DNA of 64,000 bases from Deltaproteobacteria bacterium GWC2_55_46 (GTDB lineage: Bacteria > Desulfobacterota > GWC2-55-46), in contig LVEI03000001.1 of NCBI GenBank assembly GCA_001595385.3, forward strand, positions 1,269,501 through 1,333,500, given 5' to 3'. A program made the translations under genes and the position numbers. This document shows, in pieces, positions 1 through 64,000 of this stretch. The notes beneath the pieces were generated by a model. It was not told the origin of the DNA and did no database searches. It saw only the letters and a list, made by a program, of their open reading frames with translations. The stretch's first letter is position 1. The number at the start of each line of letters is the position of its first letter.

Positions 1-1220
1 ACGGTCCAGTCGATGAGCTTTAAGAGCACAAAGGTAGCCACGAACGCGTATCCGACGCTCGCGCCTACGGCTATCAGCTGCTTTACGAGGAGAGTCCCGC
101 CGTAGAAGAGCCCGTCGGCGCCCGCGGAGTTTATAGCGGTGGATGCGAAAAGTCCGGTCGCTATAGCGCCCCAGATGCCGCCTACGCCGTGTATGCCGAA
201 GGCGTCGAGCGAGTCGTCATAGCCAAGGAGCGGCTTTATGTATGTTACCGCTATATAGCAGATAACGCCTGCAGCCGCTCCGAGGAATATGGACGGCATC
301 GGCCCGACAAAACCCGCGGCAGGCGTTATCGCCACCAGCCCGGCTACAATCCCTGAGGCAAGGCCAAGGAGCGTCGGCTTGCCCCTGTGAAGCCACTCAG
401 CCGCCATCCAGGCCAGCGCCGCGGCGGCGGCAGCGGTGTTTGTCACCAGGAATGCCGAGGCCGCAAGGCCGTTCGCCCCGAGGGCGCTCCCGGCGTTGAA
501 GCCGAACCACCCGAACCAGAGAAGCCCTGCACCGATCAAGGTGAGCGGCAGGTTGTGCGGCATCATAAGCTCTGTCTTGTACCCCTTCCTCTTCCCCATC
601 GCAAGCGCGGCAGCCAGGGCCGCGACACCGGAGCTTATGTGGACGACTGTTCCGCCAGCGAAGTCGAGGGCGCCGAGAGCGCGGAGCCATCCGCCAACGC
701 CCCATACCCAGTGGGCGAGCGGGTCGTAGACCAGGGTTGTCCACAGGAGGGTGAATATGATGAAGGCCGAGAACTTCATCCTCTCGGCAAAGGCGCCGGC
801 GATGAGCGCAGGCGTTATTACCGCGAACATCATCTGGAATATCATGAAGGCCTGGTGCGGTATGGTCGCTGCGTAGTCGGTGTTCGGATCAGCGCCTACA
901 CCTGCGAGGCCGGCCCAGTCGAGCGAGCCTATGAGCCCGCCGATATCGGGGCCGAAGGCGAGGCTATAGCCCCAGAGCACCCACTGTATGCTTATGATGC
1001 AAAGGACCGCGAAGGACTGCATTATGGTACCGAGCACGTTTTTTCTCCTCACCATGCCGGAGTAGAAAAGGGCGAGGCCCGGCGCGGTCATAAGGAGCAC
1101 GAACGCGGTGGAGATGAGCACCCATGAGGTATCCCCCGTGTCAATTGGCGGCGGCCCGTCGGCCAGGGCCGTAAGCGGCATTAAAAAGAGCATTACAAGA
1201 GCCCAGATCATCGTCTTCAT
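1..1220 (-). CDS. amt: Ammonium transporter Amt (first copy, C-terminus cut by window edge)
   Basis: Inner-membrane ammonium channel of the Amt/MEP/Rh family. About 406 codons are open from the ATG at 1218-1220 to the window edge; the C-terminus lies outside. A signal-like N-terminus ends in LTALADG. Family landmarks seen: the entry motif [14 protein letters not shown], the first pore histidine in [25 protein letters not shown], and the second pore histidine in [11 protein letters not shown]. It starts 27 bases after glnK ends, behind an AGGAGGAAG ribosome site, so it should be co-transcribed with glnK, whose product blocks Amt channels. It is clearly homologous to the second amt at 1704-2987 but diverged, so this is an old duplication or separate acquisition. 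Confidence 0.95.
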
Positions 1221-1247
1221 TTCCTTCCTCCTCAATCCTGTTTGTGA

Positions 1248-1692
<445 letters not shown>

Positions 1693-1703
1693 TTTAATTG
1701 ATT

Positions 1704-2987
1704 TTAGAAGTTGTAGCCGCTCTCTTCGTGCTGAGTGAGATCAAGCCCCTGTATCTCCTCCTCGTTCGATACCCTGAGGCCCACGACGAGGTCGACCACC
1801 TTTAGTATGACCAGCGTCCCCACGACCGAGACAAGGACCGTTACGCCCGCGCCGATAACCTGGCTCATGAGGAGCGCCGGGTTCCCGTGGATAAGCCCTG
1901 TTGCGCCGACCGAGGCGAGAAGGCCTGTTGCCAGAGTCCCCCATGTGCCTGCAACGCCGTGGATGCCGAAGACGTCGAGGGTGTCGTCATACTTGAGCCT
2001 GATCTTCATGATAGTCACGGCTATGTAGCAGAGGCCCGCCGCGACTACCCCTATCAGAATAGCCGCCTGGGGCGTTACGAAACCGGCTGCCGGAGTTATC
2101 GAACCAAGCCCGGCGACCGTACCCGACATGGCCCCAAGCATCGTGGGCTTGCCCCTGTGCGCCCATTCTATGAAAGCCCAGACGAGCGTGCCTACCGCCG
2201 CGGCGGTATTCGTGGTGACGAAAGCGTTTACCGCCACTCCGTCTGCCGCGAGGGCGCTCCCGGCGTTGAAGCCGAACCAGCCGAACCAGAGTATGCCCAT
2301 GCCTATGACAGTAAGCGTCAGGTTATGCGGCGGCATCAGCTCCCTCGGCCAACCCTTACGTCTGCCGACATATATCGCGGCAACGAGGGCGGAGATGCCG
2401 GAGCTCATGTGGACTACCATGCCGCCCGCGAAGTCAAGGACGCCGAGCGACTGAAGCCACCCCCCGCCCCAGACCCAGTGGGCGAGCGGGTCGTATACAA
2501 GAAACGCCCAGAGGATGCTAAAGAGGACTACCGCCGAGAACTTGATCCTCTCCGCCACGGCCCCTGTTATGAGCGCGACCGTTATGGCCGCGAACATGCC
2601 CTGGAAGACCATGAAGAGGAGGTGCGGTATCGTCCCCTTCGGCTCTATGCCTACGCCAGACAGGGCCGTAAAGTCAAGTCCGCCTATGAACCCGCCAGTA
2701 TCCGGGCCGAAAGAGAGCGTATATCCCAGGAGGACCCATTGGACGGTTATGAGGCAGAGTATGAAGAAGCTCTGCATGATGGTCGAGAGCACGTTCTTCT
2801 TTCTCGCCATGCCGGCGTAGAATATCGCGAGCCCCGGTATCATGAACATTACCATAGCCGTTGAGACCATCAGCCAGGCGGTGTCCGCCTTGTCTATCTC
2901 AGCGGCATCCGCCGCAAGAGAGCTCCCCTCAAACCCCAGGAACGCCAGAAAAAGCGCCCCCGCGTACAGAAACGTCCTCATAAACAT
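1704..2987 (-). CDS. amt: Ammonium transporter Amt (second, complete copy)
   Basis: Complete 427-residue Amt channel. Residues 1-26 form a signal-like segment ending SSLAADAAE; about eleven membrane helices follow. Pore residues are present: [27 protein letters not shown] (first pore His), [15 protein letters not shown] and FGIHGVAGTWG (second pore His). The hydrophilic tail EEEIQGLDLTQHEESGYNF is typical of bacterial Amt. A strong AGGAGG site lies just before the ATG. The gene sits between the outer-membrane protein gene (92 bases upstream) and glnK, and its 3' end is followed by the glnK terminator/antiterminator leader. Two Amt proteins in one operon may differ in affinity or in sensing; the sequence does not say which. 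Confidence 0.96.
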   Translation of the reverse strand: MFMRTFLYAGALFLAFLGFEGSSLAADAAEIDKADTAWLMVSTAMVMFMIPGLAIFYAGMARKKNVLSTIMQSFFILCLITVQWVLLGYTLSFGPDTGGFIGGLDFTALSGVGIEPKGTIPHLLFMVFQGMFAAITVALITGAVAERIKFSAVVLFSILWAFLVYDPLAHWVWGGGWLQSLGVLDFAGGMVVHMSSGISALVAAIYVGRRKGWPRELMPPHNLTLTVIGMGILWFGWFGFNAGSALAADGVAVNAFVTTNTAAAVGTLVWAFIEWAHRGKPTMLGAMSGTVAGLGSITPAAGFVTPQAAILIGVVAAGLCYIAVTIMKIRLKYDDTLDVFGIHGVAGTWGTLATGLLASVGATGLIHGNPALLMSQVIGAGVTVLVSVVGTLVILKVVDLVVGLRVSNEEEIQGLDLTQHEESGYNF

Positions 2988-3032
2988 CGTCCTCCTGATC
3001 TCCTTTGATCTTTTAAGGCCCCCTCGCGGGCA

Positions 3033-3050
3033 GCGGGCGTCTTTGCCGGC
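3033..3050 (-). promoter_or_regulatory. Single A1/G4 hexaloop stem in the amt leader
   Basis: The minus strand reads GCCGGC-(AAAGAC)-GCCCGC: a six-pair stem with one C-C mismatch closing a six-base loop with A at 1 and G at 4. I find no convincing partner hairpin upstream and no T-tract downstream, although GAGGCC/GGCCTT could pair around it. It may be a degenerate copy of the two better leaders in this operon. Confidence 0.35.
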
Positions 3051-3079
3051 CTCAGCGTATTTAATTGTATTTACTGCGT

Positions 3080-3811
3080 CTACTTATTGAAGACGTCGAA
3101 GTCTATGTCCACCTGCACGGTGACAGAGTCCTGGAACGCGCTGTCGTTCTGGTCGACGTAGGCGAAGATGACGCTGGTGTTCGGCGCGAACTTCCAGGAG
3201 AAGCCGTAGGAGAGAGCGCCAAACGAGCTATCGCCGCTCATGTAGTCGACGCAAAGCCACAGGTTCTCGGATATCTCGCTCATGACCCTTTCCCACGCGA
3301 GCATAACGCCCTGTTCATCCGCCTCGCCGTTCCCGTTGAGCAGGACCTCGTCGTTGCCGGTATAGGCCCCGGCAGATACCCTGCCGAAGTTGCCTAAGGT
3401 CTTCGCCGCCTTCGCGTAGATTATGTTCTGGTCGGTTACGCCTGATTTCGTGCCGAAGCCGTACCCGCCAACTGCAAGCGCGGGGAAGAACTCGCCGAAG
3501 GCCCCCTCCGGTATGCCGGCCTTGGCGTTAAAGAAGAGGGGATTGTTGCCCTCGATGTGGTCGAATCCGACCTCAAGGCCAAGCTTTTCCGTTGGAAGTA
3601 TCCCTGTAGTGAGCCCCAGGTTCGTGATAGTCGGAGTGTCGTTGCCATTCGTTGCCACATAGATATCGCTTGTCAGGTGGAATACCCCGTAGGCCTGCAC
3701 ATCTGTCGAAGGCGCCCAGATGTGCGTTGAAGGTGTAGCGAGGGCCCCTCCAGCGCTCAGCAGCACAGCTGCCGCTGCCGCGTAAAAACCTTTGATAAGT
3801 TGCTTTTTCAT
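3080..3811 (-). CDS. Predicted outer-membrane beta-barrel protein at head of the amt operon
   Basis: About 243 residues with a clear signal peptide (MKKQLIKGFY, hydrophobic core, cleavage near GGALATP) followed by alternating, aromatic-rich strands such as LSYGFSWKFAPNTSVIFAYV, which fits a small outer-membrane barrel. I cannot name the family. An upstream in-frame Met at 3865 exists, but the Met at 3811 is preferred because it starts the signal peptide and follows a GGAGGG ribosome site. It is the first gene after the sigma-54 promoter and hexaloop leader, and amt follows 92 bases later. The context suggests a role in taking up a nitrogen compound across the outer membrane; that is inference. 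Confidence 0.8.
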   Translation of the reverse strand: MKKQLIKGFYAAAAAVLLSAGGALATPSTHIWAPSTDVQAYGVFHLTSDIYVATNGNDTPTITNLGLTTGILPTEKLGLEVGFDHIEGNNPLFFNAKAGIPEGAFGEFFPALAVGGYGFGTKSGVTDQNIIYAKAAKTLGNFGRVSAGAYTGNDEVLLNGNGEADEQGVMLAWERVMSEISENLWLCVDYMSGDSSFGALSYGFSWKFAPNTSVIFAYVDQNDSAFQDSVTVQVDIDFDVFNK

Positions 3812-3872
3812 AGCTTTTTTTCCCTCCTGCTTTTTATGAAGTTTCTCTGGAACGCTTCTTTTCACCAGGGGG

Positions 3873-3901
3873 AATAAGGCGCCCCCTTGCGGATAGGCGC
3901 C
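3873..3901 (-). terminator. Terminator-like hairpin in the operon leader
   Basis: Minus-strand arms GGCGCC (3901-3896) and GGCGCC (3883-3878) pair, followed by TTATTCCCC, a weak T-tract. The 5' arm overlaps the second hexaloop hairpin (3894-3909), the same arrangement as in the glnK leader. The poor T-tract makes it a weaker terminator call. Confidence 0.5.
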
Positions 3902-3945
3902 ATTGCCTACAGTTTTTTTGGATTTACGGCTACGTCGTTGTAACC
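3894..3945 (-). promoter_or_regulatory. Candidate ANTAR-binding dual-hexaloop antiterminator (operon leader)
   Basis: On the minus strand, GGTTAC-(AACGAC)-GTAGCC (3945-3928, one G-T wobble) and TAGGC-(AATGGC)-GCCTA (3909-3894) are separated by an A-rich 18-base linker. Both loops are six bases with A1 and G4. The second hairpin overlaps the terminator 5' arm. The first hairpin would begin about 14 bases after the transcription start expected from the sigma-54 promoter at 3969-3984. Confidence 0.7.
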
Positions 3946-3968
3946 ACCTGAATAGTTATCTTGAATTA

Positions 3969-3984
3969 AGCAACTTCGGTGCCA
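3969..3984 (-). promoter_or_regulatory. Sigma-54 (RpoN) promoter of the outer-membrane protein-amt-glnK-amt operon
   Basis: The minus strand reads TGGCAC-C-GAAG-TTGCT. Against the consensus TGGCACG-N4-TTGC, only one non-core base differs, and the -24 GG and -12 GC have the correct spacing. Transcription would start near 3959. Sigma-54 promoters need an enhancer-binding activator, such as NtrC, and are typical of nitrogen genes. I could not make out a clear NtrC site upstream. Confidence 0.75.
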
Positions 3985-4071
3985 AAGCCGAGGCGCCCTG
4001 AATTCCTTGCTTTTTATCGATTTGCGGCCGGTCCTGAACCCGCCCCTGCAAAAACAATAATCACCGCTGCC

Positions 4072-4779
4072 CTATTTTTCAGCCATTCTCAGGAACCTCG
4101 CCACAAACGGGCTTGCCAGCCTGTGGAGCCCCTCGATATTCTCCGGGACCTTCTTGAGTATCTCTTGAGGGTCTATCTTGCCTTTAAGTCCGGAGAGCTC
4201 TTCGCCGTTGACGCCTATCCAGTCCCTTATCATCTCTTCTGTGACCTCGAGATGGAACTGGACGCCATAGGCCGCGGGGCCGACCTTTATGACCTGGTTC
4301 GGGAAAAACTCTGATGACGCGAGCCTTACCGCCCCAGGGGGCACGTCGAAGGTGTCGCCATGCCACTGGAAGACCGTGAACTCTTCAGGGAAGCCGATAA
4401 AGAGCCTGTCGCCTATCCCTTCATCTTCGAGGGCGACCTTGTACCAGCCTATCTCCTTCGCCTTGCCCTTGTAAACATCAGCGCCAGCCGCCTTTGCCAG
4501 AAGCTGAGAGCCCAGGCAGATGCCGAGGGTCGGCACCCTCTCCTTCAAGGCAGACTCGATGAGCCGCAGCTCGTCTTTTATGAACGGATATTTGTCTTCC
4601 TCGTAGACCCCCATCGGCCCGCCCATCACGATGAGCGCGTCATACCCGTCTATCCTTGAAGGCAGGACCGCCCCTTTGAACATATCGAAGTACTCGACCA
4701 TGAAGTCCTTCTCAAGGGGCCTTTTTATCGTCCCAAGCCCTTCATGCCTGACATGTCTTATTACAAGCGCTCTCGGCAT
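4072..4779 (-). CDS. Class-I glutamine amidotransferase (GuaA-like domain protein)
   Basis: 235 residues forming one class-I glutamine amidotransferase domain, which releases ammonia from glutamine or acts on gamma-glutamyl bonds. The catalytic triad is visible: nucleophile Cys in LGICLGSQLLA, and the His/Glu pair in YGVQFHLEVTEEM; FQWHGDTFDVPPGA is also typical. There is no synthetase domain, so it is not a full GMP synthase; such stand-alone proteins have varied or unknown substrates. It starts six bases after the ANTAR regulator gene, so the two should be co-transcribed, and the nitrogen operon follows in the same direction. The link to glutamine metabolism is suggestive only. Confidence 0.85.
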   Translation of the reverse strand: MPRALVIRHVRHEGLGTIKRPLEKDFMVEYFDMFKGAVLPSRIDGYDALIVMGGPMGVYEEDKYPFIKDELRLIESALKERVPTLGICLGSQLLAKAAGADVYKGKAKEIGWYKVALEDEGIGDRLFIGFPEEFTVFQWHGDTFDVPPGAVRLASSEFFPNQVIKVGPAAYGVQFHLEVTEEMIRDWIGVNGEELSGLKGKIDPQEILKKVPENIEGLHRLASPFVARFLRMAEK

Positions 4780-4785
4780 AGTCTT

Positions 4786-5361
4786 TTACCTTCCCTTTTC
4801 AAGGGCCATTATAAGCACTTCGGCTATCTCAGACATGCTCTTTCTCTTGTCCATGCTTATCTTTCTTATCCTCGCGAAGGCCTCGCTTTCGCTCAAGCCT
4901 TCCTTCTCCATGAGAAGACCCTTCGCCTTCTCCACGACCTTTCTGGTCTCAAGCGTCTTTTTGAGGTCTTCGTTCTCCCTGCGAAGGGCCTGAAACTCCC
5001 TGAACCTTGATATGGCAAGCTCTACCGCAGGGATGAGCTCCTCGGCCCTCAGAGGCTTCATGAGGTATGCCATGACCCCGGCCTCTGCCGCCCTCCTTAC
5101 GGTCTCCTCGTCGTCGCTCCCCGTAAGGAGGACGATGGGCTTGGGGAAGCTGTGGCTTATTTCGAAAGCTGCCTCTATGCCGTCCTTAACAGGCATCTTG
5201 ACGTCCATTATAATGAGGTCCGGGTCCTTAAGCCTGCATATCTCAAGGGCTTCCATGCCGTTTGTGCCCTCCGCGACGATCGCGAAGCCGGCATCCTCTA
5301 TAAAACCCCTGAGGATAAGTCTCTCTGTGTCGTTATCATCTATGATGGCTATCTTTTTCAT
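4786..5361 (-). CDS. Response regulator with RNA-binding ANTAR output domain
   Basis: About 191 residues. An N-terminal receiver domain (MKKIAIIDDND, phospho-acceptor Asp in LIIMDVKMPVKDG, switch Thr in LLTGSDDE, Lys in YLMKPLR) joins through a coiled linker (REFQALRRENEDLKKTLETR) to a C-terminal ANTAR domain (KVVEKAKGLLMEKEGLSESE and on to the end). ANTAR proteins bind paired hexaloop RNA stems and prevent termination; examples are NasR, EutV and Geobacter GnfR, the last of which controls nitrogen genes. Two such RNA elements sit just downstream in the amt operon, so this is the likely regulator. The cognate histidine kinase is not next to it. An in-frame Met ten residues upstream (5391) is possible; neither start has a strong ribosome site. 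Confidence 0.93.
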   Translation of the reverse strand: MKKIAIIDDNDTERLILRGFIEDAGFAIVAEGTNGMEALEICRLKDPDLIIMDVKMPVKDGIEAAFEISHSFPKPIVLLTGSDDEETVRRAAEAGVMAYLMKPLRAEELIPAVELAISRFREFQALRRENEDLKKTLETRKVVEKAKGLLMEKEGLSESEAFARIRKISMDKRKSMSEIAEVLIMALEKGR

Positions 5362-5477
5362 GCCTGAGGTAGAAAGCAAATTAGATGCCATCAGGTTTTT
5401 TATTGATCTAACAGGTCTTTATGGACAGTCGGTTGGATGAGGCGCGGGAAAAGTGGACGTTTTTGAGGCTAAAGTGA

Positions 5478-6932
5478 TTAAGATTTGTGCAACCTGGCCT
5501 TGGCAGCCATGTAGACCTCGATGTACCTGCTGGCGGCGTCATCCCATGAAAAATTCTCTTTCATACCCTTCTCTTGTAGCCCTTTCCACGCCTTCTTGTT
5601 GCCGAAGAGCTTTAGCGCCTCGGCTACCTTTTGAACGAGCGCAGGAGCCGAATACTCCTTGAATTTAAAGCCTGTCCCGTTGCCTTCGGAATAATCCGTT
5701 ACGGTATCGTCAAGTCCGCCTGTTGCGCGCACGACCGGCACGGTGCCGTACTTGAGGCTATATATCTGGTTCAACCCGCATGGCTCGTACCTCGAAGGCA
5801 TGAGGAAGATATCGGCCCCGGCCTCAACCAGGTGAGAGAGGTGGCCGTTGAAGGCGACCTTCACCGAAAGCTTCTCGGGGTAAGACCTGGCCAGGCCGGC
5901 AAGGAGGTCCTGGTATCTCCTGTCGCCTGAGCCGAGGATGACCAGCGCGAGATCCATCTTCATAAGCTCTGGCATCGCCTCGGCGAGTATATCTATGCCC
6001 TTCTGGTCGGCAAGCCTGGTTATCATGCCTATAAGAGGCGTCCTGGCCTTGACCTTAAGACCGAAATCCTTCAGGAGCTTTTTTCTGCAGGCCGATTTGC
6101 CCTTGAGGTCTTCTGTCGAATAGTTCTCCGGTATGGCGGTGTCTGTCGCCGGGTCCCATTCCGTATAATCGACCCCGTTCAGTATGCCGAAGAGGTCATC
6201 CTTGCGTTTGCTCAATACCCCTTCGAGGCCGTAGCCGTACTCAGGGGTCTGTATCTCAAGGCTGTAGCCTTTGCTTACGGTCGTTATAGCCTCAGAGAAG
6301 ACTATACCGGCCTTAAGGAGGCTAAGGTTGCCCCAGAACTCGAGCCCCTCCGGGTTCAGCATGTAATATCCGAGGCCGGTAATGTCGTAAAGATTGGCGG
6401 GGAACTGCCCCTGATAGGCTATATTATGGACGGTAAAGACAGTCGCTGTTTTCGAAAAAGCGGGGTCGCCCCTGTAGATGTCATTGAGATACGCGGGTAT
6501 GAGGCCTGTCTGCCAGTCGTTGCAGTGGATGATGTCGGGCTTGAGATCAAGCGCCTTTATTACCTCAAGGACGGCCCTTGAGAAGAAGGCGTACCTTTCG
6601 AGGTTGTCGAAGTAATCCCCTTCAGGGGTGCCATAGAGGTACGACCTGTCGAAGAACTCATCCCTTTTTATGAAGTGGACGCTCACGCCCTGATGGTCGG
6701 CAAGGAGGACCTCGGCGTTTATTATCCTCCTTCCCATGTTGACGGGCACTTCGAGGGTCTTTTCGACCTCAAGGTGTTTGCCTGCAATCTCCCTGTAATA
6801 TGGCATGAAAAGGTGGACCTCGCAGCCCATCTGCTTCAATGCGGCCGGGAGAGACCCGCTTACGTCCGCAAGGCCGCCGGTCTTGGCAAACGGCGCGGCC
6901 TCAGGGGCCGCTATGACAACGTTAAGCGCCAT
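5478..6932 (-). CDS. glgA: Glycogen synthase (ADP-glucose type, GT5)
   Basis: 484 residues, normal length for bacterial GlgA, which transfers glucose from ADP-glucose to alpha-1,4-glucan. The N-terminal ADP-glucose-binding motif KTGGLADVSGSLP is present at residues 17-29, VFTVHNIAYQGQFP lies in the GT5 domain, and the C-terminal GT1-like domain has LMPSRYEPCGLNQIYSLKYG with the conserved Glu, then RATGGLDDTV. It is on the same strand as the ANTAR regulator 116 bases downstream, but the functional link is unclear. No other glycogen gene is in the window. Confidence 0.95.
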   Translation of the reverse strand: MALNVVIAAPEAAPFAKTGGLADVSGSLPAALKQMGCEVHLFMPYYREIAGKHLEVEKTLEVPVNMGRRIINAEVLLADHQGVSVHFIKRDEFFDRSYLYGTPEGDYFDNLERYAFFSRAVLEVIKALDLKPDIIHCNDWQTGLIPAYLNDIYRGDPAFSKTATVFTVHNIAYQGQFPANLYDITGLGYYMLNPEGLEFWGNLSLLKAGIVFSEAITTVSKGYSLEIQTPEYGYGLEGVLSKRKDDLFGILNGVDYTEWDPATDTAIPENYSTEDLKGKSACRKKLLKDFGLKVKARTPLIGMITRLADQKGIDILAEAMPELMKMDLALVILGSGDRRYQDLLAGLARSYPEKLSVKVAFNGHLSHLVEAGADIFLMPSRYEPCGLNQIYSLKYGTVPVVRATGGLDDTVTDYSEGNGTGFKFKEYSAPALVQKVAEALKLFGNKKAWKGLQEKGMKENFSWDDAASRYIEVYMAAKARLHKS

Positions 6933-7087
6933 AAGAAGAAAACTTAGCAGAAAAATGAAAGGGTTTCAAGTGGCGGTTGAAATAAAACACATGCGCCGAA
7001 CTCATTCGCCGACAGAGATCTTCTTCCCATTGCCACTCCCCTGCCCTTTGTGTTAATTTGAATGAGTATAAAAATCGATGCTTCTTT

Positions 7088-7170
7088 CCCCTCTTTTTAA
7101 AAGAGGGGCATGGGGAGATTATTCTGGAATTCGACCATAATCCCCCGTAGCCCCTTATAGAAAAGAGGGC
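7088..7170. repeat. Short palindromic intergenic repeat, family 2
   Basis: Contains the inverted repeat CCCCTCTTTT-T-AAAAGAGGGG (7088-7108), then GGGGAGATTATT and AATCCCCC tracts and a partly repeated second palindrome (7157-7170) running up to uvrD. Similar G/C-run hairpins with GGGGATTATT-like tails occur at 28101-28140 and, more degenerate, near 22020-22060. They look like copies of a small dispersed intergenic repeat. Confidence 0.45.
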
Positions 7171-7182
7171 TACAATAACACG

Positions 7183-9360
7183 ATGCCATATCTAAGATCC
7201 TTAAACCCTACACAGGCCGAGGCCGTCACCTTCGGCGACGGGCCGCTTTTGATCCTTGCCGGGGCCGGAAGCGGCAAGACCCGCGTCCTTACCTCCAGGA
7301 TAGCCTATCTTGTCCTCAATAAAGGGATAGTGCCTGAGGGCGTACTGGCCGTGACCTTCACCAACAAGGCCGCCGGTGAGATGAGGGAGCGGCTCTACCG
7401 CACGATAGGCGAGAACGCGAAATCGGTCTGGCTCGGCACATTCCATTCGCTGGGCTTGAGGCTCCTCAGGAGGGAATCGAGGGCAAGCGGCCTTAAGGGT
7501 GATCTTACCGTCTACAGCGACGACGACCAGCTCGCCCTCATAAAGCAGGTCTTGAGCGAACTCAACCTCAATGAAAAGGTCCTCCCCCCGAAGGCGGTGC
7601 TCGCCCGCATAAACCAGGCCAAGAACGACAATATCGGCCCGGCCGAGTATACCGCCCGCGTGAACGATTTCTTCTCGGAGCGCGTATCAAAGGTCTACAA
7701 CCTCTACCAGAAGAAGCTCCGCGAGATGGGCTGCCTCGACTTCGGCGACCTCATCTGCGAACCCATAAACCTCCTTCGCCAGCACCAGCGCATACTGGAC
7801 TCCTATAGAGAGCAGTTCCAGTACATACTCGTCGACGAGTACCAGGACACGAACAAGGCCCAGTACATGCTCACCGGCCTCCTGGCAGGCGGCTCCCGGA
7901 ACCTGCTGGCCGTCGGCGACCCCGACCAGTCGATATACGCATGGCGCGGCGCGGACATCTCCAACATCCTCGATTTCGAGAAGGACTACCCCGACGCCAC
8001 GGTACTGCGCCTTGAGCAGAACTACCGCTCGACGAGGAACATACTTTCTGCCGCCAACTCGGTGATAGAACGGAACTCGCGTCGCATGGAAAAGACCCTG
8101 TGGACCGAGAACATGGAAGGCCACCCGCTCGTCCATGAGCAGGCAAGGGACGAGTACGACGAGGGGCGCAAGGTCCTCTCACGCCTCAAGGCCCGCATGG
8201 ACGACGACAGGACGCTTGCCTACAGGGACTGCGCCGTATTCTACAGGACCAACGCCCAGTCCAGGGTATTTGAAGAACTTTTCATACGCGAAGGCGTGCC
8301 TTATACGATAGTCGGCGGCACCAGGTTCTACGACAGGATGGAGATAAAGGACGCCCTCGCCTACTTAAGGATCATATCGAACCCCAACGACTCGATAAGC
8401 CTCCAGAGGATAATCAACAGGCCCGCCAGGGGCATCGGGAAGGCAACGCTCGACAAGGTCCTGTCTATAAGCAAGGAGATGAGCATCCCGCTGCTGGAGG
8501 CGTTGAGAGAAGCCCAGGACAGGGGGCGGCTCGCCAAGACAAAGACGCGCCAGTTTCTCGAAGCGTACGACAGTTTCAATGTCGACATGGAAAAACTCAC
8601 CCTCCACGAACTTTGTCTGAGGCTCCTCGAGGACTCCGGCTACATGATGATGTGGCAGGAGGAGGCTACCGACGAGGCGGCTGAAAGGACCGAGAACCTC
8701 TTTGAGCTCGTCTCCGCCATAAAGGACTTCGAGACCGCCAACCCCGGCACGAGCTTATCCGACTTCCTCGACCAGGTAGCGCTCATAAGCGACCTCGACA
8801 ACTACGAGGATAAGGCCGACAGGCTCACCCTCATGACGCTCCACTCGGCCAAGGGGCTTGAGTTCAGGGTGGTCTTCCTCGCCGGCATGGAAGAGGGCAT
8901 ATTCCCGCACTCAAGGAGCTCTGACGACCCTGAGCAGATGGAAGAGGAGAGGCGCCTCTGTTACGTCGGCATGACAAGGGCAAAGGAAGAGCTCTATCTC
9001 TTCTCCGCCGCCGCAAGGTCGCTTTACGGAGAGACGAGGTACCAGGCCCGCTCAAGGTTCATCGACGAAATATCCTCAGGCCATATCAAGTTTTTAAACC
9101 AGGAGAGCTCTCCCGCCAGGGGCGTCTTTACCGCCCCCGTGGAGGAGTACTGCTCCCCTGAGGACGACCTCCCCTGCCACACCGGAGAAGAGACCCTCGC
9201 GTGGAGGGTCGGCATGAAGGTATCTCACCCGAGCTTCGGGGTCGGCATCATAAAGGAGCGGAGCGGGGCCGGGGCTGATGTAAAGGTCACCGTCAACTTC
9301 AAGAACTCCGGCATTAAAAAGCTCGCCGTAAAGTACGCAAACCTAACCCCACAATCCTGA
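7183..9360 (+). CDS. pcrA: ATP-dependent DNA helicase UvrD/PcrA
   Basis: Superfamily 1A 3'-5' helicase of 725 residues. Motifs in order: Q motif LNPTQAEAV (residues 7-15), Walker A LAGAGSGKTRVL (near 24-35), Walker B VDEYQDTN, motif III GDPDQSIYAWRGA, motif IV LEQNYRST, motif V MTLHSAKGLEF and motif VI CYVGMTRAKEEL. The C-terminus (WRVGMKVSHPSFGVGIIKER) is the Tudor-like RNA-polymerase-binding fold of PcrA/UvrD. It acts in nucleotide-excision and mismatch repair and in removing stalled polymerase. UvrC is encoded elsewhere in the window. It stands alone between the divergent glgA and the galU operon. Confidence 0.95.
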   Translation: MPYLRSLNPTQAEAVTFGDGPLLILAGAGSGKTRVLTSRIAYLVLNKGIVPEGVLAVTFTNKAAGEMRERLYRTIGENAKSVWLGTFHSLGLRLLRRESRASGLKGDLTVYSDDDQLALIKQVLSELNLNEKVLPPKAVLARINQAKNDNIGPAEYTARVNDFFSERVSKVYNLYQKKLREMGCLDFGDLICEPINLLRQHQRILDSYREQFQYILVDEYQDTNKAQYMLTGLLAGGSRNLLAVGDPDQSIYAWRGADISNILDFEKDYPDATVLRLEQNYRSTRNILSAANSVIERNSRRMEKTLWTENMEGHPLVHEQARDEYDEGRKVLSRLKARMDDDRTLAYRDCAVFYRTNAQSRVFEELFIREGVPYTIVGGTRFYDRMEIKDALAYLRIISNPNDSISLQRIINRPARGIGKATLDKVLSISKEMSIPLLEALREAQDRGRLAKTKTRQFLEAYDSFNVDMEKLTLHELCLRLLEDSGYMMMWQEEATDEAAERTENLFELVSAIKDFETANPGTSLSDFLDQVALISDLDNYEDKADRLTLMTLHSAKGLEFRVVFLAGMEEGIFPHSRSSDDPEQMEEERRLCYVGMTRAKEELYLFSAAARSLYGETRYQARSRFIDEISSGHIKFLNQESSPARGVFTAPVEEYCSPEDDLPCHTGEETLAWRVGMKVSHPSFGVGIIKERSGAGADVKVTVNFKNSGIKKLAVKYANLTPQS

Positions 9361-9370
9361 CCCCACTTAC

Positions 9371-9399
9371 TTGACTTATTGGGAAAAAGTTATTATCAT
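9371..9399 (+). promoter_or_regulatory. Sigma-70 promoter for the galU-hsp20-lon-thiL run
   Basis: TTGACT at 9371-9376 and TATCAT at 9394-9399 are separated by 17 bases; each box matches the consensus at five of six positions. It lies 140 bases before galU. A second TATAAT-like -10 box occurs at 9455-9460 without a clear -35. No CIRCE or HrcA-like inverted repeat was seen, despite the chaperone and protease genes downstream. Confidence 0.55.
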
Positions 9400-9539
9400 C
9401 CCTCATTGGCTCACTTTAGCTCTGCATTCTTCCACAATGCTACCCGGAAAGGCGTTATAATATTTTTTAAAAACACCCGTATAGTCTTCCACTCTCAGCG
9501 TTTTTCAGGTGTGGTCCGGGCGTTTTAAGAAGGTGCGAG

Positions 9540-10400
9540 ATGAAGATCAAAAAAGCGGTTTTCCCTGCCGCGGGCTTCGGGACCAGGTTCCTGCCCGCCA
9601 CCAAGGCTATCCCGAAGGAGATGCTCCCGCTCGTTGACAAGCCGCTCATCCAGTACGGGGTCGAAGAGGCCAAGTCATCGGGCCTCTCAGAGATAATCAT
9701 CGTGACCGGAATGGGCAAGACGGCGATCGAAGACCATTTCGACACCTCGTTCGAGCTTGAAAAACTCCTTCAGGAAAGGGGCAAGACAGAGCTCCTTAAG
9801 ATGATAGAGGCGGTCTCCGGCCTGGTCCATTTCGCCTACACGAGGCAGAAAAAGCCCCTTGGGCTGGGCCATGCCATAGGCATAACCAGGAACCTTATCA
9901 ATAACGAGCCATTTGCCGTTTTCCTGGGGGACGATATAATTGTCTCAAAGACCCCGGTCATGAAGCAGATGATCGAGGCCTACAAGAGGTTCGGCACCTC
10001 TATCCTCGCGGTACAGACGGTACCGAGGAGCCAGGCCCACCTCTACGGCGTGATAAAGGGGAAAAAGATCGGCCCCGGCATATACAGGGTCATGGACCTT
10101 GTTGAAAAGCCGCAGGGCAAGCCCCCCTCAAACCTTGCTATAATAGGCAGGTATATCCTTACCCCGGGCATCTTCAGCGCCCTTGAGGAGACGAAGCCTG
10201 GCAAAGGCGGGGAGATACAGCTCACTGACGCGCTCAGGATACTTGTGCGCACGCAGGAAATATACGCCATCGAGTTCGAAGGGACAAGGTATGACGCCGG
10301 GGACAAGCTGGGCTTCCTCAAGGCAAACGTCTCACTTGCGCTTAAGCGGCCGGAGCTCAAGGCCGATTTCAAGAAGTTTTTAAGAGACCTCAAGTTCTAA
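9540..10400 (+). CDS. galU: UTP--glucose-1-phosphate uridylyltransferase
   Basis: 286 residues; makes UDP-glucose for envelope polysaccharides and galactose metabolism. The nucleotide-binding signature FPAAGFGTRFLPATKAIPKE is at residues 9-28, VDKPLIQYGVEEA follows, FLGDDII supplies the metal-binding Asp region, and LVEKPQGK and FEGTRYDAGDKLGFLKA complete the family pattern. A ribosome site AAGAAGG precedes the ATG. First gene of a tight run with hsp20 (15 bases later) and lon. Confidence 0.95.
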   Translation: MKIKKAVFPAAGFGTRFLPATKAIPKEMLPLVDKPLIQYGVEEAKSSGLSEIIIVTGMGKTAIEDHFDTSFELEKLLQERGKTELLKMIEAVSGLVHFAYTRQKKPLGLGHAIGITRNLINNEPFAVFLGDDIIVSKTPVMKQMIEAYKRFGTSILAVQTVPRSQAHLYGVIKGKKIGPGIYRVMDLVEKPQGKPPSNLAIIGRYILTPGIFSALEETKPGKGGEIQLTDALRILVRTQEIYAIEFEGTRYDAGDKLGFLKANVSLALKRPELKADFKKFLRDLKF

Positions 10401-10415
10401 GGGGACGCTGAAAAT

Positions 10416-10865
10416 ATGGCGAAGATATCCAGGAAGCCACCCAAAACAGCGGTCAGGGTCGAGCACCTGAACGAATTTCTCTTCGAGTGCGCGGATGACG
10501 CCACGGGGCTCCTTTCACCAGAGCCCATTACCCATATCCCGACCCTTGACATGTTCTCCACGCCGGACGAGCTGATCGTAGAGGTCGAGCTCCCCGGGGT
10601 AAGAAAAGAGGACATCGACATAAGCCTTTCAAAGGACACCCTCACCATAAAGGCGGTAAAGTTCGAGTGCTTTGAAGAGGACAAGATAAACTACGTATGC
10701 ATGGAACGGTCATTCGGCAGGCTGTTCAGGTCCCTTGACCTGCCATACCCGGTAGACACGGCAAAGGTAAGAGCCAGCTACAGGGAAGGCATCCTTACGA
10801 TTACGCTCCCGAGGGTTCAGGACAAGCGTAACTCGACCAAAAAGGTGCCGATAGAATCCATTTGA
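10416..10865 (+). CDS. Small heat-shock protein (Hsp20/alpha-crystallin)
   Basis: 149 residues; ATP-independent holdase that binds unfolding proteins. The alpha-crystallin domain spans about residues 40-140: PTLDMFSTPDELIVEVELPG, then VRKEDIDISLSKDTLTIKA, RSFGRLFRSLDLP, and the closing YREGILTITLPR, close to the family motif GVLTI. The last residues KKVPIE are a typical tail; no clear I-x-I motif is visible after it. Located 20 bases before lon, so chaperone and protease are probably co-expressed for protein quality control. Confidence 0.92.
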   Translation: MAKISRKPPKTAVRVEHLNEFLFECADDATGLLSPEPITHIPTLDMFSTPDELIVEVELPGVRKEDIDISLSKDTLTIKAVKFECFEEDKINYVCMERSFGRLFRSLDLPYPVDTAKVRASYREGILTITLPRVQDKRNSTKKVPIESI

Positions 10866-10885
10866 AAGAGGAGAACTGAACCTAA

Positions 10886-13303
10886 ATGGCAGAAGAGAGA
10901 AGAGAAGAGGAGCAGCTGGAGATACCGGACGTACTGCCGCTCCTGCCGGTAAGGGATGTAGTCATATTCCCGTTCATGATAGTCCCCCTTTTCGTGGGGC
11001 GCGAGCGCTCGATAAACGCCGTGGACGCGGCCCTTACAAAGGACAGGCTTGTCTTCACGGCCACGCAGAAGGACATAACCAAGGAAGACCCGGAGCCGGA
11101 AGACCTGTACACGTCAGGCACCGTCTGCATGATAATGAGGATGCTGAAGCTCCCGGACGGCAGGGTGAAGATACTCGTCCAGGGCCTGAGCAGGGGCAAT
11201 ATCGCGAGCTTCGCCCAGACCAGGCCCCACTACTCGGTAGCGATAGACAAGATAAAAGAGCCGCCGGTAATAGAGCTTTCGCTCGAGGTGGAGGCCCTCA
11301 TGAGGACCGTGAGGGAGCAGCTCGAAAAGCTCTCCTCCCTTGGCAAGGTCGTATTCCAGGAAGTAATGATGGTCCTGGACAATATCGTGGACCCGGGCAG
11401 GATGGCCGACCTTGTCGCCGCCAACCTTGGGCTCAAGATAGACGAGGGGCAGTCGGTCCTTGAAACGCTCGACCCGGTAAAGAGGCTCGAGAAGGTGAAC
11501 GAGTACCTTGTCAAGGAGCTCCAGGTCGCCCAGATGCAGGTGAAGATTCAGTCCCAGGCCAAAGAGGAGATGGACAAGAGCCAGCGGGAGTATTACCTGC
11601 GCGAGCAGATGAGGGCTATAAAGAACGAGCTCGGCGACATAGAGGAGCCCTCCGAAGAGCTTGAAGAGCTCAGGGACAAGCTTAAGAAGGCGAAGATGCC
11701 GCAGGACGTCGACAAGGAGGCCATCAAGCAGCTCGACAGGCTCGAGATGATGCACCCGGACGCGGCGGAAGCAGCGCTCATCCGCACCTATCTCGAATGG
11801 CTCGTCGACCTTCCGTGGGCAAAGCAGACCAAGGACACCCTCGATATAGAAAAGGCCCGGAAGGTGCTCGACACCGACCACTACAACCTTGAGAAGGTGA
11901 AGGAACGGATACTCGAATACCTCGCCGTAAGAAAGCTCCAGCCCAAGACCAAGGGGCCGATACTCTGCTTTGTCGGCCCCCCTGGCGTGGGCAAGACCTC
12001 GCTCGGCCGCTCCATAGCCAAGGCCATGGGGAGGAACTTCGTCAGGATTTCCCTCGGCGGCATAAAGGACGAGGCCGAGATACGGGGGCACAGGCGCACA
12101 TACGTCGGGGCGCTCCCCGGGCGTATAATACAGGGCATAAAGCAGGCGGGGACCAATAACCCCGTCTTCATGATGGACGAGATAGACAAGATCGGGATGG
12201 ACTTCAGGGGGGACCCCTCCTCGGCGCTCCTCGAGGTACTCGACCCGGAGCAGAACTACGCCTTCAGCGACCATTACCTGAACATCCCCTTCGACCTCTC
12301 GAAGGTGATGTTCATAACAACGGCCAACATGACCGACCCGATACCGGAGCCTCTGCTGGACAGGATGGAGCTACTCAACCTGCCCGGCTACACCGAGGAG
12401 GAGAAGCTCGAGATAGCGCGCAAGTTCATCGTGCCCAGGCAGATAAAGGAGCACGGGCTCGCGAAAAAGCTCATAACCTTCCCAGACGTCGCGATAAAGA
12501 AGATCATCTCCCAGTACACAAGAGAGGCCGGGCTCCGGAACCTCGAGCGCGAGATAGCGTCCATCTGCCGCAAGGTCGCCAAGAAGGTAGCCTCAGGCAG
12601 GCAGTCGCAGACGGTCATCACCCCGCGTATGGTACAGGAGTTCCTGGGCATCCCCAAGTTTATCCCGGAGAGCGAGCAGGAGTTCGACGAGGTCGGAGTG
12701 GCTACAGGGCTTGCCTGGACCCCGGTCGGAGGCGAGATACTCTACATAGAAGCCACCATAATGAACGGCAAGGGGCAGCTTACGCTTACCGGCCACCTGG
12801 GCGACGTCATGAAAGAGAGCGCGCATGCCGCCCTCTCCTACGCGAGGTCAAGGGCCGACATGTTCAAGCTCAAACCTGATTTCTATAAAGACCTCGACAT
12901 CCATATCCATGTCCCGTCCGGCGCCATCCCCAAGGACGGCCCCTCGGCAGGTATAACCATGGCCACCGCGCTCATCTCCGCCCTCACGCAGACCCCGATA
13001 GACAAGGACATAGCGATGACGGGCGAGATCACGCTACGCGGCAGGGTGCTCCCGGTCGGCGGCATAAAGGAAAAGTGCCTGGCGGCCCTCCGGGCCAAGA
13101 TAACAAATATCATCATCCCGGAGCGCAACAAGAAGGATATCGAGGACATACCGAAGGACATAAGGAAGAAACTCAACTTCACCTTCGTCAAGCACATGGA
13201 CGATGTACTGAAGGTAATATTCAAGAAGCACAAGGTGCCGGGGGGCCGGAAGATAAGCCCAAGAAAGATCAAACCTTCCGGGCGCAAGCACGCGAGGCCC
13301 TGA
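10886..13303 (+). CDS. lon: ATP-dependent Lon protease
   Basis: 805 residues, normal for LonA. The N-terminal substrate-binding domain begins [20 protein letters not shown]; the AAA+ domain has Walker [11 protein letters not shown] near residue 361 and Walker [12 protein letters not shown]; the C-terminal protease domain carries the Ser in KDGPSAGIT (about 686) and the Lys in [11 protein letters not shown] (about 728), the Ser-Lys dyad. Degrades misfolded and regulatory proteins in the cytoplasm. The ribosome site AAAGAGGAG lies upstream. The basic C-terminal tail ([18 protein letters not shown]) is an extra that may bind nucleic acid. Confidence 0.96.
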
Positions 13304-13309
13304 AGATGC

Positions 13310-14326
13310 ATGCCTCTTAAAAAGCTCGGCGAAGACGCGTTCATAAAGGGCCTTGCCGAAAGATTCAAGTCGAGGCACCCCCGCCTGTTAAAGGGTATCG
13401 GCGACGATACCAGCGTTACCGCGCAGGCAGGGGGCAGGGCCCTTCTCGCCACGACCGACATCCTCGTCGAGGGCACGCATTTCAGGCGGGACTATACGCC
13501 CGCCTACCTTCTCGGGAAGAAATCCCTATCGGTTTCGCTATCGGATATCGCCGCCATGGGCGGCTCTCCCCTTTTCTTTCTCGTCTCCATCGCCCTGCCG
13601 CCTGATATCGGGAAAAAATTCCTGGACGAGCTCTACAGGGGGCTCGCGGATGTTTCCAGCAGGTGGGGCTGCCGCCTTGCCGGCGGGAATACCGCAAGGA
13701 CCCCTGACGGCATCATGGTATCGACGACCGTCTTCGGCGAGGCGGCCGAAGACGAGATCGTCTACAGGAAGGGGGCGCGCTCAGGCGACGTCATCTTTGT
13801 GACCGGGACGCTCGGCTCTTCTGCCTTAGGCCTTAAGGTGCTTGGCGATCACGGCCCAGGGTCGTTAAAGCGCGGGCCGTACAAGGGCTCTGTAGCAAGA
13901 CACCTCGACCCGGAGCCGCGCCTCAAGGCCGGAAGGGCGCTGGCCGAGTCCCGCCTTGCAACCGCCATGATGGACATAAGCGACGGACTGGCCCTCGACT
14001 TGAAGAGGCTCTGCCTGGAGAGCAGGAAGGCCGCTGCCGTTTATTTAAGCTCCATCCCTATTTCCGAGGAGTTGAAGAGGTACGGGGAGAAGACGGGCAG
14101 ATCGCCCAGATTGGACTTCGCCCTTACCGGCGGAGAGGACTATGAGCTCCTTTTCACCTCACCTGAAGAGAATATCCCAAGGCTTTCTGCCCTGTCCAGA
14201 AAGCTCTCTCTACCGTTTACGCCCATCGGAAAGATACTCTCGGGGAGAGCCAGGAGGACCGTAACGGTCATCGGCGAGGACGGCAGCCCCTTTGTGCTTA
14301 AGAGGCTGGGCTTCGAGCATTTTTAA
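13310..14326 (+). CDS. thiL: Thiamine-monophosphate kinase
   Basis: 338 residues; phosphorylates thiamine monophosphate to the active diphosphate cofactor. The fold and motifs are those of the ThiL/PurM ATP-binding superfamily: GIGDDTSV near residues 26-33, LATTDILVEGTHF, KKSLSVSLSDIAAMGG, MMDISDGLALDL and LTGGEDYELLF. It begins six bases after the lon stop, so it is co-transcribed with lon, with no obvious functional tie. A weak terminator hairpin follows at 14358-14383. Confidence 0.93.
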   Translation: MPLKKLGEDAFIKGLAERFKSRHPRLLKGIGDDTSVTAQAGGRALLATTDILVEGTHFRRDYTPAYLLGKKSLSVSLSDIAAMGGSPLFFLVSIALPPDIGKKFLDELYRGLADVSSRWGCRLAGGNTARTPDGIMVSTTVFGEAAEDEIVYRKGARSGDVIFVTGTLGSSALGLKVLGDHGPGSLKRGPYKGSVARHLDPEPRLKAGRALAESRLATAMMDISDGLALDLKRLCLESRKAAAVYLSSIPISEELKRYGEKTGRSPRLDFALTGGEDYELLFTSPEENIPRLSALSRKLSLPFTPIGKILSGRARRTVTVIGEDGSPFVLKRLGFEHF

Positions 14327-14357
14327 ACCTGTCTCACCCGTCACGCCCCGGCCTGAC

Positions 14358-14383
14358 GACCCTTTGCGAACAGGGGGTCTTTT
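14358..14383 (+). terminator. Likely terminator after thiL
   Basis: GACCC (14358-14362) pairs with GGGTC (14375-14379) around a 12-base loop, followed by TTTT. A short stem, so only a moderate call. Confidence 0.45.
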
Positions 14384-14390
14384 CAATCTA

Positions 14391-14475
14391 ACAGGATGTT
14401 GAAAAAGTCCGTCCAGGACTTTTTCAACATCCTGTCCCTGGATTGCTTAGCAGTCTGTTTTTCAACACACTGCTA
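14391..14475. repeat. Perfect 20-bp inverted repeat followed by a second hairpin
   Basis: ACAGGATGTTGAAAAAGTCC (14391-14410) and its exact complement (14416-14435) flank a five-base loop. A second stem, TAGCAGT (14448-14454) with ACTGCTA (14469-14475), follows. The motif ACAGG..GTTGAAAAA resembles the ends of the ~150-bp dispersed repeats elsewhere in the window (ACAGGTTGCTGAAAAA at 33625), so this is probably a related intergenic palindrome. Confidence 0.7.
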
Positions 14476-14537
14476 AAGTTATTCATCTTGAGCGTCGAAA
14501 TAACAAAATGCGGTCCATGAACCGGGCCAACTGTCGA

Positions 14538-14567
14538 TTGACATTGGATTTAAAAGAGAATTATAAT
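14538..14567 (+). promoter_or_regulatory. Sigma-70 promoter for the chemotaxis cluster
   Basis: A perfect TTGACA (14538-14543), an 18-base spacer and a perfect TATAAT (14562-14567) lie 30 bases before the GTG start of the chemoreceptor gene. Confidence 0.75.
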
Positions 14568-14596
14568 AACCATCGTTTAAAAACGAAAGGCGCTCA

Positions 14597-15868
14597 GTGG
14601 GCATAAAAGTACCTATCGGCTATAAGTTCATACTCGGCTTTATCGCGGTCGTCGCTGCCGCGGCCTTTGTGCCGGGCCTCGTCGAGAAGCTCGATGTAGC
14701 CGAGTGGATGAAACAGCCGCTAAGTTTTCTCATCGCAATACTCATAGGCCTCATCCTTGGCTCTGTCTTCACCCGGAGCTTCACAAGGCACTTCAACCGC
14801 ATCACCAATATGGCCCGGAAGATAAGCAAGGGCGACCTCACCGGCTCGGGCGACCTGGAAGATGGCCAGCCAAGGCTCGTGAAGGATGAGATGGCAGACC
14901 TCGCCGAGGCCGTCTCTCTCATGTCTGCGAGCTTGAGGGCCCTTGTCGAACAGATAAGGTCCACCGCAGGGGAGCTCTCCGAGGCGCAGGAATCCTTCTC
15001 GTCGGTCGTGGCCAAAGGGCATGAGACCTCGAAGGAGGTCATCTCCGGGACCTCCGCCATCTTCGACGGCGCGATAGAGCAGGCCAATCACGTCGGTGAC
15101 GCCTCCTCGACCGTGAAGGCGATGGCAGAGCTCGCTGACGACGTCGCCGGCAAGGTGACGGAGAGCGCCAACGCCTCACAGAAGGTCAACACGATGGTCC
15201 AGCGCGGCGCGATGGCAGCCACCTCGGCGATGGAGAAGATGGAGACCATATTTAACGGTATAGAGAACACAGAGTCCGCCGCCATACGGTTGAAGGAGAA
15301 GATCGGCGACATACCGAAGATACTCGACGTCATAACACACATATCGCGCCAGACCGACCTGCTGGCCTTGAACGCCACCATAGAGGCCTCCAAGGCGGGA
15401 GAGCACGGCAGGGGCTTCGCCCTTGTAGCCGAAGAGGTAAGGCGCTTCGCCGACAACACCAACAATAGCGTTGAAGACGTCTCGCTTATCGTAAAGCAGC
15501 TCCGCATGGAGGTCGAGCGCGTCGTCTCATCGGCGAGCGAGGGCACCTCCAACCTGAAGGGCGGCAGGGACGACTTGCGGAAGATCCGCGAGATACTCGT
15601 TGACATAACCAACTACACCGCCGATGTGGCGGAGAAGGCCAACTTAATCCTCGGGCTTACCCACAAGCAGAAGGAAAAGGCCGGGAAGACGGTCGATATA
15701 ATAGAACAGGTGGCCAACATAGCGCGCGAGAACCTCTCTTCTACGGAACGCGTGGAGACGGCGGTTGAGCGCCACGGTGCCGCCATAAGCGAGACCATGG
15801 CGGCCTCCGAGAAGCTCTCGGCGCTCTCTAAGGAGCTTAAGGCCGTTGTGGCCAGGTTTACGCTCTGA
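14597..15868 (+). CDS. Methyl-accepting chemotaxis protein without periplasmic domain
   Basis: 423 residues, GTG start. Two membrane helices (about residues 8-25 and 41-58) are joined by a loop of about 15 residues, so there is no periplasmic sensor; a HAMP domain (about 60-115) and the long cytoplasmic signalling coiled coil follow. The kinase-contact tip reads RQTDLLALNATIEASKAGEH, followed by GRGFALVAEEVRRFA. No C-terminal pentapeptide for CheR/CheB docking is seen. It must sense something inside the cell or within the membrane. First gene of a run with CheW, CheY and CheA; the stop overlaps the next start (TGATG). Confidence 0.92.
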   Translation: MGIKVPIGYKFILGFIAVVAAAAFVPGLVEKLDVAEWMKQPLSFLIAILIGLILGSVFTRSFTRHFNRITNMARKISKGDLTGSGDLEDGQPRLVKDEMADLAEAVSLMSASLRALVEQIRSTAGELSEAQESFSSVVAKGHETSKEVISGTSAIFDGAIEQANHVGDASSTVKAMAELADDVAGKVTESANASQKVNTMVQRGAMAATSAMEKMETIFNGIENTESAAIRLKEKIGDIPKILDVITHISRQTDLLALNATIEASKAGEHGRGFALVAEEVRRFADNTNNSVEDVSLIVKQLRMEVERVVSSASEGTSNLKGGRDDLRKIREILVDITNYTADVAEKANLILGLTHKQKEKAGKTVDIIEQVANIARENLSSTERVETAVERHGAAISETMAASEKLSALSKELKAVVARFTL

Positions 15869-16326
15869 TGCATGAGGGAGACTATCTCGTAATAGCCCTT
15901 GAAGCCGGGAGGTTCGCCCTCCCTACCGCCACGGTGGCCGGGGTGGTAGAGGTAGCAGAGCTGCCGTTTCTGCCAGGCAGGTCCGGCTTCGTGACAGGCA
16001 TGATATCCTTCAGGAACGAGCCGGTCACAGTGATAGAGCTTGCCGGGGCGCTCGGCGACTTTTCAGCCAGGCCCGTAGCGGCGCACAAGGTCATAGTACT
16101 AAGGGAAAAAGGGCGCGCCCTCGGGGTGGACATAGGGGATTCAGAGATATCTTTTCACTGGAATACCGAGACAGGCAAGGTCACCGGCGAAAGAGGCCTT
16201 TTTACCTCCGGCAGGATATACGACAGCGAGAACGCCATCGACATCATAGACTGGACAGCTCTTTTCAACGAGACGACAAGGATACTTTCGGCGGATGATG
16301 GCAAAAAGAGTCCTCATAGCAGATGA
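15868..16326 (+). CDS. cheW: CheW-like coupling protein
   Basis: 152 residues of a single CheW/SH3-like fold: YLVIALEAGRFALPTATVAGV, then LPFLPGRSGFVTGMISFRNE and VTVIELAGALG match the family's beta-strand pattern (usually R-G-x-x-P-x-x-D-L in classical CheW, here varied). It couples receptor to CheA. It overlaps the receptor stop by one base, and its last 32 bases overlap the cheY start, so translation is probably coupled. Confidence 0.85.
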   Translation: MHEGDYLVIALEAGRFALPTATVAGVVEVAELPFLPGRSGFVTGMISFRNEPVTVIELAGALGDFSARPVAAHKVIVLREKGRALGVDIGDSEISFHWNTETGKVTGERGLFTSGRIYDSENAIDIIDWTALFNETTRILSADDGKKSPHSR

Positions 16327-16657
16327 TACCGCGTTTTTCAGGGCCGCGCTCAAGGAGATACTCGGCAGGGCCGGTTACGAGGTGGTTGGAGAGGCGACGA
16401 ACGGGGCAGAGGCACTGGAGCTGGCCCGCGGCCTCGCGCCCGACCTCGTCATACTCGACGTGGTCATGCCCGTAAAGAACGGCCTTGAGGCCGCCAAGGA
16501 GATATCGGCCCTCAACCTCCCGCTCAAGATCGTCATGTGCACCTCTCTCGGCTATGAGCCGATAGTCGAGGAGGCCGTAAGGTCCGGGGCCTCCGGCTAC
16601 ATAATAAAGCCACTCTCAGAGGCTAAGGTCTTGAATACCCTGAAGAGCATAATTTGA
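16295..16657 (+). CDS. cheY: CheY-like single-domain response regulator
   Basis: 120 residues of receiver domain only. The acidic pair is in VLIADDTAFFR, the phospho-acceptor Asp in LVILDVVMPVKNG, the switch Thr in IVMCTSLGYE and the Lys in YIIKPLSEAKV. MCTSLGYE...A resembles the CheY/CheB group. It would carry the CheA signal to a motor or other target. A second ATG at 16298 directly follows the first. A dispersed repeat separates it from cheA. Confidence 0.88.
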   Translation: MMAKRVLIADDTAFFRAALKEILGRAGYEVVGEATNGAEALELARGLAPDLVILDVVMPVKNGLEAAKEISALNLPLKIVMCTSLGYEPIVEEAVRSGASGYIIKPLSEAKVLNTLKSII

Positions 16658-16819
16658 CAGGCTGCTAAAAAAAATAGATTTTGTTCAGGCTGCTCAAAAA
16701 GCTCCATATGCGAGGCCCAAATTAAATCGGGGAGCGAGGAATGAGGCGTACTTTTTTGAGTACGCCGCAGTGACGAGCTTCTGAAGACAACAAAGCTGAT
16801 GGACTTATTTCATGCCTGT
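16657..16819 (+). repeat. Dispersed ~150-bp intergenic repeat, copy 1
   Basis: Begins ACAGGCTGCTAAAA and ends CATGCCTGT (imperfect terminal inverted repeats). Inside are TTCAGGCTGCTC, CATATGCGAGGC, GAATGAGGCGTACTT, a hairpin GGCGTACT/AGTACGCC, and the conserved stretch GACGAGCTTCTGAAGACAAC. Shares this order with the copies at 28148, 33625 and 46026. It lies between cheY and cheA. Confidence 0.85.
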
Positions 16820-16840
16820 CAGCGATAAGCCACCCACTAC

Positions 16841-18442
16841 ATGGACATCTCCAAATACAAGGGAATATACCTGCAGGAGACAAAGACCCACCTCTCGGAG
16901 ATAGAGGCCGGCCTTCTCGCGCTCGAAAAAGACCCGGCTGACAAGCCCGTGCTTGACGCCCTTTTCAGGCACTACCATTCCATAAAGGGTATGTCGGCCT
17001 CCATGGGATATACTCCCGTCACAAGGCTCGCGCACGCCGAAGAGGACCTCCTCGACAAGCTCCGCTCAAACAAGATTACCCTTAACAGCCGGATGGCATC
17101 CGTGCTCCTCAAGTGCCTGGACGCGCTCCGCTCCCTTACCGATAAGGTCGAAAAGGACGAGCCTCTCGACCTTGAGCCTGAGCCCCTTTTAAAGGAGCTT
17201 GAGGAGGCCGCATCCGGAGAGGCTCCCACGCTTCCGTCAGCGCCTTCAGGCGCCGCTCCTCAAAAGGCGGCCTTGAGGCTCTCGGACGTCATGAAGGTGG
17301 AAGGACGGGTCTTCGACGACCTGCTCGCGACCGTCGGCGGCCTTTTCATGGCGCTCTCGTCCTTCAAGGCCCTTTCCCATTCCTCGCGCTCGATAGAATT
17401 CAAAGAAGGGGTCTACGTCCTCGGCAAATCGATAAGCGCCCTCCACGACAGTATCCTCTCGGCACGGATGCTGCCGCTTGAGGACCTTGCCGCCGGCCTT
17501 CCGAGACTCATAAGGGACCTTACAAGCGGCTCCGGCAAGGAGGTCACGCTTGCAACAGAGGGCATGGAGATAAGCCTCGACAGGGCCATACTGGAAGGCC
17601 TATCCTCGCCGCTCGTCCACATTATAAGGAACGCTGTAGACCATGGCATAGAGACCGCGCAGGAAAGAGCGGCTGCCGGGAAGCCCGCGGTTGCGACCAT
17701 CAGGATAAGGGCATATACAAGGAAGGACAGGGCGGTAATCGAGATATCCGACGACGGCAGGGGCATAGACAGGGAAAAACTCAAGGAGAAGGCGTTAGCC
17801 AGCGGCATCCCGGAAGAGAAGCTCGCCTCAATGCCGGAAAGCGATTTCCTGAAGCTCGTCTGCCTTCCCGGGCTCAGTACCGCTGCCGAGATCACGGCGA
17901 CATCCGGCAGGGGAGTCGGCATGGACGTTGTAAAGGACTCTGTAGAGGCCCTTGGCGGCGCCCTCGACCTCGAGTCGACCCGCGGCAAAGGTACCAGTAT
18001 AATAATGGCGATACCGAGGACCACCTCGATAACAAAGGCCCTCATCGTAAATATTGGACCTGAGGCCTTTCTCCTGCCCATCTCAAAGATAGAAAAGGTA
18101 ATAGAGGTCAGCAACGGAGATATCGAGAGGGGAGTCTTTAGCTTCGATGGGGCAGAGGTGCCTGTCATAAAGCTTGCCGCGCTATTCGGAATAGCTGAAA
18201 AAGAGAGTGAGATACATACCCTTGTAGTGGTTGACGGAGGGCTCTCCCTGGGCGGCTCCGGGCATCTCGCGGCCCTCAAGGTGGACGACTTCGGGGACGA
18301 GATAGACGCTTACGTAAAACCGCTTCTGCCGCCCATATCAAGGCTTTGGGGGGCATCGGGCTTGACGATCATGGGTGACGGCAGGCCTGTATTCCTCCTC
18401 GACGTGCAGCAGATAATCTCAAAGGCGCTCGCAACAGCGTGA
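16841..18442 (+). CDS. cheA: Chemotaxis histidine kinase CheA (short form)
   Basis: 533 residues. The Hpt domain (1-105) carries the phospho-accepting His46 in FRHYHSIKGMSASMGY. The usual P2 CheY-docking domain is missing; a short linker leads to the dimer and kinase domains, with N box VHIIRNAVDHGIE, G1 box DDGRGIDREKL and G2 box PGLSTAAEITATSGRGVGMD. A CheW-like P5 domain ends the protein. Phosphorylates CheY in response to receptors. The next gene, larB, starts four bases after the stop, so lar genes share its transcript. Confidence 0.93.
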   Translation: MDISKYKGIYLQETKTHLSEIEAGLLALEKDPADKPVLDALFRHYHSIKGMSASMGYTPVTRLAHAEEDLLDKLRSNKITLNSRMASVLLKCLDALRSLTDKVEKDEPLDLEPEPLLKELEEAASGEAPTLPSAPSGAAPQKAALRLSDVMKVEGRVFDDLLATVGGLFMALSSFKALSHSSRSIEFKEGVYVLGKSISALHDSILSARMLPLEDLAAGLPRLIRDLTSGSGKEVTLATEGMEISLDRAILEGLSSPLVHIIRNAVDHGIETAQERAAAGKPAVATIRIRAYTRKDRAVIEISDDGRGIDREKLKEKALASGIPEEKLASMPESDFLKLVCLPGLSTAAEITATSGRGVGMDVVKDSVEALGGALDLESTRGKGTSIIMAIPRTTSITKALIVNIGPEAFLLPISKIEKVIEVSNGDIERGVFSFDGAEVPVIKLAALFGIAEKESEIHTLVVVDGGLSLGGSGHLAALKVDDFGDEIDAYVKPLLPPISRLWGASGLTIMGDGRPVFLLDVQQIISKALATA

Positions 18443-18446
18443 AGAT

Positions 18447-19196
<750 letters not shown>

Positions 19197-19208
19197 GTAT
19201 TGATCGAG

Positions 19209-20381
19209 ATGAAGACCATCTACTTCGACTGTCCAATGGGCGTAAGCGGGGACATGTTCCTCGCCGCCCTCATAGACCTTGGTGTTGACCACAGGATGAT
19301 ACTCCGCGAGCTAAAGAAGCTTCCCGTGGACAGAATAGATGTCGAGGTAAGGAAAGAGACGCGCCATTCGATAACAGGCACGTCATTCAGGGTAAAGCTC
19401 CATGAGGCCCATCACCACAGGAGCTTCAGGGACATCAAGAAGATAATCTCTGGAAGCAAGCTGAAGCCCGCGGTCAAAAAACTCGCCACCGATATATTCA
19501 GGTTGATAGCCGAGGCCGAAGGCAGGATACACAATGTAAAAACAGAGGCCGTCCACTTCCACGAGATAGGCGCGATGGATTCCATCATTGACATCGTAGG
19601 CGCGGCGATAGCTGTAGATTCACTTAAAGCCGACAGGGTCGTATGCTCACCGCTACCCCTGGGCACCGGCTGGGCAGATACCATGCACGGCCGCATCCCG
19701 ATACCCGCGCCAGCTACGTTGGAGATATTGAAGGGCGTGCCCATTGCCCAATCCACCGCCCCGTTCGAGCTTACGACCCCGACAGGGGCGGCGATAATGA
19801 AGACCATAGCCTCCTCTTTCGGCCCCATGCCATCCATGACAATAGAAAAAGCTGGCTACGGCGCGGGGAAAAAGGACTTTAAAGAACGCGCCAACCTCCT
19901 GCGCGCCCTCCTCGGCTCTGCTGAAAATGGCACTGGAGACGAAAAGGTCTACGTCCTCGAGACAAACATAGACGATATGAGCCCGCAGGTGGCCGGGTAT
20001 CTCCTTGAAAAGCTCATCTCAGCCGGCGCGCTCGACGCCTTCTACACACCCGTCCAGATGAAAAAGGGGCGGCCTGGCGTGCTGCTTACGGCGCTTGCCG
20101 CCGCCACCGACAGGGAGAGGCTTCTTGAGACTATCTTCGCGGAGTCCACCTCTATCGGAATACGGAGCTACACTGTCGAGAGGCGCTGCCTTGAGAGGAA
20201 GAGCTTTAAAGTAAAGACCCCTTACGGTAACGTCTCCGTCAAGGCCTCTTACCGCGCCGGGATTGCCGTCAATATCCAGCCGGAATATGAGGAATGCCGC
20301 GCGATAGCGGAGAAAAAGGGCGTGCCCCTTAAGATCATAATCGATGCCGCCAGGGCCGCCGCCATTAAGACTATCAGATGA
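19209..20381 (+). CDS. larC: LarC, nickel insertion protein of pincer cofactor synthesis
   Basis: About 390 residues as one uninterrupted frame. Starts MKTIYFDCPMGVSGDMFLAA, the LarC signature; a TTG three codons earlier (19200) is also possible. The family pattern continues with VHFHEIGAMDSIIDIVGAA, GWADTMHGRIPIPAPATLEI and a C-terminal LVLETNIDDMSPQ-like segment (here VYVLETNIDDMSPQVAGYL). It inserts nickel into the pincer nucleotide in a CTP-dependent reaction. In lactobacilli the gene is split and joined by a programmed frameshift; here no shift is needed. Confidence 0.93.
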   Translation: MKTIYFDCPMGVSGDMFLAALIDLGVDHRMILRELKKLPVDRIDVEVRKETRHSITGTSFRVKLHEAHHHRSFRDIKKIISGSKLKPAVKKLATDIFRLIAEAEGRIHNVKTEAVHFHEIGAMDSIIDIVGAAIAVDSLKADRVVCSPLPLGTGWADTMHGRIPIPAPATLEILKGVPIAQSTAPFELTTPTGAAIMKTIASSFGPMPSMTIEKAGYGAGKKDFKERANLLRALLGSAENGTGDEKVYVLETNIDDMSPQVAGYLLEKLISAGALDAFYTPVQMKKGRPGVLLTALAAATDRERLLETIFAESTSIGIRSYTVERRCLERKSFKVKTPYGNVSVKASYRAGIAVNIQPEYEECRAIAEKKGVPLKIIIDAARAAAIKTIR

Positions 20382-20410
20382 AGCAGTCCTTAAAACTTTT
20401 ACATCTTGGG

Positions 20411-20439
20411 TTGACTAAAGTCACACATCTCATTATAAT
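20411..20439 (+). promoter_or_regulatory. Sigma-70 promoter upstream of the MBL-fold gene
   Basis: TTGACT (20411-20416), a 17-base spacer and a perfect TATAAT (20434-20439), giving a leader of about 80 bases before the ATG at 20527. Confidence 0.75.
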
Positions 20440-20526
20440 ACGTTGCTATAATTCTACCTGGAACCAAAAAACCAGGGACACTTGCCTGATGACCCTCCAT
20501 ATATCCGATAACAAGACAGGACATCC

Positions 20527-21369
20527 ATGCTGATACGCTGCTGGGGCTCGCGAGGGTCCATCCCGGTATCGGGCAAGGATTACATAAAGTACGGCGGAGA
20601 CACCACCTGCGTCGAGGTCATAAGCAACTCGGGTGACCTCATCATAATAGACGCGGGCACCGGCATAAGGCGCCTCGGCAAAAGGCTTGTGGCTGAGGGC
20701 CAGCGAAAGATGCACCTCCTTCTCACCCACGGCCATTGGGACCACCTCTCAGGCTTTCCGTTCTTCAAGCCGATCTACAGGAAAGAGAGCGAGATAAAGA
20801 TATACGGCCCGGAGACCACCCAGGACTCTCTCAAGAAGATCATCTCCAAGACCATGACCGCGCCAAACTTCCCTGTGGAGTTCGAGGACATAAACGCGGA
20901 CATAAGCTTCCTCGGTATGGGGCCAAAGAGCTACTCCATAGGCTCCGTCAACATCAGCACCATCCCGTTGAGCCATCCCAACCACGGGCTGGGCTACAAG
21001 CTCGAAGAGGACGGCAGGTCTTTCGTCTTCCTTACCGATAACGAGCTTGCCTTCCGCCACCCCTTCGGGGTCGGCTACGACGACTACAAGCGCTTCTGCG
21101 AGAAGGCGGACCTTCTCTTCCATGACGCGGAGTATAAGAAAGAGGAGTACGAAAGCGAGACAAGGGGCTGGGGCCATTCGACCTACCTCGACACGCTCGA
21201 TCTCGCGATCGGATCCGGCGTTAAGAGACTTGGCCTTTTCCACCAGAACCAGGACAGGACAGATGCCCAGGTGGACGAGATAGTCAGAGAATGCAAAGAG
21301 GTGATAAAAAAGAAGGGCTCAAGCCTTGAGTGCTTCGCGGTGGCTGCGGGGACAGAGGTAAGTCTTTAG
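20527..21369 (+). CDS. Metallo-beta-lactamase-fold hydrolase
   Basis: 280 residues. The metal motif HxHxDH is in LLTHGHWDHLSG (residues about 70-75), preceded by IIIDAGTGIRRLG; further ligands are suggested by LSHPNHGLGYKLE and LFHDAEYK. The start MLIRCWGSRGSIPVSG and the GGDTTCVEV segment are typical of the PhnP / cyclic-nucleotide-phosphodiesterase-like branch near RNase Z. Substrate unknown; a phosphodiester is likely. Has its own promoter and ends at a bidirectional terminator. Confidence 0.85.
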   Translation: MLIRCWGSRGSIPVSGKDYIKYGGDTTCVEVISNSGDLIIIDAGTGIRRLGKRLVAEGQRKMHLLLTHGHWDHLSGFPFFKPIYRKESEIKIYGPETTQDSLKKIISKTMTAPNFPVEFEDINADISFLGMGPKSYSIGSVNISTIPLSHPNHGLGYKLEEDGRSFVFLTDNELAFRHPFGVGYDDYKRFCEKADLLFHDAEYKKEEYESETRGWGHSTYLDTLDLAIGSGVKRLGLFHQNQDRTDAQVDEIVRECKEVIKKKGSSLECFAVAAGTEVSL

Positions 21370-21433
21370 CGGGGTTGAGCGAAGGTATGGATTGGCTGCT
21401 TGCCAAAGAACTCAAGATCACGTCCAGGCTGAT

Positions 21434-21457
21434 AAAGGGACCCGCATGGGTCCCTTT
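21434..21457. terminator. Bidirectional terminator between convergent genes
   Basis: AAAGGGACCC (21434-21443) and GGGTCCCTTT (21448-21457) form a perfect ten-pair stem with loop GCAT, followed by ATTTATT. It serves the MBL-fold gene on the plus strand and probably the DUF4124 gene on the minus strand. Confidence 0.85.
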
Positions 21458-21465
21458 ATTTATTA

Positions 21466-21984
21466 CTACTCCCTTATCTCTCTCGGCACGCCGGCTATCG
21501 TCGCCCTTCTCTGCAGCTCCTCATACTCCGACCTGAGTTCGGTGAGCTTTCTCAGGTCCTCCGGCAACTCTTCCCTGTAAAGGTTGTACTGGGCGACGTG
21601 CTCTGGCGCGTAGACCTGCCCGAACCTCCTGCCCCCCTCGTAGACCTCCATGAACTGGGTTTTAACGCTTATCGCCGACTGCATCTCGTTTATATCGTTC
21701 TTCTTCTTGATGAACGACTGCCGCCACCATTCGAGGGTATTGTCGCCGTAGAGCAGATTCCCAGGCTCCGCGCCGAGCGGCTTCGGGGTAGTCATCTCAA
21801 GCCCAGGCGCCCCCTCCTTGGGCTCTTCCTTGATTATCCGTACCTTGGCGCGGTACTCCTGCGGGACCTTCTCCATGCTGTCGGTTATGTGAACGGTCCC
21901 CGCCATGTCGGTCCATTGGTACAGGTCGGCGAAGGCCGGGGCGGCGGCAAGGAGCATTGAAACCAGAAAAAATAGGAGCCTCAT
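21466..21984 (-). CDS. Secreted DUF4124-domain protein
   Basis: 172 residues. A signal peptide (MRLLFFLVSMLLAAAPAFA) is followed by the DUF4124 pattern LYQWTDMAGTVHITDSMEKVP, a small periplasmic domain found in many proteobacterial envelope proteins, then a helical, charged C-terminal half (WWRQSFIKKKNDINEMQ and on). No catalytic motif. Function unknown; probably periplasmic. It is the last gene before the convergent terminator; comEC lies 168 bases upstream on the same strand. Confidence 0.8.
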   Translation of the reverse strand: MRLLFFLVSMLLAAAPAFADLYQWTDMAGTVHITDSMEKVPQEYRAKVRIIKEEPKEGAPGLEMTTPKPLGAEPGNLLYGDNTLEWWRQSFIKKKNDINEMQSAISVKTQFMEVYEGGRRFGQVYAPEHVAQYNLYREELPEDLRKLTELRSEYEELQRRATIAGVPREIRE

Positions 21985-22152
21985 GATGGGACCTCTTCTG
22001 TTTTTATTAATTCCCTCAAAATAATCTCCCTGACCCCTCTTTATGAAAGAAGGGAACCCAAAATATCATCTCTTCAATCAGATATAGCTGTATGTAACAT
22101 TAATGGTGAACGGCCGCAGGGGCGACCTGTGCCGTCATTAAAAAAGTATAAT

Positions 22153-24582
22153 CTATAGCTCCCCTTCAGTCAAATATGCCCTCGCGTCAAGACGCCTGCC
22201 GTCGGTCTCAAAGAAAACGGCCCCGCTTGCGTCTGTCCTGATGATACGCGCGCCAGCCGCGGAATACCTATCGAGCGCCTCCTGGTGGGGCTGCCCGAAC
22301 GCGTTCCGCCTGCCCGCGGATACGACCACAAACCTTGGGCTTACCATAGAAAGAAACCCCGGGCTCGATGAATATTTCGAGCCATGATGCGGGGCCTTGA
22401 GGACGGTAGCGGCCACAGGTTTATTCAACAGAAGCTCCTCCGCCTTCTCCCCGATATCGCCTGTAAAAAGAAAGCTCTTCCATCCGTAGCTGACCCTCAT
22501 CACGACCGACTTATCGTTCATGTCAAGGGCAACGCCTTCCGCCGGGGGCAGGATATCGATGGACGCCCCGCCTATCTCTTTTCTTCCGGGCAGATCCTTA
22601 ACGTTCCTTACAGGCACACCAGTCCTGCCGAGGGCCGCCCCAAGCTCTCCGATATCCCCGTCTCCGTTCCACCAGAACTCACCCACATGAAAATTATCCA
22701 CAATGAACTTGAGGCCGCCCATATGGTCCTGCTGCGCATGGGTCAATACCATGTAATCTATCCGCTTTATGCTTTTTATCCTCAAGAACGGGGCAACGAC
22801 CCTTTCCCCGGTATCGTAATCCGGGTTGTTGCTCCCGCCCCCATCTATGAGCATGGTCTGGCCGTCTGCGAACTCTATGAATGATGAATCGCCCTGACCC
22901 ACGCTTAGAAAAGTGACCCGTAGCCCCGCTGGAGGGTCCTCCGTCAGATAGCCCCTTGCCGCGTAGCTCGCCACCAGTAAAAACGCCGCTGCCAGCGCCG
23001 CGTATCTCATCGCTGTCCATCTGCCCATAGAGGCGATAGAGAGCGCAAAGGCGTAAAAAAAGGCTATCTCATGGAGCGCTGGCGGGGAGACCCAGGCAGA
23101 GGCAAACGGGAAGAAGGAGAAGAACTCGACGACGATGGCTATTATATTGAAGGTAAAGTCAGCTATATGGAGGGGGATGAGGGCTATCGTTGAAGATACC
23201 GGTAGAATGACTGCTGACATAAATAGAAGCGGGACGACAATACCGGAGAGCGGCACCACGGCCAGATTGGCCGCAAGGCCTACCATCGAGACCCTGTGGA
23301 AGTGGTACGCAAGCACAGCAGATGTGCCGATGCCAGCCGCGACGGTCATGAGCGCTATCGGCAAGAGCTTTCTTTTGAGGAATAACATGGCCCTCTCCCC
23401 TCTATTTGCCTGCCCTAACGTATCTTTACCAGCACCGATTTTATTTAATAGCCCTTCCATCCATGGCACAAGGACTATGATAGAGGCGACAGCCGCAAAG
23501 GTAAGCTGAAAAGAGACGTCCCAGACCGAATATGGCGCTATGGCCAGGATTATAATGGCGGCCATGGCGAGCGTATTGAGATAGTCCTTTCCCCTGCCGA
23601 TAACGAAGGAGGCCGTAAAGGCGAGGACCATTATGACCGCCCGCTGGGTCGGCGACGGAAAGCCCGCCAGCATGCCATAGAAGAAGACCGGCGCCGCCGA
23701 AATAGCGAGCGCGGCCTTCCTGACGTTCACCGCAAGGAGAAGCCTCTCAGACCTCTTCATGAGAAAGAGGATAAGCCCGTATGAGAAGGCCGCCACCATG
23801 CCGACGTGCAGCCCGGAGATCGACAGGATGTGCGCTGTCCCCGTTGCAGCGAACGCGTCCTTTAGCTTTTTGTCTATGCCTCCCTGCCCTGAGATGATGA
23901 GCGCCTTGAGCGGCTCGCCGTTGCTGAGCCCGCTTGAGTCTATGAATCTTCCTATGCGGCTTCTCATCTCGTCGATTGGGATAAGGCCGGGGCGCTTAAG
24001 AGAGACGGTCTCTATGAGCCTCTCGCTCTTTATGTAGCCGGTAACGAAGACGCCTTTTCTCTCGAGAAACTTCCTGTAATCGAACTCACCGGGGTTGCCG
24101 AGGTTCCATGGCTCGTCAAGTATGGCCATCGTCCGTATCCGTTCCCCGGGCATGATGCCTGCCCTGCCGTTCACGCTGAGGAGGGCCTTCCCGGAAGATG
24201 CCTCCCAGCCCCCGGGGGCGCGGTACCTTTCGACCTCAAGATAAAATCTCGTCCTCTTGCCGGACGGCTCGACCTGAAGCACGCGCCCTTCGAGCACATG
24301 GCCCGCCTTTTCGGTGAATAAACTCTCCCTCTGCACGCGGCTCAAGATATGCTCAGGGTCTATATCAGGGCGCGAATACGGGATTATAAAGAGCGCGCCT
24401 GTGAAGAAGAAGGCCGGGACGGCCGCGAGGCGGCTGAACCTTAGCCCCGATTGATAAGAGGCCGCCAATATGATGACGGAAAAAAAGATGGCTGAAAGGA
24501 CAAGCCCATAGGACCAGCACAGGCTCTCCGAGACGATTATCCCGGAGATGAAGGAAATGGCGACAGGCACAAGTGGGCGCAT
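22153..24582 (-). CDS. comEC: ComEC/Rec2-type DNA uptake channel
   Basis: About 809 residues from the chosen Met (MRPLVPVAISFISGIIVSES); an in-frame Met at 24669 would add 29 poorly conserved residues. Neither start has a clear ribosome site. The N-terminal membrane/OB-like DUF4131 region and the central competence domain (ATGTAHILSISGLHVGMVAA, a classic ComEC motif) precede a C-terminal metallo-beta-lactamase domain with LTHAQQDHMGG, where the second metal His of HxHxDH is Gln; then FTGDIG and LKAPHHGSKYSSSP. It carries single-stranded DNA through the inner membrane. No other competence gene is nearby. Confidence 0.93.
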   Translation of the reverse strand: MRPLVPVAISFISGIIVSESLCWSYGLVLSAIFFSVIILAASYQSGLRFSRLAAVPAFFFTGALFIIPYSRPDIDPEHILSRVQRESLFTEKAGHVLEGRVLQVEPSGKRTRFYLEVERYRAPGGWEASSGKALLSVNGRAGIMPGERIRTMAILDEPWNLGNPGEFDYRKFLERKGVFVTGYIKSERLIETVSLKRPGLIPIDEMRSRIGRFIDSSGLSNGEPLKALIISGQGGIDKKLKDAFAATGTAHILSISGLHVGMVAAFSYGLILFLMKRSERLLLAVNVRKAALAISAAPVFFYGMLAGFPSPTQRAVIMVLAFTASFVIGRGKDYLNTLAMAAIIILAIAPYSVWDVSFQLTFAAVASIIVLVPWMEGLLNKIGAGKDTLGQANRGERAMLFLKRKLLPIALMTVAAGIGTSAVLAYHFHRVSMVGLAANLAVVPLSGIVVPLLFMSAVILPVSSTIALIPLHIADFTFNIIAIVVEFFSFFPFASAWVSPPALHEIAFFYAFALSIASMGRWTAMRYAALAAAFLLVASYAARGYLTEDPPAGLRVTFLSVGQGDSSFIEFADGQTMLIDGGGSNNPDYDTGERVVAPFLRIKSIKRIDYMVLTHAQQDHMGGLKFIVDNFHVGEFWWNGDGDIGELGAALGRTGVPVRNVKDLPGRKEIGGASIDILPPAEGVALDMNDKSVVMRVSYGWKSFLFTGDIGEKAEELLLNKPVAATVLKAPHHGSKYSSSPGFLSMVSPRFVVVSAGRRNAFGQPHQEALDRYSAAGARIIRTDASGAVFFETDGRRLDARAYLTEGEL

Positions 24583-24705
24583 AGGAGTGTGGCGGGGATG
24601 GGACCTTTGTAACACATGAGAGGCTTCTTTTGAACTAAAAACTGGATACCGCGCGGCTTGACGGGCCATCAGCCCGTGAGAGGGGATGATTGGAGGCTAC
24701 TCCTG

Positions 24706-24731
24706 GGCCATACGGCCATGGCCGTATGGCC
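24706..24731. repeat. 26-bp perfect palindrome
   Basis: GGCCATACGGCCA (24706-24718) is immediately followed by its exact complement TGGCCGTATGGCC (24719-24731); a further CGTATG copy follows. It lies between the BON gene's 3' end and comEC's start. No T-tract follows on either strand, so it may be a protein-binding site rather than a terminator. Confidence 0.7.
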
Positions 24732-24753
24732 GTATGATATCAGCCTAACCCGG

Positions 24754-25068
24754 CTATTTTACGATGAGGTTGTTCTTAACCGATTTGACTCCAGAAACAC
24801 CTGCCGCAACCTCTCCCGCCTTTTTGACGCTTGCCTCCGACTCAACAAAACCGCTTAGCTGGACCGCCCCTTTGTAGGTGTCGACATTTATCTGAAGCGC
24901 CTTCAATGAAGGTTCTCTTATGATCTCGGCCTTTACCTTGGCTGTGATAGCCGCGTCATCTATATACTCCCCGGTGCTCTTTGTCTTCTCAGTGGAAGCG
25001 CATCCCGTTAAAATAGTTATCAGCACGACACATGCAAAGTATCTCAAGATACGATCAGGCCTTATCAT
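24754..25068 (-). CDS. BON-domain lipoprotein
   Basis: 104 residues. A lipoprotein signal peptide ends in the lipobox LTGCAS (Cys22); one BON domain follows (DDAAITAKVKAEIIREPSLK, then INVDTYKGAVQLSGFVESEA and the closing GVKSVKNNLIVK). BON proteins such as OsmY/DolP bind membranes or envelope partners. The AAGGAG ribosome site fits the ATG. Probably a monocistronic stress or envelope gene with its own promoter. Confidence 0.88.
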   Translation of the reverse strand: MIRPDRILRYFACVVLITILTGCASTEKTKSTGEYIDDAAITAKVKAEIIREPSLKALQINVDTYKGAVQLSGFVESEASVKKAGEVAAGVSGVKSVKNNLIVK

Positions 25069-25120
25069 ATCGCTCTCCTTAAAGGAATTTTGAACGACTC
25101 CTGTTACACCGGCTAATTTA

Positions 25121-25148
25121 ATGTTAGCTCACTTTGCCGGCCAGTCAA
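25121..25148 (-). promoter_or_regulatory. Possible sigma-70 promoter of the BON lipoprotein gene
   Basis: Minus strand TTGACT (25148-25143), a 16-base spacer and TAACAT (25126-25121). The -10 box is a four-of-six match. Confidence 0.4.
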
Positions 25149-25226
25149 GCTTCGCAATAATCATATGCCGGGCAAAAAAAATGGCCTCCCCGTCAGCCCC
25201 GCAAAGCATCGTATATAATCAATCTG

Positions 25227-25280
25227 GGAGGTGAAATGAACATGGATAATTTTTCTACAGAGAGAGAGAGAGAGAACTGA
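25227..25280 (+). other. Short frame with strong ribosome site and (AG)8 tract ahead of the PAS gene
   Basis: GGAGGTG (25227-25233) precedes ATG codons at 25236 and 25242. This frame encodes 14 residues through a (AG)8 dinucleotide tract (25259-25274) and stops at TGA 25278-25280. The PAS protein frame is offset by one base: one extra AG unit (or two fewer) would join the two frames into a single longer protein. The best ribosome site thus belongs to the out-of-frame start. Confidence 0.7.
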
Positions 25281-25284
25281 GTAT

Positions 25285-25917
25285 ATGGAAAAATCAAGGT
25301 ATCTGGATATCATCTTCGAGCGAGTTCCGGAAGGGCTCGCCATAATAGATGCCGAAAAACAAAGAGTAGTCCTTGTAAGCAGATACGCGGCCCGGATAGT
25401 GGGCCGCTCCAGAGAGGAGCTTGAGGGAGCGACAGAGGATGACCTGATAGAGAGATGGGATATCTTTAAAAGCGACGGAGTATCAAGGCCAAAAAAAGAA
25501 GAGTTCCCTATCTTCAGAACGCTGACAAAAGGGGAATGCATCGAAAACGAGGAGTGGATCTTCAGAAAGCCGAACGGGGCGAGGGTCTGCATCCTCATGA
25601 ACGCATGCCCTGTCTTTGACGAAGGTGAGGTAACCGGCTCCGTCATCTCCTGGGTAGATATAAGCGAGCGAAAGGCAAACGAGGAGAAGCTCAGGGTCCT
25701 CAACGTCGACCTCAACGAAGCCCTCAGGAAGGTAAAGGTCTTAAGCGGGATGATGACGGTGTGCGCATCCTGCAAAAGGATCCAGGACGACAGAGGCCAC
25801 TGGGAGACGATTGAAAAATATATCGCGGAGCGCTCAGAGGCGGAATTCAGCCACAGCATATGCCCGGACTGCGCCCAAAGGCTTTACGGGGATTCCGGAA
25901 CGGATGACATATCATAA
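25285..25917 (+). CDS. PAS-domain protein with C-terminal Cys4 (zinc-ribbon-like) segment
   Basis: 210 residues. A PAS domain covers about residues 5-130 (GLAIIDAEKQRVVLVSRYAA, ending VISWVDISERKANEEKL), then a short coiled coil, then a segment with two Cys pairs, VCASCKRIQDDRGHW and ICPDCAQRLYG. This Cys4 tail is common at the end of PAS signalling proteins and kinases, but there is no kinase, GGDEF or other output domain here. The start at 25285 has no strong ribosome site, unlike the out-of-frame start at 25236/25242. Role unknown: possibly a signalling adaptor whose expression may vary by slippage in the (AG)8 tract. Confidence 0.8.
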   Translation: MEKSRYLDIIFERVPEGLAIIDAEKQRVVLVSRYAARIVGRSREELEGATEDDLIERWDIFKSDGVSRPKKEEFPIFRTLTKGECIENEEWIFRKPNGARVCILMNACPVFDEGEVTGSVISWVDISERKANEEKLRVLNVDLNEALRKVKVLSGMMTVCASCKRIQDDRGHWETIEKYIAERSEAEFSHSICPDCAQRLYGDSGTDDIS

Positions 25918-25940
25918 CCGGCAATCTTTTCTTGCCCTGC

Positions 25941-27839
25941 TCAAGGCTTCTCGCCGGCATCCGCCCCTTTAAGCTTCTTTATCTCATTCGCGAGCTTCTC
26001 GGTTATCCCGGGCACTGAGAGAAGCTCGGATAAAGGAGCGTTCACCATCGAATCAAGGTCGCCGAACCTTTCAAAAAGCGCCTTTTTCTTCTTCTCCCCG
26101 ATCCCCGGGACCCGGTCTATGAGCGAGGCCACCTCTTTTGACCTGAGCTTCCTGTGGTAGGAGATGGCGAACCTGTGTACCTCGTCCCTTATCCTTCTTA
26201 CGAGAAGGTCGGGCCTTGAGCCCTCCTTGAGGAGTATGGGCTCTTTAACGTTCGGGATGAATACTCGCTCGCCCTTCGATTTAAGCCCTTTTCTCTTTAA
26301 AGACTCGTCGTCCCTGTCCTTCGCGAGCGCCCTCACCTCTACCCCAGTGACCCCAAGCTCTTTTAAAACCTCAAGGGCTATGTTGAGCTGCCCTTTGCCG
26401 CCGTCTACCAGCACAAGGTCTGGCAGCACCAGGTCTGGCGGCACCATGCCTGGCATCGAAAGGGCCCTTTCAGACTCGCCGGCCTCCCCCCTTGAGAACC
26501 TCCGCGAGAGCGCCTGGTGCATCATGGCGTAGTCATCCGGCCCCTCCAGCCCCTTTATCTTATAGAGCCTGTACGAGCCCTTCTCCGGAGAGCCGTCCTT
26601 GAACGTGACCATCGCGCCCACAGGGTGCTTGCCCCCGATGTTAGAGATGTCGAAGGCCTCTATGTGCCTCGGCGTGCCCCTGAGATGGAGCCTCGCCTTT
26701 AGCTCTTCGAGTATACCGGCCTTCGCGGACGAGGCCTCGGCCCTTCTCCTCAATGCCTCGCGGGCGTTTGAGGCGGCCATCTCAAGGAGCTTGACCTTCT
26801 CCCCGCGCTCGGGCAGGGTAACAGCCACTTTTTTCCCCTTCTTCTCCGATAGCCACTCCTCTATAACCGCCTTGTCATCGAGCCTCACCGGCACGATGGC
26901 CTCGTCCGGTATGAAGCGCTCGCCACGGTAGTACTCAGCCACAAAAGACGATATTATCTCCGTGTCCGGAAGGCCCGCGTCGTGGAAGTAATAGTCGTTC
27001 CCGCTGGTGAGCCTCCCCTCCCTGATAAACAGGGCCTGCAGGACGACAGAGTCCTTCTCCCGCACGAAGGCGAAGACGTCCTGGTCGATAGACCTGTGGG
27101 TTACGACCTTCTGCTCTTCGAGCATGCCTTCTATTGCGAGCACCCTGTCCCTAAGCCCTGCCGCCTTCTCGTACTCAAGGGCCCTTGAGGCCTCGCTCAT
27201 CTCCTCCTTCAGTTTTCTTATAAGCTCCCTGTTCTTCCCCTCAAGGAACATGATGGCGTTATCCACCAGCTCCCTGTAGGCCTCTTCCGTTATAAGGCCC
27301 ACGGCAGGGGCAGGGCAGAGGCCGAGCTGGTAGTCGAGGCAGGGCCTTACCCGGTTCCTGAACTCGCCTTCCGAACAGACGCAGAGCGGGAATATCCTGC
27401 GGATGAACTTTATGGTATCGCGCACCTCGCGGGCGGAGATATACGGGCCAAAGTACCTCGAGCCGTCCTTCTTCCTCTGCCTTGTGACGAGTACGCGGGG
27501 GAACTTCTCGTTTACGGTTATCCTTATGCTCACATAGGTCTTGCTGTCCTTCAGGCGGATGTTGTACCTGGGCTTGTGCCGCTTGAGAAGGGTGTCCTCG
27601 AGAAGGAGCGCCTCCTTCTCGTTGGTGGTAACGATGTAGTCGATATCGCGCACCTTCGAGGAAAGGAACCTGACGGTATAGCGCCCGTCCCCGCCCGTCT
27701 CCCTGAAATACGAGCGCACCCGGGACCGAAGCTCCTTTGCCTTCCCGATGTAGAGGACCTCCCCCCCGGCGCCCTTCATGATATAGACGCCAGGAAGCGC
27801 GGGCAGCTTCGCGAGCTTCTCTTCGATATCGATAGTCAT
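25941..27839 (-). CDS. uvrC: UvrABC system protein C
   Basis: 632 residues, normal for UvrC, which makes both incisions in nucleotide-excision repair. The GIY-YIG 3'-nuclease domain is at the N-terminus (GVYIMKGAGGEVLYIGKAKE), the UVR motif at about 200-235 (LIRKLKEEMSEASRALEYEK), then the RNase H-like 5'-nuclease domain (IEAFDISNIGGKHPVGAMV, and DLVLVDGGKGQLNIA with a catalytic Asp) and C-terminal helix-hairpin-helix repeats (IDRVPGIGEKKKKALFERFG). There is no ribosome site before the ATG; the promoter position suggests an almost leaderless mRNA. Confidence 0.96.
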   Translation of the reverse strand: MTIDIEEKLAKLPALPGVYIMKGAGGEVLYIGKAKELRSRVRSYFRETGGDGRYTVRFLSSKVRDIDYIVTTNEKEALLLEDTLLKRHKPRYNIRLKDSKTYVSIRITVNEKFPRVLVTRQRKKDGSRYFGPYISAREVRDTIKFIRRIFPLCVCSEGEFRNRVRPCLDYQLGLCPAPAVGLITEEAYRELVDNAIMFLEGKNRELIRKLKEEMSEASRALEYEKAAGLRDRVLAIEGMLEEQKVVTHRSIDQDVFAFVREKDSVVLQALFIREGRLTSGNDYYFHDAGLPDTEIISSFVAEYYRGERFIPDEAIVPVRLDDKAVIEEWLSEKKGKKVAVTLPERGEKVKLLEMAASNAREALRRRAEASSAKAGILEELKARLHLRGTPRHIEAFDISNIGGKHPVGAMVTFKDGSPEKGSYRLYKIKGLEGPDDYAMMHQALSRRFSRGEAGESERALSMPGMVPPDLVLPDLVLVDGGKGQLNIALEVLKELGVTGVEVRALAKDRDDESLKRKGLKSKGERVFIPNVKEPILLKEGSRPDLLVRRIRDEVHRFAISYHRKLRSKEVASLIDRVPGIGEKKKKALFERFGDLDSMVNAPLSELLSVPGITEKLANEIKKLKGADAGEKP

Positions 27840-27846
27840 AATTTAT

Positions 27847-27876
27847 ATTATGGCATAGAAGATTTCCGTATTACAA
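27847..27876 (-). promoter_or_regulatory. Possible promoter giving leaderless uvrC mRNA
   Basis: Minus strand TTGTAA (27876-27871), 18-base spacer, CATAAT (27852-27847). Expected start near 27840, one base before the ATG at 27839. No purine-rich ribosome site lies in between. Confidence 0.4.
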
Positions 27877-28049
27877 ATCTGTATTTATAAACTTCTCGCC
27901 ATTTTCAGAGTTTATTGCAATAAGACACTCTTGCGCTCTGCCGCGCTTTTTTGGGCATAAGGCTCGCTTTCCGCCACCTTCCTCCTCGCTCGCCCCTTTC
28001 CCTACCCTGCACTGAGTGCGTAATGCCAGAGATCTCAAGGCAAATAAAA

Positions 28050-28074
28050 AACCCTGCCCGATTCCGGCAGGGTT
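28050..28074 (-). terminator. Terminator downstream of efp
   Basis: AACCCTGCC and GGCAGGGTT form a nine-pair stem with a seven-base loop; on the minus strand a TTTTTTATTT run follows. It lies beyond the repeat copy, so efp transcripts would include that repeat as 3' UTR. Confidence 0.8.
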
Positions 28075-28100
28075 CCTTGAATATTTACTGAAAGATTCTG

Positions 28101-28140
28101 ATCTCCCCCTTTTCTAAAGGGGGACTAAGGGGGATTATTG
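28101..28140. repeat. Short palindromic intergenic repeat, family 2
   Basis: CCCCCTTT (28105-28112) and AAAGGGGG (28116-28123) pair around TCT; the trailing ACTAAGGGGGATTATT resembles the sequence at 7109-7145. It directly abuts dispersed repeat copy 2, which lacks its usual first half. Confidence 0.5.
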
Positions 28141-28147
28141 TGAGACA

Positions 28148-28246
28148 TTAAATCGGGGAGCGAGGAATGAGGCGTACTTTTTTTGAGTACGCCTCGGTGA
28201 CGAGCTTCTGAAGACAACGAAGCAGATGGACTTATTTCATGCCTGT
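28148..28246 (+). repeat. Dispersed ~150-bp intergenic repeat, copy 2 (5'-truncated)
   Basis: Matches copy 1 from ATTAAATCGGGGAGCGAGG through the GGCGTACTT/AGTACGCC hairpin to CATGCCTGT, but the first ~60 bases are absent and replaced by the family-2 repeat. It ends five bases from the efp stop codon. Confidence 0.85.
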
Positions 28247-28250
28247 AACC

Positions 28251-28820
28251 TTATTGGGCCGCCTTGGCCCTTTCGAGGTACTTCCCTTCAGTCGTATCGA
28301 CCCTTATTACCTCTCCTGCCACTATAAAGCCGGGGACGTTGACGACAAGGCCGGTCTCAAGGGTGGCCGGCTTCTGCGAGGCGGTTACCGTCGCCCCCTT
28401 CATGAAAGGGGCGGTATCGACGACCTTGAGCTCCACCACCTTGGGCGGCTCCACGCCGACAGGGGCGTCGTTATAATACTCGATCATGAACTTTATATTG
28501 GGGATCAGGTAATAGACGTTATCCCCGAGCGTCTCCTTTGAGAGGGCGACCTGCTCGTAGGTCTCGCTGTTCATGAAGTGGTAATCGCCGCCGTCGTCGT
28601 AAAGGTACTCCATTTCGTGCTGCTCGAGCTGGGCCTTCTCTATCTTGTCCTCCGAGCGGAACCTGTTCTCGGCGCTTGAACCGGTCTTCAAGTGCTTGAG
28701 CTTTGTCTGCACCATGCCGCGCCAGTTGCCGGGCGTAATATGCTGGACCGAGGCGACCCTGTACGGCTCGCCGTTAAAAAGGATCGTCATCCCGACCCTC
28801 AGCTGTGTTGCCGCGATCAT
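28251..28820 (-). CDS. efp: Elongation factor P with atypical tip loop
   Basis: 189 residues in three beta-barrel domains; relieves ribosome stalling at proline runs. Conserved framing residues: TQLRVGMTILFNGEPYRV at the start, FMNSETYEQVALS in the middle, and GATVTASQKPATLETGLVVN, PGFIVAGEVIRVDT near the end. The domain-I tip loop reads HITPGNWRGMVQ: Asn32 occupies the position after PG where E. coli has the modified Lys34 and other groups have Arg. It may therefore work unmodified or use another residue. GGAGCA before the ATG is the ribosome site. Confidence 0.94.
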   Translation of the reverse strand: MIAATQLRVGMTILFNGEPYRVASVQHITPGNWRGMVQTKLKHLKTGSSAENRFRSEDKIEKAQLEQHEMEYLYDDGGDYHFMNSETYEQVALSKETLGDNVYYLIPNIKFMIEYYNDAPVGVEPPKVVELKVVDTAPFMKGATVTASQKPATLETGLVVNVPGFIVAGEVIRVDTTEGKYLERAKAAQ

Positions 28821-28883
28821 GTAAGTATGCTGCTCCTTTCGGCTTGTATCAACGAATTATAACATACGGGCTTGCCTATTTCA

Positions 28884-30230
28884 CTACTTAATGTGCTTCG
28901 CGACCAGCTCCCTGGTACCCTTTGCGCTGAGCCTGTCGAAGTACAGGTCGACCTTCTTCTCGACCTCCGAGCAGATGGCCTTTCTCCGGGCCTCGTCCAT
29001 GGTCCAGACCCTCTCCTTGAAAGGCCCGAAGCCCTTCTTCCTGGTCTTGTAGATGAACTGCTCTTCGGTATCCGTTGCCTTTCTCTCATCAGAGTGCTTC
29101 TCGGCAAGGTGCCTGTATATATCCTTCTTCAGGTCATCGGGGAAGGCCGGGTTGTCATAGACCATGTTCTGGAAGCCGGTTGCAAGGTGCACCTCGGAGG
29201 CCCCGTTCCTGGTAAAGAGGTCGAAGGCGTCGTCAGGCAGTGTAGAGGCCCCGTGCTGTACTACTCCGGAGAGATGATAGACCTCCCTTGCGACCTTCGA
29301 GAGCCTCGCGATGGTATCGAAGTCGACCTTTACCTTCGCTATGCTGCCGTCAGGAAGGACGACACCGCCGTGGGCCGTGCCTGTCTGGATGCTTATCTTG
29401 CTTATGCCCTTCCTGCCGCTGGGGAGCGCTGAAAGGAAGCCGTCCATGAAGGCCCTCAGCTCTTCCTCGGTCGAGTTCTTCCCGCCGACCTCGCCTATCT
29501 CGCCGCCTACGGAGACCGTTATACCGGCAGGCTCGTTCTCTCTTATATAAGCGGTAAGGGCCGCCGTGGTCTCGAAGTTAGGCCTCTGCTGCTCTATTAC
29601 CGAGGGCCTGGCAAGGTCTACTACTGTCGAGGCGTCTATGTCGATATTGTAGAAGCCGCCATCTATCGCCTCTTTTATGAGCTTCTTGAGGTCGGCCACC
29701 TCTGCGTCCCTGTCCTGCGCGTACTTCTTCGCGTTGACCTGGAAGTGGTCGCCCTGTATGAAGACCGGCCCCCTGTACCCCTCTTTTATGGCGGCGGCTA
29801 TGCAGCAGGCAGAATACTCCGCCGGCCTCTGCTCCGTATACCCTATCTCGCTTTTGGCTATCTCGAATATGAACGCGCCGGAGTTATGCTTGATGGCCGA
29901 CCTGAATATGGCGCGCGCGGTGTCATAGGTAAGACCCCTTATGTTTATGGCCGGGACCGTGAAGCCGCCGCATTCCCCCCTGCCCATGGCCTCGTATAGC
30001 CCCTGAATGGAGGCCGACTTTATGCCGAGGCTGCCGCCGATGAACTTTATAAGCTTCCTTGAGACGTCCCTCACTTCAGCGTTGGAGCTGAAGACGGCGT
30101 TGTAGATGAGCCTGTCTATCGCTGAGGCGCGCAACAGCTTCTCGTCGAGCACCTCGACGGCGCCTTCCCTGATTTCCTTGACGGCCCCCTTGAGAGCGTC
30201 ATACAGACCGCCTATGGATTTAAACTCCAT
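28884..30230 (-). CDS. fba: Class II fructose-bisphosphate aldolase
   Basis: About 448 residues from the Met at 30230, which has a strong GGAGGGG site; an upstream in-frame Met at 30251 lacks one. Zinc-dependent aldolase: FTVPAINIRGLTYDTA, the catalytic Asp/metal His pair in VFIQGDHFQVN, GFYNIDIDAST, VSVGGEIGEVGGKNST, GTAHGGVVLPDG and VQHGASTLPDDAF with further zinc His. Longer than the usual ~310-360 residues because of a ~75-residue helical N-terminal part, as seen in a subgroup of bacterial enzymes. Likely works in glycolysis/gluconeogenesis with the gap-pgk-tpiA operon at 57-60 kb; exact sugar-phosphate specificity is inferred. Confidence 0.85.
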   Translation of the reverse strand: MEFKSIGGLYDALKGAVKEIREGAVEVLDEKLLRASAIDRLIYNAVFSSNAEVRDVSRKLIKFIGGSLGIKSASIQGLYEAMGRGECGGFTVPAINIRGLTYDTARAIFRSAIKHNSGAFIFEIAKSEIGYTEQRPAEYSACCIAAAIKEGYRGPVFIQGDHFQVNAKKYAQDRDAEVADLKKLIKEAIDGGFYNIDIDASTVVDLARPSVIEQQRPNFETTAALTAYIRENEPAGITVSVGGEIGEVGGKNSTEEELRAFMDGFLSALPSGRKGISKISIQTGTAHGGVVLPDGSIAKVKVDFDTIARLSKVAREVYHLSGVVQHGASTLPDDAFDLFTRNGASEVHLATGFQNMVYDNPAFPDDLKKDIYRHLAEKHSDERKATDTEEQFIYKTRKKGFGPFKERVWTMDEARRKAICSEVEKKVDLYFDRLSAKGTRELVAKHIK

Positions 30231-30258
30231 AATAACCCCTCCTTTCGCCACCTAAAGG

Positions 30259-30951
30259 TCAATCCGTTTTTTTATAGTAAACTCTGTAGAGTCTTTCAGT
30301 AGAGAACCCGGCGTAATAAAGAAAAAGGAGGATAAGGTTCCCGAAGGCGTTCCTTATAATACCCTTGTTCTCCCAGCGCCTTGGCGAGGTGAGAACGCCG
30401 GACCTTAAAAGCACCACACTGCCATGGACCCTTAACCTTCTAACACAATCGACATCTTCCATCAAGCGGAGTTTCCTGAAACCACCGGCCCCTATAAAGG
30501 CATTTTTCCTTGAGAAAATGGCCTGGTCCCCGTATATGAGCCCGAAGAGCCCTGCCCTCAGGTTCACCATTGCCTCAAGGAGCCTGAAGCGGAGCCCGGG
30601 GGCATCCACCACGAACCTGAACGCCCCGGCAACGGCCCTATCGTCTTTTAGCGCCATGTCAACGTGCTCGCGCCACCCCTCCGGGAGCCTGCTATCGGCG
30701 TGCAGGAAAAGGAGTACGTCGCCGCTTGAGACCTCGGAGGCCGCGTCCATCTGCCCCCCCCTGCCTCTTGGCGCTTTTATGACCTTCGCGCCGGCCAGGA
30801 TCGCGGCTTCGGCCGTCCCGTCAGAGCTGCCGCCGTCGGCCACTATCACTTCTTCGGCAGCGCCCGCCCTGCCTGCCCCCATAGCTGAGCGGATGGCAGC
30901 CGCGACATGGCCCGCCTCGTTCAAGGCCGGTATTATAACGGAGATTTTCAA
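30259..30951 (-). CDS. Family-2 glycosyltransferase (TIGR04283-like)
   Basis: 230 residues of GT-A fold: SVIIPALNEAGHVAAAI, IVADGGSSDGTAE, RGRGGQMDAASE, LLFLHADSRLP (DxD-like metal site), YGDQAIFSRK and LMEDVDCVRRLR. This arrangement matches the TIGR04283 group, which databases label arsenosugar-related; the actual substrate is not known here. It precedes fba by 28 bases on the same strand, without an obvious link. The upstream gene is the heme sensor kinase. Confidence 0.82.
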   Translation of the reverse strand: MKISVIIPALNEAGHVAAAIRSAMGAGRAGAAEEVIVADGGSSDGTAEAAILAGAKVIKAPRGRGGQMDAASEVSSGDVLLFLHADSRLPEGWREHVDMALKDDRAVAGAFRFVVDAPGLRFRLLEAMVNLRAGLFGLIYGDQAIFSRKNAFIGAGGFRKLRLMEDVDCVRRLRVHGSVVLLRSGVLTSPRRWENKGIIRNAFGNLILLFLYYAGFSTERLYRVYYKKTD

Positions 30952-31003
30952 ACTGTCCTATTATAGCAGAGAAAAAAATGAGGTGAAAAAGGGACCGCCA
31001 CTT

Positions 31004-33376
31004 TTAAGACAGGAGTTTTTGGGCCAGTTCGAGGAGTTTTTTAGGCTCAAAAGGCTTGAGTACGTAAGGGCAACCACTCCTTGCGAGGAAGTCCTTCACG
31101 TCCTTGCTGAAGACGTCCCCGGTGAGTATTATGACCTTGTCAGCGAGATAGGCATGCTTCTTGAGGATATTGTCATAGAGGTCGGTCCCGCCGTAGCCGG
31201 GCATCCTCACGTCGGTCACTACGATGGCGAACTTCTCCTTCTCCAGGATGTCGAGGGCCTCGCGTCCGTCCCTCGCGGTCTGGACCCGGAAGCCGTTCCT
31301 GCCGAAGATATCCTCAAGCGTCTCTCTTATGGACTTCTCATCGTCCACTATCAGTATCTTCTTCCCGTCAGGCGGGCTCGCCTTCGAAGGGCCGGGAACG
31401 ACCGATAGACCCGTGTCGGCCCACTCGTGCTTTTCAACTATGGGGAGATCGACCGTCACCACGGCGCCGCCCTCCTCCGGGCTCGATATGTCGATAGTCC
31501 CGCCGTGCTCGGTCACTATACCGTGCGTTATGGACAGGCCCAGGCCAGTGCCCTTGCCTACCTCTTTGGTCGTAAAGAACGGGTCGAATATCTTGTTGAT
31601 GACGTCCCTCGACACGCCCGGGCCGTCGTCCTTGAACGTTATCCTGATCCTGCCCCCGTCGAGGCGCGTGGATATATCTATCCGGCCCTTGCCTTTCGAG
31701 GCCACCATGGCGTCCTCGGCGTTATTTATGATGTTGATGAAGACCTGCTGCATCTGGAAGAGGTCTACCATGGTCCTCGGCAGCCGCTCCGCGAGGTCGA
31801 GGGAGACCAGGATATTGTTAGCCTTGAGCGAATACTCGCGCAGCTCCATCGTATGTCTTATTATCTCGTTTATGTTCTGGAACTCCCTCTCGGTCTTCTT
31901 GGCCCTCGCGAACGTCAGCAGGTTCTGGACTATCTTCGCGGTCCGGAGCGACTCGTGGTAGATCTTCCGGAGCTTGTCCTTTATGTCGTCGAGCTTTTTG
32001 TCCCCCGGGGTGTCCATCAGTATCTGGCTGAAGCCCATGATGCCCATGAGGGGGTTATTGAGCTCGTGCGCTATTCCGGCGACGAGCTTTCCAAGGCTGG
32101 AGAGCTTCTCTGAATGCAGCAGCTGCTCACGCAGGAGCTTCTCCTGGGTTATATCCCTCGCGACGTGCACGCTCGCCCATACCTTGCCCTCGTCGTTGAA
32201 GACCGGGAAGGTCGTGAGGCTATAGCTCCCTTCGAAGACCATGTCTTCGAGCTCGACGCAGCCTATCTCGCCGGTGGCCATGGTCTTGGCGTGAGGGCAG
32301 ATATCCTTGGCGTCCTTCCTGCAGTAGAGCAGGTCATAGCACTTGCGCCCGATAAGCTCCTCAGGGGTGGAGTTGAACTTCCTGGCAAGGGCCTTGTTTA
32401 TCTTTATTATCCTGTACTCGCTGTCGTGTATGGAGATGAGGTCCTGGATGGCGTCGAACGTAGCGACCCACTCCTCCTTGCTCTTTATGACAAGCGCGAA
32501 GAGCTTGGTGTTCTCCTCCGCCCTCTTCTCAAGCGAGTCGAGCATGCTGTTGAAGGCGTTCGCCAGGTAGCCTATCTCGTCCTGAGCGTCGACCCTTATC
32601 CTCTCGTTTATCCCGGCCTTGCCGTCAGCTATCCTCTTTATGACCTCGACGTTTCTCCTTATGGGGCCGGTTATCGACTTCTGGATAAGCAGAGAGAGCA
32701 GGATGCCGCCTATGGAGATGGCGAAGAAGCCCGATAATATCCACTGGTTCCTGCCCTTGGCGAGCGCGTCGTACATATCCGCAAGAGAGGTCCTGATGAC
32801 GAGTATGCCCCTTGCGCCCTCGCTCGTGTGGCAGCTCTTGCACTTCGGCTTCCTCTCGATAGGCTGCAGGTAGGTAAGGAGCGGCTGGCTGCCGGTCCTG
32901 TCTATATAGTATGTATCGCCGCTTTGCCAGTCCCGGCTGAATTTGGCGAACGCCTCCTTGAACTGGGGCGTGCCGACCCCCCTGGCGACGTTGTACTGCT
33001 CGTCCGGGTGGTCTGATAGCCACTCTGTCCTGGTCTCGCCGAACTCCCTTTCCACGGCGGTGATGGTCTTGAAGTCCTTGAACGCCTCCTCGACCCCGTT
33101 GCTCCTTACGATGAAAACACTCTCTATGCCGTGGGTCTTTGATATCGACTTTACGAGATGGCGCGCGAGGTCTGCCCTTTCCTCGAGCATGTCTTCGTAG
33201 ATGGCGGTAAGGATAGGCTGGGACATGAACCTGGAGGCCCGGAGCTTCTCATCGAGAAGCTCCCGCTCCTTGTTCCTGATCTCCCAATATATGGAGATGA
33301 CAACGCCGACGGTGATGAGCCCGACGATAAGGACGAGGATCCTGGAATGTAAGCTCTTCTTAAGCATACCTGTCAA
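31004..33376 (-). CDS. Heme-c-binding hybrid sensor histidine kinase
   Basis: 790 residues. Membrane helix near 10-30, then a periplasmic Tll0287/DUF3365-like sensor with a CKSCH heme-c attachment motif (about residues 178-182; IERKPKCKSCHTSEGARG), a second membrane helix near 212-232, HAMP (about 233-285), PAS (about 300-410), HisKA with phospho-His in GIAHELNNPLMGIMGF, HATPase (IINNAEDAMVAS, DDGPGV, GKGTGLGLS) and a C-terminal receiver domain with Asp in VVTDVRMPGYGG. The covalent heme would let it sense redox state or a gas such as NO. Target regulator unknown; no partner gene adjoins it. Confidence 0.9.
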   Translation of the reverse strand: MTGMLKKSLHSRILVLIVGLITVGVVISIYWEIRNKERELLDEKLRASRFMSQPILTAIYEDMLEERADLARHLVKSISKTHGIESVFIVRSNGVEEAFKDFKTITAVEREFGETRTEWLSDHPDEQYNVARGVGTPQFKEAFAKFSRDWQSGDTYYIDRTGSQPLLTYLQPIERKPKCKSCHTSEGARGILVIRTSLADMYDALAKGRNQWILSGFFAISIGGILLSLLIQKSITGPIRRNVEVIKRIADGKAGINERIRVDAQDEIGYLANAFNSMLDSLEKRAEENTKLFALVIKSKEEWVATFDAIQDLISIHDSEYRIIKINKALARKFNSTPEELIGRKCYDLLYCRKDAKDICPHAKTMATGEIGCVELEDMVFEGSYSLTTFPVFNDEGKVWASVHVARDITQEKLLREQLLHSEKLSSLGKLVAGIAHELNNPLMGIMGFSQILMDTPGDKKLDDIKDKLRKIYHESLRTAKIVQNLLTFARAKKTEREFQNINEIIRHTMELREYSLKANNILVSLDLAERLPRTMVDLFQMQQVFINIINNAEDAMVASKGKGRIDISTRLDGGRIRITFKDDGPGVSRDVINKIFDPFFTTKEVGKGTGLGLSITHGIVTEHGGTIDISSPEEGGAVVTVDLPIVEKHEWADTGLSVVPGPSKASPPDGKKILIVDDEKSIRETLEDIFGRNGFRVQTARDGREALDILEKEKFAIVVTDVRMPGYGGTDLYDNILKKHAYLADKVIILTGDVFSKDVKDFLARSGCPYVLKPFEPKKLLELAQKLLS

Positions 33377-33624
33377 CTGCTACGCGAGATAAGACCGTCA
33401 GAGGTGCTAGATGCCCCAAGCCTTAACAATACGGCGGCCCGGTGGGGGTTAATCCGTGTTTTCCCTGGTTTTGCTGCTAATTTATCCTTATCGGATGAAA
33501 TTTGAAATATTTTAGCTGATTTTGACGAAGGCAGGTAGGAAAAAATGGGCCGGACCGGACTTTTAGTCCAGGGCTGGTTTTCCAGGAGACACATCGAACC
33601 GTCCGGTATTTTTCTCAGGTTTTA
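33377..33624. other. Intergenic region upstream of the heme sensor kinase
   Basis: Stretch of ~250 bases without a gene I trust. The only open frame is short and lacks a ribosome site. The next part (33625-33779) is dispersed repeat copy 3. Confidence 0.5.
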
Positions 33625-33779
33625 ACAGGTTGCTGAAAAACACAGATTTTATTCAGGCTGCTCTAAAAACCATATGCGAGGCGATTCTCGCCGTTTGATG
33701 AATGAGGCGTACTTGGAGTGTACGCCGCAGTGACGAGCTTCTGAAGCCAACGACGCAGATGGACTTATTTCATGCCTGT
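33625..33779 (+). repeat. Dispersed ~150-bp intergenic repeat, copy 3
   Basis: Starts ACAGGTTGCTGAAAAA, contains ATTCAGGCTGCTC, CATATGCGAGGCGATTCTCG, GAATGAGGCGTACTT, GTACGCCGCAGTGACGAGC and ends CATGCCTGT eight bases from the gpsA stop. A full-length copy. Confidence 0.85.
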
Positions 33780-33786
33780 TAAAGGC

Positions 33787-34782
33787 CTACTCGCCCTTGA
33801 GGTCACGGTTCATAAGCTCCAATACCGCCTCCCTCGGTTGCTTGCCTTCGTAGAGGATAGAGAATACAGCCTCTGTGATGGGCATTTCAACGCCATGCCG
33901 GCCTGCCAGCTCTCTTGCGCCCCGGCAGGTCTTCACCCCCTCGGCAACCGACTTCATCCCCCCGATGATCTCTGCCAGCGTCATGCCCTTGCCAAGCGAG
34001 ACCCCGACCGAGTAGTTACGGCTCAAGGGGCCGGTGCAGGTGAGCACAAGGTCCCCGAGCCCGGAGAGGCCCGCGAAGGTAGCAGGCATGGCGCCCATCC
34101 GGCTGCCCAGCCTCGCCATCTCTGCCAGACCCCTCGTTATAAGCGCGGCCCTGGCGTTGTGGCCAAGCCCAAGGCCGTCAGATATGCCAGAGGCTATGGC
34201 GATCACGTTCTTGAGCGCCCCTCCAAGCTCTACCCCTGTTACGTCGCTATTGGTATAGACCCTGAAATAACTCGTGGAGAATTCATTTTGCACCTTGATG
34301 GCCGGCTCGGCCGAAGATGACGCGGCGCATACCGCTGCCGGGAGCATCGCGCTCACTTCGCTTGCGAAGGACGGTCCTGAGATGACGGAGATGGAGACGT
34401 CCAGGCCTGCGCAGACCTCTGAGAGCACCCCGCTCGGGGTCAGCATGCTCCCTTCCTCTATCCCTTTTGTGGCGCTGACGACCTGAGAGCCTTCACTGAT
34501 AAATTTTTTAGCTGCGCTGAAAACATCCCTAACCCCGTGAGAGGGTATGACGCTCACAATGAAACGCGAATCGGCGAGGGCCTCCTCAAGGCTTCCAAGG
34601 GGCATTAGATTATCCGGCAGCCTCACCCCGGGCAGGTAAGTCTCGTTTACGCGGCGGGAGGATATCGACTCGCAGACCTCCGCCGACCTCGCCCAGAGCC
34701 TGACGTTTTTGCCCTTACGGGCGAGCAGCAACGCGAGTGTCGTGCCCCAGCTGCCAGCGCCGAGTACGGTCAGATCCTCCAT
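33787..34782 (-). CDS. gpsA: Glycerol-3-phosphate dehydrogenase [NAD(P)+]
   Basis: 331 residues; makes sn-glycerol-3-phosphate for phospholipids. Rossmann motif LGAGSWGTTLALLLARKG at residues 6-23; VSATKGIEEGSMLTPSGVL, ISGPSFASEV, GGALKNVIAIASGISDGLG with the catalytic Lys, and ALITRGLAEMARLG are diagnostic. Its ATG overlaps the stop codon of the upstream TPR gene, so they are translationally coupled. Ends next to dispersed repeat copy 3. Confidence 0.96.
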   Translation of the reverse strand: MEDLTVLGAGSWGTTLALLLARKGKNVRLWARSAEVCESISSRRVNETYLPGVRLPDNLMPLGSLEEALADSRFIVSVIPSHGVRDVFSAAKKFISEGSQVVSATKGIEEGSMLTPSGVLSEVCAGLDVSISVISGPSFASEVSAMLPAAVCAASSSAEPAIKVQNEFSTSYFRVYTNSDVTGVELGGALKNVIAIASGISDGLGLGHNARAALITRGLAEMARLGSRMGAMPATFAGLSGLGDLVLTCTGPLSRNYSVGVSLGKGMTLAEIIGGMKSVAEGVKTCRGARELAGRHGVEMPITEAVFSILYEGKQPREAVLELMNRDLKGE

Positions 34783-35543
34783 CAGCCCCTTCCCCTTTTT
34801 CCGGTCTTCTTCTTCAACGCTGATATCCTCTCATCCAGCCCCGGAAGCTCTTTTTTACCTTTAAGGGCGTAGAGCACCCGAAGAGCCTCCGCGTAAGAAC
34901 CCTCGTCCTCGTAGATGGCGGCCTTAGCCATCGCGGCCTCTTCCGCCGCCTGGCTCTCCGGGAACCTCCCTATTATCTCGTCATACCTGCGGAGGGCCTC
35001 ACTGTACATGCCCTCTATATGATAGGTCTCGGCTATGTGCATACGGATGCGCGGGCTCAAACCCGGGTTCGCGACGATATTATTTAGCTCCACCAGCTCG
35101 GCCCTGGCCTGCCTCAGGTCCCCCATCCGCATGTATTCCATGGCTATAAGGTACTGGAACCTCTGCCTCGACGCCGGGACCGATTCGTAGAGCCTCTGGT
35201 ATTCTTCTATGGAAGAGCGATGCTCGCCCTTTCCGGAGTAGAGCTCAGCGAGGGCCTCTCTCCCCTCGACCGTTTCAGCCGAATCGGGGTACATGAAAAA
35301 GAGGGCTGAATAGGCGGCTATGGCCTTTTCGTCGTCTTTGAGGTCTTTATCGTAGATCGAGGCGGCCTTGAGCTGGCTTTTGGGGGCAAGCTCGCTTTCG
35401 GGGTATCTCGTGACCACATAGGAGTACCGCTCAATGGCCTCCCTGTGCCTGCCGAGGCGCTGGAAAGACCCGGCCTCATCGAAATCGTCCATGGCCTGGT
35501 CTATAGAGCAGCCATGGAGAAGGCTTAAGAAGACGCCGAGCAA
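34782..35543 (-). CDS. TPR-repeat lipoprotein (BamD/YbgF-like)
   Basis: At least 253 residues of TPR-like repeats (EAIERYSYVVTRYPESELAP, KAIAAYSALFFMYPDSAETV, EALRRYDEIIGRFPESQAAE), typical of outer-membrane assembly lipoproteins. A lipobox-like LLHGCS sits at the N-terminus. The start is uncertain: TTG at 35543 gives no basic n-region, while the same frame is open back to the gyrA stop and reads KREARKSLVRALLLGVFLSL, a proper lipoprotein signal. A GAGGAG site sits six bases before a CTG at 35612, so initiation there is likely. Gene order gyrA-TPR-gpsA is tight and co-directional. Confidence 0.78.
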   Translation of the reverse strand: MLGVFLSLLHGCSIDQAMDDFDEAGSFQRLGRHREAIERYSYVVTRYPESELAPKSQLKAASIYDKDLKDDEKAIAAYSALFFMYPDSAETVEGREALAELYSGKGEHRSSIEEYQRLYESVPASRQRFQYLIAMEYMRMGDLRQARAELVELNNIVANPGLSPRIRMHIAETYHIEGMYSEALRRYDEIIGRFPESQAAEEAAMAKAAIYEDEGSYAEALRVLYALKGKKELPGLDERISALKKKTGKRGRG

Positions 35544-35615
35544 GAGCGCCCTTACAAGGCTTTTCCGCGCCTCTCTTTTTATGCCGGGAAGGGCGGGTCT
35601 ATAAGGGGACAGGGC

Positions 35616-38057
35616 TCACTCCTCTTCAGCTTCCCCATCGTCCTCTTTTTCGGCTATCGGGGCTATTCCGGTTATGTGCTCGTCCTTTTCTATGTCCATG
35701 AGCTTAACGCCCTGCGTGTTCCTGCCTATCACATGGACGTCCTTCATGGCTATCCTTATGATCTTGCCAGCGCTCGTGGATATCATCAGCTCGTCGGTAT
35801 CGACGACCTTGACTATCCCGGCCACAGGCCCGTTCTTGTCGGTTATCTTGATGTTTATGAGGCCGCTGCCGCCCCTGCCCTGCCCCCTGTACTCGGCGAA
35901 CTCGGTCCTCTTGCCGAAGCCGTGCTCGGTGACGGTCAGTACCGTCGCGTTCTCCTCGATCATCTCCATGGAGACTACCCTGTCGCCTTCGTCGAGCTTG
36001 ATGCCCTTAACACCCCTGGCCTGGCGCCCCATCTCCCTGACCTCGTCCTCGTGGAACCTTATGGCCTGCCCCATGCGCGTGCCGAGAAAGAGGTCCGTCT
36101 TGCCGTCGGTGAGGCGGGCCGATATGAGGCTGTCGCCCTCGTCGAGGCTTACGGCTATGAGGCCGCCGGAGCGGATATGCGAGAAGCTCATGAGGTCGGA
36201 CTTCTTTATCACACCATGGGCCGTGCACATGGTGATGAAGCTCCCCTCCTTGAACGCGCGCACAGGGAGGAAAGCCGTTATCTTCTCATCCGCTATATTG
36301 AGGATATTCACTATGGCCTTGCCCTTTGCCGCCCTTCCGGCCTGCGGCAGGTCGTAGACCTTGAGCGAGTAGGCCTTGCCCTTGTCGGTGAAGAAGAGTA
36401 TATAGCTGTGGGTGGAGGCGATGAAGAGGTTGGATACGAAGTCCTCCTCCTTGGTGGTCATGCCCATCTTCCCCTTGCCGCCTCTACGCTGGATCTTGAA
36501 GAGGCTCGTAGGGTTCCTCTTTATATAGCCGCCGCTGGTGATGGTGACGACCATGTCCTCTTCGGCTATGATGTCCTCGAGCGTTATCTCCCCGGCCTCG
36601 TCGACTATCTGGGTCCTCCTGGCGTCGCCGAACCTCTCCTTTATCTCCTTTAGCTCGTCTACGACCACCCCCATGAGGAGCTTTTCGCTCGCGAGTATCT
36701 CTTCGAGCGATTTGATGAGCTTCAGCACTTCCTTGTACTCAGCTATTATCTTGTCCCTTTCGAGGGCGGTGAGCCTCTGGAGCCTCATCTCGAGGATCGC
36801 CTGGGCCTGTATCTCCGAGAGGTCGAAGCTCTTTACGAGCCCTGCCTTGGCTTCCTGAGGGCCCTTGGAGGCGCGTATCAACTTTATTACAGCGTCCAGG
36901 CTGTCGATGGCGATCTTCAAGCCTTCCAAGATATGTGCCCGCTCGCGGGCCTTCCTGAGATCAAAGGCGGTCCTCCTGGCTACGACCTCTTTCCTGAACC
37001 TCACGAACTCCTTCAGGAGCTGCGCCAGTGGCAGTACCCTTGGCTGGCCGTTTACGATAGCGAGGTTTATGATGCCGAAGGAGGTCTTCATCTGGGTATG
37101 GAGGTAGAGGTTATTCAAGATTACCTCTGCTATCTCGTCCCTCTTTAGCTCCACGACCACCCTCATGCCCTCGCGGTCGGACTCGTCCCTTACGTCAGAG
37201 ATGCCCTCCACCTTCTTCTCGCGCACAAGCCCGGCTATGCTCTCTATGAGCTTGGCCTTGTTGACCATGTAGGGTATCTCTGTTATGACGATAGACTGCC
37301 GCCCTGTCCTGGGGTTCTTCTCGATGGAGGCCTTTGCGCGTAGCTGCAGTACCCCCCTGCCGGTCTCATAGGCGTCCCTTATGCCCTTGCGCCCGTTTAT
37401 GAAGCCGCCGGTCGGAAAATCCGGGCCAGGCACCAGATTAAGCAGGTCCTTGGCCGAGGCGTCCGGCTTGTTTATTATATAGATGAGCGCGTCTATTATT
37501 TCCGAGAGGTTATGGGGGGGCATGTTGGTCGCCATGCCCACGGCTATGCCTGATGAGCCGTTCACAAGGAGGCTGGGGAAGGCTGCGGGCAGGACGACCG
37601 GCTCTTTCATGGACTCGTCGTAGTTCGGCTGGAAGTCGACGGTCTCCCTCCCTATGTCTTTCAGGAGCTCGCTCGCCAGCTTCGCCATCCTGACTTCCGT
37701 GTACCTCATGGCCGCCGGAGGGTCGCCGTCTATCGAGCCGAAGTTGCCCTGTCCGTCGATGAGCGGATACCTCAAGGAGAAGTCCTGGACCATCCTTGTT
37801 ATGGCGTCATAGACCGCCATGTCGCCGTGGGGATGGTACTTACCTATGACGTCTCCGACCACGCGGGCAGACTTCTTATGGGGCTTGTTCCACTCTACCC
37901 CCATCTCGTGCATGGCGAAGAGTATCCTCCTGTGCACCGGCTTGAGGCCGTCCCTCACGTCCGGCAACGCCCTGCCGACGATTACCGACATGGCGTAGTC
38001 CAGGTAGGACTTTTTCATCTCATCTTCTATATAGACCGGTATCTGTTCCTGTGCCAT
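35616..38057 (-). CDS. gyrA: DNA gyrase subunit A
   Basis: 813 residues; breaks and rejoins DNA to introduce negative supercoils together with GyrB. Active-site Tyr119 in [14 protein letters not shown]; the quinolone region contains [15 protein letters not shown] with Asp79 and Ala81. The C-terminal pinwheel domain has the GyrA box QRRGGKGK, which separates it from ParC. The acidic tail [11 protein letters not shown] is normal. A possible promoter lies at 38177-38205. Confidence 0.97.
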
Positions 38058-38436
38058 TTCCCCTCGCTTGAAAAGCGGTAATTTTTAATAAAAACATCCG
38101 GTTAGGCCGGCCCCGCCCCGGAAAACCGCCCGGTTACCTTCAGGGTGCGCCCCCGGATGCAGACAGCGAAAAAGCGTGTATACTTGTTGGGTGCGATTAT
38201 TACAATATTTTATCATATCGAAGGTCTCGCGAGCGTGTCAAGGAGTTTAAAAGAGAGCCTTAGGCTTGCCGGCCAGGGTACCCAGCCCCTTTTCAGGACA
38301 ATTTTTGATGACAACCCCGATCTTTTTTGCTAATCTTTTGTTTTTTGATAGAGGCCTGCTGCGGTCATTTGAAGGGCCGATCCTAAAGACCTAATCCACT
38401 ATCGATATATAGATATATACCCGGAGGACAGTTTAT
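38058..38436. other. Divergent intergenic region gyrA / ppdK
   Basis: No gene seen. It contains a possible gyrA promoter (38177-38205, minus) and GC-rich short complementary stretches near 38100-38140 that could form part of the gyrA leader. On the ppdK side I see only the GGAGG ribosome site before 38437 and no convincing promoter. Confidence 0.5.
38177..38205 (-). promoter_or_regulatory. Possible gyrA promoter
   Basis: Minus strand TTGTAA (38205-38200), 17-base spacer, TATACA (38182-38177). Both boxes are partial matches with ideal spacing. Confidence 0.4.
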
Positions 38437-41166
38437 ATGGCCAAAAAGTGTGTCTACTTCTTCGGCGGCGGCAAGGCCGAAGGCAGGGGGGATATGAAGG
38501 ACCTCCTTGGAGGCAAGGGCGCGGGGCTTGCCGAGATGACGAACATCGGGCTCCCGGTGCCTGCCGGCTTCACCATCACTACCGAGGTCTGCGACTTTTA
38601 TTATAAGAGCGGCGAGAAGTACCCCCAGGGCTTCCATATAGAGCTGGAAAAGAACCTCAGGAGGCTCGAGAAGCTCGCCGGCAAAAAGCTCGGCGACCCC
38701 ACAGACCCTCTTCTCGTCTCGGTCCGCTCCGGCGCGGCAAGGTCGATGCCGGGCATGATGGAGACGATACTCAACCTGGGGCTCAACGACGCCTCCGTCG
38801 AGGGGCTCGCCAGAAAGACAAGCAACAGGAGGTTCGCCCTCGACGCATACAGGCGCTTCATAACCATGTACGGCTCGACCGCCATGGGCGTGCCGCGCCA
38901 CAGGTTCGATGACGAGTTCGACGACATAAAGGAGAGAAAGACCAGGCTCCGCCTCCATATACCGAGGTCGCGCAAGGTAACAGATACCGACGTAACAGAG
39001 CACGAGCTCGAAGAGCTGATACCGAGGTTCAAGAAGGTATACCAGGAGCATACGAAAAAGCCCTTCCCGCAGGACCCCGTTGAGCAGCTCCAGGGCGCCA
39101 TCAACGCCGTCATAGGCTCATGGATGGCCGAGAAGGCGGTGACATACAGGAGGGTCGAGAAGATCACAGGCCTCCTCGGGACTGCCGTCAATATCGTCCA
39201 GATGGTCTTCGGCAACATGGGCGACGACTCTGGCACAGGGGTCTGCTTCACAAGGGACCCGAATACCGGGGAGGACCTCTTTTACGGCGACCTGCTGATG
39301 AACGCGCAGGGAGAGGACGTCGTGGCGGGCATCAGGACCCCCATCCACTTAAATGACCTCCAGCGCCTCCTGCCCGGGGTATATAAAGAGCTCCTCAATG
39401 TCCGCAAGAAGCTTGAGAGGCACTACAAGGACATGCAGGACATAGAGTTCACCATAGAAGAAGGCAAGCTCTATATCCTTCAGACAAGGAACGGGAAGCG
39501 CTCCCCCATGGCCGCCTTCAGCATAGCCGTGGACATGGTCAAAGAGAAGCTCATAACGAAGAAGGACGCTATCTTAAGGATATCGGACAGGGACATAGAA
39601 GGGCTTTTCTACCCCGTAATAGACCCCAAGATACCGATCGAGACGCTCCAGCAGAACCTTTTCGCCACAGGCATAGCCGCTGTCCCCGGGGCCGCGACCG
39701 GCTCTATCGTATTTACAGCCAAGGACGCCGAGAACTGGACTGAACAGGGCAAGACCGTAATACTGGTGCGCAAGGAAACGAGCCCCGAGGACGTCGGCGG
39801 CATGCACGCCGCCAAGGGCATACTCACCGCCACCGGCGGCAAGACCTCCCACGCCTCGGTCGTTGCCAGGGGCTGGGGCAAGTGCTGCATAGTCGGCTGC
39901 GAGGACCTCAATATCGATTACTCCTCCAAGACCGTGACGGTCGGGAAGACCACCTTGAAAGAGGGCGACTCCATCACCCTCAACGGCTCTACTGGAGAGG
40001 TCTTCAAGGCCTCGCTCAATCTCATAAAGCCAGCATTCCCGGAGGCCTACCATATGCTCATGAGGTGGGCCGACGAGGCAAGAAAGCTCAAGGTCCGCAC
40101 AAACGTCGACACCCCCTATGACGCGGAGAACGCTATAAGGCTGGGGGCTGAGGGCATAGGCCTTTGCAGGACCGAGCACATGTTCTTCGATACCGAAGAG
40201 CGCCGGATCGCCATACAGAGGATGATCATATCCGAAGACCAGAAGACCAGGAAAAAGTCGCTCTACGACCTCCTGCCCTTCCAGAGAAAGGACTTCGCGG
40301 GCATCTTCAGGGCGATGGACGGCAAGCCCGTGACCGTAAGGCTCATAGACCCGCCTCTCCATGAGTTCGTCCCCCATACCGAGAGCGAGCAGAAGCAGCT
40401 GGCGCACAAGCTCGGCCTACCCTTCCACCAGGTAAAGAGGAGGATCGAGAGGCTGCACGAGTCGAACCCCATGCTCGGGCACAGGGGCTCAAGACTCCTT
40501 ATCACCTACCGTGAGATACTCGACATGCAGGTGCGCGCGATAATGGAAGCGGCCTGCGACTGCCAGAGGAAGGGGATAAAGGTATCCCCCGAGATAATGC
40601 TTCCCCTTATAATCGACGCCAAGGAGCTTCAGATACTGGCGGACAGGGCGAAGGTAATCGCCTCGGACGTCATGAAAGAGCAGAAGACCACGGTCAAATA
40701 CCTCATCGGCACGATGATAGAGGTGCCGAGGGCCGCGCTCCTCGCCGACCAGATAGCGCAGGTAGCGGATTTCTTCTCCTTCGGCACAAACGACCTCACG
40801 CAGATGACGCTGGGCATGTCGAGGGACGACGCCGGGAGGTTCCTCCCCGACTACATCGACGAGAAGAAGACCGGGATATTAAAGAACGACCCGTTCCAGT
40901 CGCTCGACCAGGCCGGGGTCGGCTTCCTCATGAGGCTCGCCATAGCCAAGGGCAGGGCCAAAAAAGAAGATCTCAAGGTGGGCATATGCGGCGAACACGG
41001 CGGAGACCCTTCCTCCGTCGAGTTCTGCCATCTCAATTACTTCGATTACGTATCCTGCTCGCCCTTCAGGGTGCCGATCGCCAGGCTGGCGGCGGCCCAG
41101 GCCCAGATAAGGTCCCCCAGGGCGGCCGGCCAGAGGAAAATAGTCCTTAAGCTCAACGGGAAATAA
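38437..41166 (+). CDS. ppdK: Pyruvate, phosphate dikinase
   Basis: 909 residues, full length; interconverts pyruvate, ATP and phosphate with phosphoenolpyruvate, AMP and pyrophosphate. N-terminal ATP-grasp domain starts VYFFGGGKAEG..LLGGKGAGLAEM; the phospho-carrier His472 is in GGKTSHASVVARGWGKCC; the C-terminal barrel has LCRTEHMFF, RLIDPPLHEF, MLGHRGSRLLI, SFGTNDLTQMTLG and the Cys in VGICGEHGGDP. The GGAGG ribosome site fits. With pgk, gap and aldolase elsewhere in the window it supports gluconeogenic or PPi-linked glycolysis. Confidence 0.97.
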   Translation: MAKKCVYFFGGGKAEGRGDMKDLLGGKGAGLAEMTNIGLPVPAGFTITTEVCDFYYKSGEKYPQGFHIELEKNLRRLEKLAGKKLGDPTDPLLVSVRSGAARSMPGMMETILNLGLNDASVEGLARKTSNRRFALDAYRRFITMYGSTAMGVPRHRFDDEFDDIKERKTRLRLHIPRSRKVTDTDVTEHELEELIPRFKKVYQEHTKKPFPQDPVEQLQGAINAVIGSWMAEKAVTYRRVEKITGLLGTAVNIVQMVFGNMGDDSGTGVCFTRDPNTGEDLFYGDLLMNAQGEDVVAGIRTPIHLNDLQRLLPGVYKELLNVRKKLERHYKDMQDIEFTIEEGKLYILQTRNGKRSPMAAFSIAVDMVKEKLITKKDAILRISDRDIEGLFYPVIDPKIPIETLQQNLFATGIAAVPGAATGSIVFTAKDAENWTEQGKTVILVRKETSPEDVGGMHAAKGILTATGGKTSHASVVARGWGKCCIVGCEDLNIDYSSKTVTVGKTTLKEGDSITLNGSTGEVFKASLNLIKPAFPEAYHMLMRWADEARKLKVRTNVDTPYDAENAIRLGAEGIGLCRTEHMFFDTEERRIAIQRMIISEDQKTRKKSLYDLLPFQRKDFAGIFRAMDGKPVTVRLIDPPLHEFVPHTESEQKQLAHKLGLPFHQVKRRIERLHESNPMLGHRGSRLLITYREILDMQVRAIMEAACDCQRKGIKVSPEIMLPLIIDAKELQILADRAKVIASDVMKEQKTTVKYLIGTMIEVPRAALLADQIAQVADFFSFGTNDLTQMTLGMSRDDAGRFLPDYIDEKKTGILKNDPFQSLDQAGVGFLMRLAIAKGRAKKEDLKVGICGEHGGDPSSVEFCHLNYFDYVSCSPFRVPIARLAAAQAQIRSPRAAGQRKIVLKLNGK

Positions 41167-41187
41167 AAACCCCGGACAAACAGATCA

Positions 41188-41220
41188 AAAAGCCCCCCGG
41201 AAGAATTCCGGGGGGCTTTT
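41188..41220. terminator. Bidirectional terminator between ppdK and the small secreted protein gene
   Basis: A 15-pair stem, AAAAGCCCCCCGGAA with TTCCGGGGGGCTTTT, around loop GAA, with T-runs on both strands. Serves both convergent genes. Confidence 0.92.
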
Positions 41221-41229
41221 TTTACGTCA

Positions 41230-41754
41230 TCAGGCGCCGTAAAGTATCTGGACGTGCAAGACCTCATTGGTCTCAGGGTTGCCGATGATGAGCACGCGTT
41301 TATCAGAGGAAGCAAGCGGCGTGATATCCTCGATGTTCCTGAGAACGTCCCAGCCGGTGTCGCCGGCGAAATGGGACTCGCAGTTCAACGCCGACCTGAA
41401 GCATACGCTTATCGTGCTATCGGCGCTCGTCTTGAAAGGCACATCCGCCTGCTGCGGCCCTAAAAGCCCCGGCACCTCTGTCCTGACGACAAACTCGTTA
41501 TCGATCACGTTTATATCGGAAAGGGTGCCTATATAATAAACACCCTCACCGTTGCCCAGCATGCCTGACTCATAACGCGCTTCTCCCCCAAGGCTCGGGA
41601 ACGCCTGTGAGGGGATCATGCTCGTCTGCGGGGCCGGCTTCATGGGTTGCATCATGCTGCCGCCCCCCTTGCCGTAATCCCGGGCCGACGCGCCGGTTAC
41701 GAGCAGCGCCACAAGCAGTATCGGCACGAACCCCATTATTTTGAGGATCCTCAT
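41230..41754 (-). CDS. Small secreted protein of unknown function
   Basis: About 174 residues from the Met at 41754, which follows a perfect AGGAGGT site and begins a signal peptide (MRILKIMGFVPILLVALLV, cleavage near GASA). After a Gly/Met/Pro-rich stretch (GKGGGSMMQPMKPAPQ), a compact domain includes GVYYIGTLSDINVIDNEFVV and ends VLIIGNPETNEVLHVQILYG. Two Cys (VCFRSALNCES) could form a disulfide. I do not recognise the family. Single gene with its own ribosome site and terminator. Confidence 0.75.
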   Translation of the reverse strand: MRILKIMGFVPILLVALLVTGASARDYGKGGGSMMQPMKPAPQTSMIPSQAFPSLGGEARYESGMLGNGEGVYYIGTLSDINVIDNEFVVRTEVPGLLGPQQADVPFKTSADSTISVCFRSALNCESHFAGDTGWDVLRNIEDITPLASSDKRVLIIGNPETNEVLHVQILYGA

Positions 41755-42106
41755 AAAAACACCTCCTTTACTGTTTGGAACTTCCCTTATATGAAACTGC
41801 AATAGGCATGCCCGGAAAGCAGGGCTCCTTCCAGTCGTTTTTGCTTTGAAAAAAAGGGCAGTCCCGCCTTGGGGGCTATCCTTAAACCTATTTCGTTATA
41901 ACAGAAGAGTGTTCCTGCATCAAAAAAAGGCCCCTCAAGCCCCTCGGAAACCCGTAAAAAGGGCATCGTCCAATTTGTGTAGGAATTTTTCCTGACCCCC
42001 CATATATTGTGTCTGCCGATTTAAATTAACACTTTGTATTGTATTTTTTCCTTTACAAAGGGCGGCAACTCTGTTAGATTGCCGCCTACAAACCTCTGGT
42101 GGAAAG
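41755..42106. other. Divergent intergenic region upstream of smc
   Basis: About 350 bases without a gene. AT-rich near 42010-42060; short inverted repeats are present (AGGAATTTTTCCT at 41980-41992) but no promoter that meets both box and spacing criteria. Confidence 0.45.
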
Positions 42107-45100
42107 ATGAAGATAAAAAAGCTCTCTATTCACGGCTTCAAGTCCTTTGTCGACAAGGTCACCCTCAATTTTCCTGCCGGCACCTCAGGCATAATCGGCC
42201 CCAACGGCTGTGGAAAAAGTAATATAGTCGACTCCATCCGGTGGGTCCTCGGCGAGCAAAACGCCAGGCACCTGCGCGGCAAGCATATGGAGGATATCAT
42301 CTTCACCGGCTCCGATGGGCGCAAGCCCCTTGGCATGGCCGAGGTCGTCCTGACCTTCTCAAACGAGCACGGCCTCGCGCCGGCAAGCTTCGCCAACTTC
42401 TCCGAGATAGAGATATCCCGCCGCCTCTACAGGTCCGGCGAGAGCGAATACTACATAAACAAGGTCCAATCGAGGCTCCGCGACATAGTCGACCTCTTCA
42501 CGGACACCGGCATCGGCACCAGGGCCTACTCCATAATCGAGCAGGGGCAGGTCGGCTGGCTGATCTCCGCCAAGCCTGAGGAGAGGAGGACGGTCTTCGA
42601 GGAGGCCGCCGGCATAAACAAGTTCAAACACAAGAAAGAGACGGCCCTCAGGAGGCTTGAGTCCACCAGGGATAACCTTACAAGGGTAAGCGACATCATA
42701 AGCGAGGTGAAAAGGCAGCTCAACTCGCTTAACAGGCAGGCGAAGAAGGCCGAACGGTACAAGGTCTTGAGGGACGAGCTTAAATCCCTGGAACTGCTCT
42801 TGTCGTCTCTCGAATACACCAGGATGAAGCAGGAGCTATCAACGCTGGCCAAGAGGATCGAGGCGGTAAAAGACGAAGAGATATCCCTTAGCACCATGGC
42901 TACCGCAAAGGAAGAGCTCTCGGAAGAGCTAAAGGTCGAGTACCTCGGGGTCGAGGGGGAGTACAAGGCTGTAAGGGAAAGGATATTCGAGCTCGAACGC
43001 CGCATACAGGACGAGGAGCGCAAAAGCGCCCTCGCCAACATGCGCATAGATGAGCTTAAAAGGACGGAAGAGCGGCTTCTGGCGGAAATAGACGAGCTCA
43101 CAAAGACAAGGGAGGCGGCCTCAGCAGGTCTGGAAGGGCTCGTCTCCTCGCTTTCAGCGCTGGGCTCCGAGATAGAGGCATCTTCCGCGCTCCTGAGCGA
43201 AAACTCCGCGGCCCTGGACGCTATTTCAAGGGACTTGAGAGGCAAAGAGGAGGCGCAAAGCGGCCTCAAGGCCGACTCCCTCAAGATATCCACAAGGTTC
43301 TCCGACATAAGGCACTCTATACAGAACTGCCTGCGCGAAGAAGACGATTCCAGGGGGTGTGAGGCGCGCGCGAGGACAGAGCTGGAGAATATCTCCGCCG
43401 CACTCGCCTCAAAAGAAGAGCCTATACAGGCGCTCCAAGAGCGCATCACTGGCGCCCAGGAGCAAAAAGAGGCGCTCGACGCCGAACTGGGCTTTGTAAG
43501 GGAGAGACTTGCCTCCCTCGACGCCGAGCGTGGCGCGAAGAACGACGAGCTGCTCGTCGCGAGAAAAGAGTACGCCAGGGCCTCTGCCATGCTCGCCACC
43601 CTCGAGGAGATGGAGAGGAACTTCGAGAGCATAAAGGGCGGCGCCAAGGCCATAATGCAGCGCTCGGAGAAGGCCGGGGTATACGGCCTCATAGCCGACT
43701 GCATGGAGACCAACCCGGGATACGAAAAAGCGGTCGAGGCTGTCCTTGCCGACAAGCTCCAGTATGTCCTTGTCGAAAGCTCAAAGGAAGGCATCGAGGC
43801 GATAGAGTACCTTAAGGCCAAGGGCGCCGGCAGGGGGAGCTTTGTACCGGTCAACGACGCGCGGCCTGTGGCGAGCCCCGTCCTGGCGGATTCCGGCGCG
43901 TTCCAGGGCTCAAGGCCGCTTTCGAGCGAGATAAAGATAAAAGAAGGCTATGAGCCGATAGTAAGCTGCCTCCTTGGGGACGTATTCCTGGCGGATAATA
44001 TCGAGGCCGCCTTCACGGCCTGGAAAGACAGCGGCGGCTTCCGCACCTTCGTAACGCCTGACGGCGAGACAATAGACGCCCAGGGCGTTATCACAGGCGG
44101 GTCGGCCCTCTCCGACAGCGGCATCCTCCAGAGAAGGGGCGAGATAAAAAAGGTCCGCTCTGAGGCCTCACGCCTTGAAGGCTCTATCGCCTCCATGGAA
44201 GGCGGGCTTAAAACCGTCGAGGAGACGATACAGTCGACAAAGGCGCATCTCGACAGCCTCCGGGAAAAGCTCCACAGAGCCGAGATAGAGAAGGTCAACC
44301 TCTCAAGCGAGCTTAAGCGCGGGGAGGACGATCTCGAAAGGCTCCGCAGAAACCGCGAGACCTTCACAGCCGAATGCGCCCAGGCTGCCGCCAGGCTCGC
44401 CGGGATAGCTGACAAGAAAGCGGCCCTGTCGGTTGAAAGGGAGGGCCTTGAGAAGGCCCTGGCCGAGAAGGAAGAGGCCATAGCCCTGCTCTCTAACGAG
44501 ATATCCGCCCTCGCGGGAAGAAAAGATGAGCTATCGAATATCGTTACCGAGGTAAGGGTAAAACTGGCGAGTTCGCGTGAGCGCCTTGAGGCCCTTAAAA
44601 GAGAGATAGCCGAAAAGGAGCGCTCCGTCGAGGAGACCGGGCGGAAGATAGAAACCCGCGGGGCCGATATCGAAAAGGGGCGCGCCGAGATAGCTGAGAA
44701 GGAGAGCGGCCTCGCAGAATTAAAGGACGCGCTAAACGGCCTCCTTTCAGGGATAGACGGCATAAGGAAAGAAGAGACTCAAAAGGCCGAGACACTTGAA
44801 TCGATAAACAGCCAGATAAAGGCCGCTGAGCACGAGCTGAAGGAGCTCAAGGGCAGGTACTCCGAGCTTCAGGAATTGAAGGGCGATCTCACTATAGAGA
44901 CAAAAGAGATGGAGCTTGCCATCTCAAACCTGAACGACAGGCTGACAGAGAAGTACTCAACGTCCGTGGAGGAGTACGCCCCGGCCGAAGGTGAGGCAGC
45001 CCCTCAGATAGAGGCGCTCGAGGAGCAAAGGACCGATCTTCGGGAGAAGATAACGTCGCTCGGCGATGTAAGCCTTTCCGCCCTCGAGGAATACAACGAG

Positions 45101-45649
45101 CTTGAGACAAGGCACCAGTTCCTCCTTGACCAGCAAGCCGACCTGACGAAGTCGGTGGAGAGCCTCCACACGGCCATACAGAGGATAAACAGGACCACCA
45201 GGGAGAAGTTCCGGTCCACGTTCGACGAGATAAACGCCAAGTTCCAGGAGACCTTCCCGAGGTTCTTTAACGGCGGCAGGGCTGAGCTGAGACTTACGGA
45301 GGAAGGGGACATCCTCGAAGCCGGCGTAGAGATCGCGGCGCAGCCCCCCGGGAAGCGCCTTCAGAACATAACGCTACTTTCAGGCGGCGAGAAGGCGCTC
45401 ACGGCCACCGCCCTCATCTTCGCCATCTTCCTCATAAAGCCGAGCCCGTTCTGCATCCTCGATGAGGTCGACGCGCCGCTCGACGACGCCAACATCGACA
45501 GGTTCAACCTGTTCGTGAAGGACATGTCGAAGATAAGCCAGTTCCTCCTCATAACGCATAACAAAAAGACGATGGAGATGGCAGACACCCTCTACGGGAT
45601 AACCATGCAGGAGCCAGGTGTCTCCAAGGTCTTGTCACTCAGGCTCTAA
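42107..45649 (+). CDS. smc: Chromosome segregation protein SMC
   Basis: 1180 residues. The N-terminal ATPase half has Walker A GPNGCGKSNIVDSIRWVLGE (about residues 32-51); two long coiled coils flank a hinge (about 510-640, GVYGLIADCMETNPGYEKAV); the C-terminal half carries the signature LLSGGEKALTATALIFAIF and Walker B FCILDEVDAPLDD. Organises and segregates the chromosome with ScpA/ScpB, which are not in the window. The following roadblock gene starts 19 bases later. Confidence 0.97.
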   Translation: MKIKKLSIHGFKSFVDKVTLNFPAGTSGIIGPNGCGKSNIVDSIRWVLGEQNARHLRGKHMEDIIFTGSDGRKPLGMAEVVLTFSNEHGLAPASFANFSEIEISRRLYRSGESEYYINKVQSRLRDIVDLFTDTGIGTRAYSIIEQGQVGWLISAKPEERRTVFEEAAGINKFKHKKETALRRLESTRDNLTRVSDIISEVKRQLNSLNRQAKKAERYKVLRDELKSLELLLSSLEYTRMKQELSTLAKRIEAVKDEEISLSTMATAKEELSEELKVEYLGVEGEYKAVRERIFELERRIQDEERKSALANMRIDELKRTEERLLAEIDELTKTREAASAGLEGLVSSLSALGSEIEASSALLSENSAALDAISRDLRGKEEAQSGLKADSLKISTRFSDIRHSIQNCLREEDDSRGCEARARTELENISAALASKEEPIQALQERITGAQEQKEALDAELGFVRERLASLDAERGAKNDELLVARKEYARASAMLATLEEMERNFESIKGGAKAIMQRSEKAGVYGLIADCMETNPGYEKAVEAVLADKLQYVLVESSKEGIEAIEYLKAKGAGRGSFVPVNDARPVASPVLADSGAFQGSRPLSSEIKIKEGYEPIVSCLLGDVFLADNIEAAFTAWKDSGGFRTFVTPDGETIDAQGVITGGSALSDSGILQRRGEIKKVRSEASRLEGSIASMEGGLKTVEETIQSTKAHLDSLREKLHRAEIEKVNLSSELKRGEDDLERLRRNRETFTAECAQAAARLAGIADKKAALSVEREGLEKALAEKEEAIALLSNEISALAGRKDELSNIVTEVRVKLASSRERLEALKREIAEKERSVEETGRKIETRGADIEKGRAEIAEKESGLAELKDALNGLLSGIDGIRKEETQKAETLESINSQIKAAEHELKELKGRYSELQELKGDLTIETKEMELAISNLNDRLTEKYSTSVEEYAPAEGEAAPQIEALEEQRTDLREKITSLGDVSLSALEEYNELETRHQFLLDQQADLTKSVESLHTAIQRINRTTREKFRSTFDEINAKFQETFPRFFNGGRAELRLTEEGDILEAGVEIAAQPPGKRLQNITLLSGGEKALTATALIFAIFLIKPSPFCILDEVDAPLDDANIDRFNLFVKDMSKISQFLLITHNKKTMEMADTLYGITMQEPGVSKVLSLRL

Positions 45650-45668
45650 GGGGCCGCCTCAAAAACAA

Positions 45669-46025
45669 ATGCCGTTTAAAGACATTTTAAAAGACCTTTC
45701 GATGAGCGCCGGGGCTGCCGGCGCCATCATAATAGACCATGACGGCGAGGTGGTGGCCTCATGGGCATCCTCGCCGGAGGTCAATATCGACCTCATAGGC
45801 ATCCACCACGAGATAATACTCGATATAGCAAGGGATGCCGCCGCCAGCCTCGACCTCTCCGGCGTTAAGCGCCTGGCGATAACGACCGACAAGGCAAGGC
45901 TTGCCATATCGACCATCAAGGAAGGCTACTGCCTTGTGATATGCCTCGGAAGGGAAAGGCCGATCGGGAAGGCGCTCTACGAATCAGAAAAGGCGATAGA
46001 GCGCATAGAAGAAGAGATGGGCTAA
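45669..46025 (+). CDS. Roadblock/LC7-domain protein
   Basis: About 119 residues from the Met at 45669 (MPFKDILKDLSMSAGAAGAI), which gives the standard roadblock length. The fold is visible in AGAAGAIIIDHDGEVVASWA, then LAITTDKARLAISTIKEGYC and LVICLGRERPIGKALYESE. Roadblock proteins often act as GTPase regulators (MglB with MglA) or scaffold subunits, but no small GTPase gene is adjacent. It may be co-transcribed with smc. Ends one base before dispersed repeat copy 4. Confidence 0.85.
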   Translation: MPFKDILKDLSMSAGAAGAIIIDHDGEVVASWASSPEVNIDLIGIHHEIILDIARDAAASLDLSGVKRLAITTDKARLAISTIKEGYCLVICLGRERPIGKALYESEKAIERIEEEMG

Positions 46026-46177
46026 ACAGGCTGCTAAAAAACAAAGTTTCGTTCAGGCTGCTCTAAAAACCATATGCGAGGCGATTCTCGCCGTTTGACG
46101 AATGAGGCGTACTTCTTTGGTACGCCGTAGTAGCCGGCTTCTGAAGCCAACGAAGCAGATGGACTTATTTCATGCCC
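46026..46177 (+). repeat. Dispersed ~150-bp intergenic repeat, copy 4
   Basis: Starts ACAGGCTGCTAAAAAA, contains GTTCAGGCTGCTC, CATATGCGAGGCGATTCTCG, GAATGAGGCGTACTT, a GGCGTAC/GTACGCC hairpin, GCTTCTGAAGCCAACGAAGC and ends near CATGCC. It fills the whole space between the roadblock and barrel genes, which converge on it. Confidence 0.85.
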
Positions 46178-46181
46178 TGCG

Positions 46182-47669
46182 TCAGGGAGCAAAGACGAAC
46201 TTCAAACCCGCCATATAGTAACTGAAGCCGGAGGCGCTCCCCACCGCGTAGTCGCCCCCTTCTGCGCTAAGCTCGATTGTAGACCTGCCTGTCCTGTAGC
46301 CAATGACCCCGGCGCCGCCACCGAAGAAGTCCTCTGTCGAAGCACCGTTCCTGTCGAACGACTGCCACCCGTAATAAGGCTCGAGATAGGCGTAAAAGCC
46401 CGCATGCTCGTAAGAAAGGGTAAGAAGCAGCTGGTGAGCGATGAAGTTCTCCGGGTCGAAGTACCCGCCGCCGCTTTGCCTGTCGAAATCGAGGTATCTG
46501 AACCTGTACCCGATATCCACCCTCGGGCTGCCGGGCTTGAGCGTATACCTGGGGGTGACGCTTAAGTCGCTGGCGGAGTTATCATCTGAATATCGCCTGT
46601 AGTTGTAGCTTCCATAAAGGCTCGTCCTTCCAGAGGCCCTGGAGGCCGAAAGCGAATAGTCCGACACCCGTATCCCGTTCTCCACGATCTGGGCCGTGTC
46701 CGTAAGAAGGTCCCTTGACACGCCAGCCGAAGCCGTCCAGCCGCGGAGGTTCGTCTCAGCGCCAAGGAGGCCCGTAAAGAAGCCGCCGTTCCCCTTGAAG
46801 GCCGCGCCTGCCCCGGCGCGCGCCTTTATATCGTCGCCAAGCCTGCCAGCCAGATAAAAAGAGAAGCTCTCAGCGTTTTTGTCCCTCGTCCTGTCCTCAG
46901 CGTCGGTGTGCCTGTACCTGAGCTCGGCCTTGAGGTCAGATAGCAAAAATCCGTAGGCGAGCGCGAAGCGCCTTACCTGGTTGAAGTCGGAATCGTTGTA
47001 ATAGGCAGATGAAAGGTCGAAGGTGGGCCTTGTCGCCCTTGAGAGCGCGTCGTGAAGCTCCTTCATCTCCCTTTCCTGGTACGGATATGCCGTTTTAAGC
47101 AGGGCCTTGCTATCGGAGGCCGCCTTAAAGCGCCTGCTCTCGATGAGTGCATAGGCAAGCCCCATCCTGGCGTCAAAGTCCTCGCCCCTTGAAAGGACCG
47201 AGTTGTAAAGGGGTATAGCCTCGCCCGACCTTCCCTGCCACCTGAGTATGTTGGCCTTGACTACGAGAGATTCGGCCTCTTCAGGGCGCTCCGCGAGGAC
47301 GTATTCTATCTCTACGGCCGCCTCTTTAAGCCTGCCCGACCAGGAAAGGGCCCTCGCGAGGTTTTTCCTCGCCTCTATATTTGACGGCTCTTCGGCCTTT
47401 ATTTTTTTGAACTCCTCTATCGCGCCGTCCAACCGCCCGCCCCACGACATGGAAAGCGCCATCCGCGCCCTCTCGGATAAAGTGAAGGCGCCCCTGTCTG
47501 CCGACAAGGCCTTGGAGTACTCTTCCGCCGCTGCCCTGTAATCTTCTTTTGCCGCCAGGAGGTCCCCTGCCTTCTTATGCTCAAGGGCAGATGCCTCTTC
47601 CGAAAAAGCAGGATGTGGGACAAAGACCAACAGAGATAAAAAGAACAGGAGTACCGTAAAAACGCGCAT
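46182..47669 (-). CDS. TPR plus outer-membrane beta-barrel protein (YaiO-like exporter)
   Basis: About 495 residues from the Met at 47669, which begins a signal peptide (MRVFTVLLFFLSLLVFVPHP, cleavage near AFSEE). Residues ~30-200 are TPR repeats (EDYRAAAEEYSKALSADRGA; DGAIEEFKKIKAEEP); the rest is a beta-barrel with Tyr/Gly-rich strands (SSAYYNDSDFNQVRRFALAY, GRTSLYGSYNYRRYSDDNSA) and terminal FKFVFAP-like aromatic end (LKFVFAP). TPR-barrel architecture matches YaiO/PgaA-type proteins that pass polysaccharide through the outer membrane. It follows the glycosyltransferase gene at 47761. Confidence 0.82.
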   Translation of the reverse strand: MRVFTVLLFFLSLLVFVPHPAFSEEASALEHKKAGDLLAAKEDYRAAAEEYSKALSADRGAFTLSERARMALSMSWGGRLDGAIEEFKKIKAEEPSNIEARKNLARALSWSGRLKEAAVEIEYVLAERPEEAESLVVKANILRWQGRSGEAIPLYNSVLSRGEDFDARMGLAYALIESRRFKAASDSKALLKTAYPYQEREMKELHDALSRATRPTFDLSSAYYNDSDFNQVRRFALAYGFLLSDLKAELRYRHTDAEDRTRDKNAESFSFYLAGRLGDDIKARAGAGAAFKGNGGFFTGLLGAETNLRGWTASAGVSRDLLTDTAQIVENGIRVSDYSLSASRASGRTSLYGSYNYRRYSDDNSASDLSVTPRYTLKPGSPRVDIGYRFRYLDFDRQSGGGYFDPENFIAHQLLLTLSYEHAGFYAYLEPYYGWQSFDRNGASTEDFFGGGAGVIGYRTGRSTIELSAEGGDYAVGSASGFSYYMAGLKFVFAP

Positions 47670-47760
47670 CTTCAAGGCCTTTCTATTCTTGAAAAAACAT
47701 ATTTGAAGCTCCCCGCTGTTAATACTCGCGGGCATCTTCTAACCGGATGGAAGATATTCC

Positions 47761-49245
47761 CTAAAGGCCGCCACGAGATGGACGCGTACCCCCGTCGAGC
47801 CTGGCGGGAGGGGGGCTGAAGCCTTCCTTCCTCACGTACTCCCACTTCCTGTCCCTCTTGAAAAAGAAACTCAGTACCGCCTGCGTCCTCCAGAACGCCA
47901 GGAGCTGCCTGTATCCGAAGTTCTCGAGCACGCCGTAAAAAAGGAGCATGAGCATGTCCCTGAACCTTTTGTACCTTTTGTAGGAGAATTCCTCGAGGAG
48001 AACCGCTGCCATGGAGAAGAATATCCCGATAAGGATGGCCATTACAAGGAAAAGGAAGAAAAAATACTTGTCCACAAGGCCAAGAAGGAATGACGCCGTC
48101 ACCACAAAATAGCCGGTTATCTCTATGACAGGCCCAAGTAGCTCTATAAAAAGCTGGTATGGGAGCGCGAAGAAGCCTATCCTGCCGTAGCGGGGCTTGA
48201 AGAGCATCGACCGGTAGATATAGATCGATTCCGCGAGCCCGAGGTGCCACCTCCGCCTCTGCCGCTTGAGCATCTTAAGGTCCCTGGGCGCTTCGGTCCA
48301 GCATATGGGGTCTGGCACGAAGTTGATGCGGTATTTTATCCTGTTATCCCTAAGGTACTTGTGAAGGCGCACCACAAGCTCCATGTCCTCTGTGACCGTG
48401 TTGCGCATGAAGCCGCCCACGGCCTGCACGGTCTTCTTATGGAACATGGAGAAGGTGCCTGAGATGATAAGGAGCGAGTTAAGCTTGCTGAGGCCCGCCC
48501 TCCCGAAAAGGAAGCTCCGGATGTACTCCACTATCTGTAGCTTTGAGAGGGTATCGGGCGGAAGCTTGACGTTCTGGAGCCTGCCTTCCGATATCTCAGA
48601 GCCGTTGGCGATCCTCACTATGCCGCCCGTGGCCTTCACCAGGTTGGGCTCCTCAATGATAGGGCGCATGAGCCTCGTTATCGCGCTCTCCTCCAGTATC
48701 GAGTCAGCATCGACGGAGCAGAAGTAAGGGGCCCTGGAGACGTTTATCCCTACGTTCAAGGAGTCGGCCTTGCCGCCGTGGACCTTGTCGACCACTATGA
48801 GCTTCGGCACTTCCGCGTTTAGATAAAAACCAACCACCCTGCTCGTGCGTATCGACTCGCGGTATATGACGTTCACCCTGGTGAGGCCGAATCCGTCGAT
48901 GAGCCTCTGGATTGTCGAGTCCCTGGACCCGTCGTTCACGACGATGACCTCGTGGTCCGGGTAGTCGAGGCCCAGAAGCGACCTCACCGACTCCACGATG
49001 TTCGCTTCCTCGTTAAAGGCGGCCATGATTATACTGACCGGCGGGGCGACCGATGGGTGTATGGTCTGCTGGTATCTTCCGTATTCGAGCCTTGAGAGGT
49101 GGACTACGATCACGCCGGAGGCGAGCACAAGCAAAAGCAGGTATATCCCGTTCGCGGCAAAATAATACGCGAGCACGAAATGGTTAAACCATGATATGAG
49201 GAGGTAAATAATTTCCACAGAGATAACAAGGCAGCCATTCTTCAC
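47761..49245 (-). CDS. Processive family-2 glycosyltransferase (PgaC/YaiP/cellulose-synthase type)
   Basis: 494 residues. Two or so N-terminal membrane helices, then the GT-2 domain: VSIIMAAFNEEANIVESVRS, VNDGSRDST, the metal-binding SVDADSIL, catalytic TED in NTVTEDMELVVRLHKYL, and QRRRWHLG (QxxRW), followed by several membrane helices. These are the features of processive synthases that extend and extrude a polysaccharide (poly-N-acetylglucosamine, cellulose-like). GTG start directly after the HEAT gene stop, with no spacer. With the TPR-barrel protein downstream it forms a synthesis-export pair. The sugar is unknown. Confidence 0.88.
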   Translation of the reverse strand: MKNGCLVISVEIIYLLISWFNHFVLAYYFAANGIYLLLLVLASGVIVVHLSRLEYGRYQQTIHPSVAPPVSIIMAAFNEEANIVESVRSLLGLDYPDHEVIVVNDGSRDSTIQRLIDGFGLTRVNVIYRESIRTSRVVGFYLNAEVPKLIVVDKVHGGKADSLNVGINVSRAPYFCSVDADSILEESAITRLMRPIIEEPNLVKATGGIVRIANGSEISEGRLQNVKLPPDTLSKLQIVEYIRSFLFGRAGLSKLNSLLIISGTFSMFHKKTVQAVGGFMRNTVTEDMELVVRLHKYLRDNRIKYRINFVPDPICWTEAPRDLKMLKRQRRRWHLGLAESIYIYRSMLFKPRYGRIGFFALPYQLFIELLGPVIEITGYFVVTASFLLGLVDKYFFFLFLVMAILIGIFFSMAAVLLEEFSYKRYKRFRDMLMLLFYGVLENFGYRQLLAFWRTQAVLSFFFKRDRKWEYVRKEGFSPPPARLDGGTRPSRGGL

Positions 49246-50559
49246 TTAAGATGGCTTTGGCTGGGGTTTACGCCCCTGGACCTCCTTTATTAGTGCGTAG
49301 ACTCCCGCTATATCCTCTTTCGCCGCTTCATGCCCCATGGTTGAAAGAGAGGCCAGGATACCCTCAAGCCTGTCCTGGGTCAGGGAAGAGAGGATGCGGG
49401 CCATTTCCAGAAGAAGGTCTCTACCGATATACTTATCGGCTGTTTTCCCGTTTTCCTTTAGTATTAAGTCGTTACCTTCGAGGAAGGACTTGAGTTTAGT
49501 GTAAAAGCCGGCCCTGCTTAACTGATCGAGCGCCTGGTCTCTCGCGTAGCGGTCCGATGAATCTATTAAGACGTTCAGAAGCTCTATAAAACCAGCGCCC
49601 CCTGCCAGGGCCATCGCCTCGGAGGCCGCTGCCCTGACCTGCCAGCTCTTGTCGGTAAGCGCGGCCTTTAAGGGCTGTATGGCGCTTTCAGCGCCGATCA
49701 AGCCAAGCGCCCTGGCGCTATGCAGGCGCACGACCCAGTCCGGGTCTTTGAGGGCCGCCAGCAGGAGCGGGATAGCCTCCCTGACCTTGAGTTTGCCGAG
49801 CCCCTTCGCGGCCTTGGCCCTAACCTCATGCTCAGGGTCGCCGAGCATGCGGGAGAACTCGGCACTCGTAGAGCTGTCGCCTATCTCGCCGAGGATATCA
49901 AGCGCTGTAGCGCGCACCATCCAGTCCTGGGACTTAAGCTCGCCCATAAGGTCGCGGAGCACGGCTGTGCCGAAGGAGATGATGGCCGACTTGACGACCC
50001 GGACAGAGACGTCCTCGCCGTCCTTGTCTTTCAATGTCTGCTTGAGAGCGTTCATCAGGTGTGGGATGGCGCTCTCATCCCCTATGACGCCAAGGGAGTT
50101 TATCGCCATGAGCCTTACATCCTTCCTGTCGCTGCCGAGCGCCTCTATAAGGTACGGGACGGCGGCGGCATATCTGATCCTGCCGAGCCTTTCAGCGGCC
50201 AGCGCGCTATCCCACCTGCTCCCCTTCTTAAGCTTCCTTAAATAATGGCGCGTATATCCGAGGGAGTCGAGGAGCCTTGCCGCCTCAACACGTCCGTCCA
50301 CGGACTCAACGCATTGCAAGAGGCATTCCTCCACAGCCGTCCACCCGGGGGAACCAGGCCTGTGCCTGTAGCTTTCCTCGCCCTCTATCTTCCTGCCGGC
50401 CTTCAACGCCTCCAGGAGCGGCAAGGAGCCCTGCCTCGCCATGTCGAGGCGACTGTACTTGCGCCCTGTATAGAACCTCCGGCAGATCACGGCTACGAAG
50501 GTAGCTATAATAAGAAAAGTAACCGTCCAGATAATGAGCTTGACCAACAGAAAGACCAC
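49246..50559 (-). CDS. Membrane-anchored HEAT-repeat protein
   Basis: 437 residues, GTG start behind a GGGAGGGG site. An N-terminal membrane helix (about 2-26, FLLVKLIIWTVTFLIIATFV) is followed by ~8 HEAT repeats (AVPYLIEALGSDRKDVRLMA, AIPLLLAALKDPDWVVRLHS, SAIQPLKAALTDKSWQVRAA). HEAT arrays are protein-binding scaffolds. Because its stop abuts the glycosyltransferase start, it probably serves the same polysaccharide machinery, perhaps as a cytoplasmic scaffold or regulator. No enzyme motif. Confidence 0.85.
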   Translation of the reverse strand: MVFLLVKLIIWTVTFLIIATFVAVICRRFYTGRKYSRLDMARQGSLPLLEALKAGRKIEGEESYRHRPGSPGWTAVEECLLQCVESVDGRVEAARLLDSLGYTRHYLRKLKKGSRWDSALAAERLGRIRYAAAVPYLIEALGSDRKDVRLMAINSLGVIGDESAIPHLMNALKQTLKDKDGEDVSVRVVKSAIISFGTAVLRDLMGELKSQDWMVRATALDILGEIGDSSTSAEFSRMLGDPEHEVRAKAAKGLGKLKVREAIPLLLAALKDPDWVVRLHSARALGLIGAESAIQPLKAALTDKSWQVRAAASEAMALAGGAGFIELLNVLIDSSDRYARDQALDQLSRAGFYTKLKSFLEGNDLILKENGKTADKYIGRDLLLEMARILSSLTQDRLEGILASLSTMGHEAAKEDIAGVYALIKEVQGRKPQPKPS

Positions 50560-50583
50560 GGCAACAATCCCCTCCCAACGGCG

Positions 50584-50611
50584 ATTATATCAATTTTCCT
50601 TTTTAAATCAA
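50584..50611 (-). promoter_or_regulatory. Sigma-70 promoter of the HEAT-glycosyltransferase-barrel operon
   Basis: Minus strand TTGATT (50611-50606), 16-base spacer, perfect TATAAT (50589-50584). Expected start near 50577, 18 bases before the GTG at 50559. Confidence 0.7.
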
Positions 50612-50730
50612 TCGCTTGTTGGTTTACTTTATAAACGTTTCAATTATTAATGGACTGACCGTGCGGCTAAAAAGAGTTTAAGCGGCGTACATTTAACAGA
50701 TTGGCCTTTTTCAGCAGTCTGTTAAATAAA

Positions 50731-50757
50731 AAGGGGGCTTCAAATAAGCCCCCTTTT
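50731..50757 (-). terminator. Terminator after the coiled-coil LysM gene
   Basis: AAGGGGGCTT and AAGCCCCCTT form a ten-pair stem with a five-base loop; on the minus strand CCCTTTTTATTT follows. A second inverted repeat (TAACAGA/TCTGTTA, about 50695-50725) lies just beyond. Confidence 0.85.
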
Positions 50758-50779
50758 CAACGCCATCTGTTTTTGTCCT

Positions 50780-53700
50780 TCAGTTCAGCCAGTCTTCGAG
50801 CCAGGCCTTCCTGTCCGAGTCCGACCACTTCTTCCAGTCGCCCCTGAGCCTGGCCTTGCGCAGAGCGTCCCTCGCCTCGTCTTTACTGACGTCCTTGACG
50901 ATTATGAGGATGTTCCCCGGCCTTATAAGGTCCGGGTGCTTGAGCCGGCTCATGTTATACCTGTATAAAAGGGGCCACATCATCGGGTTCCCGTAGGCCT
51001 CTTTTTTCGCTATCCTCCAGAGGGTGTCTCCCCTTTTCACGATATAGAAGCCGAGCACATCGTCTACCCGCATGAGCCTTATCACGTCCTCGGCCTTTAT
51101 CTCCCCTCTCTTGAGCTTCATGGCTATGCTGGCCCTCAAGTTCGCGAACTGGGCCTGAAGGCTCGCTACCCCTGCAGAGTCGACCCCCGATTGCCGGAGG
51201 GCCTCGGTCTCTTTACTTAGCCTCGCTATCTCGGATTCAAGCTCTCTTCTCGCCTGAGCCTCTTTGGCGAGCCGTTCCTTTGTCTCTGAAAGCTCCCTTT
51301 CAAGCTCATTTACCGCCGCGGCCCTCGCGCCATCAGAGGTCTCTACATCCCTCAGGCGGGCCTCCAGCGCATGCCTTGAACCTATCTCCTCTTTGAGCCT
51401 CGCCTCAAGTCCGTCCCTGGCTATCTTAAGCTCCTTAACTGACGCGTCATTTGCGCCAACAGCCGCGGCCGCCTCTTTGAAACGCGCCTCAAGGGCCGCT
51501 CTGGCAACCGACTCCTGCGCAAGTTTTTTATCTGACGCCTGGGCCGCGAGCGTAAGCTCCTTGATGGTCGACTCTCCAGCGGCCTTTACCTGCTCGGCCT
51601 CCATGAGCCGTGCCTCTATCGTCTGCCTTGCCCGGGCTTCCTGATCGAGCCTTGATTCCATCTCGGCCCTGGCGGACTTAAGCTCTTCAATAGCCCCTGG
51701 GTCAGCCACAACGCCGCCCCTGAGCTTTTCCTCAAGCTCGGTCTTCCTGGAGTTAAGCTCTTCTACAGCCGCGGCCGCCTCTTTGAAGCGCGCCTCAAGG
51801 GCCGTTCTGGCAACCGACTCCTGCGCAAGTTTTTTATCTGACGCCTGGGCCGCGAGCTTAAGCTCCTTGATGGTCGACTCTCCAGCGGCCTTTGCCTGCT
51901 CGGCCTCCCTGAGCCGTGCCTCTATCGTCTGCCTTGTCCGGGCTTCCTGATCGAGCCTCGATTCCATCTCGGCCCTTGCAACCCTCATCTCTTCGATTTC
52001 AACCGGGGCCCTGGTATCTACAGCGACAGAGCGGCCGATCCTCAACTCTTCCTCGAGCTCGGTCTTCCTGGAGTTAAGCTCTTCTGCAGCCGCGGCCGCC
52101 TCTTTGAAACGCGCCTCAAGGGCCGTTCTGGCAACCGACTCCTGCGCAAGTTTTTTATCTGACGCCTGCGCCGCGAGCGTAAGCTCCTTTATCGCCGCCT
52201 CGCCCGCTACCTTTGCCTGCTCGGCCTCCCTGAGCCGTGCCTCTATCGTCTGCCTTGTCCGGGCCTCCTGATCGAGCCTTGATTCCATCTTGGCCCTGGC
52301 GGACTTCAACTCTTCGATGGCCCTGGGGTCGGCCACCACGCCGCCCCTGAGCTTTTCCTCAAGCTCGGCATTTCTGGCGTTAAGCTCCTGCACCATGAAG
52401 CGGGCCGCGTCGGCCTGAGCGAGAGCCTCTTCCGCCTGCCTGATGCGCGTTTCAAGCTCGGAATTCCTCTTGTTGAGCGTCTCGATCAAGGGCGCCTGCT
52501 CCTGGCTCCTTGCAAGAAGTACCTCTGCCTCCCCTTTGAGCTTCGAGGCTATCTCGGTATGTTTGCCCATCAAGGAGACGGCCTGCGTCCTCGCTGCTTC
52601 TGACTGGACGAGGGCGAGCTCGGCCTTCTTTATCTTCATCTCCAGCTCGGCGTTGCGCTCGATGAGCTTCTGGGCGACGAAATTCGCCGCCTTGCCCTGA
52701 AGGTTCACAAGGCCGGCCTCCTTGAGCTTCTGCTCGAGGTCGGTATTCTTCGCTATAAGCTCTTTAGCCATTTCGCTTGCGGCCTCGGCCATGGCAAGGG
52801 CTATCTGGGTCTCCTTTAACCTGCCGGCAAGCTCATCGTTCTCAGACTTAATCCTCTCGGAACGCTCTGTCAAGGCCAGTAGCTCCGCCCTTGAGCTATC
52901 CTCTGAGCTCTTCCTCGCCTCTTCCGCAGCAACGAGCTTTGCCTCGAGGCTGGCCGCCTTCCAAGAGAGCTCCTGAGCGTCCTTCTCCTTCCGGGCGATA
53001 TCAACACTTACAAGCCTTGATTCCTCAAGCTCCTTTTTAAGCCCGGCCTCTACCTTCCTTAAGGCTTCGATCTCATTATTAAGCGCGGCGACAGCCTGAC
53101 CTTTTTCCGAGGCGTCCCTTGCGGACAGTTCTTTCTCTCCGTTGAGCCTTGCTACCTCTTTTTCAAGGGAGGATACAGACTCAAGGCCGGCCCTGGAGGA
53201 AACCTCCGACCTCGTTGCGGCTTCCTCGGAAGAGGCGAGCTTCGCCTCAAGAGCAGCCACCTTTTCAGAAAGCTCTTTCTCCTTTTCCTTCCGGGCCAGG
53301 GCATCGTTGGCCGCAAGTGTTGCGATCTCGGCCTTCAGAGCCGCCTCGGCCTTTTTAGTCCGCTCGACCTCATCTTTCAAAAGGGCGACCGCGCTGGCCT
53401 TCTCGGCGTCGCTCTTCCTTATGAGGTCAGCTTCGCCATTGAGCCTGGCCATCTCCATCTCAAGGGCCGAGGAGGACCTTCTGCTCTCCTCCAGAGAGGC
53501 CCTGGCCTCATCCCTTGACCTTTCAAGTTCGGCGATTATAAGGTTCGACGACTCGACCCCTTTTTTAGCGGTCTCCGCCTCCTGCTTCGCGGCCAGAGCC
53601 TCTTTCCTTGCCCTCTCCAGCTCTTCGGCCGCCACCGCGGCCTGGGGCCCGGCAACCGTAACCTTCTTTGAGCTCTCTATGGAGGCAGCCGCGGCTACGA

Positions 53701-55726
53701 GCGACTCTTCGGCCTCCTTGAGCCTCGCTTCCATCTCGCCCCTGCTCTTGCTCTCCTGCAAGAGCCTCTGCTCCGCCTCTTGTCTCGCGGACTCATGCTC
53801 CCTCAAAGAGGCCTCCATGGCAAGCCTTACCGTCTCAAGCTCTTTGAACCTCGATTCCAGCGCCTTGCTGCCGGCTGTAGCCTCTTCTGCCGTCTTCTTC
53901 GCGAGCTCTGCCTCATGCAAAGCGGCCTGAGCCTTCCGGGACTCCTCTTCCCTGAGTTTCGCCTCTGCCTCGAACCTCTGCCTCGAATCCTCAAAAAGGG
54001 CGAGCTTTGAATCGAGTTCGCCTTTAAGTCCGGCTACGGTCTTCCGGGACTCTGTCAGTTCCTGCCTGAGCTGTGCTATCGTCCTGGCATGGTCAGCGGA
54101 GTCCTTCTGGAGAAGGTCCCTCTCGCCCCTGAGCCTGGAAAGGTCCTGCTCAAGTGAAGCAAGTGTGGCACGGCTTTCTTCAAGGTTCTTCCCGGCCTCA
54201 TCCCTTGACTTTTCAAGCTCGGCAACCTTGATGGCGGCAGCTTCGGCCCCTTTACTCGCGGCTTCGGCGGCCTTCCTGGCGCTCTCAAGCTCTTCCGGGC
54301 TTACCTCAGAAGGGGCGAGAGCGGCTTCCTTGACGCTTTCAGTCGAGGCCTTTGCAACGATCAAGGCCTCTTCGGCCTCATTGAGCCTGCTCTCTAAAGA
54401 GTTCTTCTCCTCTATCGCCTGCGCGAGCTTGAGCCCCGAGGCCTTCAACGCCGACTCGTACTCCTTGAGCGACGCCTCCCTGCTCTGGCCGGCCTTCTCA
54501 AGTTCCCTCAGCCTGGTCTCCAGCCCGATGGCCCTCGCTCCGGATTCCTGGGCCCTGGCGGTAGCAAGCTCTGCCTGGCTCAGGGCCTCGGCAGCCTTTT
54601 TGCCTTCCTCCTCGAGCCTGGCCTTCATCTCGGCGGCAGCCTTGATACCGGCATCCTGAGCCGCGGCAAGTTTTGTGGCAAGCTCGGTTTTCAAGGCGGC
54701 CTCAGACTGCCTTGATGCGTTAAGCTCTTCCCTGAGCGCCAGTATGAGTTGGGCCTTTTGATCTGAATCAATTTTAAGCTGATTTTTTTCGGTATTCAGG
54801 TTCGCGGCTTGCAGCTCAAGGGCAGACAATGCATTGAGGCTTTCTTCGAGCTTCTTTCTCGCCTCGTCCCTTGAGCTGTCGAGAAGGGCCACGGCACTTA
54901 CTGCCTCATCGGCCTTCAACTGAGCTGCCTCAGCCGCCTTCACAGCGGCCGCAAGCCCCTCCGGACTCGCAGCAGGAGCGCTTACGGGTGCCTCTTGGAC
55001 TACCTCGGAAGAGGCCTTCGCGGTTATGAAGGCCTCTTCAGCATCCTTGAGCCTTGCCTCAAGGATGGTGCTGCCCTCCTTTTCCCTGGCAAGCTTGAGC
55101 TCAAGCTCCTTCCTGGCGGCCTCGTGCCCCTTTACACGCTCCTCCATCTCACGGCTTGAGATCTCGATTTCCTTTAGCTTTTTTTCGAGCCTTTCCGATT
55201 TTGCCGCCGCCTCCTGGGCGTTTGCCCTGGCAAGCTCTGCCTGCGTCCAGGCGGATTCAGCCTTCTTCCTGGCCTCCTCCTCTATCTTAAGCTTCATCTC
55301 GGCCTCGAACCTGGCCTTTGCCTCTTCAACGGAATTGAGCTTGGCCTCGAGCCCTGCGATCTCGTCTTTGACCTTGGACTCTACCTCGGCCCTTATCTTT
55401 TCACGCTCCTTATCAAGGTCGACGCTTCCAATAAGGCTCTCCTTTTCCCTCTCAAGGATCCTCCTCTGCCGCTCCTCGAGCGCGAGCGCCCTCTCGACCT
55501 TCTTCTTCTCAGTCTGCTCAGCCTTGACCTTGATCTCCAGCTCCTTCAAGGAATCAGCGTCCTGAGCAACCTTGCCCTTGAGGGCGTTTATATCGGCCTC
55601 GAGCTTGCGCTCAGTGGAGGTCCTCTCCTCAAGCCTGCCTTCAAGCCTGTTCTTCTCCTTGTCACCAGAGACCCAGGAGATGGCAAGGGAAAAGGCGAGG
55701 AAAAGTCCAAGGACAACGCCTACCAT
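50780..55726 (-). CDS. Giant membrane-anchored coiled-coil protein with C-terminal LysM domain
   Basis: 1648 residues. Residues ~3-19 are a membrane helix (VGVVLGLFLAFSLAISW); residues ~25-1530 are almost unbroken Ala/Glu/Lys/Leu-rich coiled coil (ELEKSRDEARKNLEESRA-type heptads); a LysM peptidoglycan-binding domain lies near 1557-1607 (FYIVKRGDTLWRIAKKEAYG, then MWPLLYRYN and PDLIRPGNILII). The region ~1127-1434 contains three near-identical ~102-107-residue repeats. Length is exceptional. The layout suggests a rod from inner membrane to cell wall, as in FimV/TolA-like organisers. Function unknown. Own terminator; upstream of, but probably not co-transcribed with, the HEAT operon. Confidence 0.85.
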   Translation of the reverse strand: MVGVVLGLFLAFSLAISWVSGDKEKNRLEGRLEERTSTERKLEADINALKGKVAQDADSLKELEIKVKAEQTEKKKVERALALEERQRRILEREKESLIGSVDLDKEREKIRAEVESKVKDEIAGLEAKLNSVEEAKARFEAEMKLKIEEEARKKAESAWTQAELARANAQEAAAKSERLEKKLKEIEISSREMEERVKGHEAARKELELKLAREKEGSTILEARLKDAEEAFITAKASSEVVQEAPVSAPAASPEGLAAAVKAAEAAQLKADEAVSAVALLDSSRDEARKKLEESLNALSALELQAANLNTEKNQLKIDSDQKAQLILALREELNASRQSEAALKTELATKLAAAQDAGIKAAAEMKARLEEEGKKAAEALSQAELATARAQESGARAIGLETRLRELEKAGQSREASLKEYESALKASGLKLAQAIEEKNSLESRLNEAEEALIVAKASTESVKEAALAPSEVSPEELESARKAAEAASKGAEAAAIKVAELEKSRDEAGKNLEESRATLASLEQDLSRLRGERDLLQKDSADHARTIAQLRQELTESRKTVAGLKGELDSKLALFEDSRQRFEAEAKLREEESRKAQAALHEAELAKKTAEEATAGSKALESRFKELETVRLAMEASLREHESARQEAEQRLLQESKSRGEMEARLKEAEESLVAAAASIESSKKVTVAGPQAAVAAEELERARKEALAAKQEAETAKKGVESSNLIIAELERSRDEARASLEESRRSSSALEMEMARLNGEADLIRKSDAEKASAVALLKDEVERTKKAEAALKAEIATLAANDALARKEKEKELSEKVAALEAKLASSEEAATRSEVSSRAGLESVSSLEKEVARLNGEKELSARDASEKGQAVAALNNEIEALRKVEAGLKKELEESRLVSVDIARKEKDAQELSWKAASLEAKLVAAEEARKSSEDSSRAELLALTERSERIKSENDELAGRLKETQIALAMAEAASEMAKELIAKNTDLEQKLKEAGLVNLQGKAANFVAQKLIERNAELEMKIKKAELALVQSEAARTQAVSLMGKHTEIASKLKGEAEVLLARSQEQAPLIETLNKRNSELETRIRQAEEALAQADAARFMVQELNARNAELEEKLRGGVVADPRAIEELKSARAKMESRLDQEARTRQTIEARLREAEQAKVAGEAAIKELTLAAQASDKKLAQESVARTALEARFKEAAAAAEELNSRKTELEEELRIGRSVAVDTRAPVEIEEMRVARAEMESRLDQEARTRQTIEARLREAEQAKAAGESTIKELKLAAQASDKKLAQESVARTALEARFKEAAAAVEELNSRKTELEEKLRGGVVADPGAIEELKSARAEMESRLDQEARARQTIEARLMEAEQVKAAGESTIKELTLAAQASDKKLAQESVARAALEARFKEAAAAVGANDASVKELKIARDGLEARLKEEIGSRHALEARLRDVETSDGARAAAVNELERELSETKERLAKEAQARRELESEIARLSKETEALRQSGVDSAGVASLQAQFANLRASIAMKLKRGEIKAEDVIRLMRVDDVLGFYIVKRGDTLWRIAKKEAYGNPMMWPLLYRYNMSRLKHPDLIRPGNILIIVKDVSKDEARDALRKARLRGDWKKWSDSDRKAWLEDWLN
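51425..52345 (-). repeat. Three tandem ~306-321-bp repeats inside the LysM gene
   Basis: Near-identical DNA blocks share marks such as AAGTTTTTTATCTGACGCCT, seen at 51521, 51827 and 52148 (spacings 306 and 321 bases, both multiples of three). They encode units of 102 and 107 residues containing MESRLDQEARTRQTIEARLR and ELTLAAQASDKKLAQESVAR. The high DNA identity suggests recent duplication and possible length variation. Confidence 0.85.
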
Positions 55727-56093
55727 GGCAGGCTCCGGTGCGATATGTTCAGTGTATTATCAAGCATATTGGGAATTTTTTTTAATAATGAAAAGCGGGT
55801 ACTTGCAAACGGGATTATAACCCGGCAGCACCCGGCAATTCAAGATTTCGTTCTTAAAAAATTTGAATGACCGACGGATAGGACATTTTATCCCGATAGC
55901 ATTATTCAATACAATCATTAAAATTCATTGATAGCTTTCATTAATTTTTTTTGGAGACGCTTGTTCAGCCTACCCTGGCCTTTTTCCTTGACTTTTAACC
56001 CGTATTTGAGTATTGGTAATATCCAAATCTCAACTTTTTGGAGAGCCCGCCCTTAAATACCGGATTTAATCAGGGGCGGCCCCGAAGGCCGGA
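55727..56093. other. AT-rich divergent intergenic region (LysM gene / aroD)
   Basis: About 370 bases, markedly AT-rich, no gene. A TTGACT box at 55988-55993 lies about 100 bases before aroD but has no good -10 at normal spacing. On the LysM side only a CGGAG ribosome site is clear. Confidence 0.5.
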
Positions 56094-56789
56094 ATGTCGC
56101 GTATTAAAAAAAGCAGAGGGCCGAAAGCCGCCGCGGTGATCGTGGGCATGATAAGCCCATCGATTGTAAAAAGGGCTATCTCCAATGGCGCCGACCTGCT
56201 TGAGGTGAGGATAGACACATTCCGCGACAAGAAGCCTGAAGTCTTGGCGGCCTCCCTTAAAGATCTCAAAAAATCATGCAAGTTGCCGATAATCCTGACT
56301 ATCAGGAGCAGGGCTGAAGGCGGACAGGCCCATCTCGACGACGACACAAGGATATCCCTCTTCAACACGCTTATCCCCTTTGCCGAATATGTTGACATAG
56401 AGATAAGCTCAAGCGGGATCTTGAAAAATGTGGTAAAATCTGCAAAAAAAGATGGGAAGAAGGTAATAGCCTCCCACCACGATTTCAAGTCCACGCCAGA
56501 TGATAAAAAACTCAATAAAATCATCGACTCAGGTCTGTCATCAGGCGCAGATATCGTGAAGATTGCCACCTATGTCAACACACCTGACGACCTTAGGAGG
56601 CTCGTAAGGCTGCCTTCCTCCCGCGACAACCTCATCGTAATAGGCATGGGGGCGTTCGGGGCCGCTTCCCGGGTCTTTTTTCCGATGATCGGCTCCCTTT
56701 TTTCATACGGCTCGATTACGGGAAAGACAGCCCCGGGGCAGTTATCCTTGAGGGATTTAAAAAGAGAATTCAAGCGTTACGGCTTCTGA
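56094..56789 (+). CDS. aroD: 3-dehydroquinate dehydratase, type I
   Basis: 231 residues; third step of the shikimate pathway. The type I barrel is recognised by ADLLEVRIDTFRDK, LTIRSRAEGGQAHL, EYVDIEISS, the catalytic His pair in ASHHDFKSTP, and the Schiff-base Lys in ADIVKIATYVNT, then IGMGAFGAASRVFFPMIGSL and SYGSITGKTAPGQLSL. It stands alone, upstream of the gap operon, with no other aro gene here. Confidence 0.93.
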   Translation: MSRIKKSRGPKAAAVIVGMISPSIVKRAISNGADLLEVRIDTFRDKKPEVLAASLKDLKKSCKLPIILTIRSRAEGGQAHLDDDTRISLFNTLIPFAEYVDIEISSSGILKNVVKSAKKDGKKVIASHHDFKSTPDDKKLNKIIDSGLSSGADIVKIATYVNTPDDLRRLVRLPSSRDNLIVIGMGAFGAASRVFFPMIGSLFSYGSITGKTAPGQLSLRDLKREFKRYGF

Positions 56790-56810
56790 GGCGAAAGCCT
56801 TCCCCACAGG

Positions 56811-57908
<1,098 letters not shown>

Positions 57909-58024
57909 GGGGTCTAAAGGTCGCGGGTTGGCCGCCACCGCGTTATAAGCAGATAACTATCTGATAAATTTAAAAAATCCAACACGGGCCTATTTGATGC
58001 TCCGTGGTTTTTGGAGGTGAGATC

Positions 58025-59242
58025 TTGAATAAGGGCCTTAAATACATTGACGAAATAAACCTTAAAGGCAAAAGGGTCTTTATCAGGGTGGACTTTAACG
58101 TCCCTCTTGATGAGAACCATAACATAACGGACGACACCAGGATAAGGAGCGTTCTCCCTACTATAAATTACGCGCTTGACGAGAACGCGAAGGTGATCCT
58201 CGCCTCTCACCTGGGACGCCCGAAGGGCAAAAGGGCCCCTGAGATGAGCCTCGCACCGGTCGCAAAGAGGCTGGGCAGACTTCTTGAAAAGGATGTCCTG
58301 CTTGCCCCTGACTGCGTGGGCAATGACGCCAAAAAGGTGGTCGACGGCATGAAGCCCGGGGACGTGGTACTCCTGGAGAACCTGCGCTTCCACCCGGAAG
58401 AGGAGAAAAACGATCCTGCTTTCGGTATTAAACTCGCTGAACTTGCTGATGTTTATATAGATGACGCCTTCGCCATGGCGCACAGGGCCCATGCCTCGAA
58501 CGTCGCCATAACCGATTCGGTGAAAGAGGCCGGGGCCGGGTTCCTCATGAAAAAGGAGCTAAGCTATTTTTCAATGGCCCTGGAAAAACCGACAAGGCCG
58601 CTTGTCGCGATAATCGGGGGCAAGAAGGTATCAGACAAGGTCCGGGTCCTTCTTTCGCTTTGCGACAGGGTCGACAAGCTCATAATAGGCGGCGGGATGG
58701 CCCTAACCTTTTTTAAATCGCTTGGTTACGAGGTAGGCAACTCCTTTGCCGAAGACGAGGCCCTCGATACCGCCAAAGAGGTTATCGAGAAGGCCCGGCA
58801 GAAGCATATAAAGCTTTATATGCCTGTTGACTTCGTTGTCGCCGACAAGTACGCGGCTGACGCGGAGACAAAGGTCGTGACTTATCAGGAGATCCCCAAG
58901 GACTGGATGGCCCTCGACATAGGTCCCGCGACCGTTCAGCTCTTTACCGAGGCGATCCAGAACGCGAAAACCATCGTATGGAACGGCCCTATGGGTGTAT
59001 TCGAGATAGACGCCTTCAGCCGCGGCACCTTTGCCATGGTCTCCAGTGTGGCCAGCACCTATGCCATGACCATAGTGGGCGGAGGGGATACCGACGTGGC
59101 CGTCCACAGGGCAGGCGAATACGCCAAGATGAGTTATATCTCAACAGGCGGCGGGGCGTTCCTTGAGCTTCTCAAAGGGGCGGAGCTTCCGGGCATAGCC
59201 GCGCTCAGGCGTAAGAAGGAAAAGCCAAGGGCCGCCAACTGA
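58025..59242 (+). CDS. pgk: Phosphoglycerate kinase
   Basis: About 405 residues from a TTG at 58025, chosen because GGAGGTGA sits seven bases upstream; a GTG at 58004 would place that site inside the coding region. Motifs: RVFIRVDFNVPLDENH, HLGRPKGKR, LLENLRFHPEEE, the hinge GGKKVSDK and the nucleotide loop VGGGDTDVAVHRA. Generates ATP from 1,3-bisphosphoglycerate. Follows gap by 116 bases. Confidence 0.95.
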   Translation: MNKGLKYIDEINLKGKRVFIRVDFNVPLDENHNITDDTRIRSVLPTINYALDENAKVILASHLGRPKGKRAPEMSLAPVAKRLGRLLEKDVLLAPDCVGNDAKKVVDGMKPGDVVLLENLRFHPEEEKNDPAFGIKLAELADVYIDDAFAMAHRAHASNVAITDSVKEAGAGFLMKKELSYFSMALEKPTRPLVAIIGGKKVSDKVRVLLSLCDRVDKLIIGGGMALTFFKSLGYEVGNSFAEDEALDTAKEVIEKARQKHIKLYMPVDFVVADKYAADAETKVVTYQEIPKDWMALDIGPATVQLFTEAIQNAKTIVWNGPMGVFEIDAFSRGTFAMVSSVASTYAMTIVGGGDTDVAVHRAGEYAKMSYISTGGGAFLELLKGAELPGIAALRRKKEKPRAAN

Positions 59243-59307
59243 CTGTTTCCGAAAGACTTTTTAGAGGTAAGCCTTAAGTCATTATTGATATCATACGGGA
59301 CCCGCTG

Positions 59308-60066
59308 ATGCTGCCGCTCATTGCCGGAAATTGGAAGATGAATACGGATCTGCGCCAGGGAGCGAACCTGGTTTTAAAGCTCCGGGACCTTTTAAAAGGC
59401 GTTGAAGACGTTGAAGTCGCCGTCGCCCCTCCCTATGTCTCAATCCATCACCTAAGCCATCTGCTCGCCGACAGCCCCATAAAGCTCGCCGGACAGGACC
59501 TTTTCTGGGAGAAGGACGGGGCCTATACCGGAGAGGTCTCTGGCGAGATGCTCTCTTCCGTTGGATGCAAGTACGTGATAATAGGCCATTCCGAGCGCCG
59601 TCAATACTTCATGGAAACTGACGAGACGGTCAATAAGAAGACCTTCGCGGCATTAAGGGTCGGCCTCAAACCCATCGTATGCATCGGAGAGTCCCTTGAC
59701 GAGAGGGAGCGGGGCAAGACCCTGTCACGGGTAAAAACGCAGCTATCTCACGCGCTTTCCGGCCTTGCAGGGGCGGCCATGAAGGAGATCGTGATAGCCT
59801 ATGAGCCGGTCTGGGCCATAGGTACCGGAAGAACCGCCACCCCCCAGCAGGCTGAAGAGGTCCATAACGCGCTTCGTGAACTGCTCTACGAGCTTTTCGA
59901 GTCAGAGTCGGTGCGGGACGTCCGGATAATATATGGCGGGTCGGTAAAGCCGGACAGTATAGACGAGCTCATGGCGCAACCGAACATCGACGGCGCCCTC
60001 GTCGGGGGCGCGTCCCTCAAGGCGGAGGACTTCGCCAGGATAGTCAGGTTCCAGCGCCCCCACTGA
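59308..60066 (+). CDS. tpiA: Triose-phosphate isomerase
   Basis: 252 residues, usual length. Substrate Lys in AGNWKMN (residues 6-12), electrophile His in VIIGHSERRQYFMETDE, catalytic Glu in IAYEPVWAIGTGRTATP, and the phosphate loop IIYGGSVKPDSI. Part of the lower-glycolysis run gap-pgk-tpiA. Confidence 0.97.
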   Translation: MLPLIAGNWKMNTDLRQGANLVLKLRDLLKGVEDVEVAVAPPYVSIHHLSHLLADSPIKLAGQDLFWEKDGAYTGEVSGEMLSSVGCKYVIIGHSERRQYFMETDETVNKKTFAALRVGLKPIVCIGESLDERERGKTLSRVKTQLSHALSGLAGAAMKEIVIAYEPVWAIGTGRTATPQQAEEVHNALRELLYELFESESVRDVRIIYGGSVKPDSIDELMAQPNIDGALVGGASLKAEDFARIVRFQRPH

Positions 60067-60253
60067 GCCTGCCGGCCTTAACACAGTAACGCCCGAATAT
60101 CCTTGATCAGCCCTGCCTGAACGCTTCCGCTTTGACCGCATCTTTATTTCTTGCTTTTTCTGTTGAAATAAGTAGAATATATTGTTTGCGAAGCCATCTT
60201 ACGGCCATAAAGGCCGTTTTTTGATCTTCAAGATAGTCTCGAAGGAGAATAGA

Positions 60254-60598
60254 TTGTTTACGCTCGTACTAATAATCCACATACTCGTCAGCGTAGTGAT
60301 GATAGGGTCTGTGCTTCTTCAAGTCGGCAAGGGGGCATCCATAGGCTCGACATTCGGCAGCACCTCTTCGCAGACGATATTCGGCAGCGCCGGACCGGCC
60401 ACACTCCTTGCCAAGGTGACCTATGCCTGCGCCGGGATCTTCATGGTCACCTCCCTTACACTGACGTATATGTCGGGCAGGGAAAAGACAAAGTCGTTGA
60501 TGAGCGATGTGCCGGCAGTTACAGCCCCGGCGGCCCCCGCAGCCCAGCCTGCCGCTCCAGCAACGCTACCGGGCGCGCCTGGCGGCGCTCAGCCTTAA
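60254..60598 (+). CDS. secG: Preprotein translocase subunit SecG
   Basis: About 114 residues from a TTG at 60254, which has AAGGAG six bases upstream; an upstream TTG at 60182 would add 24 unrelated residues. Two membrane helices (LFTLVLIIHILVSVVMIGSV and KVTYACAGIFMVTSLTLTYM) flank the conserved loop LLQVGKGASIGSTFGSTSSQ / TIFGSAGPATLLAK. An Ala/Pro-rich tail follows. The order tpiA-secG followed by tRNA-Leu is common in bacteria. Confidence 0.93.
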   Translation: MFTLVLIIHILVSVVMIGSVLLQVGKGASIGSTFGSTSSQTIFGSAGPATLLAKVTYACAGIFMVTSLTLTYMSGREKTKSLMSDVPAVTAPAAPAAQPAAPATLPGAPGGAQP

Positions 60599-60663
60599 AA
60601 AGTCGGCTCTCTGGGGGCTCAATCCCCTTGACTGGCGCAAGGGTTCATGTTAGTTTTTATCAG

Positions 60664-60689
60664 ACAGGCCTGTAGATCAACCGGCCTGT
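60664..60689 (+). terminator. Terminator after secG
   Basis: ACAGGCC (60664-60670) pairs with GGCCTGT (60683-60689) around a 12-base loop, followed by TTTCTTT. Confidence 0.75.
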
Positions 60690-60712
60690 TTTCTTTATGT
60701 AATCGCCCTCAC

Positions 60713-60797
<85 letters not shown>

Positions 60798-60841
60798 AAA
60801 ATATAAAGGGGTCTGGTGAAAACCAGGCCCCTTTTATTTTT

Positions 60842-60945
60842 CTGTGTTGACTGGACTCGAACACGATTTTGCTCCGAGCGACGAGCAGAGATCTTCGAGT
60901 CACCTTCCTTCAGACAGGCCTCAGCCACTCGGCACCTTCGGAGGG
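60842..60945 (-). pseudogene. Degenerate tRNA-Ser-like remnant
   Basis: The minus strand holds TGCCGAGTGGCTGAGGC, a typical class II (Ser-type) D-arm, and 70 bases later GTGTTCGAGTCC, a typical T-loop. The acceptor arms do not pair, the T-stem is not complementary and no clean anticodon arm forms. An 8-bp inverted repeat (GACTCGAA / TTCGAGTC, 60854-60901) covers the middle. Probably a decayed tRNA or an integration scar. Confidence 0.35.
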
Positions 60946-61046
60946 GCTCAGAAGTACTACGCTCTTATTCAAAAGAAGGCTAGGGTTCGTAGGGTTCGAT
61001 TGACCATGCGGTCTTTAAATGTTACCATTATTCAAAGGACTTTTCC

Positions 61047-61250
61047 ATGCATGATCGCTGCAGATTCATGAAGATAATAAAGAACGCCAACGGCACGGAG
61101 ACATGGCTCTGCCACCACCAGTACGCGAAGCGGGGGCTCATACAGGCCTGCTTTCTTAAGACCGGCCCATGCCGCTACTCCAACGGCCCGTTCCCTCCGG
61201 AGCCTGAAAAGGGGCGCGCACAGATGCGCGAAGATACCGGCAAAGCCTGA
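61047..61250 (+). CDS. Small cysteine-containing protein, unknown
   Basis: 67 residues: MHDRCRFMKIIKNANGTETW, then LCHHQYAKRGLIQACFLKTG and PCRYSNGPFPPEPEKGR. Four Cys (residues 5, 22, 35, 42) and two His could bind a metal. AAAGGA lies eight bases before the ATG. I do not recognise a family. The composition is protein-like and the start is well placed, but a spurious frame cannot be excluded. Confidence 0.5.
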   Translation: MHDRCRFMKIIKNANGTETWLCHHQYAKRGLIQACFLKTGPCRYSNGPFPPEPEKGRAQMREDTGKA

Positions 61251-61286
61251 CCCTCCCCGCCAAAAGACCATCAACAACCCCTCTTT

Positions 61287-61314
61287 TTGACACCTCCGCC
61301 AGATGGGCTAAGAT
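61287..61314 (+). promoter_or_regulatory. Promoter placing transcription start at the ATG of the next gene
   Basis: TTGACA (61287-61292), 16-base spacer, TAAGAT (61309-61314). The expected +1 coincides with the ATG at 61321, and no ribosome site is present. Confidence 0.45.
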
Positions 61315-61320
61315 TAGATC

Positions 61321-61569
61321 ATGGACAGAAGAACGCGTGAATTATATGAACTGCTGGTCGATTACAGGGACAGAAGGGGGTTTGTAGAAACGCCTGCGGA
61401 GGTCGAGATCGCGCTCGATGAGACGCTTTACGCCCTGTCAAACGGCATGGGCGCATGGCCCGAAGACCTTGACACTATAGCGCGGTTCATTGAAAAAGAG
61501 GATTACCTTACGCCCGACTACATCCTTATATTGGACGCCATACGCGATTTTGAGGAGAAGGCCGCCTGA
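61321..61569 (+). CDS. Small acidic protein, unknown
   Basis: 82 residues, acidic, helical, no signal or membrane segment: MDRRTRELYELLVDYRDRRG, then EIALDETLYALSNGMGAWPE and DYLTPDYILILDAIRDFEEK. Not recognised. A good promoter directly before the ATG and no ribosome site suggest a leaderless message. It converges on the GGDEF gene. Confidence 0.6.
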   Translation: MDRRTRELYELLVDYRDRRGFVETPAEVEIALDETLYALSNGMGAWPEDLDTIARFIEKEDYLTPDYILILDAIRDFEEKAA

Positions 61570-61617
61570 ACCTTCTAACTTGTTGCCGAAAAACTCAGGA
61601 TCAGATCCAGGCTGCCG

Positions 61618-63795
61618 CTAAGACCTCACGAGCTTTACCTTTTCCTGCTCTTCTGCCTTTGGCATGACTACCTGGTTCTTCCCGTTCCTCTTTGCCTTAT
61701 AGAGGTTCTCATCTGCTATCCTCATGATGTCGTCAACGTCCCTGACATTGTCAAAGGGGAAGAAGCCGACCCCCAGGCTTATCGTTACCTGCCTGCCTGT
61801 AAGCCCGGTGAACTGGTGGGCCTCGACAGCCTTTCTGAGCTTCTCGGCGAGGATGGAGACCCCTTCCATGTTTGAGTGAGTGACAAGCCCGACGAACTCC
61901 TCGCCGCCATACCTGGCCCACACATCCGTAGTCCTGGTATGGTCCTTGAGTACCTTGCTGATCTCCGAGAGCACTATGTCGCCCTGCTTATGGCCGTAGG
62001 TGTCGTTTATGGACTTGAAGTCGTCAACGTCTATCATTACGACGCCTATATCGTACTTATACCTGAAAGAGGCCTTGAACTCATTGGAGAGGACCTCTGA
62101 GAAGCGCCTCCTGTTAAAGACACCCGTAAGGTGGTCTGTTACGGAAAGCTTCTCTATCTCTTTGCGTATTATGGCGTTGTCGAGGGCTATGGCTATCTGA
62201 TTTACAAGCTGCTCCATGTGCTCGATCTTCTCTTCCGCATAGGGCCCCACAGAGCCCATGAGGAGGACGCCCCTTGGCTTTTCGTTGAATGACAGGCAGA
62301 ACCAGGCCAGTCCGCCTGGCGTTACCTTCACTACCCCGGTATCTATGAACAGCCCCTCGCCTCCGTCACCTGCCATGGTCATGGTCTTCTGCTCGGCAAG
62401 GCATCTGCCGGCAAGCCCCTCGCCCTTCTTGAGCTTTCCAAGGGCCGCGTCGGATATCCCGCAGCAGGTCTCGGGCTTCAAGACCCCTGTATCCTCGTCA
62501 TAAAGGTATATAGCCCCGATCTGCGAACCGGTAAGCTCGGCCATATTTGAAAGCGCGTTGCTTAAAAGCAGGTCCGGGTCGCTGAACTCAAGCAGGACCT
62601 TTGATATCCGGTTGAAGCCCGCCAGCCGCTCTTCCCTTACCTTTATAGACCTCACCATGCTGTTGAAGCCCTGCCCTATGGTCTCAAACTCGTCCTTGGT
62701 CCTTATCTCGAGACCCACATCGAGGTTTCCCGAGGCTGTCTCTTTCATCGCCCCCCTTATGGCCTGAACGGGCTTATGGGTGTCCCTGTATGTGAGGGCG
62801 GCGAGGAAGATGCTGAAGACGAGGCCAATGGCGGCGACCGTGAGGACCTGGGATTTCACCTCCAAAATGGGCTCTTCAACGTTTGCATGGCTGTCCGCCA
62901 CCGCAAGAGCCCCTATGGGGGTCCCCGTAAAATCCACTATGGGCTCTATCGCCAGGATAACCCTCTTCGAGCCGAGCTCGGTTGTGCCGAAAAACCCCCT
63001 CGTTTTCGGGAGGAGGCTTGAGATCTCCTGGTCAAGCTCGGTCAGGGGGCTGAAGATGCCGTCAGGTATGGAAGTCGAGTTGACGACCCGCAAGCCATCT
63101 TTGGAAGGCATGCTCAAGACCGCGGCATTTACGCTGAAATATCTATAGATAGTGTCCGGAAGCCAGTTCCGTCCGTTCAGGAGTATGCCCGTTACAAACG
63201 CCCCTGTAGTGGCGCCCTTGTCGACCACCGGGACGACCACGAGCTGCATAAGGCCGGACGACTCGATATCAGCGGCCAGCCGCCCTCCTTCTCCCAGGAG
63301 CACGTTCCTTGCCACAAGCTCGGTAGACATGACAGGCTGACCGCTTGCGAGCGCCTTGCCTACGATACCGTTTATCTCCAGGAAGTCCCCCGTGCTGCCA
63401 TTCCTCCTCGCGATAACGGTCCTGTCGGGGCCAACGACCGCCCATAGGTCCACGTAAGACCTCGCCCCTGAAAAGTCATTCAAGATCCTCCTGAGGTACG
63501 CGCTGTCACCCCTTTTTACAGCCGCCTTTATCGAATCGGCGCTCGCGGCCTGGAGCATGCCGTACTTCATCTGCTCTACCCTGGTCTGGTAGAGGCTCCA
63601 CGCGCCCTGCAGGTTTGACTTAAGCTCCTTGAGGGCGTCCCGATGGACATGGGCTGAGAATTTTACAGAGACGAAATAATAGAAACCGCCTGTAAGCACG
63701 GCGGTTATGAGGAGAAAGGCTATGAGCGTCTTTGCTCCGATGGAAAGGTTCAGCCTCCAGTCAGACCATACTACCCTAAAGAGCTTTTTCGACAT
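61618..63795 (-). CDS. Membrane sensor diguanylate cyclase (Cache-HAMP-GAF-GGDEF)
   Basis: 725 residues. Membrane helix ~20-42, a large periplasmic Cache-like domain, a second helix ~313-332, HAMP (~335-385, HKPVQAIRGAMKETASGNLD), a GAF domain (~400-540, ELTGSQIGAIYLYDEDTGVL, with a Cys pair in PETCCGIS), then GGDEF (~560-715; SVTDHLTGVFNRRRF and the active site ARYGGEEF). An RxxD inhibitory site (RTTD) lies five residues before GGEEF, so it is probably an active, feedback-controlled c-di-GMP synthase. A fit AGGAG site precedes the ATG. c-di-GMP commonly controls polysaccharide synthases like the one at 47.8 kb, but no direct link is visible. Confidence 0.93.
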   Translation of the reverse strand: MSKKLFRVVWSDWRLNLSIGAKTLIAFLLITAVLTGGFYYFVSVKFSAHVHRDALKELKSNLQGAWSLYQTRVEQMKYGMLQAASADSIKAAVKRGDSAYLRRILNDFSGARSYVDLWAVVGPDRTVIARRNGSTGDFLEINGIVGKALASGQPVMSTELVARNVLLGEGGRLAADIESSGLMQLVVVPVVDKGATTGAFVTGILLNGRNWLPDTIYRYFSVNAAVLSMPSKDGLRVVNSTSIPDGIFSPLTELDQEISSLLPKTRGFFGTTELGSKRVILAIEPIVDFTGTPIGALAVADSHANVEEPILEVKSQVLTVAAIGLVFSIFLAALTYRDTHKPVQAIRGAMKETASGNLDVGLEIRTKDEFETIGQGFNSMVRSIKVREERLAGFNRISKVLLEFSDPDLLLSNALSNMAELTGSQIGAIYLYDEDTGVLKPETCCGISDAALGKLKKGEGLAGRCLAEQKTMTMAGDGGEGLFIDTGVVKVTPGGLAWFCLSFNEKPRGVLLMGSVGPYAEEKIEHMEQLVNQIAIALDNAIIRKEIEKLSVTDHLTGVFNRRRFSEVLSNEFKASFRYKYDIGVVMIDVDDFKSINDTYGHKQGDIVLSEISKVLKDHTRTTDVWARYGGEEFVGLVTHSNMEGVSILAEKLRKAVEAHQFTGLTGRQVTISLGVGFFPFDNVRDVDDIMRIADENLYKAKRNGKNQVVMPKAEEQEKVKLVRS

Positions 63796-64000
63796 CTTGT
63801 ACTCCTACTTCCGGGGATAAGCAGGAAAACGGCAAAGAAACGCCGCTTGCCGGACTCATCCACTTATCGGCGGAGAAGCTGCCGGACTAAAATTTTTTTG
63901 TTTTATGATTTGAGGTTCAGGAGAGATGAAAAAGCGGTTAGGTTTTGAATCTGGGCTACCTCTAAAAATCAGGAATTTTTTCTAAGGTCAAGGAAGGGCG
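63796..64000. other. Upstream region of the GGDEF gene
   Basis: About 200 bases, T/A-rich near 63890-63910. No coding frame and no promoter I can defend. Confidence 0.4.

Follow-up and report, generated by a model that had tools for sequence, protein, structure and literature searches.

A sigma-54 promoter and an ANTAR-type leader predicted to act together at an ammonium transport operon of an uncultured deltaproteobacterium

In Geobacter sulfurreducens, as Ueki and Lovley are said to have described in 2010, the GnfK/GnfM to GnfL/GnfR cascade reportedly uses a sigma-54 activator to drive an ANTAR regulator together with target genes that carry a terminator in their leaders. The locus described in this work is alike in this arrangement and unlike in its targets, which in the gnf system are reportedly nif genes, and in that GnfR is said to come with a kinase. 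We know of no leaderless regulator mRNA and anti-Shine-Dalgarno element in the gnf system.

Ntr control combined with antitermination has been described for nas operons, and in Klebsiella the pairing of Ntr (sigma-54) control with ANTAR antitermination is established (PMC5424462). Klebsiella oxytoca nasF resembles the present case in its control by NtrA, NtrB and NtrC, joined to ANTAR antitermination in the leader, and in its two-hairpin A1/G4 motif (PMC5424462, PMC7496416); it differs in that NasR is a one-component nitrate sensor and the target is nitrate assimilation, whereas here there are a response regulator, an amidotransferase-like neighbour and an ammonium transport operon. A cascade proposed for Paracoccus comprises NtrC, antitermination by NasT and a level of translation (PMC5424462). 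The NasS-NasT systems of Paracoccus denitrificans and Azotobacter have in common with this locus an ANTAR protein with a leader attenuator (that of nas), a regulator gene controlled by NtrC and the proposed third, translational level (PMC5424462), but they act on other targets, and here no NasS gene lies beside the ANTAR gene.

Recognition of dual hexaloops is published (PMC3369931, PMC8934654, PMC7496416). Ramesh et al. 2012 predict ANTAR leaders upstream of genes for P-II and ammonium transporters, i.e. the same RNA motif and the same class of target genes as here, while a sigma-54 box, an ANTAR feed-forward and a link to an outer-membrane protein go unmentioned in the passages considered here (PMC3369931). 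In actinobacteria translation control is also tied to ANTAR RNAs, but it is the hexaloop hairpins that cover the ribosome binding site in those RNAs, a role which in the present leader would fall to a separate C-run downstream of the terminator (PMC8164766). Sixty-six sigma-54 promoters have been predicted upstream of genes of the ANTAR group, most of them in beta- and gamma-proteobacteria (PMC12316311).

The stretch of DNA analysed here as a whole, termed the window, comprises 64,000 nt of contig LVEI03000001.1 of Deltaproteobacteria bacterium GWC2_55_46. The source organism is an uncultured groundwater bacterium. Since the nas operons of Klebsiella and Paracoccus and the gnf system of Geobacter share the principle of stacked control, the present case is a variant of something already known, and the analysis suggests that what is new in this control of ammonium uptake lies in a regulator mRNA with almost no leader and in a possible third gate, at translation. 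The locus would add ammonium transport to the processes under double control by sigma-54 and ANTAR, beside nitrate assimilation and nitrogen fixation, and would do so in a lineage known here mostly through metagenome genomes. Its testable additions are a leaderless sigma-54 mRNA whose promoter-to-AUG spacing is nearly fixed, a possible fail-safe at translation behind the attenuator, and a widespread unnamed outer-membrane protein (OMP), predicted to have 12 strands, which is tied to Amt and GlnK.

Promoter and leader of the ammonium transport operon

Table 1. Features of the locus, in positions of the window and in order of transcription.
Feature	Position	Strand	Remarks
Sigma-54 box TGGCAT-CTAAT-TTGC before ANTAR gene	5376..5390	-	Conserved in 22 distinct sequences
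ANTAR response regulator	4786..5361	-	Receiver and ANTAR domains; phospho-site residues intact
Class I glutamine amidotransferase-like protein	4072..4779	-	Cys-His-Glu intact; directly downstream of ANTAR gene
Candidate activator site (UAS) GGCAGCGGTGA	4061..4071	-	Dyad conservation in relatives
Sigma-54 promoter TGGCAC-CGAAG-TTGC	3970..3984	-	Predicted +1 at about 3958; motif scan and conservation
P1 hairpin GGTTAC(AACGAC)GTAGCC	3928..3945	-	Hexaloop A1, G4
P2 hairpin GTAGGC(AATGGC)GCCTAT	3893..3910	-	Hexaloop A1, G4; overlaps 5' arm of terminator
Terminator-like hairpin GGCGCC/GGCGCC	3873..3901	-	Weak tail TTATT; shared with P2
Anti-Shine-Dalgarno C-run TTCCCCCTG	3866..3874	-	Complementary to Shine-Dalgarno sequence (9 bp, one bulge) and to G-run of terminator 3' arm
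Shine-Dalgarno sequence AGGAGGG of OMP gene	3822..3828	-	From sequence
Outer-membrane protein gene	3080..3811	-	N-terminal helix (signal peptide-like) and 12 predicted beta-strands
amt, ammonium transporter 1	1704..2987	-	
Second dual-hexaloop leader, between amt and glnK	1608..1692	-	Good U-tract terminator; no sigma-54 box
glnK (P-II)	1248..1586	-	
amt, ammonium transporter 2	1..1220	-	Extends beyond the window

An earlier note on this DNA had claimed a near-consensus RpoN promoter with an RNA start near 3959, two hexaloops, AACGAC and AATGGC, the second overlapping a terminator-like hairpin, and an operon of the order OMP-amt-glnK-amt. All of this was recovered: the promoter lies on the minus strand with the correct GG/GC spacing, its position predicts a +1 next to the one proposed, both hexaloops have A1 and G4 on the same strand, the gene order is correct, and the 3' half of P2 (GGCGCC, 3901-3896) is at once the 5' arm of the terminator, which pairs with GGCGCC at 3883-3878. 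The distance of about 14 bases which the note gave from the start to the first hexaloop fits the P1 stem (about 13 nt after +1) and not its loop (about 19-20 nt).

The motif scan named there as a check gave two TGGCAYN5TTGC matches in the 64-kb window, where shuffles predict 0.12. In the whole genome, which carries rpoN and about 20 genes for sigma-54 activators, the motif occurs 26 times, compared to four for a reversed-pattern control. A box 5-40 nt upstream of P1 is present in 28 of the 38 related leaders collected, while in shuffled upstream regions dual loops arise in 0.06% and a sigma-54 box in 0.8%. The combination of leader and sigma-54 box is not due to chance.

Genomes of the same genus (L117, L119, L122, L124 and L113) keep the leader with no sigma-54 box before it, so the box is not essential to the design. 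In these relatives the operon seems to be transcribed by read-through from the sigma-54 promoter that precedes the ANTAR gene, and it could be argued that the box at 3984 is unused and that the same happens here, where the ANTAR, amidotransferase and OMP genes are co-directional and no other terminator was called between them on that strand. Against this, the box is a full consensus match placed at a set distance which is conserved in other genera, and most relatives have a GGCA-N4-6-TG dyad 75-97 nt ahead of the -24 box; we regard an unused box as very unlikely, and take initiation at this promoter as the probable first level of control.

A covariance model trained on 14 leaders, among them the OMP leader of the window but not the glnK leader, found exactly two sites in the 2.79-Mb genome. 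Both belong to this operon, the OMP leader scoring 65.4 bits and the glnK leader 42.7 bits. At the gathering thresholds of Rfam the sole match was a tRNA, and no leader family was hit. The covariation score of P1 and P2 together was 0.290 versus 0.115 in shuffled alignments (0/500), nearly all of it from P1, which clearly exceeds both the shuffled and the slid controls. Among the aligned leaders P2 hardly varies, as is expected from its double use as terminator arm.

Overlap of P2 and terminator is present in both leaders of the operon, the hairpins of the glnK leader being CCGGCAC(AAGGCT)GTGCCGG and then AAAGGC(AAAGGC)GCCTTT. The U-tract is strong in the glnK leader and in the relatives and weak in the OMP leader of the window, whose tail TTATTCCC, with 4 U of 8, is the poorest among 21 related leaders; a generic terminator scan left this terminator uncalled (weak tail, loop longer than 8). 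Premature termination ahead of the OMP gene may therefore be weak, and the attenuator may be leaky in the present genome, next to a glnK leader with a good tail. Such a tail, together with the intact U-rich one of the glnK leader, would also fit a decayed attenuator which has lost its U-tract and is read through regardless of ANTAR, leaving sigma-54, perhaps with translation, in sole control of OMP and amt, and ANTAR with a role only at the glnK leader. However, P1 and P2 of the OMP leader are intact with their A1/G4 loops and the high model score given above, the stem is still GC-rich, and terminators with poor tails sometimes function; decay appears improbable compared to an antiterminated leader.

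The ANTAR regulator and the proposed circuit

The second match in the window lies before the ANTAR gene, which has its predicted +1 at about 5364 and its ATG at 5361, i.e. a 5'UTR of about 3 nt. The distance from box to ATG hardly varies: among the 22 distinct sequences the predicted 5'UTR measures 3 nt in 16 and 2-4 nt in 20, and the regulator mRNA is thus predicted to be nearly leaderless. Three ANTAR genes are present in the genome, of which this is the adjacent one. The other two (L002 and L003), one of them a response regulator 44% identical to that of the window, have no further leader in the genome according to the covariance model.

The signal which would activate the ANTAR protein may be phosphorylation or may come from the amidotransferase-like protein, a possible signal partner encoded by the adjoining gene. 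Just past the stop codon of this gene sits the candidate UAS dyad (4071-4061). A search of the window for a kinase gene beside the ANTAR gene found none, and among the adjacent genes there is no NasS gene, the neighbour being the amidotransferase-like gene instead. By analogy to AmiC/AmiR and NasS/NasT, this neighbour could be a glutamine sensor which sets the activity of the ANTAR protein by sequestering it, with no part for a kinase. AmiC sequesters AmiR. The absence of a kinase gene next to the pair in the window, the adjacency of the two genes in most relatives with a leader and the NasS/NasT precedent (PMC3795266, PMC5424462) speak for such a sensor, but the phospho-site residues of the receiver are all invariant and the catalytic triad of the amidotransferase is kept, so that each protein may work in the conventional way. 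We consider sequestration possible but doubtful.

On either signal, we consider it highly probable that the operon has a sigma-54-regulated, ANTAR-antiterminated leader within a coherent feed-forward circuit; since sigma-54 would make both the antiterminator and its target RNA, the circuit would be an AND gate. Nitrogen limitation would lead a sigma-54 activator, for which the candidate is an NtrC-like protein encoded about 8 kb away, to switch on two promoters. The first would give the ANTAR regulator and the amidotransferase from the nearly leaderless mRNA and the second the OMP-amt-glnK-amt(-nirB) RNA, which would probably terminate early at the leader unless activated ANTAR protein kept P1 and P2 folded and blocked the terminator. 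The switch would be repeated before glnK, and a third gate might be added by the C-run, which would hide the Shine-Dalgarno sequence. What the computation itself shows are two sigma-54 boxes and two dual-hexaloop leaders, the conservation of these elements, the P1 covariation and an intact ANTAR gene.

The earlier note had read the locus as two stacked nitrogen controls, initiation by sigma-54 and ANTAR antitermination. This reading is strongly supported by conservation across genera and families and by the covariation of P1. It was incomplete, having missed the ANTAR gene's own sigma-54 promoter, the glnK leader and the possible element sequestering the Shine-Dalgarno sequence, and it is not universal, given the same-genus genomes with a leader and no box.

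The C-run ahead of the outer-membrane protein gene

Complementarity of the C-run to both the Shine-Dalgarno sequence and the G-run was found in all 13 leaders of this type examined. When single leaders were shuffled, the match to the Shine-Dalgarno sequence had P <0.03 in 13 of the 14 such leaders and 0.28 in the remaining one, L123. This match is specific to the leaders across 11 lineages (P = 0.0014 with kinship ignored; linker control, P = 0.59), while that between G-run and anti-Shine-Dalgarno run is not (P = 0.11, also with kinship ignored).

A full thermodynamic switch, with the Shine-Dalgarno sequence open when the leader is bound by ANTAR, gained no support when tested, since constrained folding keeps this sequence closed with either P1/P2 or the terminator enforced. 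Because of this closure in both folded states, and because the G-run match is not leader-specific, release of the Shine-Dalgarno sequence is put forward only as a proposal. The folding models leave co-transcriptional folding and a fixed translational brake as alternatives for how the C-run may act. A leader with three gates would join sigma-54 initiation, ANTAR antitermination and sequestration of the Shine-Dalgarno sequence by a C-run which could also pair with the 3' arm of the terminator, so that RNA read through without ANTAR would stay untranslated, the antiterminator itself coming from a conserved leaderless sigma-54 mRNA; we advance it tentatively. Chances only slightly short of even are given to a fixed hairpin, which would stabilise the mRNA or set a low basal translation without any switching: the pairing in both constrained states and the unspecific G-run match agree with it, while the complementarity of the C-run to two targets in every leader examined does not.

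Downstream genes and occurrence in relatives

The outer-membrane protein has no family match in Pfam or NCBIfam, and its predicted structure shows moderate similarity to 12-stranded barrels. Downstream of the second amt gene, outside the window and on the same strand, lies nirB, and beyond it at the distal end of the operon an NtrB-like/NtrC-like pair (pair and nirB region, L183:3606-6223 and 6925-9324).

The covariance model recovered the leader in 28 of 30 genomes of the family, in 30 of 48 in the order and in 36 of 63 in the class. Metagenome genomes of Deltaproteobacteria make up most of the closest named relatives. Where a relative has the leader, the ANTAR-amidotransferase pair usually lies upstream of it. 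In Geobacteraceae, e.g. Geomonas paludis and Geobacter sp. OR-1, the same type of leader stands ahead of the same OMP family. Among the more distant homologues of the OMP gene, most have neither the leader nor the pair. In the same-genus relatives which keep the leader an OMP homologue is absent; in one of them, L122, the single next gene read after the leader encodes a BBP2-family porin in its place.

Homologues of the outer-membrane protein adjoin Amt and GlnK genes in Geobacteraceae, Nitrospirae, Omnitrophota, Elusimicrobia and other metagenome genomes (L018-L097). In the relative G015 (L125) a weaker dual-hexaloop match of 36.6 bits is located between amt and a reading frame which starts like NirB.
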